Below, piece by piece: positions 1 through 64,000 of a stretch of 64,000 bases of DNA. Position 1 is the first letter of the stretch. Every line of letters begins with the position of its first letter. Both the position numbers and the translations under genes were made by a program. The notes beneath the pieces are model-generated. The model saw nothing but the letters and a program-made list of their open reading frames with translations. It did no database searches and was not told the origin of the DNA. The DNA is from Tenericutes bacterium HGW-Tenericutes-2 (GTDB lineage: Bacteria > Bacillota_I > Bacilli_A > Acholeplasmatales > Acholeplasmataceae): positions 186,001 through 250,000 of the forward strand of contig PGXL01000001.1 in the NCBI GenBank assembly GCA_002839095.1, read 5' to 3'.

Positions 1-437
1 GCAAATGTCATTCGATTGAATGCACCATCTACAAGAATTTTTTCTACATAGGGCTTTAGCATTAATATCAGTTGATGTAAGTCATAATTTGTGGTAGGTC
101 CTGCAATAACCATCGTACCTTCACTTAAAATTCTTACGATGTAAACCAATCCTAAAGCAGTTCTCATGTCTGTTTTTTTTATGATTTCATACTCTAGATT
201 CGATGCTACAAGACATTCATATGCTGTAGCTATAACCATTCTTGGTCTAACAATGATTTTAGGCTTTGGCAAGAAATTCACTTGATCGAGTGACTCACCA
301 TCTAGTCCTATACTTGTTAATCCAATGGTTATATTTTGATACATCTCTATAATCTTATTTAATGTTGTTGTCTTTCCTGTATTTTTTGATAATCCAATGA
401 TTCCTAATGTTTCAACACCATCAATTATGTTTTTCAC
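1..437 (-). CDS. kamB: Lysine 5,6-aminomutase reactivase subunit KamB (partial, C-terminus cut by window edge)
   Basis: The first 145 residues of a gene that runs off the left edge. The start is a GTG at 437, inside the end of kamA (17-nt overlap). Near the N-terminus is a Walker A-like loop, GLSKNTGKTT, so it should bind a nucleotide. In known lysine fermentation clusters the gene after kamA encodes KamB, thought to act with the MutS-like ATPase KamC to reactivate the B12 enzyme lysine 5,6-aminomutase (KamDE). Position and P-loop support the name; kamC, kamD and kamE are expected beyond the edge. The identification rests largely on context. Confidence 0.72.
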   Translation of the reverse strand, partial: MKNIIDGVETLGIIGLSKNTGKTTTLNKIIEMYQNITIGLTSIGLDGESLDQVNFLPKPKIIVRPRMVIATAYECLVASNLEYEIIKKTDMRTALGLVYIVRILSEGTMVIAGPTTNYDLHQLILMLKPYVEKILVDGAFNRMTF

Positions 438-1695
438 GAGTAATCCGCTCATTTCTCTTTAAATGCTCTGGTTCAAGTGCTATTCTAGTTCCACTAAGTA
501 GTCCACTAATGCCTTCTAATTTCTCCTTCTTGCAGTCTTCACAGTCGCAAGCTGAAACGTAATGATCTGGTTCACTATAGGTCGTAAACACACCTTCAAA
601 GTTACGAAGTACCACTTTGCCTGGTGCTTGAGATATTAAATAGTTAGGCATCACAGGGATTTTACCTCCACCATTTGGTCCATCGACAACAAATGTTGGT
701 ACTGCAAATCCGCTGATATGACCTCTTAAGCCTTCAATAATTTCTATCCCCTTAGAAACTGTCGTTCTAAAATGTTCAATACCATAGGATAGATCACATT
801 GATAGATATAATATGGACGTACACGGATAGCGATTAATCCTTTAACTAGCTTACGCATAATGTGTACACAATCGTTCACTCCTCTAAGTAACACACTTTG
901 ATTACCAACTGGAATCCCAGCATCAGCTAGTAAGTCAATTGCATGCTTACTTTCTGGCGTGATTTCATCTGCGTGATTAAAATGCGTGTTTACCCAAATT
1001 GGATGATATTTCTTAAGCATATTTACAAGCTTTTCCGTTACTCTTTGTGGCATCACGACAGGTGTGCGTGTACCAAAACGAATCACTTGTACATGATCAA
1101 TTTCTCTTAATTTTTTTAATATGTATTCTATTCTTTCATCACTTGCCATAAATGCGTCGCCACCTGATAAAAGAACATCATTGACTTCAGGATGGTTTCT
1201 TATATATTCTATTGCATGATCGATTTGTTCAATTTTTAACTCAGCATCCTTTTGTCCTGCAAATCTTCTTCTTGTACAATGTCTACAATATGTAGAGCAC
1301 ATATCTGTAATGAGAAAAAGCACACGATCAGGATATCTATGAGTTAGTCCTGGAACTGGTGAATCATGATCCTCGTGTAGTGGATCATATAAATCGTTTT
1401 TTCCTGTAATCAGTTCACTTCCAAAAGGAATCGCTTGCTGACGAATCGGGCACTTTGGATTATCTGGATCAATTAAAGATAGATAATATGGTGTGATTGC
1501 CATCCGTAAGTGACCTAAAACCTTTTGAATGGTTTGTTCTTCATTTTCTGTTAGGTTGATATATTTCTTGAGCTGCTCAGCATTTTTAATACGATTAGAT
1601 GTCTGCCACTTCCAATCATTCCAATCACTCTCAGATACATCCTTAAAATACTTGTTCTTTCTTTCGATGTACTTTTCATTCAATTCTATTTTCAT
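421..1695 (-). CDS. kamA: L-lysine 2,3-aminomutase
   Basis: Radical SAM/PLP enzyme that interconverts L-lysine and L-beta-lysine, the first step of clostridial-type lysine fermentation. The 424-residue length is normal for the family. The radical SAM cluster motif CxxxCxxC is seen as CSTYCRHC at residues 133-140, and a GGGKIP motif near residue 345 carries the expected PLP lysine. A C-terminal Cys cluster (CDCEDC) matches the zinc-binding tail of clostridial KamA. A good TTTCCTCC-complement ribosome site precedes the ATG. It follows kdd by 10 nt and overlaps kamB, so it is co-transcribed in the lysine operon. A role in compatible-solute beta-lysine synthesis is possible but unlikely given the neighbours. 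Confidence 0.97.
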   Translation of the reverse strand: MKIELNEKYIERKNKYFKDVSESDWNDWKWQTSNRIKNAEQLKKYINLTENEEQTIQKVLGHLRMAITPYYLSLIDPDNPKCPIRQQAIPFGSELITGKNDLYDPLHEDHDSPVPGLTHRYPDRVLFLITDMCSTYCRHCTRRRFAGQKDAELKIEQIDHAIEYIRNHPEVNDVLLSGGDAFMASDERIEYILKKLREIDHVQVIRFGTRTPVVMPQRVTEKLVNMLKKYHPIWVNTHFNHADEITPESKHAIDLLADAGIPVGNQSVLLRGVNDCVHIMRKLVKGLIAIRVRPYYIYQCDLSYGIEHFRTTVSKGIEIIEGLRGHISGFAVPTFVVDGPNGGGKIPVMPNYLISQAPGKVVLRNFEGVFTTYSEPDHYVSACDCEDCKKEKLEGISGLLSGTRIALEPEHLKRNERITREKHN

Positions 1696-1705
1696 ATTTT
1701 CCTCC

Positions 1706-2737
1706 CTATGCGTATCTCTTCATAAATAAATCGTAAAGCTTTCTATTTTCTCTTAATATATCTAAAGTTATTTCTGCGTGTCCCTTTGTATATCCATTTC
1801 CAATCATCATATCTAAATCTTTACCGATACCTTCAGCACCGAGTGCTGCTTTAGTGAAGGATGTAGCCATACTAAAGAAATAGACAATTCCATGATCCTT
1901 TGTAGAAAGAATTGCTGTCATTTCTGTATTTTGTACATTGACTACATTAATGGTTAAGTCTGCCAACTCTCCATTGGTGAGTGATGAAACCTTTTCATAA
2001 ACAGCTAAGCTATTTAATGCATTTTCCAAAATGATTTCATCGCATAGGTCTAAGGATATTAATAAATCTCTTTGAGACTCCTCATTGACTAAGCCGATAA
2101 CCTTTCCATTTGGAACAACATTCTTTTTTGCTTGATAGGCACAAAGGACACCACTTTTACCTGCAGCGCCGATAATAAAGACTGTTTGTCCAGGCTTAGC
2201 TAGCTTTTTGACTTGGGCTGGTGCACCAGCAACGTCAAGTGCTGCTAAAACTAAATTTTCACTTAAGTCATTAGGAATAACTGAATAAATCCCTGAATCA
2301 AATAATATTGCTTGTCCCTTGATTTTGACCTGTTCATTACTAATATTGATTGATATGATTTCTTCAATATGTAGTGGTGTTAATGAAAGAGAAACGAGGG
2401 TAGCAATTTTAGTTCCAATGGATAAGGATTGGTTAGAAAACTTATTACCAATTTCCTTGATGGAACCAATAAGCATACCACCACTTTTAGTCACTGGATT
2501 TTGCATTTTACCTTGAGTCTTTACGATATTAAGAATCATATCCTTCATCAAGAAAACATCTGACTTACATGCTTCTTTAATTTGATGAAATGATGCGGAG
2601 TCAATATTTAAGGTATCCACTTCAATCAACATTTCATTTTCATAGCATTTCGGAGTTGAATCAATTTTATGTGCTGCCTGAGGTAGCACACCTGTTTCTC
2701 CAATGACTCTGTGAATTCCATATCTTGATAGCTTCAT
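1706..2737 (-). CDS. kdd: L-erythro-3,5-diaminohexanoate dehydrogenase
   Basis: NAD-dependent oxidative deamination of 3,5-diaminohexanoate to 3-keto-5-aminohexanoate, third step of lysine fermentation. The 343-residue protein has the family N-terminus (KLSRYGIHRVIGETGVLPQAA) and a Rossmann-type nucleotide site GAAGKSG around residue 190. Its start codon abuts the stop of kce with no gap, a sign of translational coupling. The order kal-kce-kdd-kamA is that of the characterised Fusobacterium/Clostridium clusters. Recognised from sequence pattern and context; confidence is high. Confidence 0.95.
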   Translation of the reverse strand: MKLSRYGIHRVIGETGVLPQAAHKIDSTPKCYENEMLIEVDTLNIDSASFHQIKEACKSDVFLMKDMILNIVKTQGKMQNPVTKSGGMLIGSIKEIGNKFSNQSLSIGTKIATLVSLSLTPLHIEEIISINISNEQVKIKGQAILFDSGIYSVIPNDLSENLVLAALDVAGAPAQVKKLAKPGQTVFIIGAAGKSGVLCAYQAKKNVVPNGKVIGLVNEESQRDLLISLDLCDEIILENALNSLAVYEKVSSLTNGELADLTINVVNVQNTEMTAILSTKDHGIVYFFSMATSFTKAALGAEGIGKDLDMMIGNGYTKGHAEITLDILRENRKLYDLFMKRYA

Positions 2738-3562
2738 TTATTTTCTCCTTATACCTAGAATTTCTCTCGCTTCATTTGGAGTTGCTATTTCTCTTCCATA
2801 TCTTTTCGCGATTGAAACTACTTTTTCAACTAGTTCTTTGTTTCCCTTTGCCAATACGCCTTTTTCAAGATAGATATTATCCTCTAGTCCGACTCTCACA
2901 TGACCACCGTTTTTGATGGATAACTCAGCCAATGGAAATTCGTATTTACCAATCCCAGCAACACTAAAAGTAGAGTCACTTGGGATACTGTCCTTCATGA
3001 AATAAAAGTCTCTTTCTTCACCTGTCATTCCACCATTGACACCGAGTACAAAACTAAAGTGCATAGGCTTATGAATAAACCCTTTTTTATGAAGTCTTAG
3101 AACCATATCGATATGTCCCTTTTCAAAGCACTCCAATTCAGGAAAGATATTTCTTTCATGCAAGGTATTAGCGAAATATTTAATGTCGTTTTCCGTATTG
3201 ATAAAGATTTGATCTCCACCAAAATTGAGTGTGCCACAATCTAGGGTAGCCATTTCAATATCAAGCTCTGTTGGTTTAAGTCTAGTCATTCTAGACATAC
3301 CAACAGCACCACCTGTTGATGGTTGAATAATTACATCTGGGCATTTCTTTTTTATACCGTTGATAACGGCTTGATAACGCAGTTTACTTTGAGTAGGTGT
3401 TCCATCATCATGGCGTACATGCAAATGGATTATTGATGCTCCTGCTAGATAAGCAAGGTAAGCTTCTTCCACAGTTTCTTGGATTGTATATGGAACATAC
3501 TCGTTATCTTTTTTACTTGTTTCTGCACCGGATATAGCGCATGTAATAATGAGCTTATTCAT
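2738..3562 (-). CDS. kce: 3-keto-5-aminohexanoate cleavage enzyme
   Basis: Zinc enzyme (BKACE family) that condenses 3-keto-5-aminohexanoate with acetyl-CoA and splits it to acetoacetate and 3-aminobutyryl-CoA. The N-terminus [14 protein letters not shown] and the metal-binding HLHVR motif (about residue 45) are typical, and 274 residues is the family length. A longer reading with an 11-residue extension is possible, but the family begins at the internal ATG at 3562, which also gives a short 8-nt overlap with kal. Product acetoacetate is handled by the adjacent AtoDA. Confidence 0.95.
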
Positions 3563-3947
3563 GTTTGATACGCTGCTTAGCCTTAGGAACAACACAGGTT
3601 CCTATAGCCTCTGTAACTAGTATTTTATCAAGTAATAAATCTGCTGCTGAACTACTAATGTCCGGTCTAGCAGATATGACTTTATAGCATTGAAACTTCA
3701 TCTTTCTTGATTGGTTACCATGTTCAATAATCTCTCCAATGACTTCAACAAAATCACCTGCATAAAGTGGAGCTAAAAAATCTATTTTTTCATATGCTCT
3801 AAACAAGCCTTCATCACCATCATATTGGATTAAAAGCTCTGTAGCTACGTCTCCAAATAATGCAATGACCTTCGCACCATCCACTAGGTTTCCACCATAA
3901 TGCGCATCAGCTTGACTTAGTCTTAAACGATGTATGACTTTATTCAT
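3555..3947 (-). CDS. kal: 3-aminobutyryl-CoA ammonia lyase
   Basis: Removes ammonia from L-3-aminobutyryl-CoA to give crotonyl-CoA. The 130-residue length and the N-terminal pattern [22 protein letters not shown] match the small hot-dog-fold Kal family. It lies between atoA (3-nt gap) and kce (8-nt overlap), exactly where the pathway order needs it. Crotonyl-CoA then enters butyrate formation. Confidence 0.94.
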
Positions 3948-3950
3948 TTT

Positions 3951-4598
3951 TTATACCTCCATCAATTTAACATGATCATATTTTAATTTTGCATCAGTCT
4001 TTGAAATAATCTCTTCAATTGAAATATCAGGATGTCTTTCGATTAAATATAGGCCATCACTTCTAACTTCCATCACCGCAAGCTCTGTTACGATAAGGCT
4101 TGCTTTTTTATATCCTGTTAGAGGAAGTGTGCATTTTTCTTTAATCTTTGATTCTTCCTTGTTCATATGTGTGGTTGCAATAATCACACGCTTTGCACCA
4201 GTCACTAAATCCATGGAGCCCCCCATACCTGGTACTAACTTCCCAGGTATGATCCATGAAGCAATTGATCCTTCTTGATCGACTTCAAGTGCACCTAAAA
4301 CAGTGACATCTAAGTGACCTCCGCGAATCATCATAAATGATAGTGCTGTGTCAAAAAACATTCCATGCTCTAAAATAGTTGCGTATTGTCCACTTGGATT
4401 AGTAAGGTTGTAATCGATATTGGATTCATCAGCAAGTGGCCCTAGTCCAATAATTCCATTTTCACTTTGTAAAAACACTTCGACATCATTTGGGATGTAA
4501 TTCGCAACCATGGTTGGTATTCCAATACCTAGATTAACCAGGTTTCCATTTTTGAGTTCTTTTGCTATTCTTTTCGCAATAATTTGTTTAGCATCCAT
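3951..4598 (-). CDS. atoA: Acetate/butyrate-acetoacetate CoA-transferase, beta subunit
   Basis: Moves CoA between acyl groups, here most likely from butyryl-CoA to the acetoacetate made by Kce. The family I CoA-transferase catalytic glutamate is in SENGIIG (Glu46), and the glycine-rich GIGIPTMVANYIP precedes it. The 215-residue size is that of the short beta subunit. Its ATG overlaps the atoD stop as TAATG, which suggests coupled synthesis of the two subunits. Confidence 0.95.
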   Translation of the reverse strand: MDAKQIIAKRIAKELKNGNLVNLGIGIPTMVANYIPNDVEVFLQSENGIIGLGPLADESNIDYNLTNPSGQYATILEHGMFFDTALSFMMIRGGHLDVTVLGALEVDQEGSIASWIIPGKLVPGMGGSMDLVTGAKRVIIATTHMNKEESKIKEKCTLPLTGYKKASLIVTELAVMEVRSDGLYLIERHPDISIEEIISKTDAKLKYDHVKLMEV

Positions 4599-5245
4599 TA
4601 AATAGCACCTCCAATAATTGAATCTACAAAAATATGAGGTGTAATTACATGCTCAGGATCTATATCTTTAACTTCCTCGTGAATGAGTGCTACCACATGG
4701 TCTGCTGCGGTTGCCATGATAGGATTAAAGTTTCTTGCTGTTCCAGAATAGGTTAGATTACCTAGATGGTCTGTATAATATGCATTAATAATTGCTAGGT
4801 CTGCACCAAATGCTTCTGCTACAATATATTCTTTTCCATCAATAACTATTTTCTTTTTACCGATTTCAACGGGTGTATGTATTCCGGTAGGTGTAAGAAT
4901 ACCACCTAAACCTCCACCCTTAGCTCTAATTTGTTCAATAAAGGTACCTTGTGGGATGAGTTCAACATCTAGTTTTCCTTCACTCATAAGCTTCCCTGCG
5001 GTTGGATTGGTACCAATATGAGTAGCAATTAATTTTTTAACTTGATTATTTGAAATCAGTTTTCCAACACCCTTATCAGGATAACCAGCATCATTACAAA
5101 TAATTGTTAAATTTTTAATATTGGTTTCAACAATATAATCAATTAAAAGTTCTGGTGTACCACACGTTAGAAAACCGCCAACCATAATTGATTGTCCTTC
5201 TTTGATCAATGTCTGAAATTTTGTTTTATCAATCCATTTATTCAT
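4598..5245 (-). CDS. atoD: Acetate/butyrate-acetoacetate CoA-transferase, alpha subunit
   Basis: Partner of AtoA; the two form the acetoacetate CoA-transferase. Residues 17-45 (GQSIMVGGFLTCGTPELL and following) are the CoA-transferase alpha signature, and GGGLGGILTPTG lies in the middle of the protein. The start overlaps the end of the MaoC-like gene by 8 nt. In this operon it joins lysine carbon to acetoacetyl-CoA and frees butyrate. Confidence 0.95.
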   Translation of the reverse strand: MNKWIDKTKFQTLIKEGQSIMVGGFLTCGTPELLIDYIVETNIKNLTIICNDAGYPDKGVGKLISNNQVKKLIATHIGTNPTAGKLMSEGKLDVELIPQGTFIEQIRAKGGGLGGILTPTGIHTPVEIGKKKIVIDGKEYIVAEAFGADLAIINAYYTDHLGNLTYSGTARNFNPIMATAADHVVALIHEEVKDIDPEHVITPHIFVDSIIGGAI

Positions 5246-5657
5246 TGGGTTTTTCCTTTCTAGGCATCATCATTGCTTCTCCTGTTAACATGAGTTCATT
5301 ATTTTCATTCAAGATCTCGGTAGAAAATATGACTCTATTTTTTTCTTCAATAATTTCCTTAACAGTAATTCTTACTGTGAGCTCAGTTCCAGGATAAACA
5401 GGCTTAAGAAACTTTAGGGATTGCCCACAATAAATAGTTCCTTCACCAGGATACTCAGTCCCAAATATTTTAGAAAAAAGTGATCCAATTAGCATTCCAT
5501 GGACAATCGGTTCTTTAAATGGTGTACGACTACAATACTCTTCATCAAAATGTGCTTGATTCATGTCACCAGTTAGTTCACCAAATTTCTTTACATCTTC
5601 CTTTGTAATGATTCTTTTGTAGCTTCTTTCTTCTCCAACTTTCATCGTTTTAATCAT
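5238..5657 (-). CDS. MaoC-family (R)-enoyl-CoA hydratase/dehydratase
   Basis: First gene of the lysine operon. The 139-residue hot-dog protein has the hydratase 2 active-site pattern TGDMNQAH (Asp and His catalytic pair) followed by the (x)VHGML segment. It should hydrate crotonyl-CoA or dehydrate 3-hydroxybutyryl-CoA, linking the acetoacetyl-CoA branch with the crotonyl-CoA branch. The stereochemistry would be R, unlike the crotonase usually used in clostridial butyrate formation. An AAGGGG ribosome site lies 6 nt upstream, only about 10 nt after the riboswitch terminator. Confidence 0.85.
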   Translation of the reverse strand: MIKTMKVGEERSYKRIITKEDVKKFGELTGDMNQAHFDEEYCSRTPFKEPIVHGMLIGSLFSKIFGTEYPGEGTIYCGQSLKFLKPVYPGTELTVRITVKEIIEEKNRVIFSTEILNENNELMLTGEAMMMPRKEKPNE

Positions 5658-5673
5658 GTTATTTCCCCTTTTT

Positions 5674-5710
5674 CAAAAAAATAAAGAGCGCTGTATAAAA
5701 CCAGCGCTCC
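5674..5710 (-). terminator. Intrinsic terminator of the lysine riboswitch
   Basis: On the minus strand a stem GAGCGCT/AGCGCTC with an AU-rich loop is followed by a run of U (broken once by A), ending about 17 nt before the first gene. A second hairpin (CCATTT/AAATGG, 5709-5726) touches its 5' side and may take part in switching. Confidence 0.85.
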
Positions 5711-5727
5711 ATTTAGGTTTAAATGGC

Positions 5728-5870
5728 AATGAAGAAGGTGTACCCTCAATCATCAAGGTTAATGAGTGGACTTCATTAAACTTTCGGCGATATGCACCTT
5801 CTTTAAATCACTTGATGTCCACATTCAAATCGTGATTTAAATACCCAACAGACCGCACCTCTGTATCGTT
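5728..5870 (-). promoter_or_regulatory. Lysine riboswitch (L box) controlling the lysine fermentation operon
   Basis: The minus-strand RNA shows L-box landmarks in order: AGAGGUGCG at the 5' side of P1, a P2 arm, GCCGAA (plus-strand ttcggc at 5783-5788), a P3 arm, a short P4 and a closing CACCUUC. The P2 and P3 terminal loops can form the known kissing contact perfectly: GUGGAC (5817-5822) with GUCCAC (5766-5771). A second GAAGGUG near GCCGAA can also pair with the closing CACCUUC in a nine-pair alternative helix. Identified by motif and loop pairing; no covariance search was run. Confidence 0.87.
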
Positions 5871-5879
5871 TCTATACTC

Positions 5880-5909
5880 ATTATAATCGATAAGTGAAAG
5901 CGCTGTCAA
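5880..5909 (-). promoter_or_regulatory. Promoter of the lysine fermentation operon
   Basis: Consensus -35 TTGACA (5904-5909) and -10 TATAAT (5880-5885) on the minus strand, 18-nt spacer. Transcription would start near 5873, at the 5' end of the riboswitch. Confidence 0.85.
5895..5908. promoter_or_regulatory. cre site (CcpA operator) overlapping the lysine operon promoter
   Basis: TGAAAGCGCTGTCA fits the catabolite-responsive element consensus except for one position. It covers the -35 box and the spacer, a place where CcpA binding would block RNA polymerase. No ccpA gene is in the window. Confidence 0.7.
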
Positions 5910-6036
5910 TGCTATTTGATATAATCCATCGTCTTTTCTTAAAAAGACTGCTTTTTCACATAAATCCTATAGTATTCCGTTACAAACCTCGTTATAGGGT
6001 GTATAATTAAAATATAATAGATTAGGAGGAAATAAA

Positions 6037-6273
6037 ATGAATGATATTGTAAAAGCTTATGACGGTCTACCTTGGATTATTAAAATAATTCTAGCTTTAC
6101 CTGGTATTGATGGTATTGCATGGGGTTTATATCGTGTATTCAAGGGTTTAGCTAAAAAAGACAACATGCTTGTATTAATTGGTATTCTTTGGATTTTCTT
6201 AGGAATCTTCGTCTTATGGATTATTGATATGGTTTCAATAATTCTTTATAAGAAGCTTGTTTGGTTAGCATAA
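6037..6273 (+). CDS. Small two-helix membrane protein, function unknown
   Basis: A 78-residue protein with a strong AGGAGG site 7 nt before the ATG and a plausible promoter (TTACAA, 16 nt, TATAAT at 6002-6007). Two hydrophobic stretches (about residues 12-32 and 44-72) are separated by a short basic segment, FKGLAKKD. I recognise no family. It is a monocistronic gene closed by its own terminator, lying between the lysine operon and the B12 uptake genes; nothing connects it to either. Confidence 0.8.
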   Translation: MNDIVKAYDGLPWIIKIILALPGIDGIAWGLYRVFKGLAKKDNMLVLIGILWIFLGIFVLWIIDMVSIILYKKLVWLA

Positions 6274-6287
6274 TTCTGAATTAAAAA

Positions 6288-6320
6288 TAAATGGCAGTCC
6301 TCGGGATTGCCATTTTTTTG
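6288..6320. terminator. Bidirectional terminator
   Basis: Hairpin with ATGGCA/TGCCAT stem followed by seven T on the plus strand. It ends the 6037 gene and probably also the cobalamin operon coming from the other side. Confidence 0.8.
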
Positions 6321-6851
6321 TTATATGATTTGATAATATTTCTCTTTTTCTTTTTGAAGCATTTTTCGAAGTGGTTCATATAACCATAGCACGGTTAAAA
6401 AGTTACTTAATGCCATAATGAGTTCAAATGGTAAATCCATCATAAAATACGCTTCAAATGGAATGCCTAAAACAAGTACTGCAATCGGTATATATAACCA
6501 CCCATATACAAATCCAAAAACAAATCCGAATATTGCAAGTGGATACGCTGAATTTAATTTTTTAAATATTGTGGTTAAACCAATTGGAATTAACATCCAT
6601 CCAATAAACATCGATGGTATATAAACTGGCATCAACGGACCATAGGGTGAAAGTATATTAATAACCATGACATGAATAATGATAATAAAGGTTGTTCTCT
6701 TAAATCCTAAAACCTTTGTAAATAAAATAATAAGTAGTGTAGTAAACTGAATGTTTGGAAGAAAGGATAGCGCAAGTTGCTGCACGAAAAGAATCGCAGC
6801 ACAAACTGCAATTAATGCTGCATCTTTAATTGATGTATTCTCAAAGCGCAT
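6321..6851 (-). CDS. ECF transporter S component, probably for cobalamin
   Basis: A 176-residue, strongly hydrophobic protein with about five to six membrane segments and the layout of ECF substrate-binding (S) components: short cytosolic start, AALIAVCAAILF first helix, and loop GPLMPVYIPSMFIGW. S components capture a vitamin and work with a shared EcfAA'T module, which is not in this window. It is the last gene of an operon led by a cobalamin riboswitch and containing a transcobalamin-like lipoprotein, so vitamin B12 or a corrinoid precursor is the likely substrate. Substrate is inferred from context only. Confidence 0.72.
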   Translation of the reverse strand: MRFENTSIKDAALIAVCAAILFVQQLALSFLPNIQFTTLLIILFTKVLGFKRTTFIIIIHVMVINILSPYGPLMPVYIPSMFIGWMLIPIGLTTIFKKLNSAYPLAIFGFVFGFVYGWLYIPIAVLVLGIPFEAYFMMDLPFELIMALSNFLTVLWLYEPLRKMLQKEKEKYYQII

Positions 6852-6857
6852 TTAAAA

Positions 6858-7325
6858 TCACTCCCAAGCATTCTTTAAACTAATTTTAAATCTGTCATGA
6901 TTATCAAAGCTGATGTTACTTACTCCAACGGTGGTTAGCTTATATGCTGTACCATCGTATTTTTCGATGGATAAAAATGTGTTTGTCCAATTCGACATCA
7001 CTTCAAAATCATCATTTTTTATACCTAATAATACCTTCCCTTGAAATCCAAAGCTTTGGAATTCATAGGTGCAGTCTTCGTCTGCTTGATAGGATCCATT
7101 GGCACATGTTAAATCGAAATTACGATTCAAAACATCAAAAAATGAATCACCTTTATAAAACTCGAGTTCATCATCGAAAACGATAATTCCTTGATCATCA
7201 ACAATGGTTACTTGGATCGTACCAGCCGTTAAGGATAGATTTTCATTTGCAAATAGCTTGATTGTGAAAAATACAGCAATGATGAATACAACACTTACTA
7301 TGATTTTTATCACTAAGTTTTTCAT
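6858..7325 (-). CDS. DUF4430/transcobalamin-like membrane-anchored protein
   Basis: A 155-residue protein with one N-terminal membrane anchor (residues 5-25) and an extracytoplasmic domain resembling the small beta domain found in transcobalamin-type proteins (KGDSFFDVLNRNFDL, then a bulk-hydrophobic ligand face, then a VGVSNISF-like end). Two cysteines (NFDLTCANG and DEDCTYEF) may form a disulfide. The ATG at 7325 is chosen because GGAGGGAGG lies 6-7 nt upstream; the longer reading starts with TTG inside that site. It sits between the lipoprotein and the S component in the B12-controlled operon, so it may pass cobalamin to the transporter. Confidence 0.62.
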   Translation of the reverse strand: MKNLVIKIIVSVVFIIAVFFTIKLFANENLSLTAGTIQVTIVDDQGIIVFDDELEFYKGDSFFDVLNRNFDLTCANGSYQADEDCTYEFQSFGFQGKVLLGIKNDDFEVMSNWTNTFLSIEKYDGTAYKLTTVGVSNISFDNHDRFKISLKNAWE

Positions 7326-7412
7326 TTGAAAACCTCCCTCCAATTGGTATGATATTAACTGATATGAATTAACTTCAGATTTATCCTAAAGAGTTGAAAT
7401 AAAACTAGCGTT

Positions 7413-8606
7413 TTATCCTAAATAATAGAAATAAAATGCTGGCTTTAAATATACATCACGATAGATCTTATATGCAACAAGTGCTGCAAACACCTGTGGA
7501 GTTGAAAACATCATATCTGTTTCTTCTGATTCTAATGTCCATTTATAAGCGCCATCTACTTCATATTGAAGTAAAGCATCAATTAAATCTACACCCTCAG
7601 TTTGATAATCTACACCTCTTGGGTCAATCGCATGCGCAATTAAGCCAAGAATAACTGTAGCTGTTGAAGCTGAGTTTGCTGAGCCCCAAGAAGTCACTCC
7701 ATCCTCAGATAAATTTTCTTTAATATATGTAACCATCTCTGCAACCTGAAGATTTACACCCTCATAGGTAACATATGGAGCAAGTGCTAATAAAAGCATA
7801 CCTGCATAATCAGCATCCATAAAATCTGGTGTACTAGCTAATAAATCATCAACGATCGCTGTTCTAACAGAGCCTGCTGCTTGAACCATAGTTAAAGCAT
7901 TTAATAATGAAATGGATTCATAATGGTTTTGTGCATCCATTAGTAATAAAGCATCTTTAATAGCATCCGTATTTGATACAAATGATTTCGCTAATAATGT
8001 TGATTTAAATGCATTTGATATAGTATCTGTTGGATAAACTGTTGGTTTTGGTACCAGTGATCCAAGCTGTGGAGAAAAATAATTTCTCGCATTTAAATGA
8101 CGGATTGCTGCAACAACATTAGGTTCTAGACCTTGTAGGCTAATATATGTTGATAAATAGTTATCGATAAAGGTTTGAATCACTCTATCAACCATTAAAT
8201 CAGTTTCATCGAGTAGAGAAACTTCTTGAAAAGTAATAACCATTCCATCAATTAGTTCAATATTTTCAACACCAGTAGTTATGAGTGCGCCATCTACAGA
8301 TATAGTGAAGGAATAATTATAGGTAACACCAAATTCTTTTGGATAAAGACTACCTACTCCATTGACGAAATAACCAAATGGATAGATTTGATAATCAATA
8401 CCAATAGATTCATCAATTAAATCAATAACTCTTTTTGTTTCACCCTCAGGAAACTCAATATCTCTGCTTAATAAAACAACATCATCAATCTCAATAACTT
8501 CAACCTTAAACGATAACAGTTCCACTGTTGGTTCGGTTTCAACTTGACAACCAGCAAGTGCTACCAAACTTAAGAAAAATAAAACGATAGTCCAAAACTT
8601 TTTCAT
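7413..8606 (-). CDS. Transcobalamin/intrinsic-factor-like lipoprotein, probable cobalamin-binding
   Basis: A 397-residue lipoprotein: signal peptide with lipobox LAGC (mature Cys20), a small beta domain (about residues 30-135) of the DUF4430/transcobalamin C-terminal type, then an alpha-helical region with prenyltransferase-like repeats (about 150-390), including a WGSANSASTATVILGL segment and ATP-independent helical hairpins. Animal B12 carriers have the same two folds in the opposite order. The gene is first after a cobalamin riboswitch. The likely role is capture of corrinoids at the cell surface for the S component encoded downstream. Domain assignment is by pattern memory, not by a search. 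Confidence 0.7.
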   Translation of the reverse strand: MKKFWTIVLFFLSLVALAGCQVETEPTVELLSFKVEVIEIDDVVLLSRDIEFPEGETKRVIDLIDESIGIDYQIYPFGYFVNGVGSLYPKEFGVTYNYSFTISVDGALITTGVENIELIDGMVITFQEVSLLDETDLMVDRVIQTFIDNYLSTYISLQGLEPNVVAAIRHLNARNYFSPQLGSLVPKPTVYPTDTISNAFKSTLLAKSFVSNTDAIKDALLLMDAQNHYESISLLNALTMVQAAGSVRTAIVDDLLASTPDFMDADYAGMLLLALAPYVTYEGVNLQVAEMVTYIKENLSEDGVTSWGSANSASTATVILGLIAHAIDPRGVDYQTEGVDLIDALLQYEVDGAYKWTLESEETDMMFSTPQVFAALVAYKIYRDVYLKPAFYFYYLG

Positions 8607-8629
8607 GCTTTCTTTTCTCCTTTTTTTAT

Positions 8630-8660
8630 GAAATAAAAAACCATACCCCTGGAGGTATGG
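8630..8660 (-). terminator. Terminator of the cobalamin riboswitch
   Basis: Stem CCATACC/GGTATGG followed by TTTTTTATTT on the minus strand, 20 nt before the lipoprotein gene. It is placed for premature termination when cobalamin is bound. Confidence 0.85.
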
Positions 8661-8664
8661 AAAT

Positions 8665-8845
8665 AGACAAAAAAGGACTTTTTGCCCGTCTCAACCCCAG
8701 AAGATGACTAACTTTGATTCTTTGGTAGGTCTCCCGGCTTAACATCATCCTAATTTGCACCTTCCCGCTTTCGCAGTGGCTCTCGCATTTCGTCCGTTTC
8801 ACGGTTGCTGGGACAGCTCAAGAATTTAACTTGATTCCCTGTTAT
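8665..8845 (-). promoter_or_regulatory. Cobalamin (AdoCbl) riboswitch
   Basis: The minus-strand RNA has the core GAGCCACUGCGAAAGCGGGAAGG followed by a spacer and the B12 box AAGCCGGGAGACCUACC (8724-8741). These are the most conserved parts of the class. With the adjacent terminator it should lower expression of the uptake genes when cobalamin is plentiful. Confidence 0.95.
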
Positions 8846-8848
8846 GTA

Positions 8849-8877
8849 TTTATACACCAAATCATCTATTCAGTTAA
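8849..8877 (-). promoter_or_regulatory. Promoter of the cobalamin uptake operon
   Basis: TTAACT (8872-8877), 17-nt spacer, TATAAA (8849-8854) on the minus strand, directly upstream of the riboswitch. Confidence 0.6.
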
Positions 8878-8919
8878 TTCAATTATAGACTACACATCCT
8901 ATTTTATCAAGACAAAAAG

Positions 8920-8942
8920 GCAATGAAAATCATTTTCATTCT
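8920..8942 (-). terminator. Probable terminator of the tnaA-hut operon
   Basis: A near-perfect inverted repeat AATGAAA/TTTCATT followed on the minus strand by GCCTTTTT, 15 nt after fchA. The same bases resemble a Fur-type 7-1-7 box, so a dual or different role is possible. Confidence 0.5.
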
Positions 8943-8956
8943 TTCATTCCTTCATA

Positions 8957-9604
8957 TTAGTTTCGATTTAGTTCTTTATAAACTATATCTAGTATTTCAT
9001 CTCGAATTTGATGAGATTTATTGATTAAATCGTCTACTTGTTTTTTAAATTGATTCGTAGCAATTCGATCCTCTAATCCAGGTAAGTTAATTAAAACATT
9101 CATGCAAGCACCATCAATACCAGAGGATAGCATCAAAGTAGATACACCTAAGTCTGATATGGTCTGTTTATTTCCATATTTCAATATATATGGGATTTGA
9201 TGCATTGCAGATAAGGATAAACTAGCAACTTTGATTGGTACGATGATTGCTTCTAGAGTGCCCTCTTGAATCTTTTCGTTTCTTGCCTTTATTTCTTCTT
9301 CTGTGATCTTTGGCATCTTAAATGCTTTAACGATAAGATTAAATGACTCTGTATCCAAATCAATTAAAGAAACTAGCTGATCCTTCATCATGATCAAGGA
9401 ATCACACGTATCCTTAAACTCAAGTTGGATATCAGGGGATAAAGCTAAGAACTTTTTCTTATCTACAGTTAAGTGTCCTACCATTCTTGCAAGTGATACA
9501 CCAAGTGCAGCACTTAATGCAGCAACAGATCCTCCACCAGGTGCAGGTGACTTTGAATCTATTTCGTTAATAAAATCAATTAACTTCATATCTATTAGTT
9601 TCAT
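8957..9604 (-). CDS. fchA: Formiminotetrahydrofolate cyclodeaminase
   Basis: Converts 5-formimino-THF to 5,10-methenyl-THF and ammonia, recovering the one-carbon unit from histidine breakdown. The 215-residue protein starts with the family motif SKSPAPGGGSVAALSAALG (about residues 18-36). The ATG overlaps the stop of hutI as ATGA, and a GAGGG site precedes the first of two possible Met starts. The activity is fused to FtcD in animals; here it is separate, as in many anaerobes. Last gene of the operon. Confidence 0.95.
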   Translation of the reverse strand: MKLIDMKLIDFINEIDSKSPAPGGGSVAALSAALGVSLARMVGHLTVDKKKFLALSPDIQLEFKDTCDSLIMMKDQLVSLIDLDTESFNLIVKAFKMPKITEEEIKARNEKIQEGTLEAIIVPIKVASLSLSAMHQIPYILKYGNKQTISDLGVSTLMLSSGIDGACMNVLINLPGLEDRIATNQFKKQVDDLINKSHQIRDEILDIVYKELNRN

Positions 9605-10863
9605 ATTTCCCTCACAATCTGTCTATTTTCGACAACTATTTTTCCATCTATAAATACATCATGTGTATGATTGATTCCGAAATGATAAAGTATATAGCTT
9701 AAATTAGGAGCGTTCATAACGACTATGTTTGCCTTTTTCCCAATTTCAATTGATCCCATTTGGCTATCTAAACCTAAGTGATATGCTGGATTAATGGTTA
9801 CAGCGTTTAATACCTCTTCAGGTGTCATTTTTAATTTATTCGATGCAAGCTGCATAATGAATTGAAAATTTTCTGTCGGACATGAGCCTGGATTATAATC
9901 TCCTGATACAGAAACTGCAACATCACTATCAATCATTTGTCTTGCTCTTGCGTAGCTCTTATTCAAATAAAATGACGTACCTGGTAATAAATTAGCTATC
10001 GTATTACTTTTAGCTAGCTTACTGATGTCTTCATCAGATATTGCCATTAAATGATCAACTGATGTACACCCTAGTTCAACACCAAGACCAGCACCACCAA
10101 GTGAATGAATCTCATCAGCATGCATTTTAATATGAAAGCCTAGGCTCTTTGCATGTGTTAATATATCCTTCGTTTCCTCAATTGAAAATACTCCGGTTTC
10201 ACAAAAAACATCAACTGCATCCGCTAAGGATAATTCTTGGATGCGTAATAAATCACGCTTCATGTTTTCGATATATTTTCTTTTGTCATTCAAATATTCC
10301 TTTGGGACTGCATGTGCACCCATATAAGTCGATAAAACCTGAACAGGATGATTTTTATCTAGCATTTGATTGACTAAAAGCTGTTTCGTTTCATGCTCTA
10401 ATGATAATCCATAACCGCTTTTTGATTCAACTGTTGTAACTCCATGAAGCATCATTTCATTTAATGAGTGATATGCTTTTTGATATAATTCATCGATGGA
10501 CGCATCTCTTGTTTTTTGAACTGTGCCTAAAATCCCTCCACCATTCTTTAAAATATCTAGGTAGGGGACGCCTTGCTGCAATAGCTTATATTCATCTTCT
10601 CTTGAGCCACCATGAACTAAATGGGTGTGTGAATCAATCAATCCTGGTAAAACAATTTGTTGATTTGCATCATGTAAAATTGTATGGGTATCCAGATGCT
10701 TAATATAGTTACCTGCTCCAAAATCAATAATGCGTCCATCCTTGATTGCGATAAATGCTTGATGAATCTCATGAATTGAATTCATCTTACTTCCATGTAC
10801 AGGTGGTTTTTCATATGGTGTGTAGATTGTCTTGATATTATAAATAATTAGATCTGCAATCAT
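9601..10863 (-). CDS. hutI: Imidazolonepropionase
   Basis: Hydrolyses imidazolone-5-propionate to N-formimino-glutamate, third step of histidine degradation. Amidohydrolase-fold signatures include the metal ligands HTH at residues 79-81 in PGLIDSHTHLVHGGSR and a later HADEIHSLGG segment. The 420-residue length is normal. It starts 11 nt after ftcD and overlaps fchA by 4 nt. Confidence 0.96.
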   Translation of the reverse strand: MIADLIIYNIKTIYTPYEKPPVHGSKMNSIHEIHQAFIAIKDGRIIDFGAGNYIKHLDTHTILHDANQQIVLPGLIDSHTHLVHGGSREDEYKLLQQGVPYLDILKNGGGILGTVQKTRDASIDELYQKAYHSLNEMMLHGVTTVESKSGYGLSLEHETKQLLVNQMLDKNHPVQVLSTYMGAHAVPKEYLNDKRKYIENMKRDLLRIQELSLADAVDVFCETGVFSIEETKDILTHAKSLGFHIKMHADEIHSLGGAGLGVELGCTSVDHLMAISDEDISKLAKSNTIANLLPGTSFYLNKSYARARQMIDSDVAVSVSGDYNPGSCPTENFQFIMQLASNKLKMTPEEVLNAVTINPAYHLGLDSQMGSIEIGKKANIVVMNAPNLSYILYHFGINHTHDVFIDGKIVVENRQIVREI

Positions 10864-10874
10864 CCTAACCTCCT

Positions 10875-11837
10875 TTAAAGATTCGCTTCGATAATTTTTA
10901 GTGAATCAAAGTCTCTGATTTGTAAATATTCTATTGAAAATCTTGTAATATCTTCAATACTCATATTTTTATCAAAGGGTACACCTAATACTTGTTGATA
11001 GTACTTAATGGAATCTAGGAGTGCTTCCTTTGGTATAAGACCAACAACCTCTGAATTTTTAACTTCAACATGATATCTTTTGGCTTCCATCCTTACAGTT
11101 TCTAGTATACGATAGATTGGATTTTTCTTGAAATCTAAGATATTCATGGTAACTTGAACAAAACCTTTTTCTTCTAGAAATGCAGGACCTGCTTGAATAT
11201 GCTGAAATCCTCCTGAAGACGCTCTAATTGCTTTAGCGATTGTAGATGCTATTTTCTCATCAGCAGTGCTTAAATCAATATTATAGGCGATTAATGGGAT
11301 TCTAGCACCTATAGCTGTTACACCAAAGGTCTCGTGAATCATTGGCTTCCCGTAATCAGGCTTCCATAGTGGATCCTGTATTTTTTCCTTCATACCTTCA
11401 AATTCACCTTTTCTGATGTCTGGAAGGTTAACTCTAGATGGATTGGTTGCTGCTTTAGCATATAAAAACACTGGGATTTGATACATATAGGATACATGAT
11501 CAGCTAATGATTTTGCATATTCTACACATTCTTCAATAGTTATATTAGAAATGGGGATAAAGGGAGTGACATCAACAGCACCCATGCGTGGATGTTCGCC
11601 GTGATGTATTCTCATATCAATTTTTTCTAATGCTCTTTGGAAAAAATTGATTAGGGGGATAATCATTTTTTCTGGATCACCTAGTAACGTTATTACAGTT
11701 CGATTGTAATCCTTATCTGGCTCTGCACTAATCAGCTTAAAGCCATCCTGATTTTTAAGAGGTTCAATGATATAGTTGATTTTATCTAAATCCTTACCCT
11801 CAGATATATTGGGAACGCATTGCACGATTTTATTCAT
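10875..11837 (-). CDS. ftcD: Glutamate formiminotransferase
   Basis: Transfers the formimino group of formiminoglutamate to tetrahydrofolate. The N-terminus KIVQCVPNISEG and the HHGEHPRMGAVD segment (about residues 80-92) are family hallmarks. The 320-residue protein is the stand-alone form, without the cyclodeaminase half. I use the ATG at 11837, with GAGGA upstream and 1 nt after the end of hutU; a longer reading overlapping hutU does not fit the family. Confidence 0.95.
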   Translation of the reverse strand: MNKIVQCVPNISEGKDLDKINYIIEPLKNQDGFKLISAEPDKDYNRTVITLLGDPEKMIIPLINFFQRALEKIDMRIHHGEHPRMGAVDVTPFIPISNITIEECVEYAKSLADHVSYMYQIPVFLYAKAATNPSRVNLPDIRKGEFEGMKEKIQDPLWKPDYGKPMIHETFGVTAIGARIPLIAYNIDLSTADEKIASTIAKAIRASSGGFQHIQAGPAFLEEKGFVQVTMNILDFKKNPIYRILETVRMEAKRYHVEVKNSEVVGLIPKEALLDSIKYYQQVLGVPFDKNMSIEDITRFSIEYLQIRDFDSLKIIEANL

Positions 11838-11838
11838 G

Positions 11839-13851
11839 TTATTTTCCTCTTTTCTTGTAGTCTTCAATAGATTTCTTGATTTGTTCTTTATTGGATAAAT
11901 AAGGGGTTGTAACATAGGAATTGTTATCAAGCTCGTTATATTCCTTAACAGTTTCTAAAGCGTTAGAATTTGTTGCCCAAGCTCTTCTTGATACACCAGC
12001 CATGACATCATAAAGCATTGCTGACTTGAGTATTTCATCGACTCGCTTCGAACCGTCTAGTACCATTCCATATCCACCATTGATTGCTTTACCGATGCCT
12101 ACTCCACCACCATTATGAAGTGCAACAAGACTCATTCCTCTAGATGCATTTCCTAGGGCAACATGAGTAGCCATTTCTGCCATCACATTGGAACCATCCT
12201 TAATGTTTGAGGTTTCTCTAAATGGTGAGTCAGTTCCACCTGTATCATGATGATCTCTACCAAGCATGATTGGACCAACTATTTTATTTCTTACCATCTC
12301 ATTGAATTTTAAAGCGATTTTCAATCTTCCGTAAGCATCCTGATAAAGAATTCTTGCTTGTGTTCCAACGACTAGTTTGTTTTCTTTAGCATTGCGAATC
12401 CATTCATAATTATCAAAATCCTGGAATCTTCTATTTTTGTCAATCATATCCATAGCTGCTTGATCGGTAAGCTCTAAATCTTTAGGATTGCCAGATAAAC
12501 AAACCCAACGGAATGGACCATATCCATAGTCAAATAAAACTGGACCCATAATGTCTTCAACATAGGATGGATAAATAAATCCATCCAAATCATTTTCTTT
12601 ATTTCTACAAACCTCTTTCACTCCAGCATCAAAAACAGCCTTTAAAAAACTGTTCCCGTAATCAAAAAAGTAAGTCCCTTGGTTAACTAGCTTTCCTATC
12701 ACTTGATAGTGTTTTTTTAGACTTTCATTGACTTTAGTGATAAATGCTTGTTTATCATTTTTTAATAGTTCTGTTCTTTCTTCAAAGGTTAATCCGCTTG
12801 GACAGTACCCTCCATCATATGCCGCATGGCATGATGTCTGATCTGATAATAAATCGATTTTAATTTTATTTTGTTCTGCATATTCTAAAAGGTCCACGAT
12901 GTTTCCATGGAATGCAATTGCGATAGATTTAAACTGATCTATATATTTTTTAGCATGTGAAAAGGCGTCACTAGGCGTTTTAGCAATATAGGATATCCAG
13001 CCTTGATTGTATCTGGTTTCGATGCGTGATAAATCAACTTCTGCTATAACTCCAACACCACCAGCTATCTCAATTGCCTTACCCTGAGCACCACTCATAC
13101 CACCTAAGCCAGATGAAACAAAGAGTTTACCCTTAAGATTATCCTTAGGATCTATACCTAGCTTCATTCTTCCAGCGTTAAGCAAAGTGGAATAGGTTCC
13201 ATGAACAATACCCTGTGGTCCGATATACATCCAACCACCTGCAGTCATTTGTCCATAGTTCGCTACACCTAATGCTGCAGCGCGATTAAAGCCTTCTTGA
13301 TTATCATATAAGCCAACCATTAAACCATTCGTTATAATGACTCTTGGTGAGGTCGGACTAGATAGGAATAACCCTAAGGGATGACCAGAAAGTATGACCA
13401 AGGTTTGATCCTCATTCATGATTTCTAGATATCTTTTCACAAGTAAATACTGCATCCAGTTTTGGAAAACTTGACCTGTTTCACCGTAGGTTACAAGCTC
13501 ATATGGATAGAGTGCAACATCAAAGTCAAGGTTGTTATCAATCATGACCTGAAAGGCTTTTCCTTCAATTGTTTCACCAAAATATGTGTCTATAGGTTTT
13601 CCAGAAATTTTAGTTTTCGGTCTAAATCGATATCCATAAATTCTTCCTCTAGTCATTAATTCTTCTGTAAATTCTGGAATTAAAGTCTCATGCCAATCAC
13701 TTGGTATATATCTAAGCGCATTTAAAATCGCTTGTTCAATTTCATTTTCAGTTAAAATTAACTCTCTTTTTGGAGCTCTTCTAATTTTCTTATCAAAGAC
13801 TGGATACTCTGGTAAATCTTTTAATATCTCTTTTAAATTAACTTCAATCAC
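11839..13851 (-). CDS. hutU: Urocanate hydratase
   Basis: NAD-dependent conversion of urocanate to imidazolonepropionate. At 670 residues it belongs to the longer form of the family; the common bacterial form is about 555. Typical segments are the GGWMYIGPQGIVHGT and SSGLGGMSGAQGKA NAD-binding region and GRDHHDTGGTDSPFRET near residue 555. The start is a GTG that shares its G with the hutH stop (TAGTG). Confidence 0.97.
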   Translation of the reverse strand: MIEVNLKEILKDLPEYPVFDKKIRRAPKRELILTENEIEQAILNALRYIPSDWHETLIPEFTEELMTRGRIYGYRFRPKTKISGKPIDTYFGETIEGKAFQVMIDNNLDFDVALYPYELVTYGETGQVFQNWMQYLLVKRYLEIMNEDQTLVILSGHPLGLFLSSPTSPRVIITNGLMVGLYDNQEGFNRAAALGVANYGQMTAGGWMYIGPQGIVHGTYSTLLNAGRMKLGIDPKDNLKGKLFVSSGLGGMSGAQGKAIEIAGGVGVIAEVDLSRIETRYNQGWISYIAKTPSDAFSHAKKYIDQFKSIAIAFHGNIVDLLEYAEQNKIKIDLLSDQTSCHAAYDGGYCPSGLTFEERTELLKNDKQAFITKVNESLKKHYQVIGKLVNQGTYFFDYGNSFLKAVFDAGVKEVCRNKENDLDGFIYPSYVEDIMGPVLFDYGYGPFRWVCLSGNPKDLELTDQAAMDMIDKNRRFQDFDNYEWIRNAKENKLVVGTQARILYQDAYGRLKIALKFNEMVRNKIVGPIMLGRDHHDTGGTDSPFRETSNIKDGSNVMAEMATHVALGNASRGMSLVALHNGGGVGIGKAINGGYGMVLDGSKRVDEILKSAMLYDVMAGVSRRAWATNSNALETVKEYNELDNNSYVTTPYLSNKEQIKKSIEDYKKRGK

Positions 13852-15371
13852 TACTTATCCTCCCCTTCAAAAATCATTTGATAGAATGCTTCACTTGATA
13901 TGATTTCTTCTATCTGATGTAGGTATGGAAACATCACTTCATCATGCTCAATAAATGGAATGTTTTTTCTAATGTATTCATAGGCTTTTTTAGTCTTTTC
14001 ACCAAGTTCTTTTTTCTCTCTAAAATCAATAGCTTGGCATGCAGTTAATAACTCCATTGCGACAACTTTTCTTGTATGATCAAATATTGTTTTCGCTTTT
14101 CTAGCAGAAATAGAACCCATCGAAACATGGTCTTCTTGATTTGCAGATGAAGGGATTGAATCAACGGATGCGGGATGTGCTAATACTTTATTTTCTGATA
14201 CAAGAGATGCTGCTGTATATTGTACAATCATGAAGCCTGAATTAAGGCCAGAGTATTTCGCTAAAAACGGTGGAAGACCATTGGATAGGTGAGGATTCAC
14301 CATTCTTTCAATTCTTCTCTCGCTAATATTTGCAAGCTCTGCTATAGCAATTCCCATATAATCAAAGGATAAAGCGAGCGGTTGCCCATGGAAATTTCCT
14401 GCACTAATTGCTTTATTTTCGTCCATTAAGATAATTGGATTATCCGTTACAGCATTCATTTCTTTTTCTAGGATATTTAAAATATGCAAAAATGCATCAA
14501 GAGATGCTCCATGCACCTGAGGTGCACAGCGAATGCTATAAGCATCTTGAACTCTCTTCTCATTTTGTTTGGTCACATGCTTACTATTTTTTAATAGATT
14601 TAAAACCTCTTTAGCTACAATCATTTGTCCATCTTGATTTCTAAGCTGGTGAATCATTGGATGATATGCATCTGTTATGCCTTCTAGTGCTTCCATGGTG
14701 AGTGATAAAGAAAGATTCGCTATTTTTAGAAGTCTTAAAGCATCATATAATACAATGCCACCAATGGCACTCATTGCTTGAGTTCCATTGATTAAGGATA
14801 AGCCTTCCTTGGCGTATAAATGTGGTAAAGACTGGATATCTGCTCTTTTTAATGCTTTCTTGGTTTCTAACTTTTCTCCTAAATAGAAGACTTCTCCAAG
14901 TCCTATCAAAGGTAGACTCATATGAGAAAGTAAAGCTAAATCTCCACTCGCACCTAAGGATCCCTTTTCATAAACGACAGGAATTATATTCAAATTTAAA
15001 TATTCAACCATCTTGAGAATTGTTTCAAGTCGAATTCCGCTATACCCTTTGATGAGTGCATTGATTCTTAATGCCATCATCGCTCTTACTGTTTCTATAG
15101 GCAGCGGGTCACCAACTCCACAAGCATGACTCATTAAAAGATTGGATTGTAGAAGTGATAGTTGTTTCTTATCAATTCTAACATTAGCTAGATGACCAAA
15201 TCCGGTATTAATTCCATATACTGGTTCATCATGCATCGCAATATCTTTGACAAAAAGACTAGCTTTTTCAACCAGTTTTTGACTTTCTAAATCAATTTCA
15301 ATCTTTTCATGATCTCTTGCTATTTTCATTAATAAATCTAGAGTTAATTGATTCCCATTGAGTATGATCAT
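13851..15371 (-). CDS. hutH: Histidine ammonia-lyase
   Basis: Removes ammonia from L-histidine to give urocanate. The self-processed MIO cofactor comes from Ala-Ser-Gly at residues 141-143 in GSLGASGDLALLSHM, and the N-terminal YGINTGFG motif (about 52-59) is present. The 506-residue length is usual. It follows ptb by 29 nt without a terminator, so the hut genes are joined to the butyrate kinase genes in one operon. Confidence 0.98.
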   Translation of the reverse strand: MIILNGNQLTLDLLMKIARDHEKIEIDLESQKLVEKASLFVKDIAMHDEPVYGINTGFGHLANVRIDKKQLSLLQSNLLMSHACGVGDPLPIETVRAMMALRINALIKGYSGIRLETILKMVEYLNLNIIPVVYEKGSLGASGDLALLSHMSLPLIGLGEVFYLGEKLETKKALKRADIQSLPHLYAKEGLSLINGTQAMSAIGGIVLYDALRLLKIANLSLSLTMEALEGITDAYHPMIHQLRNQDGQMIVAKEVLNLLKNSKHVTKQNEKRVQDAYSIRCAPQVHGASLDAFLHILNILEKEMNAVTDNPIILMDENKAISAGNFHGQPLALSFDYMGIAIAELANISERRIERMVNPHLSNGLPPFLAKYSGLNSGFMIVQYTAASLVSENKVLAHPASVDSIPSSANQEDHVSMGSISARKAKTIFDHTRKVVAMELLTACQAIDFREKKELGEKTKKAYEYIRKNIPFIEHDEVMFPYLHQIEEIISSEAFYQMIFEGEDK

Positions 15372-15400
15372 GTTTTTCTCCTTGTAATATGTTTAAAAAG

Positions 15401-16306
15401 TTACAAAGCTTCAGCAACTAAAGCTGCTAAAGCTATGGAATAGAATTTACTTTCAGTTGAGTCTGCGCGAGATGTTAAAACAATTGGCTTTTTTGCTCCT
15501 GCGATAACAGAAGCACTTTTTGCATTTGCTAGAAACATCATGCTCTTATAAAAGATATTTCCTGATTCAATTTGAGGCATCAATAGAAAATCAACATCAC
15601 CTGCCATTGGATCTGTTATACCCTTATGAAGTGCTGCCTCTTTATTAATAGCGTTGTCCATTCCAAATGGTCCACCGATAGTGCATCCTTTTATACGATC
15701 ATTTTGATTTCTTAGGATTAATTCCTGTGCATCTAAGGTCGCTTGCATTTTAGGATTTACCTTTTCAACAGCTGCGAGACATCCTACCTTTGGATGCTTA
15801 ATTCCAATTGCATGTAAAATCCGAACACCATTTTCAATAATTTCTTGTTTGATATCTACATCTGGATCAATATTCATTGCACCATCACTCATCATAATAA
15901 TCTTATGGTAATTCGGAATTTCCATAATGCTGACATGAGATAATCTATTTGGCGTTCTTAAGCCATAATCACGATCCAATGCAGCTCTTAAAATAACTGA
16001 AGTATCGACAAAACCCTTCATCAAAATATCACCCTTGCCAGAGCTGATTAGCTTCACTGATTCCTCACAAGCCTTAACAGAATCTAGTTGATCGATAATC
16101 TGATAATCTGAGGTAACGATTTTAAGGTCTCTTAATATTTTTTCAATTTCTTTTTTATCTCCAATAAGAATTGGAGTGACGATATGAGCTTCCTTTGCCA
16201 TATGCACAGCCTCTAAAACATGAGCATCTGCTGCTGCAGCAACCACAATAACTTTTGGTTTCAAGAGCTGTGCGCGTTTCACAATATCATTCATTGTTCT
16301 AATCAT
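15401..16306 (-). CDS. ptb: Phosphate butyryltransferase
   Basis: Converts butyryl-CoA and phosphate to butyryl-phosphate. The 301-residue protein belongs to the Pta/Ptb family (VAAAADAHVLEAVHMA start, KGFVDTSVILRAAL in the middle, SGNIFYKSMMFLANA near the end). Size and pairing with a Buk-type kinase favour Ptb over Pta. The ATG at 16306 has AGGGGTGA 6 nt upstream; a TTG one codon earlier is less likely. It lies 12 nt after buk. Confidence 0.93.
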   Translation of the reverse strand: MIRTMNDIVKRAQLLKPKVIVVAAAADAHVLEAVHMAKEAHIVTPILIGDKKEIEKILRDLKIVTSDYQIIDQLDSVKACEESVKLISSGKGDILMKGFVDTSVILRAALDRDYGLRTPNRLSHVSIMEIPNYHKIIMMSDGAMNIDPDVDIKQEIIENGVRILHAIGIKHPKVGCLAAVEKVNPKMQATLDAQELILRNQNDRIKGCTIGGPFGMDNAINKEAALHKGITDPMAGDVDFLLMPQIESGNIFYKSMMFLANAKSASVIAGAKKPIVLTSRADSTESKFYSIALAALVAEAL

Positions 16307-16318
16307 CAAGATTCACCC

Positions 16319-17389
16319 CTATTTATATTCTTTTGCTACTTCTTCACCCTTAAGTACACGAAGACCACCTAAGGCTAAAGCTTCCATTTCATCTTCACCT
16401 GGATATACCATTAATGGTCCGATGAAATCAACTCTTTCTTTAATGTAATCCACCAAATAGGAATTATAGGCTAACCCACCTGTCAAGATGATTGCGTCCA
16501 CTTTTCCTTTTAATACCGTAGCTCCACTACCAATTTCCTTAGCAATTTGATAGCACATGACATCATAAATAAACTTTGCCTGCTGATCACCTTGCTTAAT
16601 TCTATCTTGGATTATTTGACCATCATTCGTTCCTAAATAAGCAACTAATCCACCTTGTCCATAATTTTTTCTTTGAATTTCCTTTAATGTGTATTTACCT
16701 GAAAAGACCATTTTATAAAGTGGTCCCATAGGCACTGAACCACTGCGCTCAGGTGACATTGGACCATCACCATCTAGTGCATTGTTCACATCAATAACTC
16801 TACCGTTGTGGTGAACACCAACACTAATTCCACCACCTAGATGAGCAATAATTAAGTTTAGTTCATGATATGGTTTCTTAAGATCTTTTGCAGCCTTGAG
16901 TGCAACTGCCTTTTGATTTAATGCGTGAAATAAACTATCTCTTTTTAATTCAGGCATTCCAGTAAATCTAGCAATATCATCCATCTCATCAACAGCGACT
17001 GGATCGACGATAAAGCTTGGTAGATTGTATTGATCAGCAATTGATTTAGCAAGCATACATCCTAAATTGGATGCATGCTCTCCTCTTGGAGCTTTTCTTA
17101 TATAGTCAAGCATTTCTTCATTTACTTGATATGTTCCACCAGGAATAGGTTTTAACATTCCACCTCTTCCAACTACAGCATTTAATGTAGATAAATCAAT
17201 TTTATCCTTTTCTATTTCATCCATAATGGCTTTCATTCTGAAATCATATTGATCAATGATACGATCAAACTTTAAAATCTCATCAGAATCATGCTTTACA
17301 CTTGCCTTAAATATACATTTCTCATCCTCATAGATTGCAAGCTTAGTCGATGTTGAGCCTGGATTGATTGCTAATATTTTATATGACAT
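16319..17389 (-). CDS. buk: Butyrate kinase
   Basis: Makes ATP from butyryl-phosphate. N-terminal ASKHA phosphate-binding motif ILAINPGSTSTKLAIY (residues 4-19), a central NAHLGGGISVG-like motif, and the HAxNQKA segment are typical for Buk (356 residues). The ATG at 17389 is chosen because GGAGGA lies 5 nt upstream; the longer version begins with TTG. It follows tnaA by 18 nt. The pair Ptb-Buk gives substrate-level ATP from the butyryl-CoA formed in lysine fermentation; a branched-chain acid kinase role is the main alternative. Confidence 0.93.
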   Translation of the reverse strand: MSYKILAINPGSTSTKLAIYEDEKCIFKASVKHDSDEILKFDRIIDQYDFRMKAIMDEIEKDKIDLSTLNAVVGRGGMLKPIPGGTYQVNEEMLDYIRKAPRGEHASNLGCMLAKSIADQYNLPSFIVDPVAVDEMDDIARFTGMPELKRDSLFHALNQKAVALKAAKDLKKPYHELNLIIAHLGGGISVGVHHNGRVIDVNNALDGDGPMSPERSGSVPMGPLYKMVFSGKYTLKEIQRKNYGQGGLVAYLGTNDGQIIQDRIKQGDQQAKFIYDVMCYQIAKEIGSGATVLKGKVDAIILTGGLAYNSYLVDYIKERVDFIGPLMVYPGEDEMEALALGGLRVLKGEEVAKEYK

Positions 17390-17407
17390 AAAGTCCTCCT
17401 TCAATTT

Positions 17408-18790
17408 TTATAACGGTTTGAATGTTGATGTAAAGTGTCTTAATATTGGTGATTCATATTGAAATTCATAGCCCTTGAGTTCATGACGATGCTCATAGAC
17501 ATGTATCACTGCTTCAGCAACAACATCTAAATGATCATATGTATAAAGTCTTCTTGGAATAGTTAATCTCATCAATTCCATTCTACTCTCTATATTTTTC
17601 TTTGTGTCTGGATCTCTACCTAAAAGTAGTGAACCTATTTCTACTGCTCTAACGCCTGCTTCAATATAAATCGCATTGGTTACTGCTAGTGCTGGAAACT
17701 GATCATATGGGATATGTGGAGCGAATGCCTTACAGTCAACAAAAACAGCATGACCACCAACAGGGTACTGTATTGGTACACCGGCATCTCTAAGCTTATC
17801 ACCTAAAAATCTCACCTGATCAATTCGATGTCTTAAATAGTTTTCATCTAAAGCTTCCATTAAGCCAACAGCTAATGCATCCATATCTCTACCATTCATT
17901 CCACCGTATGTTGGAAAACCTTCATAGGGTACAACGAAAGTTCTGCACTGATTATAGATGTGTTCATTATCCTTAATAGCAATAATTCCACCCATATTAA
18001 CTAAACCATCTTTTTTGGCACTCATTAAAAATGCATCAGCATAACTGAATGTTTCTCTAGCGATATCAATAATGTCTTTATCCTGATAGCCTTCTTCTCG
18101 TTCTTTAACAAAGAACGCATTTTCAGCATATCTAGCACCATCTATTATGGTCATAATACCATTTTTCTTAGCTATATCCCTAACCTTACGCATATTTTCC
18201 ATGCTAACTGGTTGTCCACCTGCTGAATTATTGGTAATCGTCATAATGATCCCAGCAATATTTTCCTTACCCTTTTCAGCGATAGCTTTCTCAAGCTTTT
18301 CAATACAAAAATTCCCCTTAAATGCATGATAATGATCAATATCGTAGCAATCCTCAACAACACAATCAATTGCTCTAGCTCCAGCGAGTTCGACGTGAGC
18401 TCTGGTTGTGTCAAAATGAAGATTTGAAATATAATACATGCCTTGATGTGTAACCAGTTGTGGTAAAAAGACCTTTTCTGCTCCTCGTCCTTGATGTACT
18501 GGTATGAAATACTTATAGCCTGTAATGTTTTTTACAACACCCTCTAGTCGATAAAAGCTTTTGCTGCCAGCGTATGCTTCATCGCCTGTCATCATCGCTG
18601 CCCATTGGTCTTGGCTCATCGCACCAGTACCTGAATCCGTCAGCAAATCAATATAAACATCCTCACTTCTCAAAGAAAAAGGGTTATACCCAGCATTTTT
18701 TAAGAGTTTGATGCGCTCTGTCTTCGTTGTGACACGAATTGGTTCAACCATTTTAATACGGTAAGGCTCTGCTACATATTTTCTTTTCAT
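17408..18790 (-). CDS. tnaA: Tryptophanase (tryptophan indole-lyase)
   Basis: PLP enzyme cleaving tryptophan to indole, pyruvate and ammonia. The 460-residue protein has DLLTDSGTGAMS, THQGRGAE-type HQGRGAE, and the PLP lysine in MSAKKDGLV. Tyrosine phenol-lyase is a close relative, but the segments TITNNSAGGQPVS and VEIGSLLLGRDP follow tryptophanase, and the arginine that TPL carries in its MERG motif is replaced (VEIG). First gene of the operon that continues through buk, ptb and the hut genes. No tnaC-like leader peptide was seen. Confidence 0.92.
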   Translation of the reverse strand: MKRKYVAEPYRIKMVEPIRVTTKTERIKLLKNAGYNPFSLRSEDVYIDLLTDSGTGAMSQDQWAAMMTGDEAYAGSKSFYRLEGVVKNITGYKYFIPVHQGRGAEKVFLPQLVTHQGMYYISNLHFDTTRAHVELAGARAIDCVVEDCYDIDHYHAFKGNFCIEKLEKAIAEKGKENIAGIIMTITNNSAGGQPVSMENMRKVRDIAKKNGIMTIIDGARYAENAFFVKEREEGYQDKDIIDIARETFSYADAFLMSAKKDGLVNMGGIIAIKDNEHIYNQCRTFVVPYEGFPTYGGMNGRDMDALAVGLMEALDENYLRHRIDQVRFLGDKLRDAGVPIQYPVGGHAVFVDCKAFAPHIPYDQFPALAVTNAIYIEAGVRAVEIGSLLLGRDPDTKKNIESRMELMRLTIPRRLYTYDHLDVVAEAVIHVYEHRHELKGYEFQYESPILRHFTSTFKPL

Positions 18791-18819
18791 GAAACGTCTC
18801 CTTATAGTCTGTTACCTCT

Positions 18820-18869
18820 ATTATACATAATAGATTGAAAAAAATAAACCCTAAATGAAAGCGCTTTTA
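18820..18869 (-). promoter_or_regulatory. Promoter region of the tnaA operon with a cre site
   Basis: A minus-strand TATAAT (18820-18825) lies 30 nt before the tnaA start, with only a weak -35 (TTTATT). TGAAAGCGCTTTTA at 18856-18869 matches the CcpA cre consensus at 13 of 14 positions and lies just upstream of the -35 region. Confidence 0.6.
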
Positions 18870-18981
18870 ATATTTCACTTTTTTTTACATATAATGATGA
18901 AAATGAGCTGAAAACTTGTGTTTTTTAGCTGTTTTTTTGTCATCTTTGTATACTTTTGAATGAACAATCTTTATAAGTAAT

Positions 18982-19008
18982 AAAAAAACCAAATGAATGG
19001 TTTTTTTA
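18982..19008. terminator. Terminator after the stem-loop array
   Basis: AAAAAACCA/TGGTTTTTT hairpin with T runs on both strands. On the minus strand it ends the transcript that passes through the eight-unit array, and separates it from tnaA by about 190 nt. Confidence 0.8.
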
Positions 19009-19046
19009 TTTGAATCAAAGATGTCGAAGGAGGCTTAACTTTAATC

Positions 19047-19777
19047 ACCTTAGGGCTAACAATATTTCCCATTGTTCCTTTGGTTTTAAAGCGATCTTTC
19101 ATTTATGTCCATGTTTTCTACAGTTCTTAAGTTACCACCAGGACCTAGTCAATTTCTCTTGACTTCCAGTGCCATAATCTCAAGCTTTTTAGATCAACAT
19201 TATAATCAATTTCATTTTTTTATCTTTTAGTTTAATCTTTCCAATGCACGGTTTATTATTTTATCACCAAGACCTAGTTAATTTCCCTTAACTTCCTAGT
19301 GCCATAAAGCCAAACCGTGCATTTAAAGATCATTTTTTTCAAGTTATTATGATTACCAGAACCTAATCATTCTGCCATGATTTTCTAGTACCATCTAAAT
19401 ACTCGAATGCTTTCTTCTACAATTAATTCTTAAATCTTTTTTTAGAATCATTACCAAGACCTAGTTAATTTCTCTTAACTTCCTAGTACCATCATTCTTT
19501 TTAGGCTAACATTTTAAATCAACATCGCAATTGAACTTTTTAAACCACCAAGACCTAGCTAATTTCTCTTAACTTCCTAGTGCCGTTTTTTTTTCATTCA
19601 ATCCTTACTAACTTTTTATAGACTTTTGAATCATTACCAAGACCTAGTTAAATTTCCCTTAACTTCCTAGTACCATCATTCTTTTATCTATTTTCATACC
19701 ATTTTAAATCTAATCATTTTTTCTGAAATCGAATCAATCACCAGAACCTAATCAATTTCTCTTGATTTTCTAGTGCC
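19047..19777 (-). repeat. Eight-unit tandem array of a conserved structured-RNA-like element
   Basis: Eight copies of a 37-39 nt core lie at 19047-19084, 19137-19173, 19266-19303, 19355-19392, 19453-19490, 19547-19584, 19636-19674 and 19740-19777, spaced 89-129 nt apart. Read on the minus strand the core is GGYACUAGGA, then a stem AGUYAA/UURACU around a GRGAAA loop, then AGGUCYUGGU. Stem bases change in compensating pairs between copies (UUAA/UUAA, UCAA/UUGA, AAUCA/UGAUU; GGA/UCU, GGA/UCC, GAA/UUC). Each core sits inside its own outer stem of unrelated sequence, for example a perfect 12-bp stem at 19243-19254/19312-19323. The copy at 19047 is diverged. No open reading frame of note lies in it. 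I know no family that matches. Confidence 0.85.
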
Positions 19778-19838
19778 ATTTACTCAATAACTTCTTTAAT
19801 GATCTTCAATTCATTCAACCGTACTACAGAATCGTATG

Positions 19839-20300
19839 TTAATTATTATTTGTTTTGGATACTGGATAGAATGAGACACTAACATGTGAAGTAATGCTAA
19901 CTGATATTGTTCCTGTAGCATCTTCACCAACAAGCTTTAATCTATATTGACCTTCAACACAACTGAGTGTTGTAGTTTGATGAAGTTCAATCACTTGGTT
20001 ATATGGATCTACTAGAACTACCTTGAATTTTCCTTCAACCACATTTTCATACACTGTAATGGTTACTGTTTCTTCTCCAGAGAACACGAACAGTGTATCG
20101 ATTCCTTCAAATCCTTTAAATCTTAACATTGCGTTATTATCTTCAACTCCGCCATCGTATGTTTCGTATGTGATATCAGTTGTTGTTTGAACGATTTTGT
20201 TATAGTTGTTATAATCTTCTATGTTTTTATTGAGTGTGCATGCTGTTAAGATTGAGGCAATTGCAACAAGCGCGATTACGATTTTTAAATTTCTAGTCAT
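19839..20300 (-). CDS. Small lipoprotein, paralogue of the one at 61551
   Basis: A 153-residue lipoprotein with signal peptide and lipobox LTAC (Cys21). The rest is predicted beta-rich (EETVTITVYENVVEGKFKVVLVD). The same pattern, VTIT..EGxFKxVxV followed by an EG..R..G.A.G segment, recurs in the protein at 61551-61949, so the two are paralogues. AGGAGG lies 8 nt upstream of the ATG and a consensus promoter is at 20405. The stem-loop array follows in the same direction with no terminator between, so the array may be its 3' untranslated region. Function unknown. Confidence 0.8.
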   Translation of the reverse strand: MTRNLKIVIALVAIASILTACTLNKNIEDYNNYNKIVQTTTDITYETYDGGVEDNNAMLRFKGFEGIDTLFVFSGEETVTITVYENVVEGKFKVVLVDPYNQVIELHQTTTLSCVEGQYRLKLVGEDATGTISVSITSHVSVSFYPVSKTNNN

Positions 20301-20404
20301 TTTGTTTTCCTCCTCGGTTCACCCGAATTTTCTTTTCAATGATTTCGTTGTTGATTTTATTAATCTTTTTTGCTTTTTCATTGATATTTTTAATTTACAC
20401 CTTA

Positions 20405-20433
20405 ATTATATTCATTTATAAATCATTTGTCAA
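20405..20433 (-). promoter_or_regulatory. Strong promoter of the 19839 lipoprotein gene and probably the array
   Basis: TTGACA (20428-20433), 17-nt spacer, TATAAT (20405-20410) on the minus strand, with long A-rich tracts upstream on that strand that could act as an UP element. The 5' UTR is about 100 nt and holds a small TCGG/CCGA hairpin next to the ribosome site. Confidence 0.85.
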
Positions 20434-20538
20434 CACTTTTGTTGCATTTTTATTAAAAAAATTAATTTTTATATTGATTTTATTGATTTTTTTTGTTTTT
20501 TTGTCAATATTTTTGATTTTTTTATTTATTTTTATATA

Positions 20539-20577
20539 AAAAAGACTCAAAATCCATTTCTGAACTTGAGTCTTTTC
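20539..20577. terminator. Terminator after nqrF
   Basis: AAGACTCAA/TTGAGTCTT hairpin flanked by A and T runs, 22 nt beyond the nqrF stop codon. Confidence 0.85.
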
Positions 20578-20598
20578 TTATTTTTATTGAATGATGAA

Positions 20599-21684
20599 TC
20601 AGCTAAAACTGTCAAAAAATACGTTTTCTTGTTTAATATCGTGCTTGTTGAGCACCTTAATACATGCATTAATCATTCCTGGAGAACCACATAAATATGC
20701 CTCTGCCTCTGATAAATCACTCGTATTTCTATCAACAACATCTGTGATTAGTCCCACTTCACCTGTCCAATTATCATCAGGTAGTGGTTCTGAAAGTGCT
20801 GGAATGTATGTGAAATTCGGATATTCTTTAGCTAACTGTTCAAAATCTTCTGTATAATATAAATCTCTTTTTGACTTGGCACCAAAGAAATATCTAACTT
20901 TTCTTGGCATGCCTTGATCCTTCAAATAAGCAAGGATTGAACGAATAGGTGCTTTACCAGATCCACCAGCAATACAAACCATTTCACGTTCTGATTCTTC
21001 CTGGAGATAGAAATCACCATAAGGACCAGTTAAAATAATTTTATCGCCAACTTCTAATGCCTTATGAACAAATGTTGTAGCAAGTCCTTTTGGAACCTGT
21101 CTAATAATCATTTCAATGTGATTAGCTTCTTTCGGGTGAGATGCAATCGAATAAGCTCTAATGATATCAATACCAGGAACCTTAAGCTGTGCGTATTGTC
21201 CTGGTTTGAAATGCATTTCCTTTGGATCTAAAAGTTCAAAATCTACCAATTTGATATCGTAGGTTAAATCCTGAATCTTAGCTACTCTTGTTTTAAATTC
21301 CTTAGCGTTTAATAATTCTTTGGGTATTTCAATCTTCATGTTGTCTTTAACTTTAACTTGACAAGATAGACGAATACCATCTTCTCTTTCCTTTGGACTT
21401 AAGAAAGGTTCTTCGGTTGGTTTAATATCTCCACCACCTTCGATGAGTCTAAATTTACAAAATCCGCAAGTTGCTTTACCACCACACGCTGATGGAATAA
21501 ATATTTTGTGCTCTGATAGTGTATTGAGCACAGTGTCATCTCCTCTAACAGGAATGACCTTATCATCATTGATCATTAGCATTTTTTCTCCACCACCACC
21601 TAATGCTTTTTCAGCAAGGATAAGTAATACAGAAATAATAATCAAGATTCCTATTAATATGACTGGAACTAATAAATTCATCAT
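20599..21684 (-). CDS. nqrF: NqrF-type NADH dehydrogenase subunit (2Fe-2S and FAD)
   Basis: NADH-oxidising subunit of a Na+-translocating NQR-like complex. One N-terminal membrane helix (residues 4-24), a plant-type ferredoxin domain with Cys67, Cys73, Cys76 and Cys108, an FAD motif RAYSIAS (176-182) and an NAD-binding region GGSGKAPIRS follow in family order. At 361 residues it is shorter than the well-known Vibrio subunit (about 400). It closes an operon of rnfD, rnfG, rnfE and rnfA type genes; no nqrA is present. Two adjacent ATG starts exist (21684, 21681). Confidence 0.92.
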   Translation of the reverse strand: MMNLLVPVILIGILIIISVLLILAEKALGGGGEKMLMINDDKVIPVRGDDTVLNTLSEHKIFIPSACGGKATCGFCKFRLIEGGGDIKPTEEPFLSPKEREDGIRLSCQVKVKDNMKIEIPKELLNAKEFKTRVAKIQDLTYDIKLVDFELLDPKEMHFKPGQYAQLKVPGIDIIRAYSIASHPKEANHIEMIIRQVPKGLATTFVHKALEVGDKIILTGPYGDFYLQEESEREMVCIAGGSGKAPIRSILAYLKDQGMPRKVRYFFGAKSKRDLYYTEDFEQLAKEYPNFTYIPALSEPLPDDNWTGEVGLITDVVDRNTSDLSEAEAYLCGSPGMINACIKVLNKHDIKQENVFFDSFS

Positions 21685-21693
21685 ATACCTCCC

Positions 21694-22272
21694 TTAGATG
21701 TTTGCCAAGCCAGTAAATCCGATAAATGCTAGTGCAATGATTCCTAAGACGATAAAGACAATTGCCTTTCCTCTTAATCCTCTAGGTATGTCACTTTGTT
21801 TCGCCATTTTTTCACGAATACCAGCGACTAATACGATAGCAAGTAACCAACCAACAGATGATCCAAATGCAAATCCTGTGGTTTCAATAAAATTATAGTC
21901 TCTATTGACAAAGAATAACGAAATTGCTAAAACAACACAGTTTACAGTGATTAAAGGTAGGAATATACCAAATGCATTATATAGTTTTGGTATAAACTTT
22001 TCTAAAAACATTTCTAAAAACTGTACAGTAGCTGCAATCGTAATAATAAATACTAATAAGGATAAGTTGGTTGTACCAGTATTTTGAAGCAATTGATAAA
22101 TTGGCCAGTTGATCATTGCTGTAATGGTTACAACAAATACAACAGCAATTCCCATTCCCTTAGCATTCTTAATATTTGTTGAGATTGCAATCAATGGACA
22201 CATCCCCAAGATATACACCAAGGCGATGTTATGATTTAAGATTGAAGCGATGATGAGTTCTAATATATTCAT
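21694..22272 (-). CDS. rnfA: NqrE/RnfA membrane subunit
   Basis: A 192-residue integral membrane subunit with six predicted helices. Conserved cysteines expected to hold an intramembrane Fe centre together with the D/E partner are seen in LGMCPLIAIS (about residue 25) and ITVNCVVLA (about 110). Part of the ion-pumping core of the complex. Gap to rnfE is 10 nt. Confidence 0.92.
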   Translation of the reverse strand: MNILELIIASILNHNIALVYILGMCPLIAISTNIKNAKGMGIAVVFVVTITAMINWPIYQLLQNTGTTNLSLLVFIITIAATVQFLEMFLEKFIPKLYNAFGIFLPLITVNCVVLAISLFFVNRDYNFIETTGFAFGSSVGWLLAIVLVAGIREKMAKQSDIPRGLRGKAIVFIVLGIIALAFIGFTGLANI

Positions 22273-22282
22273 GATTTACCTC

Positions 22283-22909
22283 CTAGACCGCTTCTTCATA
22301 GAACTTGGACCATTCTCTAATTCCCCAGATGAGAAGCCCTAAGACGAAGAATCCGCCTGGAGCCATTGCCATCACTACCCAATTTGGCCAGGTAGCAGGC
22401 ATAATTCTGAAGTTAAGAATTGAACCAAATGCTAGAATTTCTCTAACTATTGAAACTGTGATTAACACAAGTGTATATCCCATACCACTTGCAAAACCAT
22501 CAACAAGTGTATATCTGACTGGATTTTTAGCTGCAAATGCTTCTGCTCTACCCATAACAATACAGTTTGTTATAATGAGACCCACGTACGCGCCTAACGC
22601 GGACGCGATGCTTGGGAAGAATGCCTGTAAGAACATTTGAACTAAAATAACGAATGTTGAAATGATAACCATATAGGTAACCATTCTTACCTTAGATGGA
22701 ATAAAGTTTCTAACTAATGATACGGTAGCAGAGGACGCCATAACAACAAATGTTACACCTAACCCCATCGCAATCGCATTTTCAACCTTATTGGTGACCG
22801 CAAGTGCAGAACAAATACCTAATACCGCTACAACAATAGGGTTATTTTTATGCAATCCATCTTTTAAAATGTTATACCATTTTGTATATTTCAATCGAAT
22901 GAGCTTCAT
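22283..22909 (-). CDS. rnfE: NqrD/RnfE membrane subunit
   Basis: A 208-residue integral membrane protein paralogous to the RnfA-type subunit. It carries the matching motifs LGICSALAVTNKVENAIAMG (about 31-50) and LIITNCIVMGRAEAFA (about 110-125), each with one conserved cysteine. Together with RnfA it forms the inverted pair at the heart of Rnf/NQR complexes. Confidence 0.93.
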   Translation of the reverse strand: MKLIRLKYTKWYNILKDGLHKNNPIVVAVLGICSALAVTNKVENAIAMGLGVTFVVMASSATVSLVRNFIPSKVRMVTYMVIISTFVILVQMFLQAFFPSIASALGAYVGLIITNCIVMGRAEAFAAKNPVRYTLVDGFASGMGYTLVLITVSIVREILAFGSILNFRIMPATWPNWVVMAMAPGGFFVLGLLIWGIREWSKFYEEAV

Positions 22910-22920
22910 GATAGCACCCC

Positions 22921-23505
22921 TTATTCGTTATAACTATTCCATGCATCTAAATACAAGGAGTAGTTATCATTTAATATGATTTCAAAGCTTGAAGAAGTTC
23001 TAGTTGCACCGGTAATTGCATCAACCTCGTTTACTTTGTTTGGTGCTGGATCTTTTCTTATTTCAATGGTTGGCACCATTTTAATACCAACAAAGTTAGC
23101 TAAATATAGTGGATCAGCGACAATACCACCCAATCCAGGTGTTTCTTCCTGCTGAAGAATAGTGATTTGTACAATTGTTTCAAAATCAGGAGCTAAAGTG
23201 ATCATTCCAATAATTGGACCCCAAACTCCACCACCTTCAAATACATATGAAACATTGCCTGATTCTTTATGAAGATAGAGTGTTAAACCTTCAGATTCGA
23301 TGATTTCAACTTCCTCTGCGAAGACATCGTGAATATTAGTGAATGTAAAGGAGACTGAGTTTGCATTTAAAACTGCAGATTTTAATAGTGCTTCTTCATT
23401 TGCAATGATGCGATCCTTTGTTAATAAATCCATACCGATGAGTAGTACGGATGTAATCGTTCCTAAAATAACAACGAATAAAATCATTTTTAGATTTTGT
23501 TTCAT
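22921..23505 (-). CDS. rnfG: NqrC/RnfG FMN-binding subunit
   Basis: A 194-residue subunit with one N-terminal membrane helix and an extracytoplasmic FMN-binding domain. The covalent flavin site S/TGATxTS is seen as ITGATRTSSS near residue 170, threonine being the expected attachment residue. Covalent attachment needs the flavin transferase ApbE, which is not in this window. The start overlaps the rnfD stop by 4 nt. Confidence 0.92.
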   Translation of the reverse strand: MKQNLKMILFVVILGTITSVLLIGMDLLTKDRIIANEEALLKSAVLNANSVSFTFTNIHDVFAEEVEIIESEGLTLYLHKESGNVSYVFEGGGVWGPIIGMITLAPDFETIVQITILQQEETPGLGGIVADPLYLANFVGIKMVPTIEIRKDPAPNKVNEVDAITGATRTSSSFEIILNDNYSLYLDAWNSYNE

Positions 23506-24437
23506 TGTGCTACCTCCTCTGAAGTAACAGCTTCCTTGACTGTCTTATTATCAATTAATGGCGATATTGCATTCATAATAATGATTGTAAAGGTGACACC
23601 TTCATGGAATGTGCCAAAGTTTCTAATAATAAATGTCAATAAGCCTAAACCTATACCATAAATAATTCTACCCTTTCCTGTAATCGGAGCGGTAACAGGG
23701 TCAACTGCGATAAAGAATGCCCCAAATAAAATACTTCCTAATAATAAGGATAATACTGGGTCTTTACCAATTGAATCTGGTGCGATTAGGAAAGCAGCTC
23801 CTGTAATCACGAAAAATGATCCTAAATATGATAGTGGAATTCTCCAGTCTGAAACCTTTAAAACCATTAATAGAATCCCAATGACGATGATACCGAGTCT
23901 AAATGTTTCACCTAGTGTACCAATTGTATTACCCATGAGTAAATCAAGCATGTTATAGTTTAATGGCAACCCACGATTGAAAAGATTTAAAGGAGTTGCA
24001 CCTGTAAATAAATCTGCTGTTTGAGGATCAATCCAAGCTGTTGCCATATGGGCAGGAAATGAGATTAAAACAAATAAATAACCGACTAAAGCAGGACTGA
24101 AGATGTATTTTCCACTCCCTCCGAAGATATTCTTACCAAAGAACACTCCAAAGAAAGCAGCGATACCTACTGTCCATAGAGGAATCGCTGGCGGCATTAA
24201 TAGCGCGATTAATAATGGCGTAACCATCCAACCATAATCTAACTCCTTTTTTCTAAACTTAGAAAAAAGTATCTCAACAATAAATGATACTGCGTAGGAT
24301 ACAGCTGTGATTGCTAATACATACCAACCAAAGATTACGGTTGCTGCAATGAGTAACACAGCTAGTGCTCCAGTGAAAATGTACGTGTTCTTCTTGTGTA
24401 AAGCGTCGTTTTGAACAGAAGTCATCGTTTCTGTCAT
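23502..24437 (-). CDS. rnfD: NqrB/RnfD membrane subunit
   Basis: First gene of the operon. A 311-residue protein with about nine to ten membrane helices and a covalent FMN motif FTGATPLNLF near residue 150. The length and the GATPL form are closer to RnfD than to the longer NqrB. No rnfC, rnfB or nqrA precedes it; the next gene upstream is the separately terminated ridA. Confidence 0.92.
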   Translation of the reverse strand: MTETMTSVQNDALHKKNTYIFTGALAVLLIAATVIFGWYVLAITAVSYAVSFIVEILFSKFRKKELDYGWMVTPLLIALLMPPAIPLWTVGIAAFFGVFFGKNIFGGSGKYIFSPALVGYLFVLISFPAHMATAWIDPQTADLFTGATPLNLFNRGLPLNYNMLDLLMGNTIGTLGETFRLGIIVIGILLMVLKVSDWRIPLSYLGSFFVITGAAFLIAPDSIGKDPVLSLLLGSILFGAFFIAVDPVTAPITGKGRIIYGIGLGLLTFIIRNFGTFHEGVTFTIIIMNAISPLIDNKTVKEAVTSEEVAQ

Positions 24438-24518
24438 GATGTCACCACTTTCTATATATTGTCATCTAAAGATGATTTAATCTGATGGAGTTGTCTAGAC
24501 CATCGTAAATTTAACTAC

Positions 24519-24547
24519 ATTATAGCATTATTTATAATCTATGACAA
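24519..24547 (-). promoter_or_regulatory. Promoter of the rnf/nqr operon
   Basis: TTGTCA (24542-24547), 17-nt spacer, TATAAT (24519-24524) on the minus strand. The 75-nt leader contains two short perfect hairpins (GATGG/CCATC and TCATC/GATGA). Confidence 0.8.
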
Positions 24548-24605
24548 ACGTGAAGCATTTCGAAAATGAATTTTCTTTTATCTATTTATAATCTTATTTA
24601 TAAAC

Positions 24606-24636
24606 AAAAACACCTTGAAAAAGGTGTTTTATATTT
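24606..24636. terminator. Terminator after ridA
   Basis: AACACCTT/AAGGTGTT hairpin followed by T on the minus strand, just past the ridA stop. Confidence 0.8.
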
Positions 24637-24641
24637 TAGGA

Positions 24642-25016
24642 TTAAATGATAGCGATTGCATCAATTTCAATCATTACATCTTTAGGTAATCTTCTGACCT
24701 CTACAGCTGCTCTAGCTGGTTTATGTTCTCCAAAGAATTTTCCATAAACTTCATTCATCAGTGGAAAATCACTCATGTTGGTCATAAAGACTGTGCATTT
24801 TACTATATTTTCTTTTTTCATACCTGCTGCTTCAACAATAGCTAGTACATTTTTTAAAGATTGAAGTGTTTGATCCTTAATACTTTCTGATACAAGTGTC
24901 ATTGTTTCTGGAATAAATGGAATTTGTCCAGAAACATATAGCGTGTTATTGACTAAGACGCCTTGACTGTAAGCACCTACTGCTGTTGGAGCATTTTTGG
25001 TTTGAATAGTTTTCAT
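24642..25016 (-). CDS. ridA: RidA-family enamine/imine deaminase
   Basis: Hydrolyses reactive 2-aminoacrylate-type intermediates released by PLP enzymes. The 124-residue protein has the family features AVGAYSQG (N-terminus), YVSGQIP and the active-site arginine in KPARAAVEV (about residue 104). It is last in an apparent operon htpG, GNAT, ridA; the gap to the GNAT gene is 9 nt. A role alongside the PLP-dependent amino acid fermentation here is reasonable but inferred. Confidence 0.92.
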   Translation of the reverse strand: MKTIQTKNAPTAVGAYSQGVLVNNTLYVSGQIPFIPETMTLVSESIKDQTLQSLKNVLAIVEAAGMKKENIVKCTVFMTNMSDFPLMNEVYGKFFGEHKPARAAVEVRRLPKDVMIEIDAIAII

Positions 25017-25025
25017 GGTTTCTCC

Positions 25026-25535
25026 TTATAGTGTGATCCAATATCTTCTAATATAACCATCTGTCTTGAAGACTTTGTTTTCAAGAACTCCTCCACAGGC
25101 TTCAATGGTTTTATAGGATGCTATGTTTTCATCGTTACATGTGATTAAGACTTTGGTTAGACGATGTTCTCTAGCCTTTTCTAGTACTAGTGATAGCATA
25201 AGCTTCCCGTAGCCTTGTTTTCTCTTATTAGGCTTGATGCCATACCCTATATGACTATTATACTTTAAAAGATCTTCATTGAGAAAGTATCTAAGATTGA
25301 TTGATCCATAGATTTCTTGATTTTCATCAATTAAGATGAAGGTTGTTGCTGGAACTCTGTTAACTGGATCAATCATATTCTTTTCATCCAATTCAATTCT
25401 TTCAATGAGCTCTTCAAAGGTTCTTTCTCTTGCTGAGCTTGCGGTTGGATAAATAAATTCATTACCCCAAGCTTCTATATAATCTAAATATGACTTTTTA
25501 TCTTCAAGTGTTGGTTTTCTTAATGTTAGCTTCAT
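25026..25535 (-). CDS. GNAT-family N-acetyltransferase
   Basis: A 169-residue GNAT protein. The acetyl-CoA binding region is visible as GYGIKPNKRKQGYGKLML (about residues 97-114), followed by the C-terminal CNDENIASYKTIEACGG motif typical of the RimJ/RimL-like group. It overlaps the htpG stop by 4 nt (ATGA). The substrate cannot be told from the sequence. Confidence 0.88.
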   Translation of the reverse strand: MKLTLRKPTLEDKKSYLDYIEAWGNEFIYPTASSARERTFEELIERIELDEKNMIDPVNRVPATTFILIDENQEIYGSINLRYFLNEDLLKYNSHIGYGIKPNKRKQGYGKLMLSLVLEKAREHRLTKVLITCNDENIASYKTIEACGGVLENKVFKTDGYIRRYWITL

Positions 25536-27406
25536 AGTTTTGATGATTCAATCATAAGCTTCACTAGGTTGTTAGCAAACTCAGTTGGATCTTCAATTGG
25601 AAGCCCTTCGATTAATAAAGCCTGATGATAAAGGATGGATGCATAATCATTAATCTTTTCATGATCCTTATCATAAATACTCTTTAATGCTGTAAATAGT
25701 TCGTGATCTGGATTGATTTCTAGAATCTTTTCAGCGTGGACTTCATTTTGATTTGGCATTTGTTTAAGAATTTTTTCCATTTCAAGACTTAATCCTTCAC
25801 CTGATACTAAGCACACAGCAGAACCTTTCAGTCTAGCTGATAGCTTAACGTCCTTAACCTTATCCTTTAATGCTTCCTTAATCGAAGATAAAATATCTTT
25901 ATTTTCTTTTTCCTTCTTCTTCAAATCCTTTTTCTTCGTATCATCAATTAAATCAGATTCCCCTTGTTGAATCGATTTAAATGGAACGTCTTGGTAGCTT
26001 TGTAGCACTTGAATCATAAATTCATCAATATCATCAGTAAATAGTAAAACTTCATAATCCTTTTCCTTCATCACATCCATTTGAGGAAGTGAAAGAATGG
26101 ATTGTTTCGATTTGCCTGTTGCATAATATATTGATTTTTGTTCTTCAGGCTTTCTTTCTATATATTCTTTAAATGAGATATATTCATCACTCTTTGATGT
26201 CTTAAATAAGATTAAATCCTGAAGCTTTTCCTTATTCATTCCAAATTGATCATAAAGTCCATATTTTAGGGTGATCTTGTATGCGTCATAGAACTTAATA
26301 TATTGCTCTCTATCGTGAAGTAGCATATTTTCTAACTCACTCTTGATTTTCTTTTCAAGGTGAGATGCTATTTTCTTTAATTGACGATCGTGCTGTAAAA
26401 GTTCTCTTGAAATATTTAAGGATAGATCTGCTGAATCTACTAAGCCCTTGACAAACTTAAAGTAATCTGGAATTAAATCCTTATTCTTGTTTTGGATAAA
26501 TACACCCTTTGAATAGAGTTGAAGTCCCTTTTCATAGTGTTCACTATAAAAATCATATGCTGGCTTTTTTGGAATAAATAACAATGCAGTATAAGTTAGC
26601 ATACCTTCAACATCCGTATGAATAACCTTTAATGGATCCTCAAAATCAGAGAATTGGTGCTTATAAAAAGCAAACATTTCCTCTTCTTTAATTTCAGCTT
26701 TCGCTTTTTTCCAAATTGGAATCATTTGGTTTAATGTTTCTTTTTCTAGCTTTTCCTTCTTATCCTCTGTCTTTTTAACCATCATATTAATTGGATAACG
26801 AACATAGTCGCTATATTTCTTAACTAAACTCTTGATGGTATACTCATTCGCAAACTTAGAAAAGTTTTCTTCATTTTCTTCATCATCATCTCTTAAATGT
26901 AATATAATTGTCGTACCAATTTCAGTTCTATCAATCTCTTCAATCGTATATGAATCTTCTCCCGATGAGCTCCAACGATAGCCTGATTTCGCATAGGGTG
27001 ATCTTGTTTCTACAATCACTTCCTTAGCAACCATAAATGACGAATAAAACCCAACACCAAATTGACCAATGATGTCTATTTCTTTATTCTCAATCTTTTC
27101 TAAAAATGCCTTTGAACCACTTTGTGCAATGGTTCCTAAGTTTTCTACAAGCTCTTCTTCAGTAAAACCAATACCGTTATCAGCGATCACTAATTTGTTA
27201 TCTGCTTCATTTGGGGTAATCCAAATTTCATAGGTATCTGATTCTACAAGTTCATCCGTTAAGGATAGGTAATGACGCTTATCAATCGCATCACTTGCGT
27301 TAGAAATAAGTTCTCTCAAGAATATTTCCTTTTGTGTATAGATTGAATGTGTCATTAAGTGTAATAGTTTTTGAGATTCTGTTTTAAAATTTTGTGTCTT
27401 TGCCAT
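25532..27406 (-). CDS. htpG: Chaperone protein HtpG (Hsp90)
   Basis: ATP-dependent chaperone of the Hsp90 family, 624 residues, full length. N-terminal GHKL ATPase motifs: ELISNASDAIDK (about 30-41), DNGIGFTEEEL and GQFGVGFYSSFMVA. A middle-domain NISRELLQHDRQLKKI segment is present. A clear promoter and ribosome site precede it. No CIRCE element was found. Confidence 0.98.
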   Translation of the reverse strand: MAKTQNFKTESQKLLHLMTHSIYTQKEIFLRELISNASDAIDKRHYLSLTDELVESDTYEIWITPNEADNKLVIADNGIGFTEEELVENLGTIAQSGSKAFLEKIENKEIDIIGQFGVGFYSSFMVAKEVIVETRSPYAKSGYRWSSSGEDSYTIEEIDRTEIGTTIILHLRDDDEENEENFSKFANEYTIKSLVKKYSDYVRYPINMMVKKTEDKKEKLEKETLNQMIPIWKKAKAEIKEEEMFAFYKHQFSDFEDPLKVIHTDVEGMLTYTALLFIPKKPAYDFYSEHYEKGLQLYSKGVFIQNKNKDLIPDYFKFVKGLVDSADLSLNISRELLQHDRQLKKIASHLEKKIKSELENMLLHDREQYIKFYDAYKITLKYGLYDQFGMNKEKLQDLILFKTSKSDEYISFKEYIERKPEEQKSIYYATGKSKQSILSLPQMDVMKEKDYEVLLFTDDIDEFMIQVLQSYQDVPFKSIQQGESDLIDDTKKKDLKKKEKENKDILSSIKEALKDKVKDVKLSARLKGSAVCLVSGEGLSLEMEKILKQMPNQNEVHAEKILEINPDHELFTALKSIYDKDHEKINDYASILYHQALLIEGLPIEDPTEFANNLVKLMIESSKL

Positions 27407-27426
27407 ATGATATCGCCTCCATAAAA

Positions 27427-27455
27427 ATTGTATTCAAAAATAATGTTCTTGTCAA
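27427..27455 (-). promoter_or_regulatory. Promoter of htpG
   Basis: TTGACA (27450-27455), 17-nt spacer, TACAAT (27427-27432) on the minus strand. Confidence 0.8.
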
Positions 27456-27477
27456 GTTTGATAACGATGAAAAAAGA

Positions 27478-27505
27478 AACGGGCTATTCTCTAGCCCGTT
27501 ATAAT
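27478..27505. terminator. Terminator after nrdJ
   Basis: Hairpin AACGGGCTA/TAGCCCGTT followed on the minus strand by a T-rich run, 13 nt after the ribonucleotide reductase gene. Confidence 0.85.
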
Positions 27506-27512
27506 TATTAGA

Positions 27513-29699
27513 TTAGATTGCACACTTTTCGTAATCACAATCATTGTTGTTACAATGGATACAACCTTGTTTCTTAATTAAGACATCGCCACATAATGGG
27601 CATAATTCTTTCTCAATTTTTTCAGGTGTATGACCACTTGAGGATACTGCAATGTGAGTCACATATTCCTTGACAACACCAGTCTTTTTATTAGTCCATT
27701 TTTCTTCCATATGAACATGTGGAGGAGTTGCAGGATTTAAGTCTTCAGTGTTTTCATTGATACCAGCAAGAATACCGATCTTCGCACATCTGTCTCTAAA
27801 TACAGTTGCACCCTTGAATCCTAGTTTCCATGCTGTCTTATAAATATCCATTACATCATCAACAGTTGCACTGTTATGAAGATTGAATGTTGAACTGATT
27901 GCTGTATCTACATATTTTTGAATAGTAGCTTGCACGTGTGCGCGTTCCATAAAGGATATGTTCTGCGAAGTAATCAATGCCCACTCTGGAAGTTTTTCTG
28001 GTTCAACTCCCATTGCTTTAGCTAATGCAACTGGTGTCTTTTCCCAAATGGTAATTGTTTTTTCTTCATCAAACATAGACACGATTCTTCTTGTATAATT
28101 AATTTGGAAGAATGGCTCTACACCGCCACTTACGCCTAGAATATTAGATATAGATCCTGTAGGAGCAATTGATAATAATCTTGAGTTTCTCATTCCATAT
28201 TTTCTAACAAGTTCATCTGTATCAGGGTCAATGCCTGTCTTATAAAATGATGAAGATGAAACCTTATTGTAATCAAATCTTGGGAAGCTTCCTAATTCCT
28301 TAGCACGTAGTGCAGATGCTTGAGTTGCGGAGTTTAACATTTTTTTCATCATCTTATCTAAGAACTCTAAGAATTCAGGACTACCATAAGGAAGTCTCAA
28401 ACTTAAAGCAAGGTCAGCTAGACCCATCACTCCAAGACCAACTTCTCGATATTGAATAACGTGTTCTCTTTGTTCAGGAAGTGCATGGCGATCGCCTAGC
28501 ATGGTTAGTAAATCATCAAGTGCACCAATCATTTCTTTTACTACAAAATCAAAGCGATCCCAATCATAAACAGCAGATTCAGTAAACGGGTTTTTAACAA
28601 ATGCATTTAAGTTAATGCTACCTAGATTACAAGATCCATGAGGCATTAATGGTTGTTCTCCACAAGGGTTAGTCGCAGTGAATTTAACATCGTTATATTC
28701 TGATAAAAAATGATAATCATTCATATGGTCAATGAATACAACACCTGGGTCTCCCATGGTGTGTGCAGCATAACCAACAAGCTTAAGTAAGTCCTTAGCA
28801 TTAATCTTTTTTTCAATAGATTCATAAGGTGTTTCAAAGCTCATTGTCCACATTTCATTATTTTCAACAGCATTCATGAAAGGATCTGTTATCGCGATTG
28901 AAATGTTTGCTCCATTGACTTTACTTAAATCAAGCTTAGTCGTAATAAAATCAATAATATCAGGATGATCAATATTTAATACAAGCATCAATGCACCACG
29001 GCGATTGTCTTGTTGTGTGTTTAGTGTCGTATGAGAATACTTTTCAGCGAATACCATCACGCCAGGTGTAGTATTCGATGAGTTATTCACCTTAGCGCCC
29101 TTTGGACGAATCTTAGATAGATTCATACCTTGGCCACCACCATAGCTATAGGTTCTAGCTATTTGATAGTCAACCTTATAAATGCTTTCAAGTGAATCTT
29201 CAGGGTCTTGTGTAACATAACAGTTACTTCCTGTAATATTCCCTTCTCTACCGATTGCATAAAGGTTTCTGCCACCAAAAATAGCTTCTTTTCTTCTTAA
29301 TATCTTTTCAAGAGATGAGTTTCCAAAAGCAATACGCTTAATAAACTCTTTCTTTCCTTCTCCTGGAATTAAATACTTGTTTAGGATCAAGTCTTGACGA
29401 TCGTCGTTATCTCCCCATGGATTGTCACGATCAGTCTTTTGTTTTTCTCTATACTTAATATAGGATCTAGCAGCATCATAATGCTTCTTCTTCATTAAGT
29501 AGAGTTCAACATCATCCTGTATAGTTTCAATACTTACATCTTGAGTCTTTGGATATGCCTTAGTAATCTCTGTAGCCTGCTTTAAGCATTCGTCATCAGT
29601 AAATGAAATTCCGACGCTTTTGTAGGCTTTTTGCATTGCGTTAGCAATCTTGTTTAAATCGAACGGTTCTACAGCACCATTTCTTTTTACAACATTCAT
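27513..29699 (-). CDS. nrdJ: Adenosylcobalamin-dependent (class II) ribonucleoside-diphosphate reductase
   Basis: Makes deoxyribonucleotides using B12 as radical source, so it works with or without oxygen. The 728-residue protein has an N-terminal ATP-cone (about residues 1-90), the substrate-site motif NPCGEQPLMPHGSCNLGSIN, and a C-terminal cysteine-rich zinc-finger-like tail (CPLCGD, then CIHCNNNDC) characteristic of this class. I use the ATG at 29699 (GGTGGA 6 nt upstream). It is monocistronic. With KamDE it gives the cell a demand for adenosylcobalamin that fits the B12 uptake operon at 6321-8880. Confidence 0.95.
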   Translation of the reverse strand: MNVVKRNGAVEPFDLNKIANAMQKAYKSVGISFTDDECLKQATEITKAYPKTQDVSIETIQDDVELYLMKKKHYDAARSYIKYREKQKTDRDNPWGDNDDRQDLILNKYLIPGEGKKEFIKRIAFGNSSLEKILRRKEAIFGGRNLYAIGREGNITGSNCYVTQDPEDSLESIYKVDYQIARTYSYGGGQGMNLSKIRPKGAKVNNSSNTTPGVMVFAEKYSHTTLNTQQDNRRGALMLVLNIDHPDIIDFITTKLDLSKVNGANISIAITDPFMNAVENNEMWTMSFETPYESIEKKINAKDLLKLVGYAAHTMGDPGVVFIDHMNDYHFLSEYNDVKFTATNPCGEQPLMPHGSCNLGSINLNAFVKNPFTESAVYDWDRFDFVVKEMIGALDDLLTMLGDRHALPEQREHVIQYREVGLGVMGLADLALSLRLPYGSPEFLEFLDKMMKKMLNSATQASALRAKELGSFPRFDYNKVSSSSFYKTGIDPDTDELVRKYGMRNSRLLSIAPTGSISNILGVSGGVEPFFQINYTRRIVSMFDEEKTITIWEKTPVALAKAMGVEPEKLPEWALITSQNISFMERAHVQATIQKYVDTAISSTFNLHNSATVDDVMDIYKTAWKLGFKGATVFRDRCAKIGILAGINENTEDLNPATPPHVHMEEKWTNKKTGVVKEYVTHIAVSSSGHTPEKIEKELCPLCGDVLIKKQGCIHCNNNDCDYEKCAI

Positions 29700-30113
29700 A
29701 TAATCCACCTCTTCTATTCTAAATCCCCTAAAACCGTATCCCTGAAAATACAAAACGGTTTAGTAGTATTATAAACTTTTATCGCCTCTAATTCAACAAC
29801 AAATGCTCACATAATTTAGTATTTTTTTTAACTTTATTGATACTACGTATCAGTACTTTCAAAGTGAAGTAAATCGAAATCGCTCTATAATGGGGATAAC
29901 CCCAATGTAAACTAAATGTAAGATTTTCTTAATTTATAAATCTGAAATAAAGAATTTACACTTATAATTTAAAGAAATTTCAATTAATTATCTTGAGTTC
30001 AATGTTTCCTTAAGTTTCCGTATTTTTGTCTACTTGACTACATTCAATTCAACTACTCCTTTTTATGTAAAAATGGTGTGCAAAAAGGTATAATATAAGT
30101 AGACGAGGTAACT
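29700..30113. other. 414-nt divergent intergenic region
   Basis: Holds the nrdJ promoter on the minus strand (TTGAAT 29791-29796, 17 nt, TATAAT 29768-29773) and a TATAAT at about 30090 for the plus-strand helicase gene, with no good -35. A GATAC/GTATC inverted repeat and a GGGGATAACCCC hairpin lie in between. I see no clear NrdR box pair and no small ORF. Confidence 0.6.
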
Positions 30114-32453
30114 ATGAAATTATTTAGAGTCGGTGTTGGAGAGCTAGTCTCTTTTCTTTACTCAAGTGGAGATTTAAGCAGTGAAACATTTCAAAACGTC
30201 TCCCTACTCGAAGGAACGAAGGCACACCAATATCTTCAAAGTAAATATCAATCAACTGATCAAGCTGAAATACCTATTTCTTATACTTTTTCAAATGATG
30301 ATCTTGAAATCACACTGTCTGGTAGAATAGATGGTATTTTGTCTATCGATGGTGCGCTAGTACTCGAAGAAATCAAATCAACAAGATTTCCAATATTTGA
30401 CGAGCGTTTTGAATTAAATAACGAGCATCTTGCTCAATTAAAGATGTATGCATATATGTACATGAAAAATAATCATTTAGATGATGTGCTTGGTAGAGTG
30501 ACATATATTCAGTTAAGTGACTATAAAACAAGACATTTTGAGTTTATTTTTGATATCGACTTATTAAAGGATTTCTTTGAATCCAGTTTAATTCGATATA
30601 CAGAGTGGCTACTCAAGCTTTATGAGCATAATGAAAGAAAAAAAGAATCCTTAAAAAACTTATACTTTCCATTTGATCAATATCGTCGTGGTCAAAGAGA
30701 AATGATGGCAGCAGTTTATCAAACGATGATGGAGGATGACATATTATATGCAATCGCTCCTACTGGTATCGGAAAGACGATGGCAAGTCTTTTCGCAACC
30801 CTTAAGTCACTTCATGAGGATAATCAAAAAATATTTTATTTATCCGCGAAGACTCAAGGAAAAAAGGTAGCACTGGATACAATGGACATGCTACATGAAT
30901 CCGGATTAGAAATGAAGACCCTAGAAATCACTTCGAAGGATACTATTTGCTTTCTAGATAAAAGAGATTGCGACCCAGAAAAATGTCCATTTGCTAAAGG
31001 CTTTTTCGATAGATTACAAGTAGCCATGGTTGATATATTTGATCATGAAACCTTAATGACTAGAGATGTAGTGGAAAGATATGCAAGAAAACACATCGTT
31101 TGTCCATTCGAGTTTTCTTTATATGTTTCATACTTTGTAGATGTCATTATCTGCGACTACAACTACGTATTTGACCCTAGAAGCCATTTAATCCGTTACT
31201 TTGATGAAGATAACTATAAGCCTTTAATACTTGTAGATGAGGCACATAATATGATTTCAAGATCAAGGGATATGTATTCAGCAACTCTAGTCAGATCTGA
31301 TTTTATTAAGCTTAGACGACTCGCTAATAAGATAAAACCAACAATCAGAAATGCAGTTAAGAAAGTACTAGATCAGTTCGATTTATTTCAGGAACAGCTA
31401 GAACTATCTTCTTTCCTTTCCTTTAAAACCTTAAATGAATCCTTTTTAGATTCAATATTTAACCTCATGAAAAAAATAGAAAACGGAATCAAGGAAAATC
31501 CTAAATACCCAAAAAAGACTGATGTGATTGAAGGGTACCTTGCATTGTTAGGATTTACTCGTATTTTTGAATACTATAATGATGCCTATGTAACTAATGT
31601 TGAAAGATTATCTGATGATGATCTATCGATTACTATTCAATGCTTGGATGCATCAGAATTCATTTTAGATACCGTTAAGAATAAGACATATGGTTCTGTA
31701 TTCTTTAGTGCTACACTTTATCCAATTGAATATTATAAAGAATTAATTACCTGTGGATACGGTGAGACACTTAAAATAAGAAGTCCATTTGATTCTAATC
31801 GACTCAAATTAGTCGTCATGAATCAAATATCAACAAGATACCAGGATCGATTGAACTCTATTCAACAGGTGATTGAAACCATAGAATCTGTATTATCCTC
31901 AAAAAAGGGTAATTATATCGTATTTTTCCCAAGCTATCAATATATGAATCAAGTGATTGAAAATCTACCCTTAGATATCGATGCAGATTTAATCGTTCAA
32001 GAACGAGAAATGGATCAAAGGCTCAGAGATTTAATTGTTGAAAGATTTAAAAACTATAATGATCAATCACAGCTCGCATTTTTCGTTATGGGTGGTATGT
32101 TTGCTGAAGGTATCGATTATGTTGGTGATATGCTAAATGGAGTCATCATCGTAGGTGTTGGTCTACCTCAGTTAAGCGAATCCAATAACCAACTCAAGGA
32201 TTATTATCAAGAGAAGTTTTCTAAAGGCTTTGAATATGCTTATACCTATCAAGGAATGAATAAGGTGATTCAAGCGGTTGGAAGAGTGATTAGAACAGAT
32301 TTGGATTATGGTATAGCTATTCTAATTGATGATCGTTTCAATACACCTTTATATAAAAAACTATTTCCTATGGAATGGAAAAAGTACGAAATCATTAATC
32401 ATCCAAAATATTTAAAGAAGAGTCTTGATATATTTTGGGATAAGTTCAAGTAG
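30114..32453 (+). CDS. XPD/DinG-family DNA helicase with N-terminal PD-(D/E)XK nuclease domain
   Basis: A 779-residue protein. Residues 1-170 look like a RecB/Cas4-type nuclease: GRIDGIL gives Asp73 and LEEIKST gives Glu86 and Lys88, the PD-(D/E)XK triad. The rest is a superfamily 2 helicase with Walker A APTGIGKTM, a DEAH box (VDEAHN), a cysteine group (CFLDKRDCDPEKC and a later HIVCPF) expected to bind a 4Fe-4S cluster, and a motif VI QAVGRVIRT. Likely acts in DNA repair. It is followed 24 nt later by a SRAP protein, so the two are probably co-expressed. Confidence 0.9.
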   Translation: MKLFRVGVGELVSFLYSSGDLSSETFQNVSLLEGTKAHQYLQSKYQSTDQAEIPISYTFSNDDLEITLSGRIDGILSIDGALVLEEIKSTRFPIFDERFELNNEHLAQLKMYAYMYMKNNHLDDVLGRVTYIQLSDYKTRHFEFIFDIDLLKDFFESSLIRYTEWLLKLYEHNERKKESLKNLYFPFDQYRRGQREMMAAVYQTMMEDDILYAIAPTGIGKTMASLFATLKSLHEDNQKIFYLSAKTQGKKVALDTMDMLHESGLEMKTLEITSKDTICFLDKRDCDPEKCPFAKGFFDRLQVAMVDIFDHETLMTRDVVERYARKHIVCPFEFSLYVSYFVDVIICDYNYVFDPRSHLIRYFDEDNYKPLILVDEAHNMISRSRDMYSATLVRSDFIKLRRLANKIKPTIRNAVKKVLDQFDLFQEQLELSSFLSFKTLNESFLDSIFNLMKKIENGIKENPKYPKKTDVIEGYLALLGFTRIFEYYNDAYVTNVERLSDDDLSITIQCLDASEFILDTVKNKTYGSVFFSATLYPIEYYKELITCGYGETLKIRSPFDSNRLKLVVMNQISTRYQDRLNSIQQVIETIESVLSSKKGNYIVFFPSYQYMNQVIENLPLDIDADLIVQEREMDQRLRDLIVERFKNYNDQSQLAFFVMGGMFAEGIDYVGDMLNGVIIVGVGLPQLSESNNQLKDYYQEKFSKGFEYAYTYQGMNKVIQAVGRVIRTDLDYGIAILIDDRFNTPLYKKLFPMEWKKYEIINHPKYLKKSLDIFWDKFK

Positions 32454-32477
32454 TATAATAGGGTTGAGGTGAGCTTT

Positions 32478-33158
32478 ATGTGCGGAAGATTTACAATAAC
32501 TATTGATTTAGAGGATTTAAGAGAATATTTAGTCGATCATTTTGATATTACTGAACTCAAAAGTGAATTTGAGCTTCCTAGATATAACATCGCACCAACT
32601 CAAGATGTCATCACTATTATTAATGATGGATCTAAAAATAGAGTTGGATTACTCAAATGGGGATTGATTCCACCTTTTGCTAAGGATGAAAAGATTGGTG
32701 CATCGATGATCAATGCTAAATCTGAAACATTGATGGAAAAGCCTTCGTTTCGATCTTCTTTCCAAACCAAGCGTTGCGTCATTCTAGCTGATAGCTTTTA
32801 TGAATGGAAAAGAGAAGAGAATAAAAAAACACCCATGCGCATTGGATTAAATAACAATCAAATTTTTCCGATGGCTGGTTTGTGGTCTACATTTACTAGA
32901 CCTGATGGTACAAAGATACATTCTACAACTATAATTACTACCCATGCCAATGAGCTCATGAGTGAAATCCATGATCGTATGCCTGTCATTCTAGATGATC
33001 AAGAGGTTGCGACTTGGTTGAATCCTAGAATTCAAGATTTAAATATGCTATCAAAGATGCTAAAGCCCTATGAGTCAAAAGCTATGTATTCATATAAAGT
33101 AAGTCCAATTGTGAATAATGCTAGAAACGAAGTTAAGGAATGCATTCTAAAAATATGA
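32478..33158 (+). CDS. SRAP/YedK (HMCES)-family abasic-site crosslinking protein
   Basis: Binds abasic sites in single-stranded DNA through Cys2, protecting them. The start at 32478 is chosen because the chain must begin Met-Cys (MCGRFT), and GAGGTGAG lies upstream; a GTG three codons earlier would hide the catalytic cysteine. Other family residues visible are the Asn in INAKSET, the Glu in FYEWKR, and the His in SEIHDRMPVIL. 226 residues, normal length. Confidence 0.94.
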   Translation: MCGRFTITIDLEDLREYLVDHFDITELKSEFELPRYNIAPTQDVITIINDGSKNRVGLLKWGLIPPFAKDEKIGASMINAKSETLMEKPSFRSSFQTKRCVILADSFYEWKREENKKTPMRIGLNNNQIFPMAGLWSTFTRPDGTKIHSTTIITTHANELMSEIHDRMPVILDDQEVATWLNPRIQDLNMLSKMLKPYESKAMYSYKVSPIVNNARNEVKECILKI

Positions 33159-33193
33159 AAAAAACCTCAGTTCGATATGAATTGGGGTTTTTC
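33158..33193. terminator. Terminator after the SRAP gene
   Basis: AAAACC(T)CA paired with TTGGGGTTTTT, directly after the stop codon on the plus strand. Confidence 0.75.
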
Positions 33194-33244
33194 ATTATGG
33201 TTATTTAGATTCTATACCAAAGAGAATTATGGGATTATAGCTTT

Positions 33245-33616
33245 TCACAATTCCCCTTTTTTAAATGGATCCGGTTTATATATTTTAAAATAAATATCTC
33301 TTGTTCTTAACTCGCCATCATCTACCAAGTCTTGCAATCGAAAGGTCTCATCGCCTCTTTTTATCTCGTATCCAATATCATTTAGTGTATTCCCACAAGC
33401 TGAACCAAAATACCCGAAATTATATTTATCAATGGTGATATTTCCTACAACAGCAAAACAAGTATATCTTTCTCTATAAAATTCATAGCCATTTAATGTT
33501 CCTACGTGTTCTCCAGCTATCCCTTCAAGATTATCATTAATCACTGTTTTTTGACATCCGAAAAGAAGGAAACTTAAAGATAAGACTAGAACAAAATCAA
33601 TAATTCTTTTATTCAT
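33245..33616 (-). CDS. Lipoprotein of unknown function
   Basis: A 123-residue lipoprotein with lipobox LFGC. I use the ATG at 33616 (MNKRIIDF), which gives a normal signal peptide and an 8-nt overlap with the preceding lipoprotein gene; a longer reading inside that gene would bury the signal. The mature part has two cysteines (ERYTCFAV and GSACGN) and ends KPDPFKKGEL. No family recognised. The overlap suggests coupled translation with 33609-33974. Confidence 0.75.
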   Translation of the reverse strand: MNKRIIDFVLVLSLSFLLFGCQKTVINDNLEGIAGEHVGTLNGYEFYRERYTCFAVVGNITIDKYNFGYFGSACGNTLNDIGYEIKRGDETFRLQDLVDDGELRTRDIYFKIYKPDPFKKGEL

Positions 33617-33974
33617 TTTTACAGCTTGAAATAATCTCCATCTCAACCAAATCATTACCAGTAAATAAATTGAGTCTTGATCCTGATTGAAGATCATAAT
33701 AGTCTTCCTTATATTGAACGATATAGTTTTCTAGATGATACAATCCGATGGTACATGATGTACCCTTATCGCTTTTTACAGGAAATCCAATCAATGGATA
33801 AATCTTTTCCTCATCAATTTCTGTACGCTTGTAAATTTCATAATTGCTTCCAGTATAAAAAACAGTAAACAATTCACTTTCAGGATTTTCAAGTGGTTCA
33901 ACTATACTTGTACAACCTAAAAGAGTAATCATCAAAATGAAAATCAAAAAACTTAAACCAACTTTTTTCATCAA
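33609..33974 (-). CDS. Lipoprotein of unknown function
   Basis: A 121-residue lipoprotein, signal peptide with lipobox LLGC. Mature domain has two cysteines (GTSCTIG and SSCKNE at the very end). GGGGAGG lies 8 nt upstream of the ATG pair. Forms a two-gene unit with 33245-33616. No known family; both could be small secreted beta proteins, but nothing more can be said. Confidence 0.75.
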   Translation of the reverse strand: MMKKVGLSFLIFILMITLLGCTSIVEPLENPESELFTVFYTGSNYEIYKRTEIDEEKIYPLIGFPVKSDKGTSCTIGLYHLENYIVQYKEDYYDLQSGSRLNLFTGNDLVEMEIISSCKNE

Positions 33975-34071
33975 AATACCCTCCCCAGATTTATATAATA
34001 TGATTTAATTGATTGCTAAACTCGTGTTGTTATGTGTATATTATATAATATTTGTCAAAATTTGTTATCTA

Positions 34072-34866
34072 TCATCTTTTTAAAGTAGCTTTAATTGAAT
34101 AGGATAGAGGTAGCTGATTGTTGAATTGTTTATATTTAAATAAGTACGGCTTCACTTCATCCATATTGCCATTTTGCCAAAACAGAGTATCAAACTCGTG
34201 CAAATAATTAATTTCTAGTCCAGCCTCAATTAATGCATTGATAATATCACTAAATGAATGATTCCACCAAAAGTTTTTAGCGTACTTCACATCACTGGCA
34301 TAGCCACCAATCTCATCTGCCTCATCTGCTTTTACATTGAAATAGTCATACTTTAATTTTGTTTCTCCAATAGATAATAGGTCTTCATCAAATAAATGAA
34401 AAAATGGATGAGAATCATAAACATAGAAATATCCATCATCCTTCATCATACTTCTAACAACCTTAGCCCATTTTTTTAAATCAGGGAGCCATCCAAGTAC
34501 ACCTTCTGATGTGAAGACAATATCATACTTCTCATGATGAATTTCATCAAGCTTTAAGACATCAGACTCGATAAATGAAACATGATTCATTTTGAAATCT
34601 TTCGCTAATTCATTTGCATAATACACATTGGATTCTGATAAATCTACACCAACAGCTTGATCTAACCCAAGTCTAGCTAACGAGATTGTATCTGCTCCTG
34701 TATTACATTGCAAATGGAGTAATGATTTACCCTTGATATCACCAAGTTCATTGATAATATTTTCATTGATATGTATTTTATGATCTGAAAGTCTTTTTTT
34801 GTAGTGCTCGTAGTGATCCTTAGATAGCATACTCCAAGCTTTTTTGTTTTCATTAATTTCCTTCAT
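34072..34866 (-). CDS. Class I SAM-dependent methyltransferase
   Basis: A 264-residue methyltransferase. Motif I is LLHLQCNTGADT (about 50-61) with the acidic loop GVDLSESN after it, then DIVFTSEGVLGWLPDL. The ATG at 34866 is preferred because AAGGAG lies 9 nt upstream; a TTG two codons earlier is too close to that site. Similar proteins are annotated only as generic methyltransferases, so substrate is unknown. Stands alone. Confidence 0.88.
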   Translation of the reverse strand: MKEINENKKAWSMLSKDHYEHYKKRLSDHKIHINENIINELGDIKGKSLLHLQCNTGADTISLARLGLDQAVGVDLSESNVYYANELAKDFKMNHVSFIESDVLKLDEIHHEKYDIVFTSEGVLGWLPDLKKWAKVVRSMMKDDGYFYVYDSHPFFHLFDEDLLSIGETKLKYDYFNVKADEADEIGGYASDVKYAKNFWWNHSFSDIINALIEAGLEINYLHEFDTLFWQNGNMDEVKPYLFKYKQFNNQLPLSYSIKATLKR

Positions 34867-34920
34867 CTTCAATTTCTCCTTGTTTGTTAACTATGTCAAT
34901 TATATCATATCTAAATAGAG

Positions 34921-34951
34921 AAAAAAGATACCACATTGTGATATCCTTTTA
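34921..34951. terminator. Terminator after the tetR gene
   Basis: Imperfect GATACCAC/GTGATATC hairpin followed by TTTTTT on the minus strand. Confidence 0.7.
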
Positions 34952-34961
34952 GTTCTTCATC

Positions 34962-35543
34962 TTATTTTAATAGCTGCAAAACATGAGTAAAGATTAACTC
35001 ACATAAATCATCTTCACTGATTTCTATTTCTTTGTTTACGTATTGATAGAGTAAACCAGATACTACCGCTTGAATCACATTTCTAATATATGGCTTTGGT
35101 TCTCTTTGTTCAAGGACACCTTCAACAACCCCTAGATAAATAATACCTGTAAATCTTTCATTCATCTTTTCTTGAATTTGGCTCATATGCTTTGGAATGC
35201 TATCATCAAATCGCATAAATGCCTCATGATGACTATTCATGATAGCATCCATCAGTGTTTTCGCATCCTTCATTACTGAAAGTATTTTTTGAATTTGTTC
35301 GATAAATGCACCTTTGAAATCCATGGACTCTATATCGCTTGTTAAAATATCTTCATATTGACTGAGTAAATATTTATAGGTTTCGCAAATCATTTCTTCC
35401 TTGCTAGCGAAATACTCATAAACTGTACTTTTGCCTATTTCAGCCTCAGATGCAATCGTTGATAAGGAAATGCTATCTAGATTTACACCTTCTTTGATAT
35501 AGGATACTAAAACCGATAGTAGCTTTTCCTTAGTCGTTTGCAT
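34962..35543 (-). CDS. TetR-family repressor of the RND exporter
   Basis: A 193-residue regulator. N-terminal helix-turn-helix with the TetR pattern SLSTIASEAEIGKSTVYEYFASKEEM (about residues 22-47) and a helical ligand domain. I use the ATG at 35543, giving a 14-nt overlap with the RND gene. It is co-transcribed behind the exporter whose promoter carries a perfect palindromic operator, so it most likely represses its own operon and is released by an exported compound. Confidence 0.9.
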   Translation of the reverse strand: MQTTKEKLLSVLVSYIKEGVNLDSISLSTIASEAEIGKSTVYEYFASKEEMICETYKYLLSQYEDILTSDIESMDFKGAFIEQIQKILSVMKDAKTLMDAIMNSHHEAFMRFDDSIPKHMSQIQEKMNERFTGIIYLGVVEGVLEQREPKPYIRNVIQAVVSGLLYQYVNKEIEISEDDLCELIFTHVLQLLK

Positions 35544-38500
35544 GTTCTTCAGCCTCTCTCTTGATATTTTTTCTATTGAATATCGCATAGATTGTAGGCA
35601 CAACAACTAAAGTTAATAATGTAGCATAGATTAAACCACCGATTGCAGTGATTGCCATTGGCTGTAATAATTCAGATCCATCACCAACACCCAAAGCCAT
35701 CGTTAATAGCGCTAAGATGGTAGTTAAGGCAGTCATAAAGATTGGTCTTAGTCTAGTTTGCCCAGCTTCAACAATCGCGTTGATAACGGTTCTTCCGTCT
35801 TCTCTTAGCTTATTGATATAGTCAATTAACACAATTCCGTTATTGACGACTACCCCAATTAAGATGATTAAACCCATAATCGATACAAGACTTAGGAATT
35901 GGTCTGTGATTAAGAGTGCAAGCATACCACCAGTGAATGCAAGTGGAATTGTAAATAAAATAATAAATGGATAAACTAAGGATTGAAACTGAATTGCCAT
36001 CACCATGTAAACAAGCAAAATGGCAACGATAGCAGCAATTGTTAAATCTGAAACTGCTTGTAATATATCTTCATTCTCACCCTGGAAGGTTACATTATAG
36101 CCATTACCATGCTGAGTGAAATCTGTAGAATTTAAGTAAGCATTGACTCGTTCTGTTACAACACTACTAACCAATGTTACATTTTTACCACGTTCCACTT
36201 GTGCAGTAACTGTTACAAATCTTGTAGAACCATCAGTTCTAATCGTAGCAAACCCAGGACTATAATCTACTACTGTTACACTATCTTCTGTTTCATCAAA
36301 TAATGGAGCTAAAGCAAGGGTTGTTAGCTTAGGATCAGCACTCATTGGGTTCATAACAAGCTCTCCTGCAGTCACGACTAAATAAGGGTTAACTACAAAT
36401 TGAATAGGAGTGCCTACAACATACCCAGGAAGCATTGCATTTAAAACATAAATACTTTGTTCGGTTGAGCTCATATAGTTTTCTATCATTAATCTTGTTG
36501 GAGCATCAAATAGTTGAATGCCTCCTAGGAAATTTTTATAATCTCCAAAGACTTGGAAGTTAATGCCACCTGCAAATGAATCACTTGGTAATTCAAGCAC
36601 ATATGCAATACCTTCAATTTCTACAGTCAAGGATTGTGTAGCGCCTAGTGCAGCTAAATTGGCAAATAAATAATTGACATTATCCATAACTGCTTGATTG
36701 GTTAACCCGTAAACCATCGCGTTATTTCTATCGACAGTAATCTTGACGTTATCAGCACCATAGGAAATTCCGCTATCTGCCTTTTCAATGCCTTCGGTAT
36801 TTTCAAGAATACTAGTGATATCATTTGCAATAATCTCTAAGGTTTCTAAATTATATCCGCTGACCTTAATATTGACACCCTGCGCACCACCGATCGCACC
36901 TGTACTGTTTTGTGCAGAAACTGTAGCTTCTAGCACTTGACTTGGAGTCATATTGATTTCAGAGAAATCGAAATTATTGATTAAGTCTAAAATGTATGTT
37001 TCATAATATTGCGTGGATTCTTTTCTTCCTTCAAGTAAGTTGATAGTTATAGAAATCGAACCATCAGATGATCCTCCACCCCCCATCATACTAAATCTTC
37101 CAAACATTCCAGAACCACCGATTGACGTTGAAACGATTTCAACATCAGAAATATCCATTAACTGATTAGATAATTGATCAGCAAATTCTGCTTTATCTTC
37201 AAATAATGTTTGTGTAGTTGTTGAAATTGTAATATTAATAACACCTTCATCAGATGTTGGTAGCATAATAAATCCTTTGGATGCAACTATCCAAATAGAT
37301 CCTGCAAGTAAAACAATGACTGTAACTACTGTTAATGTCTTATTTTTTAAAGTAAATAGAACGGATTTCTTATAAGCCTTTTTAAAGGATTTAATAACCT
37401 TTCCTTCATTTTGAGCATGGGTATCATCTAATAGTCTTGATGCCATCGCAGGAACTAATGTTAGTGCGATAATTAAACTTGCACCTAAGGAATAGGCAAT
37501 TGTTAATGCCATAGAAATAAAGATATCTGCAATCATACCTTCAATAAATACGATTGGTAGGAATACTGCAACCGTGGTTAGTGTCGATGAAGTAATCGCG
37601 CCAGCAACCTGCTTAGAGCCTTCAATTGCTGCATCTTTTTTAGATTTACCTTCACCAATCATTCGGTAAATATTTTCAATAACAACAATAGAGTTATCGA
37701 CTAGCATACCTATGCCTAATGCGAGTCCACCCATGGAGACTAGATTTAATGTTACATTTGTAAAATACATGAGCATAAATGCAGCAATGACTGATATCGG
37801 TATCGCTAACCCGACAATGAGTGTAGGTTTAATATTTCTCAAGAAAACAAATAAAATAATAATTGCTAAAATACCACCAACAATAATGTTTTGTAGAACA
37901 GAACCAACAGCAGCGTTGATATATTCCCCTTGGTCTAAAAGAACTGAATAGTGTGCTGTTTCTCCTTCTCGTTCCATTATTTGATCTAATCTTGCAGAAA
38001 TGCTTTCGGTAACTTCTGTGATTCCATAGTCTGATTGTTTCGTAAATGAGACTTGAATACCTTGAGTTCCGTTAATTTTTGAATAAACATTGGTATTCGC
38101 ATTGATATATGAAATGCCATTTTCAATAATTAAATCAGATAGGGTAATGACTTGTCCTCCATCAAATAGAATTGGAAGTGTTGAAATATCTTCAAGATTG
38201 CTAGGTTTATTCCCTAGATAAAGCATTCTAATTTCACCTGAGTCTAGAGCAACACCAATTAAACCACCGACATTTTGATTTTCAATGATTTCTAAAACCT
38301 CTTGATGAGTTATCCCATAGGAATCAATAATTGCTTGATCGAGTTTGACTTGAAGGACAATATCAGCTGCACCAGAAACATTGACATCTGCAACTCCTGG
38401 AATGCTTGTTAAATCGAGTAGAATGTCACGATTGATCCATTCAGTATTTCGAATCAAAGCTTCTTCATCTGATAATGATTCATCATAATCTCTAAAAAGA

Positions 38501-38913
38501 GTTACGGTCATTACTGGTAGCATATCTGGGCTGATTCTTAGAATTCTAGTATTTCCTACTCCATCCGCGAAATTGATGTTATTTAAAAGCTCACGTAGCT
38601 CAATAACAACACTGTCCATATTTGCCCCATCAGCAAACGTAATAATAGATATCCCGAAATGCTCATTAGACATTGAAGATACTTCTTTAAAATTACCGAT
38701 AGTCGCTACAGTTGATTCTATTTTTAATGCAACTTCAGCTTCAACCTCTTCTGGTGTTCTCCCTTCATAGGGTGTAATGGTTACCACAAATGGTAAATTG
38801 ATATCTGGAAATAGTGTTAAAGGGAGTCTCGTTACTGAAAATACCCCTAAGACGATAATGATTAAGATTCCCATTAAAACTGTAATTGGTTTTTTGACGC
38901 TATATGAACCCAT
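35530..38913 (-). CDS. RND-family efflux transporter (AcrB/SwrC type)
   Basis: A 1127-residue proton-driven exporter with the RND layout: one N-terminal helix, large extracytoplasmic domain (PDINLPFVVTITPYEGRTPEEVE start), helices 2-6 including GLALGIGMLVDNSIVVIENI, a second external domain, and the C-terminal helices with GIVVNNGIVLIDYI-like motif. Asp in VDNS matches the proton-relay region. Monoderm bacteria use such pumps without outer-membrane partners (SwrC of Bacillus is the known example). No membrane-fusion protein is adjacent. Confidence 0.93.
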   Translation of the reverse strand: MGSYSVKKPITVLMGILIIIVLGVFSVTRLPLTLFPDINLPFVVTITPYEGRTPEEVEAEVALKIESTVATIGNFKEVSSMSNEHFGISIITFADGANMDSVVIELRELLNNINFADGVGNTRILRISPDMLPVMTVTLFRDYDESLSDEEALIRNTEWINRDILLDLTSIPGVADVNVSGAADIVLQVKLDQAIIDSYGITHQEVLEIIENQNVGGLIGVALDSGEIRMLYLGNKPSNLEDISTLPILFDGGQVITLSDLIIENGISYINANTNVYSKINGTQGIQVSFTKQSDYGITEVTESISARLDQIMEREGETAHYSVLLDQGEYINAAVGSVLQNIIVGGILAIIILFVFLRNIKPTLIVGLAIPISVIAAFMLMYFTNVTLNLVSMGGLALGIGMLVDNSIVVIENIYRMIGEGKSKKDAAIEGSKQVAGAITSSTLTTVAVFLPIVFIEGMIADIFISMALTIAYSLGASLIIALTLVPAMASRLLDDTHAQNEGKVIKSFKKAYKKSVLFTLKNKTLTVVTVIVLLAGSIWIVASKGFIMLPTSDEGVINITISTTTQTLFEDKAEFADQLSNQLMDISDVEIVSTSIGGSGMFGRFSMMGGGGSSDGSISITINLLEGRKESTQYYETYILDLINNFDFSEINMTPSQVLEATVSAQNSTGAIGGAQGVNIKVSGYNLETLEIIANDITSILENTEGIEKADSGISYGADNVKITVDRNNAMVYGLTNQAVMDNVNYLFANLAALGATQSLTVEIEGIAYVLELPSDSFAGGINFQVFGDYKNFLGGIQLFDAPTRLMIENYMSSTEQSIYVLNAMLPGYVVGTPIQFVVNPYLVVTAGELVMNPMSADPKLTTLALAPLFDETEDSVTVVDYSPGFATIRTDGSTRFVTVTAQVERGKNVTLVSSVVTERVNAYLNSTDFTQHGNGYNVTFQGENEDILQAVSDLTIAAIVAILLVYMVMAIQFQSLVYPFIILFTIPLAFTGGMLALLITDQFLSLVSIMGLIILIGVVVNNGIVLIDYINKLREDGRTVINAIVEAGQTRLRPIFMTALTTILALLTMALGVGDGSELLQPMAITAIGGLIYATLLTLVVVPTIYAIFNRKNIKREAEEHAND

Positions 38914-38941
38914 AATATTCCTCCTGATAGATTAAGAAAAG

Positions 38942-38962
38942 CCGACCGAACGGTCGGTCGGT
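38942..38962. promoter_or_regulatory. TetR operator
   Basis: Perfect 7-bp inverted repeat CCGACCG-AA-CGGTCGG with an extra TCGGT half-site attached. It lies just downstream of the RND promoter -10, and its GC content stands out sharply from the AT-rich surroundings. Confidence 0.85.
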
Positions 38963-38968
38963 ATGTTG

Positions 38969-38997
38969 ATTATATCAAATAGCCTATATGCAGTCAA
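38969..38997 (-). promoter_or_regulatory. Promoter of the RND-tetR operon
   Basis: TTGACT (38992-38997), 17-nt spacer, TATAAT (38969-38974) on the minus strand. Confidence 0.85.
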
Positions 38998-39032
38998 TCA
39001 TAACACATTGATTTACATAATTCTTACAAAAT

Positions 39033-39069
39033 AAAAAACCTCTTCAATTTGCTCAATGAAAGAGGTTTA
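39033..39069. terminator. Terminator after the GtrA gene
   Basis: AAACCTCTT/AAGAGGTTT stem followed by T on the minus strand, adjacent to the stop codon of the GtrA-like gene. Confidence 0.85.
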
Positions 39070-39074
39070 ATGTT

Positions 39075-39497
39075 TTATGCTTTTCTCACAGCGGTATTGA
39101 TGTTATTTTTATAGACATAATACTTAGTGTATAAGAACTCAGATATAAGATTGGTAATCATTGTTAATCCTAAAACTAAATATGCATCCCAACCTATATT
39201 TGTGAGTGCATCACCCCATAATGTAGATAGTGGAGTAAAAATAAGATAGAAGAATGCGACCTTACTCATAGCAAGCGGGATATTAGCAGCTGATTTAAAG
39301 GTAAATTTTCGATTCAATGTGAAATTCCATAAAACAGATAGTGTTAAAGCGATTAAATAAGCTGGCCAATATTTCATTCGAGTCAGCTCGTAAAATAGGG
39401 TGAATGATAGTGCTTGGATGACTCCTGCAGATATTGAAAATATCAAAAATTTAAATGCTTGAATATAATTTTCTTGTTTTTCTGTCTTCATCCTCAT
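39075..39497 (-). CDS. GtrA-family membrane protein
   Basis: A 140-residue protein with four membrane helices and the GtrA pattern KFLIFSISAGVIQ at the start, then LSVLWNFTLNRKFTFKS in the middle. Family members are thought to move or support lipid-linked sugars for cell-surface glycan synthesis, often with a glycosyltransferase neighbour; none is here. Two Met starts (39497, 39491) are possible and neither has a strong ribosome site. Confidence 0.85.
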   Translation of the reverse strand: MRMKTEKQENYIQAFKFLIFSISAGVIQALSFTLFYELTRMKYWPAYLIALTLSVLWNFTLNRKFTFKSAANIPLAMSKVAFFYLIFTPLSTLWGDALTNIGWDAYLVLGLTMITNLISEFLYTKYYVYKNNINTAVRKA

Positions 39498-39592
39498 GAC
39501 CTGATTTTCTTATATATTTCCCTTCATTATACACCTTTGTTTCAGTTGATGTGATATAATCTAATCAATTTATAAACATAGGAGGGGTCTAT

Positions 39593-39937
39593 ATGGCAAT
39601 GACAACATTTAAGGGTCAAGGAGACATTACTGAGATTGTAAAATATTTAAAGTCAGGGATTGAATCATCAGGGATGACAAATGAGTTAGTTCATTCAATT
39701 ACTAGAGGTACAGAGGACTATAAAGTTTACTTACTCATTTTTGAAAAATGGTACTATCGTACAAGTAGTAGAGCAAGCTTAACCGTGATGCTGACTCAAA
39801 ATGAAGATCAAATCACTGTGGATGCGATTAGTGCAGGTGGAGGACAGGGTTTAGTGTTTAGATTTTCATGGGGTGCTGAAGAAAACTTTGTCGGTGTCGT
39901 TAGAGATTTGTTAAGAACTAAAGGCTTTAGAGAATGA
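39593..39937 (+). CDS. DUF6054-like small protein
   Basis: A 114-residue soluble protein, AGGAGGGG ribosome site and a TATAAT about 35 nt upstream. The ending VDAISAGGGQGLVFRFSWGAEENF and general layout recall the DUF6054 family of Firmicutes, whose function is unknown. Monocistronic, closed by its own terminator. Family name given from memory of the pattern. Confidence 0.6.
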   Translation: MAMTTFKGQGDITEIVKYLKSGIESSGMTNELVHSITRGTEDYKVYLLIFEKWYYRTSSRASLTVMLTQNEDQITVDAISAGGGQGLVFRFSWGAEENFVGVVRDLLRTKGFRE

Positions 39938-39940
39938 AAA

Positions 39941-39968
39941 AGGAGATTTTCTAATCTCCATTTTTTTT
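39941..39968. terminator. Bidirectional terminator
   Basis: GGAGAT/ATCTCC hairpin followed by eight T on the plus strand, between the convergent genes 39593 and 39951; it overlaps the end of the latter. Confidence 0.85.
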
Positions 39969-40637
39969 ACTTTTTTTTGATGTGTTTGATAATGTTAGAA
40001 TCATCCCTAATGCAATAGATAGATAAGCTGCCATTAACACTCTATAGTTTTCTGGAATTAAAAAGGTAATCGTGTGCATAGGTAACCAGAAGAATGGAAT
40101 TGTCTTAAGTATAACAAAGCTAAAGAAATAGTTCCAATCGATTCGGTCAATGATTTGGTTAAGTTTTACATTTCTTATCCCACTCCATTTGCCTTCTCCA
40201 AGCTCTATATATCCATCCGTAATTCGATGAAGGATCATAAATGAAGGTGCGAAGACTAGATTCATTAGTAAGCTAATCATAAATGCTGTGAGTAATCTAG
40301 CTATAAAAGTGTCATTTTGAATAGAGGGTAACAAGTTAGCTGCCTGAGCAGCGTATACACCAGATGAAAACATTTTAAAGATTAATACAAAGAGCATACC
40401 AAGGAAGCCCCATACAATGAATTTATATAAAATTCCTGTTCCTGAAAAATAGCTTCCTCTTTTTATTCTATTGATAAGCAATTCACCCATGGTAGCTAAT
40501 ATAGATGTTTTAATAAAACCCATAAGATAGGGATAACTAGAGGTTAACCCATCAAAATAAGTTCTAGTGAGTGGAATGGCTACCAAAAGTGTGATTAAGC
40601 AAAATATCAAGCCCCATATGATATCTTTAAATTTCAT
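39951..40637 (-). CDS. Multi-pass membrane protein of unknown function
   Basis: A 228-residue protein with about five hydrophobic segments (residues 8-26, 38-52, 74-92, 112-135, 180-215) and a basic C-terminus. I use the ATG at 40637 with GAGGA upstream. The layout loosely recalls Mpv17/PMP22-like proteins (a PAYL-less variant with a charged loop DRIDWNYFF), but I would not assign it. Monocistronic. Confidence 0.7.
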   Translation of the reverse strand: MKFKDIIWGLIFCLITLLVAIPLTRTYFDGLTSSYPYLMGFIKTSILATMGELLINRIKRGSYFSGTGILYKFIVWGFLGMLFVLIFKMFSSGVYAAQAANLLPSIQNDTFIARLLTAFMISLLMNLVFAPSFMILHRITDGYIELGEGKWSGIRNVKLNQIIDRIDWNYFFSFVILKTIPFFWLPMHTITFLIPENYRVLMAAYLSIALGMILTLSNTSKKSKKNGD

Positions 40638-40690
40638 GATAATATCCTCGTTTTCATATCTTCTAAACCTATTGTACACGAATTATAGGA

Positions 40691-40718
40691 AAAGAAAAAC
40701 CAAGATGTTCATCTTGGC
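40691..40718. terminator. Terminator of the histidine biosynthesis operon
   Basis: CCAAGAT/ATCTTGG stem followed by TTTTTCTTTT on the minus strand, 10 nt after the last his gene. Confidence 0.85.
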
Positions 40719-40727
40719 ATCACTTCT

Positions 40728-41537
40728 CTATATTTTAACAAATTCTGGTTTTCTACCTTTGAAAACAGTTATATATTCAAAACCAGCTTCAATAAGCATT
40801 TTTTTAGCTTCTTCAAATCCTGTATAATAATCCCTAATTTTGTGTGTATCAGAGCCAAAGGTTATGATTTTTCCACCTAGTTCTTTATATCTTTTCAGTA
40901 AATCAATTCCAGGATGCAATACGCCTAAACCATATCTTATACCTGAGGTGTTGATTTCTATCCCTTTTCCTTTTTTGATGATAGCCTTTAATATTTGATC
41001 GATGATATCTTTAAAATCATTAAACTGATAACTTCTATCTTCATAACCACCATAGCGAATAATATAATCAATATGCCCGAACACATCATAGTCATCATAC
41101 GATTTAACTGCATCTAGTACAATTTCATAATATCTTAAATATGCTTCTTTTTGGGTTTTACCCTTAAAGAAATCACCATTATAAAAATCTAGACCATCAC
41201 CTACATGGATTGAGCAAATTACAAAATCAAAGGGATGTGAGCTCAAAAAATCAGTCATTCTTTGATTGAGATGTGGTTGGTATCCAATTTCAACACCCAT
41301 GAAAACCTTAAAGTTTTCTTTTTTACTAACCCTTTTTATTTCTTCTAGGTACTTATTATAATCAGTCATTTCATCAAAAAGATCTGATGGAAAATCAAAA
41401 TCAATGTGGTCTGTAAACATGACTCCTTCGATTCCTTTTTCTTTAGCTGATTGAATATAGAGTTCCATGGTTGCTTTTGGATCTGCATCGGGTGAATAAT
41501 TGGTGTGCATATGGTGGTCTATAATTTTTTTATTCAT
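40728..41537 (-). CDS. hisJ: Histidinol-phosphatase, PHP family
   Basis: Removes phosphate from histidinol-phosphate, eighth step of histidine synthesis. PHP-domain metal ligands are seen at the start ([12 protein letters not shown]), in FTDHIDFD (about 41-48) and in ICSIHVGDG and FGSDTH further on. 269 residues. Last gene of the his operon, overlapping hisIE by 4 nt. This is the Bacillus/Lactococcus type, unrelated to the HisB phosphatase domain of enterobacteria. Confidence 0.94.
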
Positions 41538-42175
41538 TTCTTATTTTGTCTCCTTTTTAATTCCTCTTCAATTGATTTAAGTTCAATGCCTTCATTCACC
41601 ATTAGAACAAGTGTATGATAAACCAAATCACTAATTTCATAAATCATTTCTGAGGACGATTTATTTTTAGCTGCGATGATAACCTCAGCGGTTTCTTCGC
41701 CAACCTTTTTAAGTATCTTATCTAATCCTTTAGTAAATAGGTAATTCGTATATGAACCTTCTAAAGGGTTTTTCTTTCTTTCATCAATGGTTGCGTAAAG
41801 TTCTTCAAGTAAGTAGCTTTTCTTTTCGACTTCATCTGATTGTAAAACTTCATTAAAAAAACAACTCATTTTGTTGGTGTGGCAAGCAACACCAACCTGA
41901 ATAACTTGAAGTAAAATTGAATCTCCATCACAATCATATGACATGCTTTTTACATACTGATAATGACCTGAGGTTTCACCCTTTTTCCACAGTGATTTTC
42001 TTGATCGACTATAGTAAGTAGCTACCCCTTCTTTAATGGTTAAATCTAATGCTTCTTTATTCATATAGGCTAGCATTAAAACATCGCTAGTTTCAATACT
42101 TTGAACGACAACTGGAATTAATCCATTCTCGTCAAATTTGATTTCGCTTAAATCTATTATACCTTCTTTTATCAT
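41534..42175 (-). CDS. hisIE: Bifunctional phosphoribosyl-AMP cyclohydrolase / phosphoribosyl-ATP pyrophosphatase
   Basis: Steps two and three of histidine synthesis in one chain. The N-terminal HisI half has zinc-site motifs ([21 protein letters not shown]), the C-terminal HisE half has the [13 protein letters not shown] helix. 213 residues with the ATG at 42175 (AAGGAG 8 nt upstream); the longer form starts with a GTG inside the ribosome site. Confidence 0.96.
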
Positions 42176-42187
42176 GTGTTGCACTCC

Positions 42188-42946
42188 TTATGTTCTAATT
42201 GAGATACCCTTTTCTTTAAGGGCCTTCTTCAAATCGTTTATTTTTATTTCTCCATAGTGAAAGACAGATGCTGCAAGTATTCCATCTACATTTGCTTTGG
42301 TTATTGCATCATAGAAATGTGTGATTGTTCCTGCTCCACCAGATGCAATCACTGGTACATTGACTCTATCAGTTATTCTTTTTAGAAGCTCAATATCATA
42401 TCCATTTTTCATGCCATCCTCATCGATGCTATTGACGACGATTTCACCTGCTCCTAGTCTAACTCCTAGAACTGCCCACTCGATAGCATCTAGGCTTGTT
42501 TTTTCTCTTCCACCCTTAACGTAAACACTCCATGAACCTTGATCATTTTTCTTTGCATCAATCGATAAAACTACACATTGTGCACCAAACTTTTCAGATG
42601 CTTCTGTGATTAATTTTGGATTTCTAACAGCACCAGAATTAACTGATATTTTATCTGCACCTTTTCTAAGTATTTTTGTGAAATCATCGATGGTGTTCAC
42701 ACCACCTCCTACACAAAATGGGATGTTTATTTCAGCAGCAACCTTGCTGACAAAATCAAGTGAGATTTCTCTATCCTCTGCGGATGCTGTAATGTCATAA
42801 AAGACAAGTTCATCTGCGCCATTCTCACTATAAAATTTACCTAGCTCTGCTGGATCACCAATTTCTAAAAGCTCTGAAAATTTTACCCCTTTAAAAACGC
42901 GTCCATTTGTAACATCTAAACATGGTATGATTCGCTTTGTGAGCAT
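42188..42946 (-). CDS. hisF: Imidazole glycerol phosphate synthase, cyclase subunit
   Basis: TIM-barrel subunit that closes the imidazole ring using ammonia from HisH. Characteristic N-terminus [11 protein letters not shown] with catalytic Asp11, and a later [10 protein letters not shown] and IASGGAG phosphate-binding loop. 252 residues. Its start lies 31 nt inside the end of hisA. Confidence 0.98.
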
Positions 42947-43647
42947 AGGATTGCCTCCTTCAAATTAATTTTCGATTCATAAATCGCTTTACCGATGATT
43001 GCTCCATAGAGCCCTATTTCATTAAGTCTTAAGACATCATTTAAGCTAGAAACTCCGCCAGAAGCGATTATTTTTAAGCTTGTTTTTTTTGAAAGTTCTA
43101 AATAATCTTGGAAATTAGGACCTTGCATCATTCCATCCTTAGAAATGTCCGTATAAACAATTGTTTTTATACCTATTTTTTCTAGTTTTTTTGATAAATC
43201 GATCGCATCAATATCAGTTTGTGTTTTCCAGCCTCTAGTTGCTACCTTTTGGTGGTTTGCGTCAATGGATACAATCACCTTTTCCTGATAGGTTTTAACT
43301 AGATTTTCTAGTAATTCAAAATCCTCAATTGCTGATGTTCCAATAATGATTCTAGTGACTCCGATTTCTAATAATTGTTTTGCTTTTTCAATACTACGAA
43401 TACCACCACCAACTTGAATGGGTATAGCTATATTTTTGATAATATTTTTGATGGTTTCAAAATTGATATTATTGTTTGTTTCTGCTCCATTTAAATCTAC
43501 AATATGGATCCACTTAGCTCCATCTTTTTCAAATGACTTCGCTATTTCAACAGGTGTATTTGAATAGATAATTGAGTCTTCAAAATTGCCTTGTTTTAGT
43601 CTGACACAATTGCCATCCTTTAAGTCTATCGCAGGAAATATAATCAT
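42916..43647 (-). CDS. hisA: ProFAR isomerase (phosphoribosylformimino-AICAR-P isomerase)
   Basis: Amadori isomerisation of ProFAR to PRFAR. TIM barrel with catalytic Asp in [11 protein letters not shown] (residue 8) and the second Asp in [15 protein letters not shown]. 243 residues, the usual length. Overlaps hisH by 4 nt and hisF by 31 nt. Confidence 0.97.
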
Positions 43648-44249
43648 ATAATTAATTCTCCATATGCCTTGAGTATATTTGATCCTACTATCCCACTTTT
43701 TTCAGGGTGAAATTGTGTTGCATAAACATTTTGATCTCTAACAATTGCAGGAACAATCTTTTCATATTCTGTATAGGCAACTAGCTCGGTATTGCTTGAA
43801 TCTACATAATAGGAATGTACAAAATAGACGTAGTCATCCTCTTTAATATATTTTAGTATTGGATCATCTTTCTTTTCAAACCTCAAGGTGTTCCACCCCA
43901 TTTGAGGAACCTTTAAATTGATATCTAAAAACCTGACAGAACCCTTCAAAATACCTAATCCATCAAAGACTCCATTTTCATATCCTTTTTCATACAAAAG
44001 CTGCATTCCCAAGCAGATACCAAACAAGTATTTTTTCTTTTCTACATGGTCTAAAATATATGGAATTAAGCCTGATTTTTTTAATGCTTCCATAGCATCT
44101 TTAAATGCACCAACTCCTGGTAATACAAGTGAAGTTGCATTTTTGATAACCTCTGGATCTTTGGATACAATGGATGGAATACCAACCTGTTCAAAGCCTC
44201 TTAAAACGGATGCAAGATTACCAACATCATAGTCTAATATAACATTCAT
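43644..44249 (-). CDS. hisH: Imidazole glycerol phosphate synthase, glutamine amidotransferase subunit
   Basis: Supplies ammonia to HisF from glutamine. Class I amidotransferase with nucleophile Cys in FGICLGMQLL (about residue 78) and the His-Glu pair in ATQFHPEKSG (about 181). 201 residues. Its start codon shares a base with the hisB stop. Confidence 0.97.
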   Translation of the reverse strand: MNVILDYDVGNLASVLRGFEQVGIPSIVSKDPEVIKNATSLVLPGVGAFKDAMEALKKSGLIPYILDHVEKKKYLFGICLGMQLLYEKGYENGVFDGLGILKGSVRFLDINLKVPQMGWNTLRFEKKDDPILKYIKEDDYVYFVHSYYVDSSNTELVAYTEYEKIVPAIVRDQNVYATQFHPEKSGIVGSNILKAYGELII

Positions 44250-44827
44250 TATAAAACTCCTTTGGTTGAAGAAATATCGTCTGAAACAATTCTGGTTGCT
44301 TCATGAAGTGCTCTACCGAACGCCTTAAAAAGTGATTCAACTTTATGGTGATCATTATCTCCATAAAGTGCTTCTATGTGAAGAGTTACTCTAGATTCGC
44401 TGACAAAAGCTCTAAAGAACTCTTTAACGTTTTCTAATGATAATAGTCCTATAGAAAGTCTATTGTAGGTTGCCTTATAAAAGAGGAAAGGACGATTAGA
44501 TATATCAACAACTGCTCTTGATAATGCTTCATCCATGGGAAGATACATCATTCCATATCGATTGATTCCCTTTTTATCACCAAGAGCTTGTTTTACAGCT
44601 TCCCCTAAAACTATTCCAACATCTTCTACTGTGTGATGGTCATCTGTCGATAGATCACCATCGCAGTAAACATCTAAGTCAAAGGATGCATGAAATGCGA
44701 ATAGTGTTAACATGTGATCAAAGAATGGAACACCTGTATTGATATTTATTTTTTTATTTCCATCTAAGTTTAAGGAAAGCTTTATCTTCGTTTCCTTTGT
44801 GTCTCTAGTTATTGTTGATGTTCTCAT
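44249..44827 (-). CDS. hisB: Imidazoleglycerol-phosphate dehydratase
   Basis: Dehydrates imidazole glycerol phosphate to imidazole acetol phosphate. Manganese-binding motifs FFDHML (about residue 36) and DDHHTVED (about 62-69) are present. 192 residues, the stand-alone dehydratase without a phosphatase domain. Overlaps hisC by 23 nt. Confidence 0.97.
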   Translation of the reverse strand: MRTSTITRDTKETKIKLSLNLDGNKKININTGVPFFDHMLTLFAFHASFDLDVYCDGDLSTDDHHTVEDVGIVLGEAVKQALGDKKGINRYGMMYLPMDEALSRAVVDISNRPFLFYKATYNRLSIGLLSLENVKEFFRAFVSESRVTLHIEALYGDNDHHKVESLFKAFGRALHEATRIVSDDISSTKGVL

Positions 44828-45854
44828 GGATAATCTCCTTTAATTGATTTACTAATACTTCATTTTCTTCCTTTGTGCCAATAGTAATTCTATAGTATGA
44901 GGATAGTTCATTAGAAAATCCTCTAATGAGTATCCCTCTTCTTTTGAGTCGTTCTAATAGATTCTTGATATCGCTATATACAAATAAGAAGTTTCCAAAG
45001 GATGGATAGATTACAAATCCTAGTTTAGATAACTCAATTTCTAACAAATCTCTTCTCTTCATGACCTCTGAAACATTTTTTTGAACTAAATCTTTTCTTT
45101 GAAATGCTTGAATACCAACATATTGAGATAAAGCATTCAAATGATAGGGTGATTTGACTTTATTTAAGGTATTGATGATTTCAAAATTAGCAATTAAATA
45201 TCCCAACCGTATGCCTGCAAGACCAAATGCCTTTGACATTGTTCTTAAAATAACAAGATTTTTATACCGGTTAAACTCATTAACCATTGAGCTTGAACCA
45301 TTAGTAAATTCCATATAGGCTTCATCAACAGCGACTAATGCATTAGTATTTTCTAAAAGCTTGATGATATCCTCTTTTGGAATCAAATATCCTGTTGGAT
45401 TATTTGGAGTACAAATAAAGATTAATTTTGGGTTATTCTTTTTCGCATATTCAATCATTAAATTAATATCTAATGAGAAATCTTTATTTGATGGTACTCC
45501 TATATAGGATGTGCTGTAGATTTGACTGTATATCTTATACATTGAGAAACTGGGTTCAAAGCTTAAGATTACCTCGTTTTTATCAACATAGGTTTTAACT
45601 AGTAGTTCTAGAAGTTCACTTGAACCATTACCTTCAATAATATATTTTGAATCTACACCAATATATTTACTGATTTCAGCTCTTAGAACATTTGCTTGAT
45701 TATCTGGGTAAAGATTGATTTCTAGATCATTAACGACAATTCCATTTGGAAAAAGAAAGTTTTTGGATTCATTTGCATCTAATTGAATTTCATACTTCAT
45801 ATCACTGACCTGATAACCCTTCAGTGATTGAATAGAATTTTTAGGTATCATCAT
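44805..45854 (-). CDS. hisC: Histidinol-phosphate aminotransferase
   Basis: Class II PLP aminotransferase forming histidinol-phosphate. Motifs: DANESKNFLFPNG at the start, CTPNNPTGY around residue 150, and PLP lysine in LRTMSKAFGLAGIRLGY (about 208). 349 residues. Six nt after hisD. Confidence 0.96.
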   Translation of the reverse strand: MMIPKNSIQSLKGYQVSDMKYEIQLDANESKNFLFPNGIVVNDLEINLYPDNQANVLRAEISKYIGVDSKYIIEGNGSSELLELLVKTYVDKNEVILSFEPSFSMYKIYSQIYSTSYIGVPSNKDFSLDINLMIEYAKKNNPKLIFICTPNNPTGYLIPKEDIIKLLENTNALVAVDEAYMEFTNGSSSMVNEFNRYKNLVILRTMSKAFGLAGIRLGYLIANFEIINTLNKVKSPYHLNALSQYVGIQAFQRKDLVQKNVSEVMKRRDLLEIELSKLGFVIYPSFGNFLFVYSDIKNLLERLKRRGILIRGFSNELSSYYRITIGTKEENEVLVNQLKEIIHENINNN

Positions 45855-45860
45855 AGCCTC

Positions 45861-47138
45861 CTAAAAACGGACTTTAATTGAATTTGCATGAGCGGTTAGT
45901 CCTTCTTCATTGGCTAAACCAATAATCGCCTTACTTGCATCAAGTAGGGCTTCCTTTGTATAGGATACAACACTTGTTTTCTTTAAAAAATCTAGAGTAG
46001 ATAATGCAGATGCAAATCTTGCTGTACCACTGGTTGGTAGCGTGTGATTTGGTCCTGCATAGTAATCTCCTACTGGCTCAGGAGTATACTCTCCAAGAAA
46101 GATAGCTCCTGCATTTTCTATTTTATCAAGCACTTCTAGTGGTTTCTTCGTTAAAATTTCTAAATGCTCAGGTGCAAGTAAATTAGCGATACCTATTGAT
46201 TCTTCTAATGATCTGGTAAGTAGAATAGCCCCATAATTGGATAAAGCTTCATCAATAATCTTTTTTCTTTCTAAATTAACAATTTGTTTATTTAACGATT
46301 CTCTAACCTTTAATGCAAGCTCATTTGAATCTGTGATTAAAATGGATGCAGCAAGCACATCGTGCTCTGCTTGAGCCATTAAGTCTGCAGCAATATAATC
46401 AGGATTCGCATCACCATCTGCAATAATCACTACTTCACTAGGTCCAGCAATCATATCAATTCCAACATACCCAGACACCAATCTTTTCGCGATCGCTACA
46501 TATATATTTCCTGGACCCACTATTTTATTAACCTTTGGTATCGATTCAGTCCCATAGGTTAATGCAGCAATCCCCTGTGCACCACCAACCTTATAGATTT
46601 CATCGACTCCAGCAAGCTTAGCAGCAACCAATATAGAATCCTTGATCTTACCCTCTTTATTTGGAGGAGTTACCATCACTAATCTTTTCACTCCTGCAAT
46701 CTTTGCAGGTACTGCATTCATTAAGACTGTAGAAGGATAGCTTGCAGTACCACCAGGTACATAGATTCCAACTGTATCGATTGGTTTTACGATTTGTCCA
46801 AGTATAATTCCCTTATCCTTTTCAATTTGAAAGGAGGTAATCAATTGTTTTTCATGATAGCTCTTAATATTTTCTAATGCCTCTACAAGATATCCCTTGA
46901 GCTTAGCATCAATTCTAAGAAACGCATCATCTATTTCTTGGTTAGATACCTTGAACTCCTTTAAATCAATGCCATCAAAGGCATTTGTATATTTTCTAAC
47001 TGCATCATCCTTATACTTTTTGACATTCATTACGATTTCTTCAACGGTTGTATTAATTCTATTGAAGTCAAATTGTGTTCTTTGAATCAGCTTTGTAAAA
47101 AGCTCTGAATTTTCATTTTGATTAATTATTGGTATCAT
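45861..47138 (-). CDS. hisD: Histidinol dehydrogenase
   Basis: Two-step NAD oxidation of histidinol to histidine, zinc-dependent. Signature region IAGPSEVVIIADGDANPDYIA and QAEHD (catalytic/metal residues) near residues 240-265, plus NHTLPTSGTARF near 365. 425 residues, full length. Overlaps hisG by 17 nt. Confidence 0.98.
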   Translation of the reverse strand: MIPIINQNENSELFTKLIQRTQFDFNRINTTVEEIVMNVKKYKDDAVRKYTNAFDGIDLKEFKVSNQEIDDAFLRIDAKLKGYLVEALENIKSYHEKQLITSFQIEKDKGIILGQIVKPIDTVGIYVPGGTASYPSTVLMNAVPAKIAGVKRLVMVTPPNKEGKIKDSILVAAKLAGVDEIYKVGGAQGIAALTYGTESIPKVNKIVGPGNIYVAIAKRLVSGYVGIDMIAGPSEVVIIADGDANPDYIAADLMAQAEHDVLAASILITDSNELALKVRESLNKQIVNLERKKIIDEALSNYGAILLTRSLEESIGIANLLAPEHLEILTKKPLEVLDKIENAGAIFLGEYTPEPVGDYYAGPNHTLPTSGTARFASALSTLDFLKKTSVVSYTKEALLDASKAIIGLANEEGLTAHANSIKVRF

Positions 47139-47772
47139 CGTTTTTCTCCTTATCTTCTCTCAGTAACTCACAAAGAGTATTTATTTTTTCATATTGGAAT
47201 CGATAACTTACTCGATTGGAAATCAGCTTTGCACTAATTTCAAGCATATCCTCTAAAACTTCTAATCCATTCGCTCTTAATGTAGATCCTGTTTCAACAA
47301 TATCTGTGATAACATCTGAAAGACCGACTAAGGGTGCGAGTTCTACTGAACCATTTAGTTTAATGATTTCAATTGGTTGTTTTCTTAAATCAAAGTATTT
47401 CGCAGTAATTCTAGGATATTTTGTAGCTATTCTTAGCACCTCATCATTTTGATGGATGATTTGACCTTTTTTACCTGCAATTGAGAACTTACACTTCCCA
47501 AATCCTAAATCAAGAAGTTCATATATTTCTGCTTCACTTTCTAAAATGCTATCCTTACCAATGATTCCGATGTCTGCAACACCATTTTCAACATAGGTGA
47601 TCACATCACTTGGTTTGACTAGCATATATTTAATAAAATTAATGTCATCTGTAAAAATAAGCTTTCTTGAGTCCTTAGCTATCGATTCTCCCCAGCCAAT
47701 GCGATCAAATCGTTCGATTGCGCTATCTCCAAGTCTACCCTTAGGTAGTGCAATGGTTAAATATTTATTCAT
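47122..47772 (-). CDS. hisG: ATP phosphoribosyltransferase, short form
   Basis: First committed step of histidine synthesis. The 216-residue length marks the short catalytic form, which lacks the regulatory domain and needs HisZ; hisZ is the gene just upstream. Motifs ALPKGRLGD (start), YVENGVADIGIIGKD and the PRPP loop DIVETGSTLRANG (about 160) are clear. Confidence 0.97.
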   Translation of the reverse strand: MNKYLTIALPKGRLGDSAIERFDRIGWGESIAKDSRKLIFTDDINFIKYMLVKPSDVITYVENGVADIGIIGKDSILESEAEIYELLDLGFGKCKFSIAGKKGQIIHQNDEVLRIATKYPRITAKYFDLRKQPIEIIKLNGSVELAPLVGLSDVITDIVETGSTLRANGLEVLEDMLEISAKLISNRVSYRFQYEKINTLCELLREDKEKNDDTNN

Positions 47773-48721
47773 AGTTTTTTAGAACCTCCTTTAGGATGTC
47801 TGCACTGTTTAATGTAAATCCTACTGCTGGTATATCCTTACCAAGTCTTTTTGTGAGTAGGTCATATCTTCCACCGCTCATGATTGGATTTGATGTACCC
47901 TCAATATAAATCTTAAAGGTGATTCCTGCGTAATAGTCATATTGTGAGATTGCTGACAAATCAAATCTTGCATATTTTATATCTTCTTTATCTAGTGATT
48001 TACTTACAAATTCTAATTCATCAATCGCGTCCATAAGTTGACTAGATAGGCTTATTCCCTTTAGCATGCTTTTAATATCTGAAATAGAGCCTTGATATTT
48101 TAGTATGCTCTTTAATAGTGTTTGGTTTGAAAGTGCTATATTGGAATCCTTTATAAATTGATTTAATGCATCTTGATTTTTGTAATAAATAATCGTTTTA
48201 AACTGAGTAGACTTTTCTTCATCAAACCCAAGCTCTTCTAATAAGTTATTTAAAAATCGGTTATTATTAATCTCAGCGATAAACTCAATACCAAAGGTTT
48301 TTAACATGGAAAATCCTAGCTTTAAAACCTCTAGATCTGCTTGCATTGAAGAATCTCCAAGATATTCAATGCCGAATTGTTTCTTTTCTTCAATCGCACC
48401 CTTTTGATTTCTACTGAATGTCGTTGATAGATAGAAAAGCTTCAATTCTCTATTTTCTTCCCATTTAGGAATTACATGCTTAATAATTGAGGTTGTAATA
48501 TCTGGTCTTAAGATCAATATTCTTCCATCCAAATCTAAAAGCTTTACAGTTCCCTCTTTTTTAATTCTTTTATTCATTTGAATAAAGCTGTCATATTCTT
48601 CAAAGAATTGAGGTTCAATTTGCATATAGCCCTTTTTAATGACTAGATCCTCTAGTCTCTTTGTCATTTCATATTTTAATTTGTAATATCTTAATTCCTC
48701 TGTCATTAATAAAAATTCCAT
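47765..48721 (-). CDS. hisZ: ATP phosphoribosyltransferase regulatory subunit
   Basis: HisRS-like regulatory partner of short HisG, mediating feedback by histidine. Class II synthetase-like motifs are seen in IEPQFFEEYDSF, LDGRILILRPDITTSI (motif 2 region about residue 65) and the MSGGRYDLL segment near 280. 318 residues, shorter than many HisZ. First structural gene of the operon; overlaps hisG by 8 nt. Confidence 0.93.
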   Translation of the reverse strand: MEFLLMTEELRYYKLKYEMTKRLEDLVIKKGYMQIEPQFFEEYDSFIQMNKRIKKEGTVKLLDLDGRILILRPDITTSIIKHVIPKWEENRELKLFYLSTTFSRNQKGAIEEKKQFGIEYLGDSSMQADLEVLKLGFSMLKTFGIEFIAEINNNRFLNNLLEELGFDEEKSTQFKTIIYYKNQDALNQFIKDSNIALSNQTLLKSILKYQGSISDIKSMLKGISLSSQLMDAIDELEFVSKSLDKEDIKYARFDLSAISQYDYYAGITFKIYIEGTSNPIMSGGRYDLLTKRLGKDIPAVGFTLNSADILKEVLKNYE

Positions 48722-48756
48722 AATATCTCCTCTATAACTATTTTTTTAATAAAATA

Positions 48757-48790
48757 AAAAGGTCGGGTAGACTATATCTACCCAACCTTG
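48757..48790 (-). terminator. his operon attenuator terminator
   Basis: Strong stem GGTTGGGTAGA/TCTACCCGACC followed by TTTTTATTTT on the minus strand, between the leader peptide and hisZ. Confidence 0.9.
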
Positions 48791-48872
48791 GAATTCAAAG
48801 TGATGTGAGTTAGATACAAGTCCCTTGCAACGACATAAGGGCTCGTATCTATAGAAGCTATCTTCTATGAAA
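48791..48872 (-). promoter_or_regulatory. his attenuator stem-loops between leader and terminator
   Basis: Two perfect hairpins on the minus strand: ATAGAAG/CTTCTAT, overlapping the leader stop codon, and TAGATAC..CCCTT/AAGGG..GTATCTA. They are placed to fold differently depending on where a ribosome stalls. I could not identify a clear antiterminator pairing by eye. Confidence 0.65.
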
Positions 48873-48936
48873 CAAACCCGATTTTATGATGATGAAGATG
48901 AACTTGTACAAACTTAACTGATACTTTTAAACTCAT
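48865..48936 (-). CDS. hisL: His leader peptide (attenuator peptide)
   Basis: A 23-codon reading frame with AGAGG 6 nt upstream of its ATG and a TAG stop. Four histidine codons fall within five positions (the stretch VHLHHHK, residues 12-18). Ribosome stalling there when charged histidinyl-tRNA is scarce would let transcription pass the terminator at 48757. Too short to be found by length-based gene calling. Confidence 0.9.
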   Translation of the reverse strand: MSLKVSVKFVQVHLHHHKIGFVS

Positions 48937-48979
48937 GATATACCTCTTTAGAATGAAACTCTTTCATGAATATAGAAGC

Positions 48980-49008
48980 ATTATAGCACTAGAATTCACT
49001 TCATGCAA
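48980..49008 (-). promoter_or_regulatory. Promoter of the his operon
   Basis: TTGCAT (49003-49008), 17-nt spacer, TATAAT (48980-48985) on the minus strand. Confidence 0.8.
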
Positions 49009-49027
49009 GTATGCTACTCCATTTTAT

Positions 49028-49058
49028 AAAAAAAAGTGCACTTGGCTGTGCACTTGAA
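49028..49058. terminator. Terminator of the phn transporter operon
   Basis: AAGTGCAC/GTGCACTT hairpin followed by eight T on the minus strand, 12 nt after the last permease gene. Confidence 0.9.
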
Positions 49059-49069
49059 AGATTTCTATA

Positions 49070-49885
49070 TTAAACAAGTTTTGATCTTAAGCGGCTAGAT
49101 ATTGCATCTACTGCTAAGACCATAACGATAATTGCTAACATAATAGTTCCTAAAATATCCCAGTTCGCATTTTCAGCGGAAAGAATCATCGAAGCTCCAA
49201 GCCCTCCAGCACCAACGATACCAAGTACTGTAGCAGATCTCACATTGATATCAAGACGATATAAGGTGATTGAAGATAAATCCGCACTAATTTGAGGAAG
49301 GATTCCATATCTGATTTTTTGCCATGTATTTGCTCCAACAGCATCCAATGCTTCAATAGAACTTTTATCCATATTATCAATTGTTTCTGAGAACAGCTTA
49401 CCAAGCATACCAATCGAATGTAAGCCAATGGTCAATACACCTGTTAATGCATTAATCCCAAATCCTTTGACGATAATCAAAGCTAAGATAATTTCAGGAA
49501 ATACTCGGATAATTACTAAAATACTTTCGCCAATTTTTGCTATTTTATTACCAACGATGTTTTTACTTGCTAAGAAACCAAAAGGTAGAGCAAGCAAGGC
49601 ACCAATAAGTGTCCCTAAGAAACCGATTGCAAGTGTTTCAATGGTGAGAAATATAACGCCTTCTTTGAATACATAAACACCTTTACCTAAGAGGAAATCA
49701 ACATTGATATTTACCATTTCTCGTGTAATGACTCGAATGGTATATGCAATTTGATTAAATCTTAGCATATTTACCGTTGCACCTCTTAACGCATAAATCA
49801 CAGCGACGAATAGGATTATTGTAAATATTGAATTGATAATCCAAGTTTTAGGTTTTCTTCTTAATGTTTGTTCGATATTTGTCAT
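49070..49885 (-). CDS. phnE: Phosphonate-type ABC transporter permease (second PhnE)
   Basis: A 271-residue permease with six membrane helices. The EAA-type loop that contacts the ATPase is seen as EALDAVGANTWQKIRYGILPQI (from about residue 180), followed by DINVRSATVLGIVGAGGLG, which is typical of PhnE. Pairs with the permease encoded just upstream (4-nt overlap). Probably forms a heterodimeric channel. Confidence 0.9.
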   Translation of the reverse strand: MTNIEQTLRRKPKTWIINSIFTIILFVAVIYALRGATVNMLRFNQIAYTIRVITREMVNINVDFLLGKGVYVFKEGVIFLTIETLAIGFLGTLIGALLALPFGFLASKNIVGNKIAKIGESILVIIRVFPEIILALIIVKGFGINALTGVLTIGLHSIGMLGKLFSETIDNMDKSSIEALDAVGANTWQKIRYGILPQISADLSSITLYRLDINVRSATVLGIVGAGGLGASMILSAENANWDILGTIMLAIIVMVLAVDAISSRLRSKLV

Positions 49886-50700
49886 TGCAATTTCCCCCTC
49901 ACATAGTTAGAGAAAAACTGAACAGATAAAATAACGATTAGCATTAATATCAATGTCGATCCAACGCGATCGTAGTTATAGAGAATGTTATCTTTAATAA
50001 CCATACCAATACCACCAGCACCAACATATCCTAAAATTGCAGATGCTCTAACATTGATTTCAAAAATATAGATTAAATAGCTTAAAAAGACAGGAAATAT
50101 TTGTGGAAATACTGCATAACGAAATGCTTGAACCTTGGATGCGCCTGTTGATTCTAACGCTTCATATGGATTCATATCCACTGTTTCAATGACTTCATAT
50201 AGCATTTTACTCATAATACCAAAGGTAAAGATTGTAATCGCAATCATACCTGATAAGACACCAATACCTACAAAGTAAACTGCTACAACAGCAAGTACCA
50301 TTGCAGGGATAGTTCTAACTAGATTCATATATAAGCGGATAGGCATATAAATCCACTTACTTTTAAAAATATTTTTAGCAGCAAGAATTGCAATTGGTAC
50401 AGCGAGTAGTGAACCAATAACAGTTCCAGCTAAGCTCATTTCAAGTGTAGCTAAAAGTGGTTCCCATAGCGTGAGCATGAAACCAAAATAGTCACCCCAG
50501 GTTCTACCTGCCTTTGGAGTGAACATTTTATTAATGATAACACCCAATTCACCTAAATTAATAAGGCTTGGTGTGAATGTTATAAATAGAGAAAAGAAAA
50601 TGATTAAAGCACCCAAGATTCCAAGCACAATCCAAAATTTGTTGAATGGTTTAACAACGCTTTTCCCATTATCTAATGTAAACTTCGTCATCCTATTCAC
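49882..50700 (-). CDS. phnE: Phosphonate-type ABC transporter permease (first PhnE)
   Basis: A 272-residue permease related to the next gene. EAA loop EALESTGASKVQAFRYAVFPQI and the FEINVRASAILGYVGAGGIG segment mark it as PhnE-like. Overlaps phnC by 8 nt. Two different PhnE subunits in tandem are common in Gram-positive systems. Confidence 0.91.
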   Translation of the reverse strand: MNRMTKFTLDNGKSVVKPFNKFWIVLGILGALIIFFSLFITFTPSLINLGELGVIINKMFTPKAGRTWGDYFGFMLTLWEPLLATLEMSLAGTVIGSLLAVPIAILAAKNIFKSKWIYMPIRLYMNLVRTIPAMVLAVVAVYFVGIGVLSGMIAITIFTFGIMSKMLYEVIETVDMNPYEALESTGASKVQAFRYAVFPQIFPVFLSYLIYIFEINVRASAILGYVGAGGIGMVIKDNILYNYDRVGSTLILMLIVILSVQFFSNYVRGKLQ

Positions 50701-51457
50701 CTAACAATTCGTCATGCTTGAGTGATCTTCCATAGATATTAATCAATATGTCTTCTGTAATCTGTGTTGATGGTCCATCATAAACGACTAAACCATTTTT
50801 AATTCCTATAATTCGTGTTGCATATTTGAGAGCTAAATCGACATGATGCATGTTTGCAACGATGGTAATACCAAATTGTTTATTAATACGTGCAAAATCG
50901 TCCATAACCTGGACGGTTGTAATAGGATCTAGTGAAGCAACAGGTTCATCTGCAAGTATAACCTTTGGTTCCTGAGTGAGTGCGCGTGCTAAAGCAACTC
51001 TTTGTTGTTGTCCACCAGAGAGTTGGTCTGCTCTATTGAATGCTTTATCTAGTATTCCCATTGTATCTAATGATTCTAGTGCTAGGAGTTTGTCTTTTTT
51101 AGGATATAATCCAAACAATGTAGCAAAGGTAGGGTGATAAGCCACCCTACCTGTTAATACATTATTATAAACTGACATTCTTTTGACAAGATTAAATGAT
51201 TGAAAAATCATTCCTATACTTCTTCTTAGCATTCTCAAATCATAACCATGAATTGATGAAATTTCAACATCATCAATAAATAGCTTTCCTGAAGTGATTG
51301 AATGCATTTTATTAATAGAACGAAGTAGAGTCGATTTACCTGCACCAGACAAACCGATTATTGCAACAAACTCACCATCACCGATTGTTAAATTGATTCC
51401 TCTTAGGGCTTGAACGCCATTTGGGTATGTCTTGACTACGTCAACAAATTTAATCAT
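50693..51457 (-). CDS. phnC: Phosphonate-type ABC transporter ATP-binding protein
   Basis: A 254-residue ATPase. Walker A GLSGAGKST (residues 35-43), signature LSGGQQQRVALARAL (about 145), Walker B VILADEPVASLDP, and switch His in NMHHVDLAL. Close to PhnC in length and in the FQSFNLVKRMSVYNNVL Q-loop region. Confidence 0.93.
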   Translation of the reverse strand: MIKFVDVVKTYPNGVQALRGINLTIGDGEFVAIIGLSGAGKSTLLRSINKMHSITSGKLFIDDVEISSIHGYDLRMLRRSIGMIFQSFNLVKRMSVYNNVLTGRVAYHPTFATLFGLYPKKDKLLALESLDTMGILDKAFNRADQLSGGQQQRVALARALTQEPKVILADEPVASLDPITTVQVMDDFARINKQFGITIVANMHHVDLALKYATRIIGIKNGLVVYDGPSTQITEDILINIYGRSLKHDELLGE

Positions 51458-51492
51458 GTGATAGTATCCATTTCTAATTTAAATTTTTAATT

Positions 51493-52545
51493 TTATGGGT
51501 TTAAGAACTTGTATAATGCTCTTTCTCCGTCATAATCAGCATCATTTGCTTTAAGATAACCAGTATGGTTATAGATAGCAAGAGCTTCAGCACCTGGAGT
51601 TGTAGCGATTACTGTGATGAAAGCATCAGCTAATGCATCACGTAAACCGTCTGATAATGAAGAAACTGTAGAAATAGTGTCATTGTAGATACCAGTTGTT
51701 AATGCAACAACCTTAGTTTCGCCAATAACTGTTTTACCAGCATTTGCAGGGTTTTCTAACCATGCAGTGTAAGTTGAATGAGGAGCGCGTGCATCAAAGA
51801 ATGTAAATACTGCATCAACTTCGTTATTTAATAAAGCTAATACTGAGTTTTGATGACCACCAATAACTGTACTCTTCACTTCGCCTGCAGCAGCATTTGG
51901 AGTTCCTGTAACAAATTTCAAACCATTTTCCTGTAACAAGAATGATGGGTATACATAACCAGAACCAGAAGTTTGTGATTGAGTACCAACATTCTTACCA
52001 GCAAGAGCTGCTAATCCACCTGTTTGATATTGAGCATAATCTGCATTTCTAACTAATAACATTGAATAATACGAAGAAACCTTGTGAGCTGATGTAGTTG
52101 ATGCATTATAGCCTGTGCCATTTGCATTTGCAATAATAACAGCAGGATCATTTGTGATAGCACCATCAACAATTTGAGCATTATATGCGTTTCTTACTGA
52201 TGTGAGTAGCACTTCTGCTTTACCAGGATACTCAGTAGTAATGAATGCATATTGTTGTGCAGTCAAGAAACCAACATGTACTTGTCCAGATGCCATTGCT
52301 TCAATAACTGAGGCATAAGAAGTACCAATTGAGATGTTAACATTAATGTCATAACCTTTTGCTAAAAGCTCTGCTTCTAACATATCTTCTAAGGATTTAA
52401 CCTTAGTAAGTAATGCTGAGTCGACTGATGTCGAAGGAACAAACTGAATGATTAAAGTAGCTGGATCTTCAGGTTCGTCACTACCACATGCAACCATACT
52501 AACCGCAAATAATGCAATTAGGAAAAGCAAGAAAATCTTCTTCAT
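51493..52545 (-). CDS. phnD: Phosphonate/phosphate-type ABC transporter substrate-binding lipoprotein
   Basis: A 350-residue lipoprotein with lipobox MVAC (Cys20). The mature protein has the PhnD-like pattern FVPSTSVDSALLTKVKSLEDMLEAEL, then GTSYASVIEAMASGQVHVGFL, and a SQTSGSGYVYPSFLL phosphate-loop-like segment. Substrate could be a phosphonate, phosphite or phosphate; no phosphonate-degrading genes are in the window, so it is open. First gene of the operon. Confidence 0.9.
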   Translation of the reverse strand: MKKIFLLFLIALFAVSMVACGSDEPEDPATLIIQFVPSTSVDSALLTKVKSLEDMLEAELLAKGYDINVNISIGTSYASVIEAMASGQVHVGFLTAQQYAFITTEYPGKAEVLLTSVRNAYNAQIVDGAITNDPAVIIANANGTGYNASTTSAHKVSSYYSMLLVRNADYAQYQTGGLAALAGKNVGTQSQTSGSGYVYPSFLLQENGLKFVTGTPNAAAGEVKSTVIGGHQNSVLALLNNEVDAVFTFFDARAPHSTYTAWLENPANAGKTVIGETKVVALTTGIYNDTISTVSSLSDGLRDALADAFITVIATTPGAEALAIYNHTGYLKANDADYDGERALYKFLNP

Positions 52546-52632
52546 ATGAATCCCCTTTTTTGATTTTGTAGCATTGATTTTTTTAATTTCTAGCTGTACC
52601 TCTATACTGTAGAAAAATCAAAACCCAATTCC

Positions 52633-52660
52633 ATTATAAGCCTAAGTCGAATAATGTCAA
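52633..52660 (-). promoter_or_regulatory. Promoter of the phn transporter operon
   Basis: TTGACA (52655-52660), 16-nt spacer, TATAAT (52633-52638) on the minus strand. The 80-nt leader can form a TTTTGATTTT/AAAATCAAAA stem whose 3' arm ends next to the ribosome site. Confidence 0.8.
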
Positions 52661-52741
52661 TACATGAAACTTGGCATAAATAACTTTTTTTAAAAAAGAC
52701 TATAATTATATAATTATAACGAAAAATAAATCCCAATATTG

Positions 52742-52774
52742 AAAAAGAAAAGCGCTTTATACAAAACGCTTAGT
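52742..52774 (-). terminator. Terminator after the MFS gene
   Basis: AAGCG/CGCTT stem with TTCTTTTTC following on the minus strand, overlapping the stop codon. Confidence 0.7.
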
Positions 52775-54044
52775 TTAATTGATTATTAATGATTTTTTTA
52801 TTTGGTTTACTAATTAGAACTGAAAAGAAAATTGTAATGACTGTAAATACCATCATTGCAATAATTGCCGGATTAAATGATCCAAATTGATCGAAGCTAA
52901 CCCCGAAAGGTAAAGGCCCTAATGCACTACCTATAACCATAAATACAGTTGTCATTCCCCTAATACTTCCTAAATACTTTCTACCGAAGTATAATGGCCA
53001 AACAGTATTTAGTGTCACCGATTGTACTGCAGCAGCTAAACCGTAGAACAAAATGAAAAATATTGCTGTTCCTGCATTACTTACCCATAACAACAAAATG
53101 ACCATTGAAAATAGAATCATGATTTGTGTAACTGCAAATACATATTTAGGCTTCGTCTTATCAATAAAAGCTTTTGCTACAAAGGGCATAAAAACAATCG
53201 GAAATGCAACTAATCCAATAATCCATGCTGCTGTTTCACTACTTACACCTCTTGAGCTCATAATTGAATAAAAATGAAATGTAAATCCAGTTGTAAACAT
53301 TGGAACAATCATGCTCATAACTCCAATAAACCAAAACTCTTTCGTTTTTAATGCTTCAGAAAGTTTCCATGACTCTTTATCAATAGCAATGATTTGATCT
53401 GCCTCTGATAAATCATTTTTCTCATTTTCCATTTGAATGCCTATCTCATGAGGCTTATTATATATAAATAGTAAGATCAAAGGTAATAAGATAACTAAAA
53501 GAGAAATCCCCCAAATTCTCCATGCATTTTGCCACTCGAAGGTTTGAATTAACCATAAGTTTAATCTAGGAACTAATAAAGTACCTAGAAAAGAACCCAT
53601 AACCATAATGGATAAGGCAAATGCTCTCTTCTTTTCAAACCATTGAGGAACTAAGCTACTTGGAATTAATGTCATTGAGCCTTGACCAAAAAATCTTAAT
53701 AGAAAAAAAGATATGTAAATCATCCATATGCTCATCACCATTGAACTAAAGAAAGCTGCAACTGCAAGCATAATGGTAACAATAATATACATCTTTCGAT
53801 GTCCAAACTTATCGGTTGCTTTACCTATTAAAACAATGAGTAATCCACTTAGAGTCGTTGCTATACTATAGCCTGTGGATAGCATTGTTTTTGTATATCC
53901 CAATTCATTTTCATAAACTGCATTAAACACAGAAATTGAATAAGTTTGTCCTGGTGATGAAAAAAACAAAGAGATTGCAGCAATTAGCACAATCATCCAT
54001 CCATAATATACTCTTTTGTTAATTTTTTCTACATAAGGTTTCAT
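52770..54044 (-). CDS. Major facilitator superfamily transporter (oxalate/formate or monocarboxylate porter-like)
   Basis: A 424-residue protein with twelve predicted helices. The start YYGWMIVLIAAISLFFSSPGQTYSISVF and the loop GKATDKFGHRKMY are MFS features resembling the oxalate/formate and monocarboxylate porter group. The substrate is uncertain. It is divergent from the FMN reductase gene, with a palindrome in the shared promoter region. Confidence 0.85.
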   Translation of the reverse strand: MKPYVEKINKRVYYGWMIVLIAAISLFFSSPGQTYSISVFNAVYENELGYTKTMLSTGYSIATTLSGLLIVLIGKATDKFGHRKMYIIVTIMLAVAAFFSSMVMSIWMIYISFFLLRFFGQGSMTLIPSSLVPQWFEKKRAFALSIMVMGSFLGTLLVPRLNLWLIQTFEWQNAWRIWGISLLVILLPLILLFIYNKPHEIGIQMENEKNDLSEADQIIAIDKESWKLSEALKTKEFWFIGVMSMIVPMFTTGFTFHFYSIMSSRGVSSETAAWIIGLVAFPIVFMPFVAKAFIDKTKPKYVFAVTQIMILFSMVILLLWVSNAGTAIFFILFYGLAAAVQSVTLNTVWPLYFGRKYLGSIRGMTTVFMVIGSALGPLPFGVSFDQFGSFNPAIIAMMVFTVITIFFSVLISKPNKKIINNQLN

Positions 54045-54154
54045 TTTTTACTCACTCCTCGAATATTATAGCATATCATTTCAATAGATAGGAATTTAAT
54101 CATATATTCAAAAAAAATATAAGCAACCAACAATAATTATGGAATGCATAATCC

Positions 54155-54183
54155 TTGAATTTATTTCGAATTCGAAATATAAT
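54155..54183 (+). promoter_or_regulatory. Promoter of the FMN reductase gene
   Basis: TTGAAT (54155-54160), 17-nt spacer, TATAAT (54178-54183) on the plus strand. Confidence 0.75.
54162..54179. promoter_or_regulatory. 18-bp perfect palindrome, probable operator
   Basis: TATTTCGAATTCGAAATA fills the spacer of the FMN reductase promoter and touches its -10 box. A dimeric repressor of the MarR or similar type would block transcription from here, and perhaps also of the divergent MFS gene. The regulator is not encoded nearby. Confidence 0.7.
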
Positions 54184-54225
54184 TGATGTGTATGTCGACA
54201 AAGATGAGACATCTAGGAGGAACTA

Positions 54226-54771
54226 ATGAATAACAACAAATTAAACATCGGTATCATTATTGGTACTACAAGAGAGGGCAGAGTTAGTCCACAGGTAGCA
54301 AATTGGGTAAAAGAAATTGCAGATCAAAGAGATGATGCAAATTACATAATTCTCGATATCAAAGAATTTAAACTACCACTTCTTGGCGAATCGAGTGATA
54401 AAACGGGAGTAACGCTCTGGAATGAAAAACTAATTACAGTTGATGGATTCGTATTTGTAACTGGTGAGTATAACCACAGTCTTCCCGCATCCCTAAAGAA
54501 TGCTTTAGATTCTGCAAAGGAACCTTGGAATAATAAAGCAGCTGGTATTGTATCCTATGGTTCAGTTGGAGGAGCTAGAGCAGCTGAACACTTAAGAGGG
54601 ATTCTTGGGGAGCTACAAATTGCAGATGTTAGAGTTCATGTTGCATTATCCATGTTTACAGATTTTGAAAATTGGTCAGTCTTTAAACCACAAGCACTAC
54701 ACTTAACTAACCTAAATGGGATGCTTGATCAATTGCTCAATTGGAGTAAAGCATTGAAGTATGTTAGATAG
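54226..54771 (+). CDS. NADPH-dependent FMN reductase
   Basis: A 181-residue flavodoxin-fold oxidoreductase. The FMN phosphate loop is GTTREGRVSPQVANW (about residues 13-27), followed later by EYNHSLPASLKNALD and the YGSVGGARAAEHLR motif typical of the ArsH/YieF-like NADPH:FMN reductase group. AGGAGG precedes the ATG. May reduce quinones or other electrophiles; the operator in its promoter suggests stress-induced expression. Confidence 0.92.
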   Translation: MNNNKLNIGIIIGTTREGRVSPQVANWVKEIADQRDDANYIILDIKEFKLPLLGESSDKTGVTLWNEKLITVDGFVFVTGEYNHSLPASLKNALDSAKEPWNNKAAGIVSYGSVGGARAAEHLRGILGELQIADVRVHVALSMFTDFENWSVFKPQALHLTNLNGMLDQLLNWSKALKYVR

Positions 54772-54779
54772 ATAATAAG

Positions 54780-54817
54780 AAAAAGTTCTTTCCGATATAG
54801 GAAGGAACTTTTCTTAT
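54780..54817 (+). terminator. Terminator after the FMN reductase gene
   Basis: AAAAGTTC-TTCC/GGAA-GAACTTTT hairpin followed by T-rich sequence. Confidence 0.85.
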
Positions 54818-55024
54818 CTTATACAACATCAAATAACTTAATTTTCCGCGAAATACATCATTTTCATATATTTTCTTTCTTTTTACACATTTGTGTGGTA
54901 TATTCATATTGTAGTATTTATTTTCATATATATTCTTTGAAAATAGTGTAACATTAAAAAGGAAGATTATAGTTTTATATCAAGCTTCTATTGAAAATTG
55001 AAAAATTACCAGGAGGTAACAAAA

Positions 55025-55276
55025 ATGTATATTCTATTATGGTTATTGTTTGGAGCAGTTGTTGGTTGGTTAGCTAGTATCGTTATGAATAAAAATCATA
55101 GCATGGGTTTATTAGCTAATATCATTATTGGTTTAGTTGGTTCAGCATTAGGTATGTGGCTAATGAGTATTTTAGGATTTGGTTCAGTTGATTCATTTTC
55201 ATTTCTAGGACTATTAGTTTCAGTTGGTGGTGCATCCTTATTGATTGCACTCATTTCTTCATTAAAGAGAAGATAG
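55025..55276 (+). CDS. GlsB/YeaQ/YmgE family small membrane protein
   Basis: An 83-residue protein with three hydrophobic segments and the pattern GAVVGWLASIVM, then NIIIGLVGSALGMWLM, of the transglycosylase-associated (GlsB/YeaQ) family, often linked to envelope stress. I use the ATG at 55025 (AGGAGG 8 nt upstream) over a TTG further upstream. Four nt before the next gene, so the two form an operon. Confidence 0.85.
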   Translation: MYILLWLLFGAVVGWLASIVMNKNHSMGLLANIIIGLVGSALGMWLMSILGFGSVDSFSFLGLLVSVGGASLLIALISSLKRR

Positions 55277-55280
55277 TTTT

Positions 55281-55742
55281 ATGAAAAAGATAACATCAAA
55301 CGGATTTCATACTTCGAGTATTATCATAGGATTCTTAGCTACATTGATGATTGTGTTTCCTGCACTCGTCTTAAAAGATTCTGAAACATCCTACACAGGA
55401 TTGCAAATTGCATTTGGTCATGAATTTGCTAGCTTAGGGCCATGGGCAAGTGGTGAGATAAAGTTTAATCCTATTACATTAATTGCTTATTTACTTCCTT
55501 TAGTTGGTTCATTACTTCTGCTGTTCACTAAAAAAGGATATTTATCTTCAACCGTAATTTTCTTAATCGCAGCAATTTTATTATTTCTTACTCCACAGTT
55601 TACAGTAGTAACTGTTACAGTGCTTGGAAATGCAAATGAAATTGATGTCAATTGGACTTATGGAATTGGTTTAATCATCGCAGCATCATTATCGGTATTT
55701 GGTGTGATGGTTGGAATGGCAAGAATATCTAAACAAGCATAA
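55281..55742 (+). CDS. Four-helix membrane protein of unknown function
   Basis: A 153-residue protein with four membrane segments (about 14-32, 64-80, 90-107, 125-145) and an external loop with LGPWASGEIKFNP between the first two. Co-transcribed with the GlsB-like gene. I recognise no family. Confidence 0.75.
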   Translation: MKKITSNGFHTSSIIIGFLATLMIVFPALVLKDSETSYTGLQIAFGHEFASLGPWASGEIKFNPITLIAYLLPLVGSLLLLFTKKGYLSSTVIFLIAAILLFLTPQFTVVTVTVLGNANEIDVNWTYGIGLIIAASLSVFGVMVGMARISKQA

Positions 55743-55743
55743 T

Positions 55744-55800
55744 AAAAAAGACGGTTTGAATCTTAACAATTGATGTTAAGACTCATTCCGCCTTTTTTTA
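55744..55800. terminator. Terminator between convergent genes
   Basis: Long hairpin with CTTAAC/GTTAAG and outer AAGaCGG/CCGcCTT arms, followed by seven T on the plus strand. Confidence 0.8.
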
Positions 55801-55813
55801 TTTACTTATTAGA

Positions 55814-57157
55814 TTAGTCGTTTGATTTAACGATTGTTGTTGCATCAAGCGTTACTGCTGTTTGAGCATAAAGTCTACCATTAAGGGATGAATTCGTTCC
55901 CATTGAGATATTTGTCATTGCTAATACTGTTCCTTCAAAATGTGAACCTGATCCAATAGCAACTGTATCTGCAACCTGCCATACGATATTTTTAGCATCT
56001 GCACCACCAGTTAAAGTGATTTGAATATCAGAAGCCATTGTAAGATTTCCAGCGATCTGAAAGATCCATACGTCAGTTGAACTACCATTCAATGTAAGTT
56101 CTGTATTGATTAATACGGAGCTACCAAACTTATAAACTCCTGGAGTCAGTGTCTTACCACTTAAATCACCACTATATAGTTCTGTATAATTTGCTGCTCT
56201 ACCTGCTGCATCTGTGTAAGCTGTTCCCATATCAGCAACTGCCGTAGTTAACTCAGTAGGTGTTGGTGTTGTATAATCAGCTGAATAAATTTTACCTGTA
56301 ACTTGACTTGATGTTGAAAAAGTTCCTGTAGAATCCATGATTAATGAGAATCCAGTTACATAAGAGGCTGGTGAAGGAGAAACCCCTAAATCACCTGTGA
56401 TGTTTGAGGATGTTGCTGTTGAAATGCCTGTTTGAGCTAATATAACATAATTACCTGCTGTACCTAAATCTACAGGTGCATTATGTGATTCAAATAAAAT
56501 ACTATATGTTACTACTACTGAGTTGTTTGTTACAACAATTACTGTTGTACGATCAGCTGCATTTTCTGATGTTACATCAGTTGCTGGAGTAATAACTACT
56601 GTAGCTAATGAATCATATTTGACTGCTGTTACAACTGGAGTTGTTGTTTCTCCATTTGATAATACATGGACGTAAGATTCTTGAATTGGATTAAATCCTA
56701 AAGCTGTTAATCCATTAATCTTAAGATCAGTTAATGTTGAATTCATATTTGCAGCAACCTGATTGGATAGTGTAATTACCATGGTGCCATAAACGTTGCT
56801 GTTACTATTTGATGTCGCTCTTACAGTTACTGTTCCATTTGTTACTGCTGTAAGTAAACCAGCTGATGAAATTGTAGCTGAACCAGTCCCATTGACAACA
56901 GACCATGTAACCGTTAAATTGGTTGCATTTGCTGGTAATATAACTGAATTCATTTGTAATGTTCCACCAAGTGTTGTAATGGTTGTTGCGGAACCTGCTG
57001 CTGATACTGTGACCGTTGTTACTGCAATCGCACCTGTCGGAAGTACATCTGTTGGATCTTCCTCTGCAGGTGTACATGCTGCAAATGTGAATAGCATCAT
57101 CACTAAAATCGTAAAGATTATATTCTTCGCAGTAAATAATTTTTTAAATGTGTTCAT
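55814..57157 (-). CDS. Ice-binding-type (DUF3494) lipoprotein with Ig-like and cadherin-like domains
   Basis: A 447-residue lipoprotein: lipobox FAAC (about Cys28), a Ca/Thr-rich Big2-like domain (about 45-130, TWSVVNGTGSATISSAGLLTA), a cadherin-like beta-sandwich repeat (about 138-225, LTDLKINGLTALGFNPIQESY), and a C-terminal DUF3494 beta-helix (about 230-447, DLGTAGNYVILAQTGIST, then ITGDLGVSPSP). DUF3494 proteins bind ice or act as adhesins. No neighbour explains it; low complexity in Thr/Ser is typical for such surface proteins. Confidence 0.85.
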   Translation of the reverse strand: MNTFKKLFTAKNIIFTILVMMLFTFAACTPAEEDPTDVLPTGAIAVTTVTVSAAGSATTITTLGGTLQMNSVILPANATNLTVTWSVVNGTGSATISSAGLLTAVTNGTVTVRATSNSNSNVYGTMVITLSNQVAANMNSTLTDLKINGLTALGFNPIQESYVHVLSNGETTTPVVTAVKYDSLATVVITPATDVTSENAADRTTVIVVTNNSVVVTYSILFESHNAPVDLGTAGNYVILAQTGISTATSSNITGDLGVSPSPASYVTGFSLIMDSTGTFSTSSQVTGKIYSADYTTPTPTELTTAVADMGTAYTDAAGRAANYTELYSGDLSGKTLTPGVYKFGSSVLINTELTLNGSSTDVWIFQIAGNLTMASDIQITLTGGADAKNIVWQVADTVAIGSGSHFEGTVLAMTNISMGTNSSLNGRLYAQTAVTLDATTIVKSND

Positions 57158-57341
57158 AATATTCTAATTCTCCTATTTTTGCCTAAACAAGAATGAATAA
57201 TCTTTAGTTTAAACTATCCTCAGTATATACTTATATTTTCTCTTTGTATATCTTATTTTCATATTATGTATTTTATTGTCATATATTTACATATTGTTTT
57301 ATTATATTATACACATTTTCATATATTATCATATATTAAAC

Positions 57342-57364
57342 AAAAAAAGCCTATGCAGGCTTTG
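57342..57364. terminator. Terminator after the ferric-reductase-like gene
   Basis: AAAGCCT/AGGCTTT hairpin followed by seven T on the minus strand, overlapping the gene end. Confidence 0.8.
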
Positions 57365-58022
57365 AATTTTTGTTCTTCTTCATTCTAGGGATAATTACAT
57401 AAATAATTCGTAAGGTAATGTATAAAAGTAAAATGAAATGATATAGAAGTGCATATGGGTCCAACCTTATAAATCGATTAATTGGATTCGCACTTATATT
57501 AAATGCTAAATGTATATAGATCAAGAAGTACGCAATATAGGCGAGCTTATGCAAATTCTTCCAATGCTTAGGATTCATCTTCTTTCGAATAAACATAAAT
57601 GAAGTAATTGTCAATGGAATAAAGATGATGAATGCGAAGAGACCAGACATATTATAACCGGATAATGCAAGCGCAAGCCTTGCAAAGGCGTGTGGTAATA
57701 GGAAAATAAACCCAATGACTGCCAATTCACCCCTGACTAAGGATAAAGCTTTTTTAGCCCTTGAGTTCTTTTTTAATACACCAGTAAACATAACTAGTAA
57801 AAAGATTGCTAGACTTAAATGACCGCTTGTAATCAACAGATTTAAAAAGGGTATTTGAATATTAAAGAATCTAGGTTGAATTAGGATAATAAAATTAGCA
57901 AGTATAAAAGCACCAAGCTCATATTTATATTGATTTCTATGAATATGCTTAGAAAAGAAATAAATCAGCAAGAAAAGAACTGGAGCTATAATAACGCCTA
58001 AATTTCTAATAACAAAATCCAT
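57351..58022 (-). CDS. Ferric-reductase-like transmembrane haem protein
   Basis: A 223-residue protein with six to seven helices. Paired histidines in the pattern SGHLSLA, LLPHAFAR and WKNLHKLAYIAYFLIYIHLAF resemble the di-haem b core of ferric reductases and the MsrQ family. It sits 2 nt after a cytochrome b5-like lipoprotein gene and should move electrons across the membrane, perhaps to that lipoprotein. No flavin domain is fused. Confidence 0.78.
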   Translation of the reverse strand: MDFVIRNLGVIIAPVLFLLIYFFSKHIHRNQYKYELGAFILANFIILIQPRFFNIQIPFLNLLITSGHLSLAIFLLVMFTGVLKKNSRAKKALSLVRGELAVIGFIFLLPHAFARLALALSGYNMSGLFAFIIFIPLTITSFMFIRKKMNPKHWKNLHKLAYIAYFLIYIHLAFNISANPINRFIRLDPYALLYHFILLLYITLRIIYVIIPRMKKNKNSKPA

Positions 58023-58024
58023 AT

Positions 58025-58405
58025 TTATTCTCCATCCGCTAACTTAGCAACAACCGGAAATCTTAATATATTAGTAATCCCATGAGGAGATAGGTTCAAA
58101 AGTGGTTGAGTTAAATCTTGTCCTGCTTGATAACCATTATGACTTCCATTTGGCCAATAAATAGATGATGTAACATCATATATATTTCCACTAATTGCTA
58201 CATATGCCTTCGCACCATTTTTTCCGTCATACTGTGAAAGCTCTGCCAAAGTCATCGTAGGGAGTTCTGTTTCAACGGGTTGTGATTCTACTGGTTCAGT
58301 ATCTATTGGTTGAGTAGGTGTTGGTTGATTAGCTGTTGGATCTGTCGTACATGCTGCTAATGTTAAGATAGCTATAAATACGATGAAAAGATATATTTTT
58401 CTCAT
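58025..58405 (-). CDS. Cytochrome b5-like haem-binding lipoprotein
   Basis: A 126-residue lipoprotein: lipobox LAAC (Cys19), a Thr/Pro/Gln/Glu-rich linker (about 20-50), then a cytochrome b5-like domain starting MTLAELSQYDGKNG, with NIYDVTSSIYWPNGSHNGY (His ligand region) and SPHGITN (second His). Together with the next gene it forms a likely extracytoplasmic electron transfer pair. Confidence 0.8.
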   Translation of the reverse strand: MRKIYLFIVFIAILTLAACTTDPTANQPTPTQPIDTEPVESQPVETELPTMTLAELSQYDGKNGAKAYVAISGNIYDVTSSIYWPNGSHNGYQAGQDLTQPLLNLSPHGITNILRFPVVAKLADGE

Positions 58406-58512
58406 ATTAAACCCTCCTGTATCTTTTATTTTAGAATAAAAATAAGATATATACTAATATTGTGCTTAAAACAAAAGAAAATGAAGATAATTGCTTCTAC
58501 AGGTTGTATTTC

Positions 58513-58540
58513 TTGACAACTTTCTATAAAATATTAATAT
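58513..58540 (+). promoter_or_regulatory. Promoter of the ferredoxin gene
   Basis: TTGACA (58513-58518), 16-nt spacer, TAATAT (58535-58540) on the plus strand. Confidence 0.75.
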
Positions 58541-58564
58541 ACCCACGTATGGAGGAATAAAATT

Positions 58565-58732
58565 ATGCCAAGAAGAATTACTGATGTTTGTATCGCTTGT
58601 GGCGCATGCCAAGCAGAGTGCCCTGTTGATTGTATTTCTGAAGGAGATATCTACGTTATCGACGAAGATATTTGTATTGATTGTGGCGCTTGCCAAGCAG
58701 TATGTCCTACTGACGCAATCATCGAAGTTTAA
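58565..58732 (+). CDS. 2[4Fe-4S] ferredoxin
   Basis: A 55-residue protein with two CxxCxxCxxxCP motifs, CIACGACQAECP (residues 9-20) and CIDCGACQAVCP (about 36-47), the classic clostridial ferredoxin. GGAGG lies 11 nt before the ATG and a promoter and terminator frame the gene. It should carry low-potential electrons in fermentation. The opposite-strand reading frame over the same bases is its shadow. Confidence 0.97.
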   Translation: MPRRITDVCIACGACQAECPVDCISEGDIYVIDEDICIDCGACQAVCPTDAIIEV

Positions 58733-58749
58733 TTACTAGAAGAAAAAAG

Positions 58750-58777
58750 AATCACCCCTTGGTGATTTTTTTTTATA
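58750..58777 (+). terminator. Terminator after the ferredoxin gene
   Basis: AATCACC/GGTGATT stem followed by nine T. Confidence 0.9.
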
Positions 58778-58780
58778 GAA

Positions 58781-58822
58781 AAAGGAACTGCATGAAATCA
58801 AATTCATATTGCAGTTCCTTTA
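58781..58822 (-). terminator. Terminator after the DEAD-box helicase gene
   Basis: AAGGAACTGCA/TGCAGTTCCTT stem followed by TTTCTATAAAA on the minus strand. Confidence 0.85.
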
Positions 58823-58825
58823 TTA

Positions 58826-60625
58826 TTACTTATTGCTTGTTCTATTGGTTGAGTATGGCTTTTTTGTATAGCCAGTAGATCCAGATGGCTTAGAGCCTTG
58901 GTATCCAGCACCTGATGGTTTAGATCCCTGATAGCCTGAACCTGATGGCTTAGAGCCTTGGTAGCCTGTACCTGATGGCTTGGAGCCTTGGTATCCTGAG
59001 CCTGCAGGCTTAGAGCCTTGATAGCCAGTACCTGATGGCTTATTACCTTGATATCCAGTGCCTGATGGTCTACTTGATGAACCTTCATAGCTCTTCTTTG
59101 GATAATCAGAATTTCCGCTATAAGATCTTGGAGAATCGGAATAGCTTCTCTTAGGTCTATCCACGTCAGCCTTTTGAGCATACTTAGGGACAAACTTGGT
59201 TGCATATTTTTCCTTCTTCGGTTCATCATCTTCGATAACTACCGGTTCAATTCTCTTCTTTGCTTGCTCTGACCGCTTAAAACCACTAGTGGATTTTAAC
59301 TCTTGTTCTTCAATTAAGGCGTGATAAGATTTCTTTTGCTTATCTGTTTTCTTATCCTTGATGGATGACATTGACTTTTTGATAATTTGTTTACCTTCTG
59401 TTTTCCTAGAATTATTTTTTGTTTGTTCTTTCTTTGCTGTTGTCTTTTGCTGAGATTTTCTGCTTGTAGATGTATTCGATATGTCTATTATAGCCTTGAA
59501 TAGATGATTTTCAACAATTGGAATTGACTCTTTATTATGTTTTTCAATTGCCTTGAGTAAATGGACTTCATCTTGACTACAAAAAGTATATGCAACCCCA
59601 CTTAATCCTGCTCTACCTGTTCTACCCATTCTATGTACATAGGTTTCTGGTGATTCAGGTAAATCATAATTGATTACGGTTGAGAGTTCATCGATATCGA
59701 TACCTCTTGCTGCGATGTCAGTTGCGACTAACACTCTTATTTTACCATTTTTAAAGTTTAATAGAGCCTGTTGTCTGTTATTTTGTGATTTATTTCCATG
59801 AATTGCGTCTGCTTTAACTCCATAGCTTAAGAGTTCTTTTACAAGTTTGTTCGCTCCATGCTTAGTTCTTGTAAATATTAATACAGATGTTAACTTAGGA
59901 TTTACAAGTAAATCGATAAGTAAATTTGTTTTGTCTTTTTTTGTTACGAAATATAGTGATTGAGTAATCATTTCCAGCATTGTTTCTGGAGGTGTAACCT
60001 CAATACGCACAGGATCTTTTAATAAACTGTTTGCTAGCTTTAAAATTTCATTTGGTATCGTTGCAGAAAAAAGCATAGTTTGTCTTTCCTTTGGAATTCT
60101 AGCAACAATCTTATTTACATCCATAATGAATCCCATGTCGAGCATGCGATCTGCTTCATCTAATACAAAGTATTTGACGAATTCTAAGTTTACAAGCCCT
60201 TGATGCATTAAATCGAGTAATCTTCCTGGTGTAGCAATCAAGACGTCTATACCTCTATTTAAGGCTACTTCTTGGCTTCTTTGTGAGACGCCACCATAGA
60301 CAACCTCAGATTTAATTCCTAGGTTTCTAGAATAGTTTCTAAATGAATCCTTGATTTGATCGGCTAGCTCTCTAGTCGGTGCCAAAACCAATGCTTGAAT
60401 TTGTCTTTTTCCATTGTGAGTTCTATTGTTTTCATATAGCGCTTGAATAATGGGTACAGCGAACGCTGCAGTCTTACCTGTGCCTGTTTGGGCACTTCCT
60501 AAAATATCATGTCCTTCAAACAAGACTGGAATTGCTTGTTCTTGGATAGGTGTCGGGATTGAATACCCTTCTTCCTCAATCGCCTTTAATATAGGGGCGA
60601 TGATTTTTAAATCTTGAAATGTCAT
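58826..60625 (-). CDS. DEAD-box ATP-dependent RNA helicase with repeat tail
   Basis: A 599-residue helicase of the CshA/RhlE kind. Q motif PTPIQEQAIP, Walker A AQTGTGKTAA (about residue 44), DEAD in LDEADRMLDMG, SAT, and motif VI HRMGRTGRAG. After about residue 370 the chain becomes basic and unstructured, ending in tandem decapeptide repeats of the SGTGYQGSKP type (about 520-585). Likely acts in RNA turnover or cold-adaptation of translation. Confidence 0.94.
   Translation of the reverse strand: MTFQDLKIIAPILKAIEEEGYSIPTPIQEQAIPVLFEGHDILGSAQTGTGKTAAFAVPIIQALYENNRTHNGKRQIQALVLAPTRELADQIKDSFRNYSRNLGIKSEVVYGGVSQRSQEVALNRGIDVLIATPGRLLDLMHQGLVNLEFVKYFVLDEADRMLDMGFIMDVNKIVARIPKERQTMLFSATIPNEILKLANSLLKDPVRIEVTPPETMLEMITQSLYFVTKKDKTNLLIDLLVNPKLTSVLIFTRTKHGANKLVKELLSYGVKADAIHGNKSQNNRQQALLNFKNGKIRVLVATDIAARGIDIDELSTVINYDLPESPETYVHRMGRTGRAGLSGVAYTFCSQDEVHLLKAIEKHNKESIPIVENHLFKAIIDISNTSTSRKSQQKTTAKKEQTKNNSRKTEGKQIIKKSMSSIKDKKTDKQKKSYHALIEEQELKSTSGFKRSEQAKKRIEPVVIEDDEPKKEKYATKFVPKYAQKADVDRPKRSYSDSPRSYSGNSDYPKKSYEGSSSRPSGTGYQGNKPSGTGYQGSKPAGSGYQGSKPSGTGYQGSKPSGSGYQGSKPSGAGYQGSKPSGSTGYTKKPYSTNRTSNK
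58885..59070 (-). repeat. 30-nt tandem repeat coding the helicase tail
   Basis: Six to seven imperfect copies of a 30-bp unit encode GYQG(S/N)KPSGT-like decapeptides. Copies differ mainly at third codon positions and at two variable residues. Confidence 0.85.
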
Positions 60626-60907
60626 TTATTCTCCTTATTTTTCGCCAATTACTGATCATAATTGACCCGGATGAATAAACCTAACAAAAAAAGCACTGTA
60701 GGCAAAAAGCATACAACGCATTTGTTTCTTATCGTATATTGATGACTTTTCATCAAATAATTAGAAATCGACTAGATTATATAGAATAATCAGAGTGTTG
60801 TAGATACTTTCACTTCTCTTTTTGTTGTTCATCCTCGAGAAGCATTACTATCATAACATAAAGCAATTGATTATACAATGAAAAGCTTACATTTTGTTTC
60901 ATGATAA

Positions 60908-61456
60908 CTATCTAGGCACCATCATCCGTAGGACGTTGTATAATCTAAGCTCTAGATTACTTGTTGTTGGTATATGGATCTCATAGATACCTTGATCAAA
61001 TGAGTTCGGATTCATTTTGATGACTCCAATTCCTCCAGGATAGTTTGATGATATATCATAATCACTAACTAAAAAATCGTAGTTTGTTAGTCCAACAAAA
61101 ATAATGGATGCTCCTTGCTCATTGTATAATTTTAACATTTCAATTTGATCAGTTGAAAATATTGGGTTTTCTAAATGATTGGAAATATGAATAATAATAA
61201 AATCAATTTGACCTAAATTGCTAATCTCTAAATCATCTATACTTGAAACCACTTGATGCTTTATAGATTCAGGAAAGGGTAAATCCTCACCAATCAGTAA
61301 AATATTAGAATCTAGATTTTGCACAGATGTTAAAAGCTCGCTGTAATCCTCTGGAATCAATTGATCTTGACTCTGATTGGATAGATGAAATTCTAAAACG
61401 AGTATACCAATCATCATTATCGTTACTGTCATGATTAAAATAGCAGGTGTCTTCAT
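60908..61456 (-). CDS. Membrane-anchored extracytoplasmic protein, unknown
   Basis: A 182-residue protein with one N-terminal membrane helix (residues 5-25) and a soluble domain with alternating beta/alpha pattern (NILLIGEDLPFPE, then IDFIIIHISNHL, then ASIIFVGLTNYDF), which could be a small Rossmann-like fold. Found on its own upstream of the helicase gene and downstream of a lipoprotein gene. No family recognised. Confidence 0.7.
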   Translation of the reverse strand: MKTPAILIMTVTIMMIGILVLEFHLSNQSQDQLIPEDYSELLTSVQNLDSNILLIGEDLPFPESIKHQVVSSIDDLEISNLGQIDFIIIHISNHLENPIFSTDQIEMLKLYNEQGASIIFVGLTNYDFLVSDYDISSNYPGGIGVIKMNPNSFDQGIYEIHIPTTSNLELRLYNVLRMMVPR

Positions 61457-61550
61457 GTGTTTACTCCCTTTATCGTTCTATACTATCATTATATATGTTA
61501 TGTAAGATTTTGAACAGGGCGTATATGTCCCATAATTCAGTAAACTTTCA

Positions 61551-61949
61551 TTATTCAATAATGATTTTATACCAACCTTTAGCTTGATCACCTATGATAA
61601 TAATTCTAACAGTTCCTTCGTTTGCATAATAATCAAATGTACCATTTTTTAATTCAGTGATCTCATCATTGGATTTGACCATGACAATTTTAAATCTACC
61701 TTCAGTAATTTCTCGATCAATAGTGATTGTTACAGAATGTCCAGAATAAATCGTATCTATTAAATCATTACCTGAAAAGCTTCGAAAAGAAACTTTATTT
61801 ATAGTTTCAATTGTACCAACATATACAGTTCGGTAATGGTTTGATGTGATGTAGCTCGCATCATCATACTTTTCATCCATATTTTTGATTGTACAGCTAT
61901 AAAGTAAAATAGATAAACCAATAATCATGATGATTAGATATTTTTTCAT
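61551..61949 (-). CDS. Small lipoprotein, paralogue of the one at 19839
   Basis: A 132-residue lipoprotein, lipobox LYSC (Cys19). The mature part shares SG..VTIT....EGxFKxVxV and a later EG..R..GDQAKG pattern with the lipoprotein at 19839-20300. The leader is odd: the GGGGGA ribosome site lies about 30 nt upstream, separated from the ATG by a perfect ATGGTTTG/CAAACCAT hairpin that would bring the two closer when folded. Function unknown. Confidence 0.78.
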   Translation of the reverse strand: MKKYLIIMIIGLSILLYSCTIKNMDEKYDDASYITSNHYRTVYVGTIETINKVSFRSFSGNDLIDTIYSGHSVTITIDREITEGRFKIVMVKSNDEITELKNGTFDYYANEGTVRIIIIGDQAKGWYKIIIE

Positions 61950-61959
61950 ATTTTTGTCT

Positions 61960-61986
61960 ATGGTTTGCTCAAACCATATCCCCCTT
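61960..61986 (-). promoter_or_regulatory. Hairpin between ribosome site and start codon of the 61551 lipoprotein gene
   Basis: Eight-bp perfect stem with a 2-nt loop (61960-61977) follows AAGGGGG (61980-61986). Folding the stem would shorten the apparent spacing to about 12 nt. An ATG-GTT-TGA mini-frame begins right after the ribosome site. Confidence 0.55.
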
Positions 61987-62047
61987 GAATTGTTTTTGTT
62001 AACTTTATTATAGCATAGCTTTTCTATGGATAAAAAAAATTATAAAG

Positions 62048-62107
62048 AAAAAACACCCCTACATCTAATGGCATCCGAGAAGGTTTTTCAAATGCAGGAG
62101 TGTTTTT
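62048..62107 (-). terminator. Terminator after nagB
   Basis: AAAAACACTCCTGCAT paired with ATGTAGGGGTGTTTTT, ending in a T run on the minus strand. Confidence 0.85.
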
Positions 62108-62836
62108 CTATTTCAATTTAGATGCAGCATTCTCATCAATAATAACTGTGCAATCTGGATGTAATTGAAGAATGGATGCTGGTAAACTTTTAGAGACCTT
62201 ACCTTTAATCATTTTATGAATCACCTTGGCTTTTTCTTTGCCTGAAGCGATTAATAATATTTTTTTAGCATACATAATATTTTTGATGCCCATGGTAATT
62301 GCGAACTTTGGAACTTCATCAATATTATTATTGAAGAACCTTGAGTTATCCATTCTGGTTTGTTCATCAAGTGTTACAATAAATGTTTCATTCCCAAGAG
62401 GTGTTCCTGGCTCATTAAAGCCGATATGCCCGTTTGTTCCGATACCTAGTATTTGAACATCTAGTTGATTTTCACGTAGTATTTTATTATAGTCTTCAGC
62501 TAAATGATCTAATCTAGTGATGTCATTGTTTGGAATATGAATATGCTCATCTTGAATATCGATATGCTTAAATAAATGCTCATGCATAAAAGAATAGTAG
62601 CTTTGTGGATGGCTTCTATCAATGCCTATGTACTCATCAAGATTGTAGGAAACTACATCCTTGAAGGATATTTTATTTTTTTGGTACGCTTCAATTAAGT
62701 TATTATATAACCCAATTGGAGAGGATCCAGTAGCAAGACCAATTTTAAGCTCCGGATTCTTGTTGATTTCTTTAATAACGATTGAAGCTGCTTTTTTTGA
62801 TACCTCATCGTAGTCTTTGCATATAATAATTTTCAT
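62108..62836 (-). CDS. nagB: Glucosamine-6-phosphate deaminase
   Basis: Converts glucosamine-6-phosphate to fructose-6-phosphate and ammonia. Motifs GLATGSSPIGLYNNL (about 34-48), YNLDEYIG (about 66-73) and GIGTNGHIGFNEPG (about 131-144, with active-site His) are clear. 242 residues. Twenty nt after murQ; together with murQ and a kinase it forms an amino-sugar recovery operon. Confidence 0.97.
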   Translation of the reverse strand: MKIIICKDYDEVSKKAASIVIKEINKNPELKIGLATGSSPIGLYNNLIEAYQKNKISFKDVVSYNLDEYIGIDRSHPQSYYSFMHEHLFKHIDIQDEHIHIPNNDITRLDHLAEDYNKILRENQLDVQILGIGTNGHIGFNEPGTPLGNETFIVTLDEQTRMDNSRFFNNNIDEVPKFAITMGIKNIMYAKKILLIASGKEKAKVIHKMIKGKVSKSLPASILQLHPDCTVIIDENAASKLK

Positions 62837-62856
62837 GCGAACTCCATCTCTACCTT

Positions 62857-63762
62857 TTATCTATTCTTTTTCAAGGATTCACGGATATTTCCGTTATGTT
62901 CATCTAGTAATTCTTCAATCTTCTTACGGTCTTCAACCTTTGAAATAATACCAAATATTGCGTATTTTACTGAATTATAACGATTTAGGTATTCTTCAGC
63001 TACCTCCTGAGTTACTCCAGTGACTTCCATCACGATGCGTTGTGCTCTTGAGACTAATTTGTTATTTGACATTTGGACATCAATCATTAAGTTTTCATAG
63101 ACTTTTCCTATTTTGACCATAGAAGCTGTTGTTATCATGTTAAGGATTAGCTTTTGAGCAGTTCCTGACTTCATGCGTGTTGATCCAGTGAGTGGCTCAG
63201 CGCCAGTAATCGCTTCAATTGGATATTTCGCATGCTTAGCAATTTCTGAATCAGCTGATGTGGTTATACAGCCTGTATTACATCCTAATTCATTTGCATA
63301 TTCAACACCACCAATTGCATATGGTGTTCTTCCGCTTGCTGCAATTCCAATCACAAAGTCCTTACTCGTTAAATGATGCTTCTTTAAATCATCCTTTGCT
63401 TGCTTTGGAGAATCCTCAACACCTTCAACAGAATATCTGAGTGCATAATCGCCACCAGCAATAATACCTGTGACCATATCGTTAGGAACACCAAAAGTAG
63501 GAGGACATTCGCTAGCGTCTAATACGCCAAGTCTTCCACTGGTTCCAGCACCTAGATAAAATAATCTTCCACCCTTTTTGAAGGTTTCAGTGACCATGTC
63601 AACGACGATTGCAATTTGACCAATTGCTTTTTCAACAGCAAGTGGTACAGTTTTGTCTTCGTTATTGAGTAGTCTTAATATTTCTGTCGTAGACACTAAA
63701 TCAATATTCTTTGTGTTTTCATTTCTTTTTTCTGTGCTGATTTTACTTATATCTATCATCAT
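62857..63762 (-). CDS. murQ: N-acetylmuramic acid 6-phosphate etherase
   Basis: Removes the lactyl ether of MurNAc-6-phosphate to give GlcNAc-6-phosphate. SIS-type sugar-phosphate domain with FYLGAGTSGRLGVLDASECPPTF (about 68-90) and a conserved SGRTPYAIGG region. 301 residues. I use the ATG at 63762, which overlaps the kinase stop as ATGA and has AGAGG 5 nt upstream. It suggests use of peptidoglycan sugars, either its own or from other bacteria. Confidence 0.96.
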   Translation of the reverse strand: MMIDISKISTEKRNENTKNIDLVSTTEILRLLNNEDKTVPLAVEKAIGQIAIVVDMVTETFKKGGRLFYLGAGTSGRLGVLDASECPPTFGVPNDMVTGIIAGGDYALRYSVEGVEDSPKQAKDDLKKHHLTSKDFVIGIAASGRTPYAIGGVEYANELGCNTGCITTSADSEIAKHAKYPIEAITGAEPLTGSTRMKSGTAQKLILNMITTASMVKIGKVYENLMIDVQMSNNKLVSRAQRIVMEVTGVTQEVAEEYLNRYNSVKYAIFGIISKVEDRKKIEELLDEHNGNIRESLKKNR

Positions 63763-64000
63763 TGACACCTCTTAGAAAGTTTTAGAAACCCCAAATAATA
63801 TGCTCCAATCACAGGTTCAATCGGATGAATATCTAATTCAAAATCTTTCAAACTTATTTTTAGTTCTTCTATTAATGTATCTTTCACATACGGAGCGTTT
63901 AATAAAAAACCGCCACGTAGTGCTATAACTACCTTTTCTTTCTTATTGGATAGATTATATGCATTCAGTGTTTGTTTCGCTAAATATCTACCCTCTTGCT
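63759..64000 (-). CDS. BadF/BadG-type N-acetylglucosamine kinase, C-terminus (partial)
   Basis: The last 80 residues of a gene entering from the right edge. The conserved C-terminal region VVIALRGGFLLNAPYVKD and IEPVIGAYYLGFL match the BadF/BadG/BcrA/BcrD ATPase family used as GlcNAc or amino-sugar kinases. The stop overlaps the murQ start (ATGA). In this operon it likely phosphorylates GlcNAc or MurNAc. Confidence 0.75.
   Translation of the reverse strand, partial: QEGRYLAKQTLNAYNLSNKKEKVVIALRGGFLLNAPYVKDTLIEELKISLKDFELDIHPIEPVIGAYYLGFLKLSKRCQ

Follow-up and report, generated by a model that had tools for sequence, protein, structure and literature searches.

We found a tandem array of RNA hairpins in Tenericutes bacterium HGW-Tenericutes-2, encoded on the minus strand and flanked by the genes for a small lipoprotein and for tryptophanase (17408-18790), and we consider, with a probability of roughly 0.45, that the hairpins form a multivalent RNA platform which would sequester or scaffold an RNA-binding factor. 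Sequence comparison supports the structure of the array, its selection, its strand and its position in a 3′ UTR.

Seven full copies of a hairpin of about 43 nt (42-44 nt) lie between 19135 and 19780 of the window, the whole stretch of 64,000 nt that was analysed (Table 1). The first-pass annotation of this window had claimed eight tandem cores on the minus strand, one every 89-129 nt. The tandem arrangement and the start-to-start spacing proved correct, and so did seven of the copies; the eighth is a degenerate remnant that four genomes retain, one of them showing a compensatory change from A-U to G-C. Copy 6 is located inside a perfect 12-bp outer stem (19243-19254 with 19312-19323), which is largely kept in four genomes. 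No ORF longer than 50 aa was found inside the array, and small coding repeats were rejected for this reason.

Table 1. Features of the lipoprotein-array region, in window coordinates
Feature	Position	Strand	Details
Tryptophanase TATAAT promoter and cre-like box AAAAGCGCTTTCAT	18818-18868	-	after the terminator; from sequence
A+T-rich intrinsic terminator	18979-19010	-	13-nt perfect arms; predicted transcript end
Tail block CCUCCUUCGACAUCUUUGAUU with anti-Shine-Dalgarno motif CCUCCU	19013-19033	-	21 nt; near-invariant in four genomes
Degenerate eighth hairpin	19048-19081	-	P2, GGGAAA-type loop, AG bulge, short P1 remnant
Hairpin copy 7	19135-19176	-	63.4 bits; one-base deletion in P1
Hairpin copy 6	19264-19306	-	covariance-model match, 71.1 bits
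Hairpin copy 5	19353-19395	-	62.5 bits; A-U to U-A inversion at top of P2 (pair counts)
Hairpin copy 4	19451-19493	-	covariance-model match, 71.4 bits
Hairpin copy 3	19545-19587	-	covariance-model match, 65.5 bits
Hairpin copy 2	19634-19677	-	covariance-model match, 67.4 bits
Hairpin copy 1	19738-19780	-	covariance-model match, 69.5 bits
Small lipoprotein gene	19839-20300	-	153 aa; lipobox LTAC; predicted beta-rich
5′ UTR hairpin, directly followed by Shine-Dalgarno GGAGG	20309-20327	-	sequence and fold, six genomes
Sigma-70 promoter TTGACA-17-TATAAT	20405-20433	-	12/12 consensus match; lipoprotein/array transcript

The hairpin is composed, in order, of helix P0, a 5′ GG bulge, helix P1, a 3′ AGG bulge, helix P2 and a GNGAAA loop. 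P1 has 8 bp (YACUAGGA with UCYUGGUR), including a near-invariant U·G wobble, and P2 has 6 bp capped by the 6-nt loop; P0, outside the GG bulge, is a variable helix of at least three pairs that also covaries. The 3′ bulge reads GUGG or AUGG in the two divergent genomes. Two opposed bulges had been proposed at first, CUA on the 5′ side and AGG on the 3′ side. Pair analysis confirmed AGG; the CUA bulge was not found, as ACUAGGA pairs with UCUUGGU, the U·G pair included, and the actual 5′ bulge is the GG preceding YAC.

For the window copies taken by themselves, the 13 proposed pairs comprise 90 cells, each of them a standard pair; four of the pairs are changed on both sides, and shifted structures collapse. 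The compensating changes described earlier, namely UUAA/UUAA to UCAA/UUGA, AGU/ACU to AAU/AUU, and GGA/UCU to GGA/UCC or GAA/UUC, are all borne out. Among 40 copies (38 distinct) from six genomes, 93% of the cells are paired and 13 of the 19 pairs are changed on both sides; these copies reach a covariation score of 0.474, whereas shuffles give 0.247 and slid structures no more than 0.141. Covariation was tested by a procedure modelled on R-scape, not R-scape itself, with a G statistic and average-product correction; the null alignments were made by redistributing each column's substitutions on the tree. Five column pairs reached E < 0.05 against this tree-based null (19-35, 21-33, 22-32, 5-51 and 10-48), with the tree being built from the same short alignment and the copies within one array not being independent. 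Each of the five is a pair of the proposed structure, and none of the remaining column pairs was significant. Significant covariation had been named in the first-pass annotation as a check on the structure, and these pairs provide it under the modelled test. The element is a real and selected RNA structure.

The predicted fold of the array region is also much more stable than the folds of dinucleotide shuffles (z = -7.8). The minus-strand RNA is more stable than its complement in all 40 copies of the six genomes (mean fold energy -11.8 kcal/mol for sense and -4.6 kcal/mol for antisense), as expected because of the G·U pairs in P1. Constancy is as high at unpaired or wobble positions as in the helices: G9 of the 5′ bulge is kept in 40 of 40 copies, U13·G45 and G39 of the 3′ bulge each in 39, and the loop adenines A27, A28 and A29 in 40, 39 and 40 copies, respectively. 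Such constancy points to recognition, not to stability alone, and a U13·G45 wobble kept at this frequency would not be favoured in a DNA element. A G-quadruplex was considered and dropped, since the second GG run is not conserved.

The assignment of the array to the 3′ UTR of the lipoprotein mRNA is predicted and well supported. Perfect promoter hexamers with 17-nt spacing precede the lipoprotein gene in all six array-bearing genomes and in the arrayless G042, no promoter-like site was found on the minus strand between the lipoprotein stop codon and the array, and the putative terminator occurs at the matching place in the three closest relatives. The consensus terminator scanner, which needs three G-C pairs, did not list this terminator repeat. 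The predicted 3′ UTR is about 830 nt long, and we infer transcription of the array from the promoter and the terminator. An orthologue of the lipoprotein gene is upstream of all six arrays and is the constant neighbour; the array is followed by tryptophanase in four genomes, whereas G040 and G027 have a gene for a YciC-like membrane protein at this place. Because the lipoprotein gene is constant and the downstream gene variable, the array is best read as lipoprotein 3′ UTR, and because the promoter precedes the lipoprotein gene and the terminator follows the array, it is probably not a tryptophanase leader. A leader or attenuator of tryptophanase was also rejected on account of the terminator and separate promoter in between, and of the two genomes in which tryptophanase is not adjacent. 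That separate promoter is accompanied by AAAAGCGCTTTCAT, which we take to be a CcpA-type cre box of tryptophanase.

No Pfam or NCBIfam family matched the lipoprotein. Its structure model has a pLDDT of 79, and the search for similar folds yielded nothing stronger than weak matches to beta-sandwiches and cupins (TM ≤ 0.42). Being exported, the protein would not be an obvious partner of the array. A distant paralogue is encoded at 61554-61946 on the minus strand (E 4.7e-18), and several genus members contain two or three paralogues. The lipoprotein 5′ UTR (20309-20420, minus strand) is strongly conserved (GGUGUAARUUAAA...), and its start is also kept in G042. Upstream of the promoter, a long A/T-rich stretch with repeated AAAATCAAT words (20434-20540) is found in all relatives and is perhaps an UP-like element.

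Two covariance models were built, the first from the seven window copies and the second from the 40 copies. The own genome contains seven matches at a single locus, and there the covariance model gave no other match at E < 1 and one at E 5. Arrays were found in five other genomes of the same GTDB genus, with nine copies in G043, seven each in G044 and G027, and five each in G038 and G040; covarying homologues in related genomes, on which the first-pass annotation had made its proposal depend, are thus present. The carriers correspond to Acholeplasmataceae, Bacillota and Tenericutes metagenome assemblies together with the cultured Peloplasma aerotolerans M4Ah, which has been placed in GTDB cluster UBA2284 (PMC11122141). 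Outside the genus, the second model revealed no array in more than 800 further genomes (order 160, class 395 and phylum 392, partly overlapping samples). Isolated matches in other genera were judged to be chance, as their number is about what the E-value cut-off predicts; one that was checked is inside a methyltransferase-like coding sequence. A weak match in G031 was rejected, as it is without P2.

Within the genus, 14 of the 20 genomes (some incomplete) are without the array. One of them, G042, keeps the promoter and, at the corresponding position, the lipoprotein gene, which is followed there by a plain terminator; it stands next to one array-bearing group in a tree of two proteins, an RNF subunit and tryptophanase. 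The array-bearing genomes fall into two separate groups in the best tree; a single origin would still be compatible with the tree. The pattern indicates that loss or gain of the array has occurred, and since so many genus genomes including G042 miss it, its function would be dispensable or lineage-specific. In the four closer genomes, orthology can be followed for the first copy and for the last two, and the internal copies, which alternate between two types, were duplicated or lost as whole units. Conservation is higher in the cores than in the 30-nt flanks in seven of seven orthologous sets (0.80-0.94 versus 0.65-0.85), with a small margin for the last copies. A copy number of 5-9 with stable end copies would be as expected if several sites matter and the exact number does not.

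The first-pass annotation recognised no riboswitch or ncRNA class in this core, and this agrees with Rfam 15, in which no family reached the gathering threshold over the array; at permissive E-values no match overlapped a full hairpin core, and all were far below gathering scores. The only Rfam match at threshold in the window is a cobalamin riboswitch at 8707-8876 on the minus strand (86.9 bits).

The constant unpaired letters, the invariant wobble and the 5-9-fold repetition suggest many identical sites recognised by a partner. Each hairpin would present the same GG bulge, U·G wobble, AGG bulge and GNGAAA loop to this partner, which is most likely an RNA-binding protein; a metabolite is less likely, as the array is linked to neither an expression platform nor a regulated downstream gene. 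Many partner molecules may be bound by a single transcript, or by a fragment cut from its 3′ UTR, and these molecules could be titrated, stored or scaffolded. A sponge, a tandem sensor and a 3′ UTR element were listed as equal options in the first-pass annotation. The 3′ UTR location has gained good support from the predicted promoter, the terminator and the constant lipoprotein gene, and multi-site binding appears the likeliest function; the sensor lost ground, having no expression platform and no constant downstream gene. Against a sponge, titration should have competitor sites, yet there are no other copies of the hairpin in the own genome, so that storage or scaffolding, or a partner less strict in its target requirements, fits at least as well.

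The absence of CsrA, the classic sponge client, also speaks against a sponge: CsrA/RsmA was detected in none of the 20 genus genomes, with positive controls found. The CsrB/RsmZ sponge RNAs are defined by repeated GGA in hairpin loops or single strands (PMC7652899). Like CsrB, CsrC and RsmZ, the array places many copies of a small hairpin-borne recognition element in one RNA; unlike these free sRNAs, it belongs to an mRNA 3′ UTR, and its element is larger, with three helical segments and two bulges. Its loops are GNGAAA with no loop GGA; a GGA is present in P1, but it is base-paired and varies to GAA or AGA. A CsrA sponge was rejected because of the missing CsrA and the missing loop GGA.

If the hairpins bind a protein, the two would make up a regulatory RNA-protein pair of a new kind, and titration through multiple sites would have been invented independently here. 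A statistically supported structured RNA without known family, repeated five to nine times in one mRNA, varies here in copy number between close relatives, in a lineage whose post-transcriptional regulation is hardly known. We might speculate further, though only tentatively, that a new RNA class is represented by this lipoprotein mRNA of wall-less bacteria without CsrA, in which the tandem-hairpin 3′ UTR would serve as a scaffold for numerous copies of a single RNA-binding protein (or would link several transcripts) and an anti-Shine-Dalgarno tail would add a base-pairing function. M4Ah is available as a culture (DSM 112561), which makes transcript mapping and pull-downs possible.

The tail itself leads to another explanation, in which the 3′ UTR regulates the lipoprotein mRNA in cis or gives rise to a base-pairing RNA; the hairpins would shape and protect the RNA, and CCUCCU would pair with its own or another Shine-Dalgarno sequence to control translation. 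As a full explanation we regard this as conceivable but rather unlikely. Alongside the platform, the conserved tail suggests an added regulatory role: CCUCCU recurs in the array tails of the two divergent genomes, and the block CCUCCUUCGACAUCUUUGAUU may base-pair with Shine-Dalgarno sequences, that of its own mRNA (GGAGG) among them. The anti-Shine-Dalgarno motif of the icaR 3′ UTR in Staphylococcus aureus pairs in this way and controls translation (PMC3868564). The array mRNA shares with icaR a long 3′ UTR (predicted, > 100 nt) with a C-rich motif complementary to the Shine-Dalgarno sequence, but a tandem hairpin array is not reported in icaR, and the pairing in the array mRNA is putative. 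Moreover, CCUCCU is able to pair with any Shine-Dalgarno sequence, the 5′-3′ UTR duplex energies of own and cross-species pairs are not clearly different, and the remainder of the block has no second match in the window (its complement was searched at up to three mismatches). Regulation through the tail would also leave the conserved bulges and loops, repeated 5-9 times, unexplained.

The stem-loops may merely slow 3′ exonucleases and lengthen the mRNA half-life, as Escherichia coli REP elements do. The very stable fold and the position between stop codon and terminator, where REP/BIME hairpins are also found, agree with such a stabiliser. However, a barrier has no need for invariant GG and AGG bulges, a U·G wobble and loop adenines, G042 has the same lipoprotein gene without array, and REP elements are dispersed while the array is one locus of covarying, internally constrained hairpins. 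We consider this explanation improbable.

Tandem aptamers are known, and the small conserved core with bulges could be that of a multi-aptamer, riboswitch-like ligand sensor. This is quite improbable for an array that stands after the coding sequence and before the terminator without an expression platform, and whose downstream gene is not constant; tryptophanase has its own promoter past the terminator.

A mobile or DNA-level repeat (REP, MITE or recombination site) would account for tandem repeats with inverted symmetry, but is hardly credible: each array-bearing genome has a single locus, conserved in position, without copies scattered elsewhere, plasmid, phage and viral sequences gave no match, and the near-invariant U·G pair and far weaker antisense folding argue for a one-strand RNA; no transposon or repeat family, which the first-pass annotation had named as a possible source of the copies, explains them. 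An antitoxin RNA of a type III toxin-antitoxin system is just as hard to credit. The array resembles ToxI in its tandem structured RNA repeats followed by a terminator, but differs in its long variable linkers and its neighbours: tryptophanase or the YciC-like gene follows instead of a toxin gene, and the ToxN family had no match in any of the six array-bearing genomes, on which grounds the system was rejected. The covariation supports a bulged hairpin rather than an H-type pseudoknot as in ToxI, within a search of pseudoknots that was not exhaustive. A ToxN-family toxin gene, unrelated to the array, was observed in an arrayless genus member (G028:C25:10475-11011).

Follow-up and report, generated by a model that had tools for sequence, protein, structure and literature searches.

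The minus strand of the window, the 64,000-nt stretch of DNA analysed here, carries between positions 19040 and 19785 seven copies of one RNA hairpin and a divergent eighth. All eight share one fold and belong to one predicted transcription unit, in which the array follows the stop codon of a small lipoprotein gene and precedes a terminator-like hairpin, and a promoter stands before the gene. The genome (G000) measures 2.3 Mb. It is proposed, with a probability of roughly 0.4, that the array is a structured regulatory 3' UTR of the lipoprotein mRNA, acting as a multivalent partner-binding platform whose tail pairs with the ribosome-binding site of the same message. The features, in the order of the RNA, are the following.

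20405-20433, minus strand: sigma-70 type promoter TTGACA-17-TATAAT, 12/12 consensus positions, conserved in the six array species and in array-less G002
19839-20300, minus strand: small lipoprotein gene hosting the array, an ORF of 153 aa with lipobox LTAC; orthologues 42-79% identical
19730-19785, minus strand: hairpin unit 1, 5'-most in the RNA (R2 68.4 bits)
19626-19682, minus strand: hairpin unit 2 (R2 68.9 bits)
19537-19592, minus strand: hairpin unit 3 (R2 72.3 bits)
19443-19498, minus strand: hairpin unit 4 (R2 72.2 bits)
19345-19400, minus strand: hairpin unit 5 (R2 58.9 bits)
19256-19311, minus strand: hairpin unit 6 (R2 72.1 bits)
19243-19323, minus strand: unit 6 including its 12-bp outer stem (19243-19254 with 19312-19323), an exact inverted repeat; stem sequence kept in four species
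19127-19181, minus strand: hairpin unit 7 (R2 66.8 bits)
19040-19087, minus strand: terminal divergent unit (type B) with a 3-nt 3' bulge and a GGGAAA loop (R2 13.2 bits, E 0.006 in a 1.2-kb search; aligned in G019, G014 and G004)
19013-19033, minus strand: conserved 21-nt tail CCUCCUUCGACAUCUUUGAUU with the anti-Shine-Dalgarno motif CCUCCUU, 0-1 mismatch in G000, G019, G004 and G014
18979-19010, minus strand: terminator-like hairpin AAAAAAACCA/TGGTTTTTTT, a 13-bp perfect inverted repeat (I12) followed by a T run

Read 5' to 3' on the minus strand, each unit consists of a private outer helix, a 2-nt 5' bulge GG (AG in a few units), an 8-bp helix YACUAGGA/UCUUGGUR with a fixed U-G wobble, a 3-nt 3' bulge AGG, and a 6-bp helix closed by a GRGAAA loop, and hence carries two conserved asymmetric bulges eight pairs apart and a conserved loop. 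The seven window units scored 59-72 bits with a second model (R2) and the divergent eighth, built on the same plan, 13 bits; a conserved divergent unit also stands last, on the 3' side, in the arrays of three other species (G019, G014 and G004). In G003 and G005, the 3' bulge is usually 4 nt long (e.g. GUGG) and the A-U pair within the 8-bp helix is often A.A. Loops read GRGAAA or GNGAAA in most units. Conservation is no lower at unpaired positions than elsewhere in the unit, and three of them, bulge nucleotide G10 and loop nucleotides A28 and A30, are the same in each of 40 units. The fold of the full transcript leaves the loops and most AGG bulges unpaired. The array contains no ORF, all frames being stop-rich and the longest open stretch on the RNA strand measuring 31 codons. 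If the array were a passive 3' stabiliser, its strong hairpins would stop 3'-5' exonucleases and insulate the message of the lipoprotein, with no specific partner. Stable folding and the position between stop codon and terminator agree with this; simple blocking, however, needs none of the three invariant unpaired nucleotides, a terminator would make five to nine copies superfluous, and this explanation is regarded as unlikely.

The array is a structured RNA under selection, its structure backed by heavy covariation. Across 40 distinct units from six species, standard pairs filled 92.5% of 796 pair cells as compared to 78.4% after shuffling, two-sided changes were seen at 14 of 20 pairs, including all six outer pairs counted, and two-sided-change cells numbered 136 against 44.5 in shuffled alignments, with none of 500 shuffles reaching any of these figures, which derive from an alignment of related, tandemly duplicated units whose cells are not independent events. 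In a control that preserves this relatedness, sliding the partners by 1-3 columns reduced pairing to 21-46%. The hairpins retain pairing, unpaired bulges and loop while the helix letters change. Summing over the pair table for the 40 units gives about 100 G-U cells among the approximately 736 paired ones, including a U-G pair at columns 14/46 in 39 of the 40 units. Because the complementary strand would show A.C at these cells, the minus strand is the RNA, in agreement with the orientation that the sequence-only reading had deduced from G-U wobbles in the outer stems; minus-strand folds are also far stronger than plus-strand folds.

The tandem copies and a recent two-unit duplication of 171 bp in G004 would fit units that work as single-stranded DNA, as a mobile or DNA-level repeat (REP, MITE or recombination-site array), but G-U pairs in such number are possible only in RNA of one strand, and the single locus per genome and invariable gene context also speak against such an element, which we consider highly improbable. 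REP/BIME elements in 3' UTRs are, like the array, imperfect bulged hairpins after stop codons, although REPs are dispersed through the genome whereas the array occupies one locus in each genome; no dispersed copies were found, the next R1 match having an E value of 1.8.

The outer helices had been described, from the letters alone, as flanks that are unrelated between units yet pair within each unit. The pairing is well borne out: in the window, 5' flanks gave -10.7 kcal/mol with their own 3' flanks and -5.3 kcal/mol with those of other units (permutation P=0.002), and the corresponding values for the 40 units of six species were -9.5 and -5.5 kcal/mol (0/20,000 permutations). Some flank sequence does recur between units, GAAUGAU/AAUGAUUC being common to several. 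Outwards from the GG bulge, successive outer pairs are formed in roughly 98, 100, 80, 80, 60 and 68% of units, and the pair adjoining this bulge is U-A in 17, U-G in 14, C-G in 6 and A-U in 2. The 12-bp stem of unit 6 is perfect, as had been noted, and its outward continuation forms in the fold as UCUUU/AAAGA. Its strands, UCUUUgAAUGCACGG and CCGUGCAUUgaAAAGA, recur with hardly a change in the corresponding units of G000, G019, G014 and G004; the stem is therefore private among units, yet common between species, and its recurrence indicates that units hold their position in the array through speciation. The suggestion that the outer helix preserves structure and not sequence thus applies to the six pairs next to the core but not to this stem, which is conserved almost letter for letter across the four species. 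The shorter outer stems listed in the sequence-only reading are present, but several are not significant singly. In the shuffle comparison proposed there, performed by shuffling the flanks with dinucleotides and core kept and comparing fold energies, only three of the eight window units (19634, 19264 and 19135) reached p<0.05 on the minus strand. Jointly, the eight units were significant on this strand (Stouffer Z -6.3, or -3.7 without the best unit, that of the 12-bp stem), as compared to a plus-strand Z of -0.9 without the best unit.

Model searches identified the array in six species, all belonging to one Acholeplasmataceae genus, which includes Peloplasma aerotolerans. The copy number varies from 5 to 9, with 7+1 units in G000, nine plus the terminal unit in G019, seven plus terminal in G004, five plus terminal in G014, five in G003 and seven in G005. 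Under strict filters, searches of the order (160 genomes), the class (395) and the phylum (392) turned up no other array; among single weak matches in other taxa, those in G123 and G009 lie inside coding genes and were rejected. A pattern scan of genome contigs returned P. aerotolerans M4Ah (G005), Acholeplasmataceae, unplaced Tenericutes/Bacillota MAGs and two single unrelated matches, and the same type of scan found no unit in viral contigs. P. aerotolerans is a mud volcano isolate of GTDB cluster UBA2284 (PMC11122141). Single matches in L110 and L111, which overlap long open frames, and in L112, a simple AT-rich hairpin in which most of the core is missing, were taken as chance, no second unit being present in any of them. 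In six of six species the same lipoprotein gene immediately precedes the array, and no array follows the lipoprotein orthologues of G001, G002 and G011 or the lipoprotein paralogues. One distant paralogue (29% identity), at 61551-61949 on the minus strand of the window, is followed by an unrelated 182-aa ORF with no hairpin array behind it. In a tree of nqrF, the array species form two clades; the array may have had one origin. No Rfam family matched at the array at gathering or permissive thresholds, and no described case of such an array was found in the open-access literature. The array RNA looks like a new RNA family and, as to its kind, like a regulatory 3' UTR or sponge RNA in a new form. 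The sole Rfam match in the window is a cobalamin riboswitch at 8707-8876 on the minus strand (86.9 bits), unrelated to the array.

The lipoprotein has no Pfam or NCBIfam match, and its predicted fold is beta-rich (pLDDT 70) with only weak matches in the PDB; identity between the two species groups is only 49-52%. Given the conserved promoter before the gene, a consensus match with a predicted start, the lipoprotein gene and the array most likely form a single transcript of about 1.4 kb. A small conserved hairpin, UCGGU/ACCGA, stands directly before the lipoprotein Shine-Dalgarno sequence (20300-20345, minus strand, and orthologues), reads UUGG/CCAA in G003 and G005, and is also found in array-less G002. 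Five genes for NQR/RNF-type subunits, one of them nqrF-like, lie 5' of the lipoprotein gene. This five-gene cluster (20599-24437, minus strand) combines an nqrF equivalog with an rnfD-type D/B subunit, no NqrA gene was seen in the adjoining ORFs, and the cluster may be an NQR/RNF hybrid or a reduced NQR. Past the terminator lies a gene of the tryptophanase/tyrosine phenol-lyase family (17408-18790), of which a like-sized homologue is the downstream neighbour in three more species, another gene taking this place in G003 and G005. It is followed on its 3' side by genes for a HutH-type aromatic amino acid lyase, a phosphate acetyl/butyryltransferase and a butyrate/acetate kinase-like protein, the whole (13851-18790, minus strand) being an amino acid fermentation cluster.

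Several known systems share parts of this architecture. Like the array, CsrB/RsmZ-type RNAs carry many near-identical hairpins per transcript with conserved unpaired nucleotides, an arrangement suited to protein titration; unlike them, the array has no GGA in its apical loops, its AGGA sitting within the helix, is located in an mRNA 3' UTR, and has long private outer stems. The array is not a member of this type, there being no CsrA gene in the genus and no GGA in the loops. CsrA was accordingly rejected as a partner (PF02599 in 0 of 20 genus genomes, with positive controls in E. coli, B. subtilis and T. maritima), and a CsrB-like platform in this genus would need another binding protein. Type III toxin-antitoxin systems also contain tandem structured RNA repeats, but in the array unique linkers and private stems lie between the units, and no ToxN/CptN-like toxin gene was present directly downstream of the array among the next genes checked in the six array species. 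In an aptamer array, each unit would bind a small molecule or ion as part of a many-copy sensor, and the pair of asymmetric bulges with the loop does resemble a compact binding site. Against this, no expression platform lies near the 3' UTR that holds the array, and the array lacks an Rfam riboswitch match and exceeds in copy number the known tandem riboswitches, which have two or three copies; such a sensor is judged improbable. The high and variable copy number, together with conserved unpaired positions at two bulges and the loop, makes a protein partner more likely than a small molecule.

The 21-nt tail lies between the terminal unit and the terminator. An analogous AAUCCUCCU(U) occurs at the same place in G003 and G005, and CCUCCU(U) is found at or just before the terminator in six of six species. 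The terminator-like hairpin is not in the list from the terminator scan, which requires more G-C pairs. In L038 (8890-8970) and L039 (8925-9005), from G003/G005, the terminator hairpin encloses another bulged hairpin resembling the terminal unit. In whole-transcript folds, the tail is predicted to pair with the lipoprotein's own Shine-Dalgarno region in six of six species, and the altered Shine-Dalgarno sequences of G003 and G005 paired better with their own tails (-8.8/-9.4) than with G000-type tails (-5.8 to -7.2). This 5'-3' pairing is not specific evidence, as the Shine-Dalgarno sequences of other genes fit the tail equally well or better and G-rich stretches like the own one are few in this AT-rich mRNA; it is proximity that suggests the own site as the tail's partner. 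A precedent is the icaR mRNA of Staphylococcus aureus, in which a long 3' UTR carries a C-rich anti-Shine-Dalgarno motif able to pair with the message's own Shine-Dalgarno region (PMC3868564). The array mRNA likewise has such a motif in its own 3' UTR in six of six species, although here the pairing is predicted only and is not specific to the own site. The icaR mRNA is not known to carry a tandem hairpin array.

The tail could instead belong to a trans-acting RNA cut from the 3' UTR, whose CCUCCUU would pair with several mRNAs at their ribosome-binding sites while the hairpins protect or deliver the tail. Its near identity over about 21 nt in four species, its position adjoining the terminator and the good duplexes it forms with nqr Shine-Dalgarno regions within the same loci are consistent with this; extended-tail matches in the own genome, however, are near chance and almost all inside coding frames, and the repeated double-bulge core would be left unexplained. 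We regard a trans-acting role as quite unlikely.

The regulatory 3' UTR platform is favoured by the covariation, the constant gene context, the conserved promoter, the stop-rich frames, the unpaired loops and bulges and the anti-Shine-Dalgarno tail, to which may be added the tail/own-Shine-Dalgarno folds of six species and the better own-tail fit in G003 and G005. Held against it are the absence of CsrA from the genus, the equal or better fit of the tail to other Shine-Dalgarno sequences, the variation in copy number and the array-less orthologues in G001, G002 and G011. According to this proposal, the lipoprotein mRNA would carry the array as a structured 3' UTR of about 830 nt, all of whose units would be bound by one kind of partner. 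This would most likely be an RNA-binding protein that recognises the GG bulge, the helix with the fixed wobble and the GRGAAA loop. With its 5-9 copies the array would serve as a sponge or multivalent platform, and its private outer helices would insulate adjacent units against mispairing. The CCUCCUU tail would pair with this message's own Shine-Dalgarno region, at its 5' end, and occupancy or folding of the array would set lipoprotein output, as in the 5'-3' UTR pairing of icaR mRNA. That the array further represents an undescribed RNA class, a variable-number double-bulge hairpin array in an mRNA 3' UTR that titrates or counts a putative RNA-binding protein and is coupled through its anti-Shine-Dalgarno tail to translation of the same mRNA, is put forward tentatively and is rather doubtful.

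The array RNA is present in a cultured, free-living mollicute, which makes its partner and function testable. If the proposal is true, bacterial 3' UTR regulation would extend to multi-copy arrays, and the interest lies in an RNA that is unmatched in Rfam and backed by covariation.
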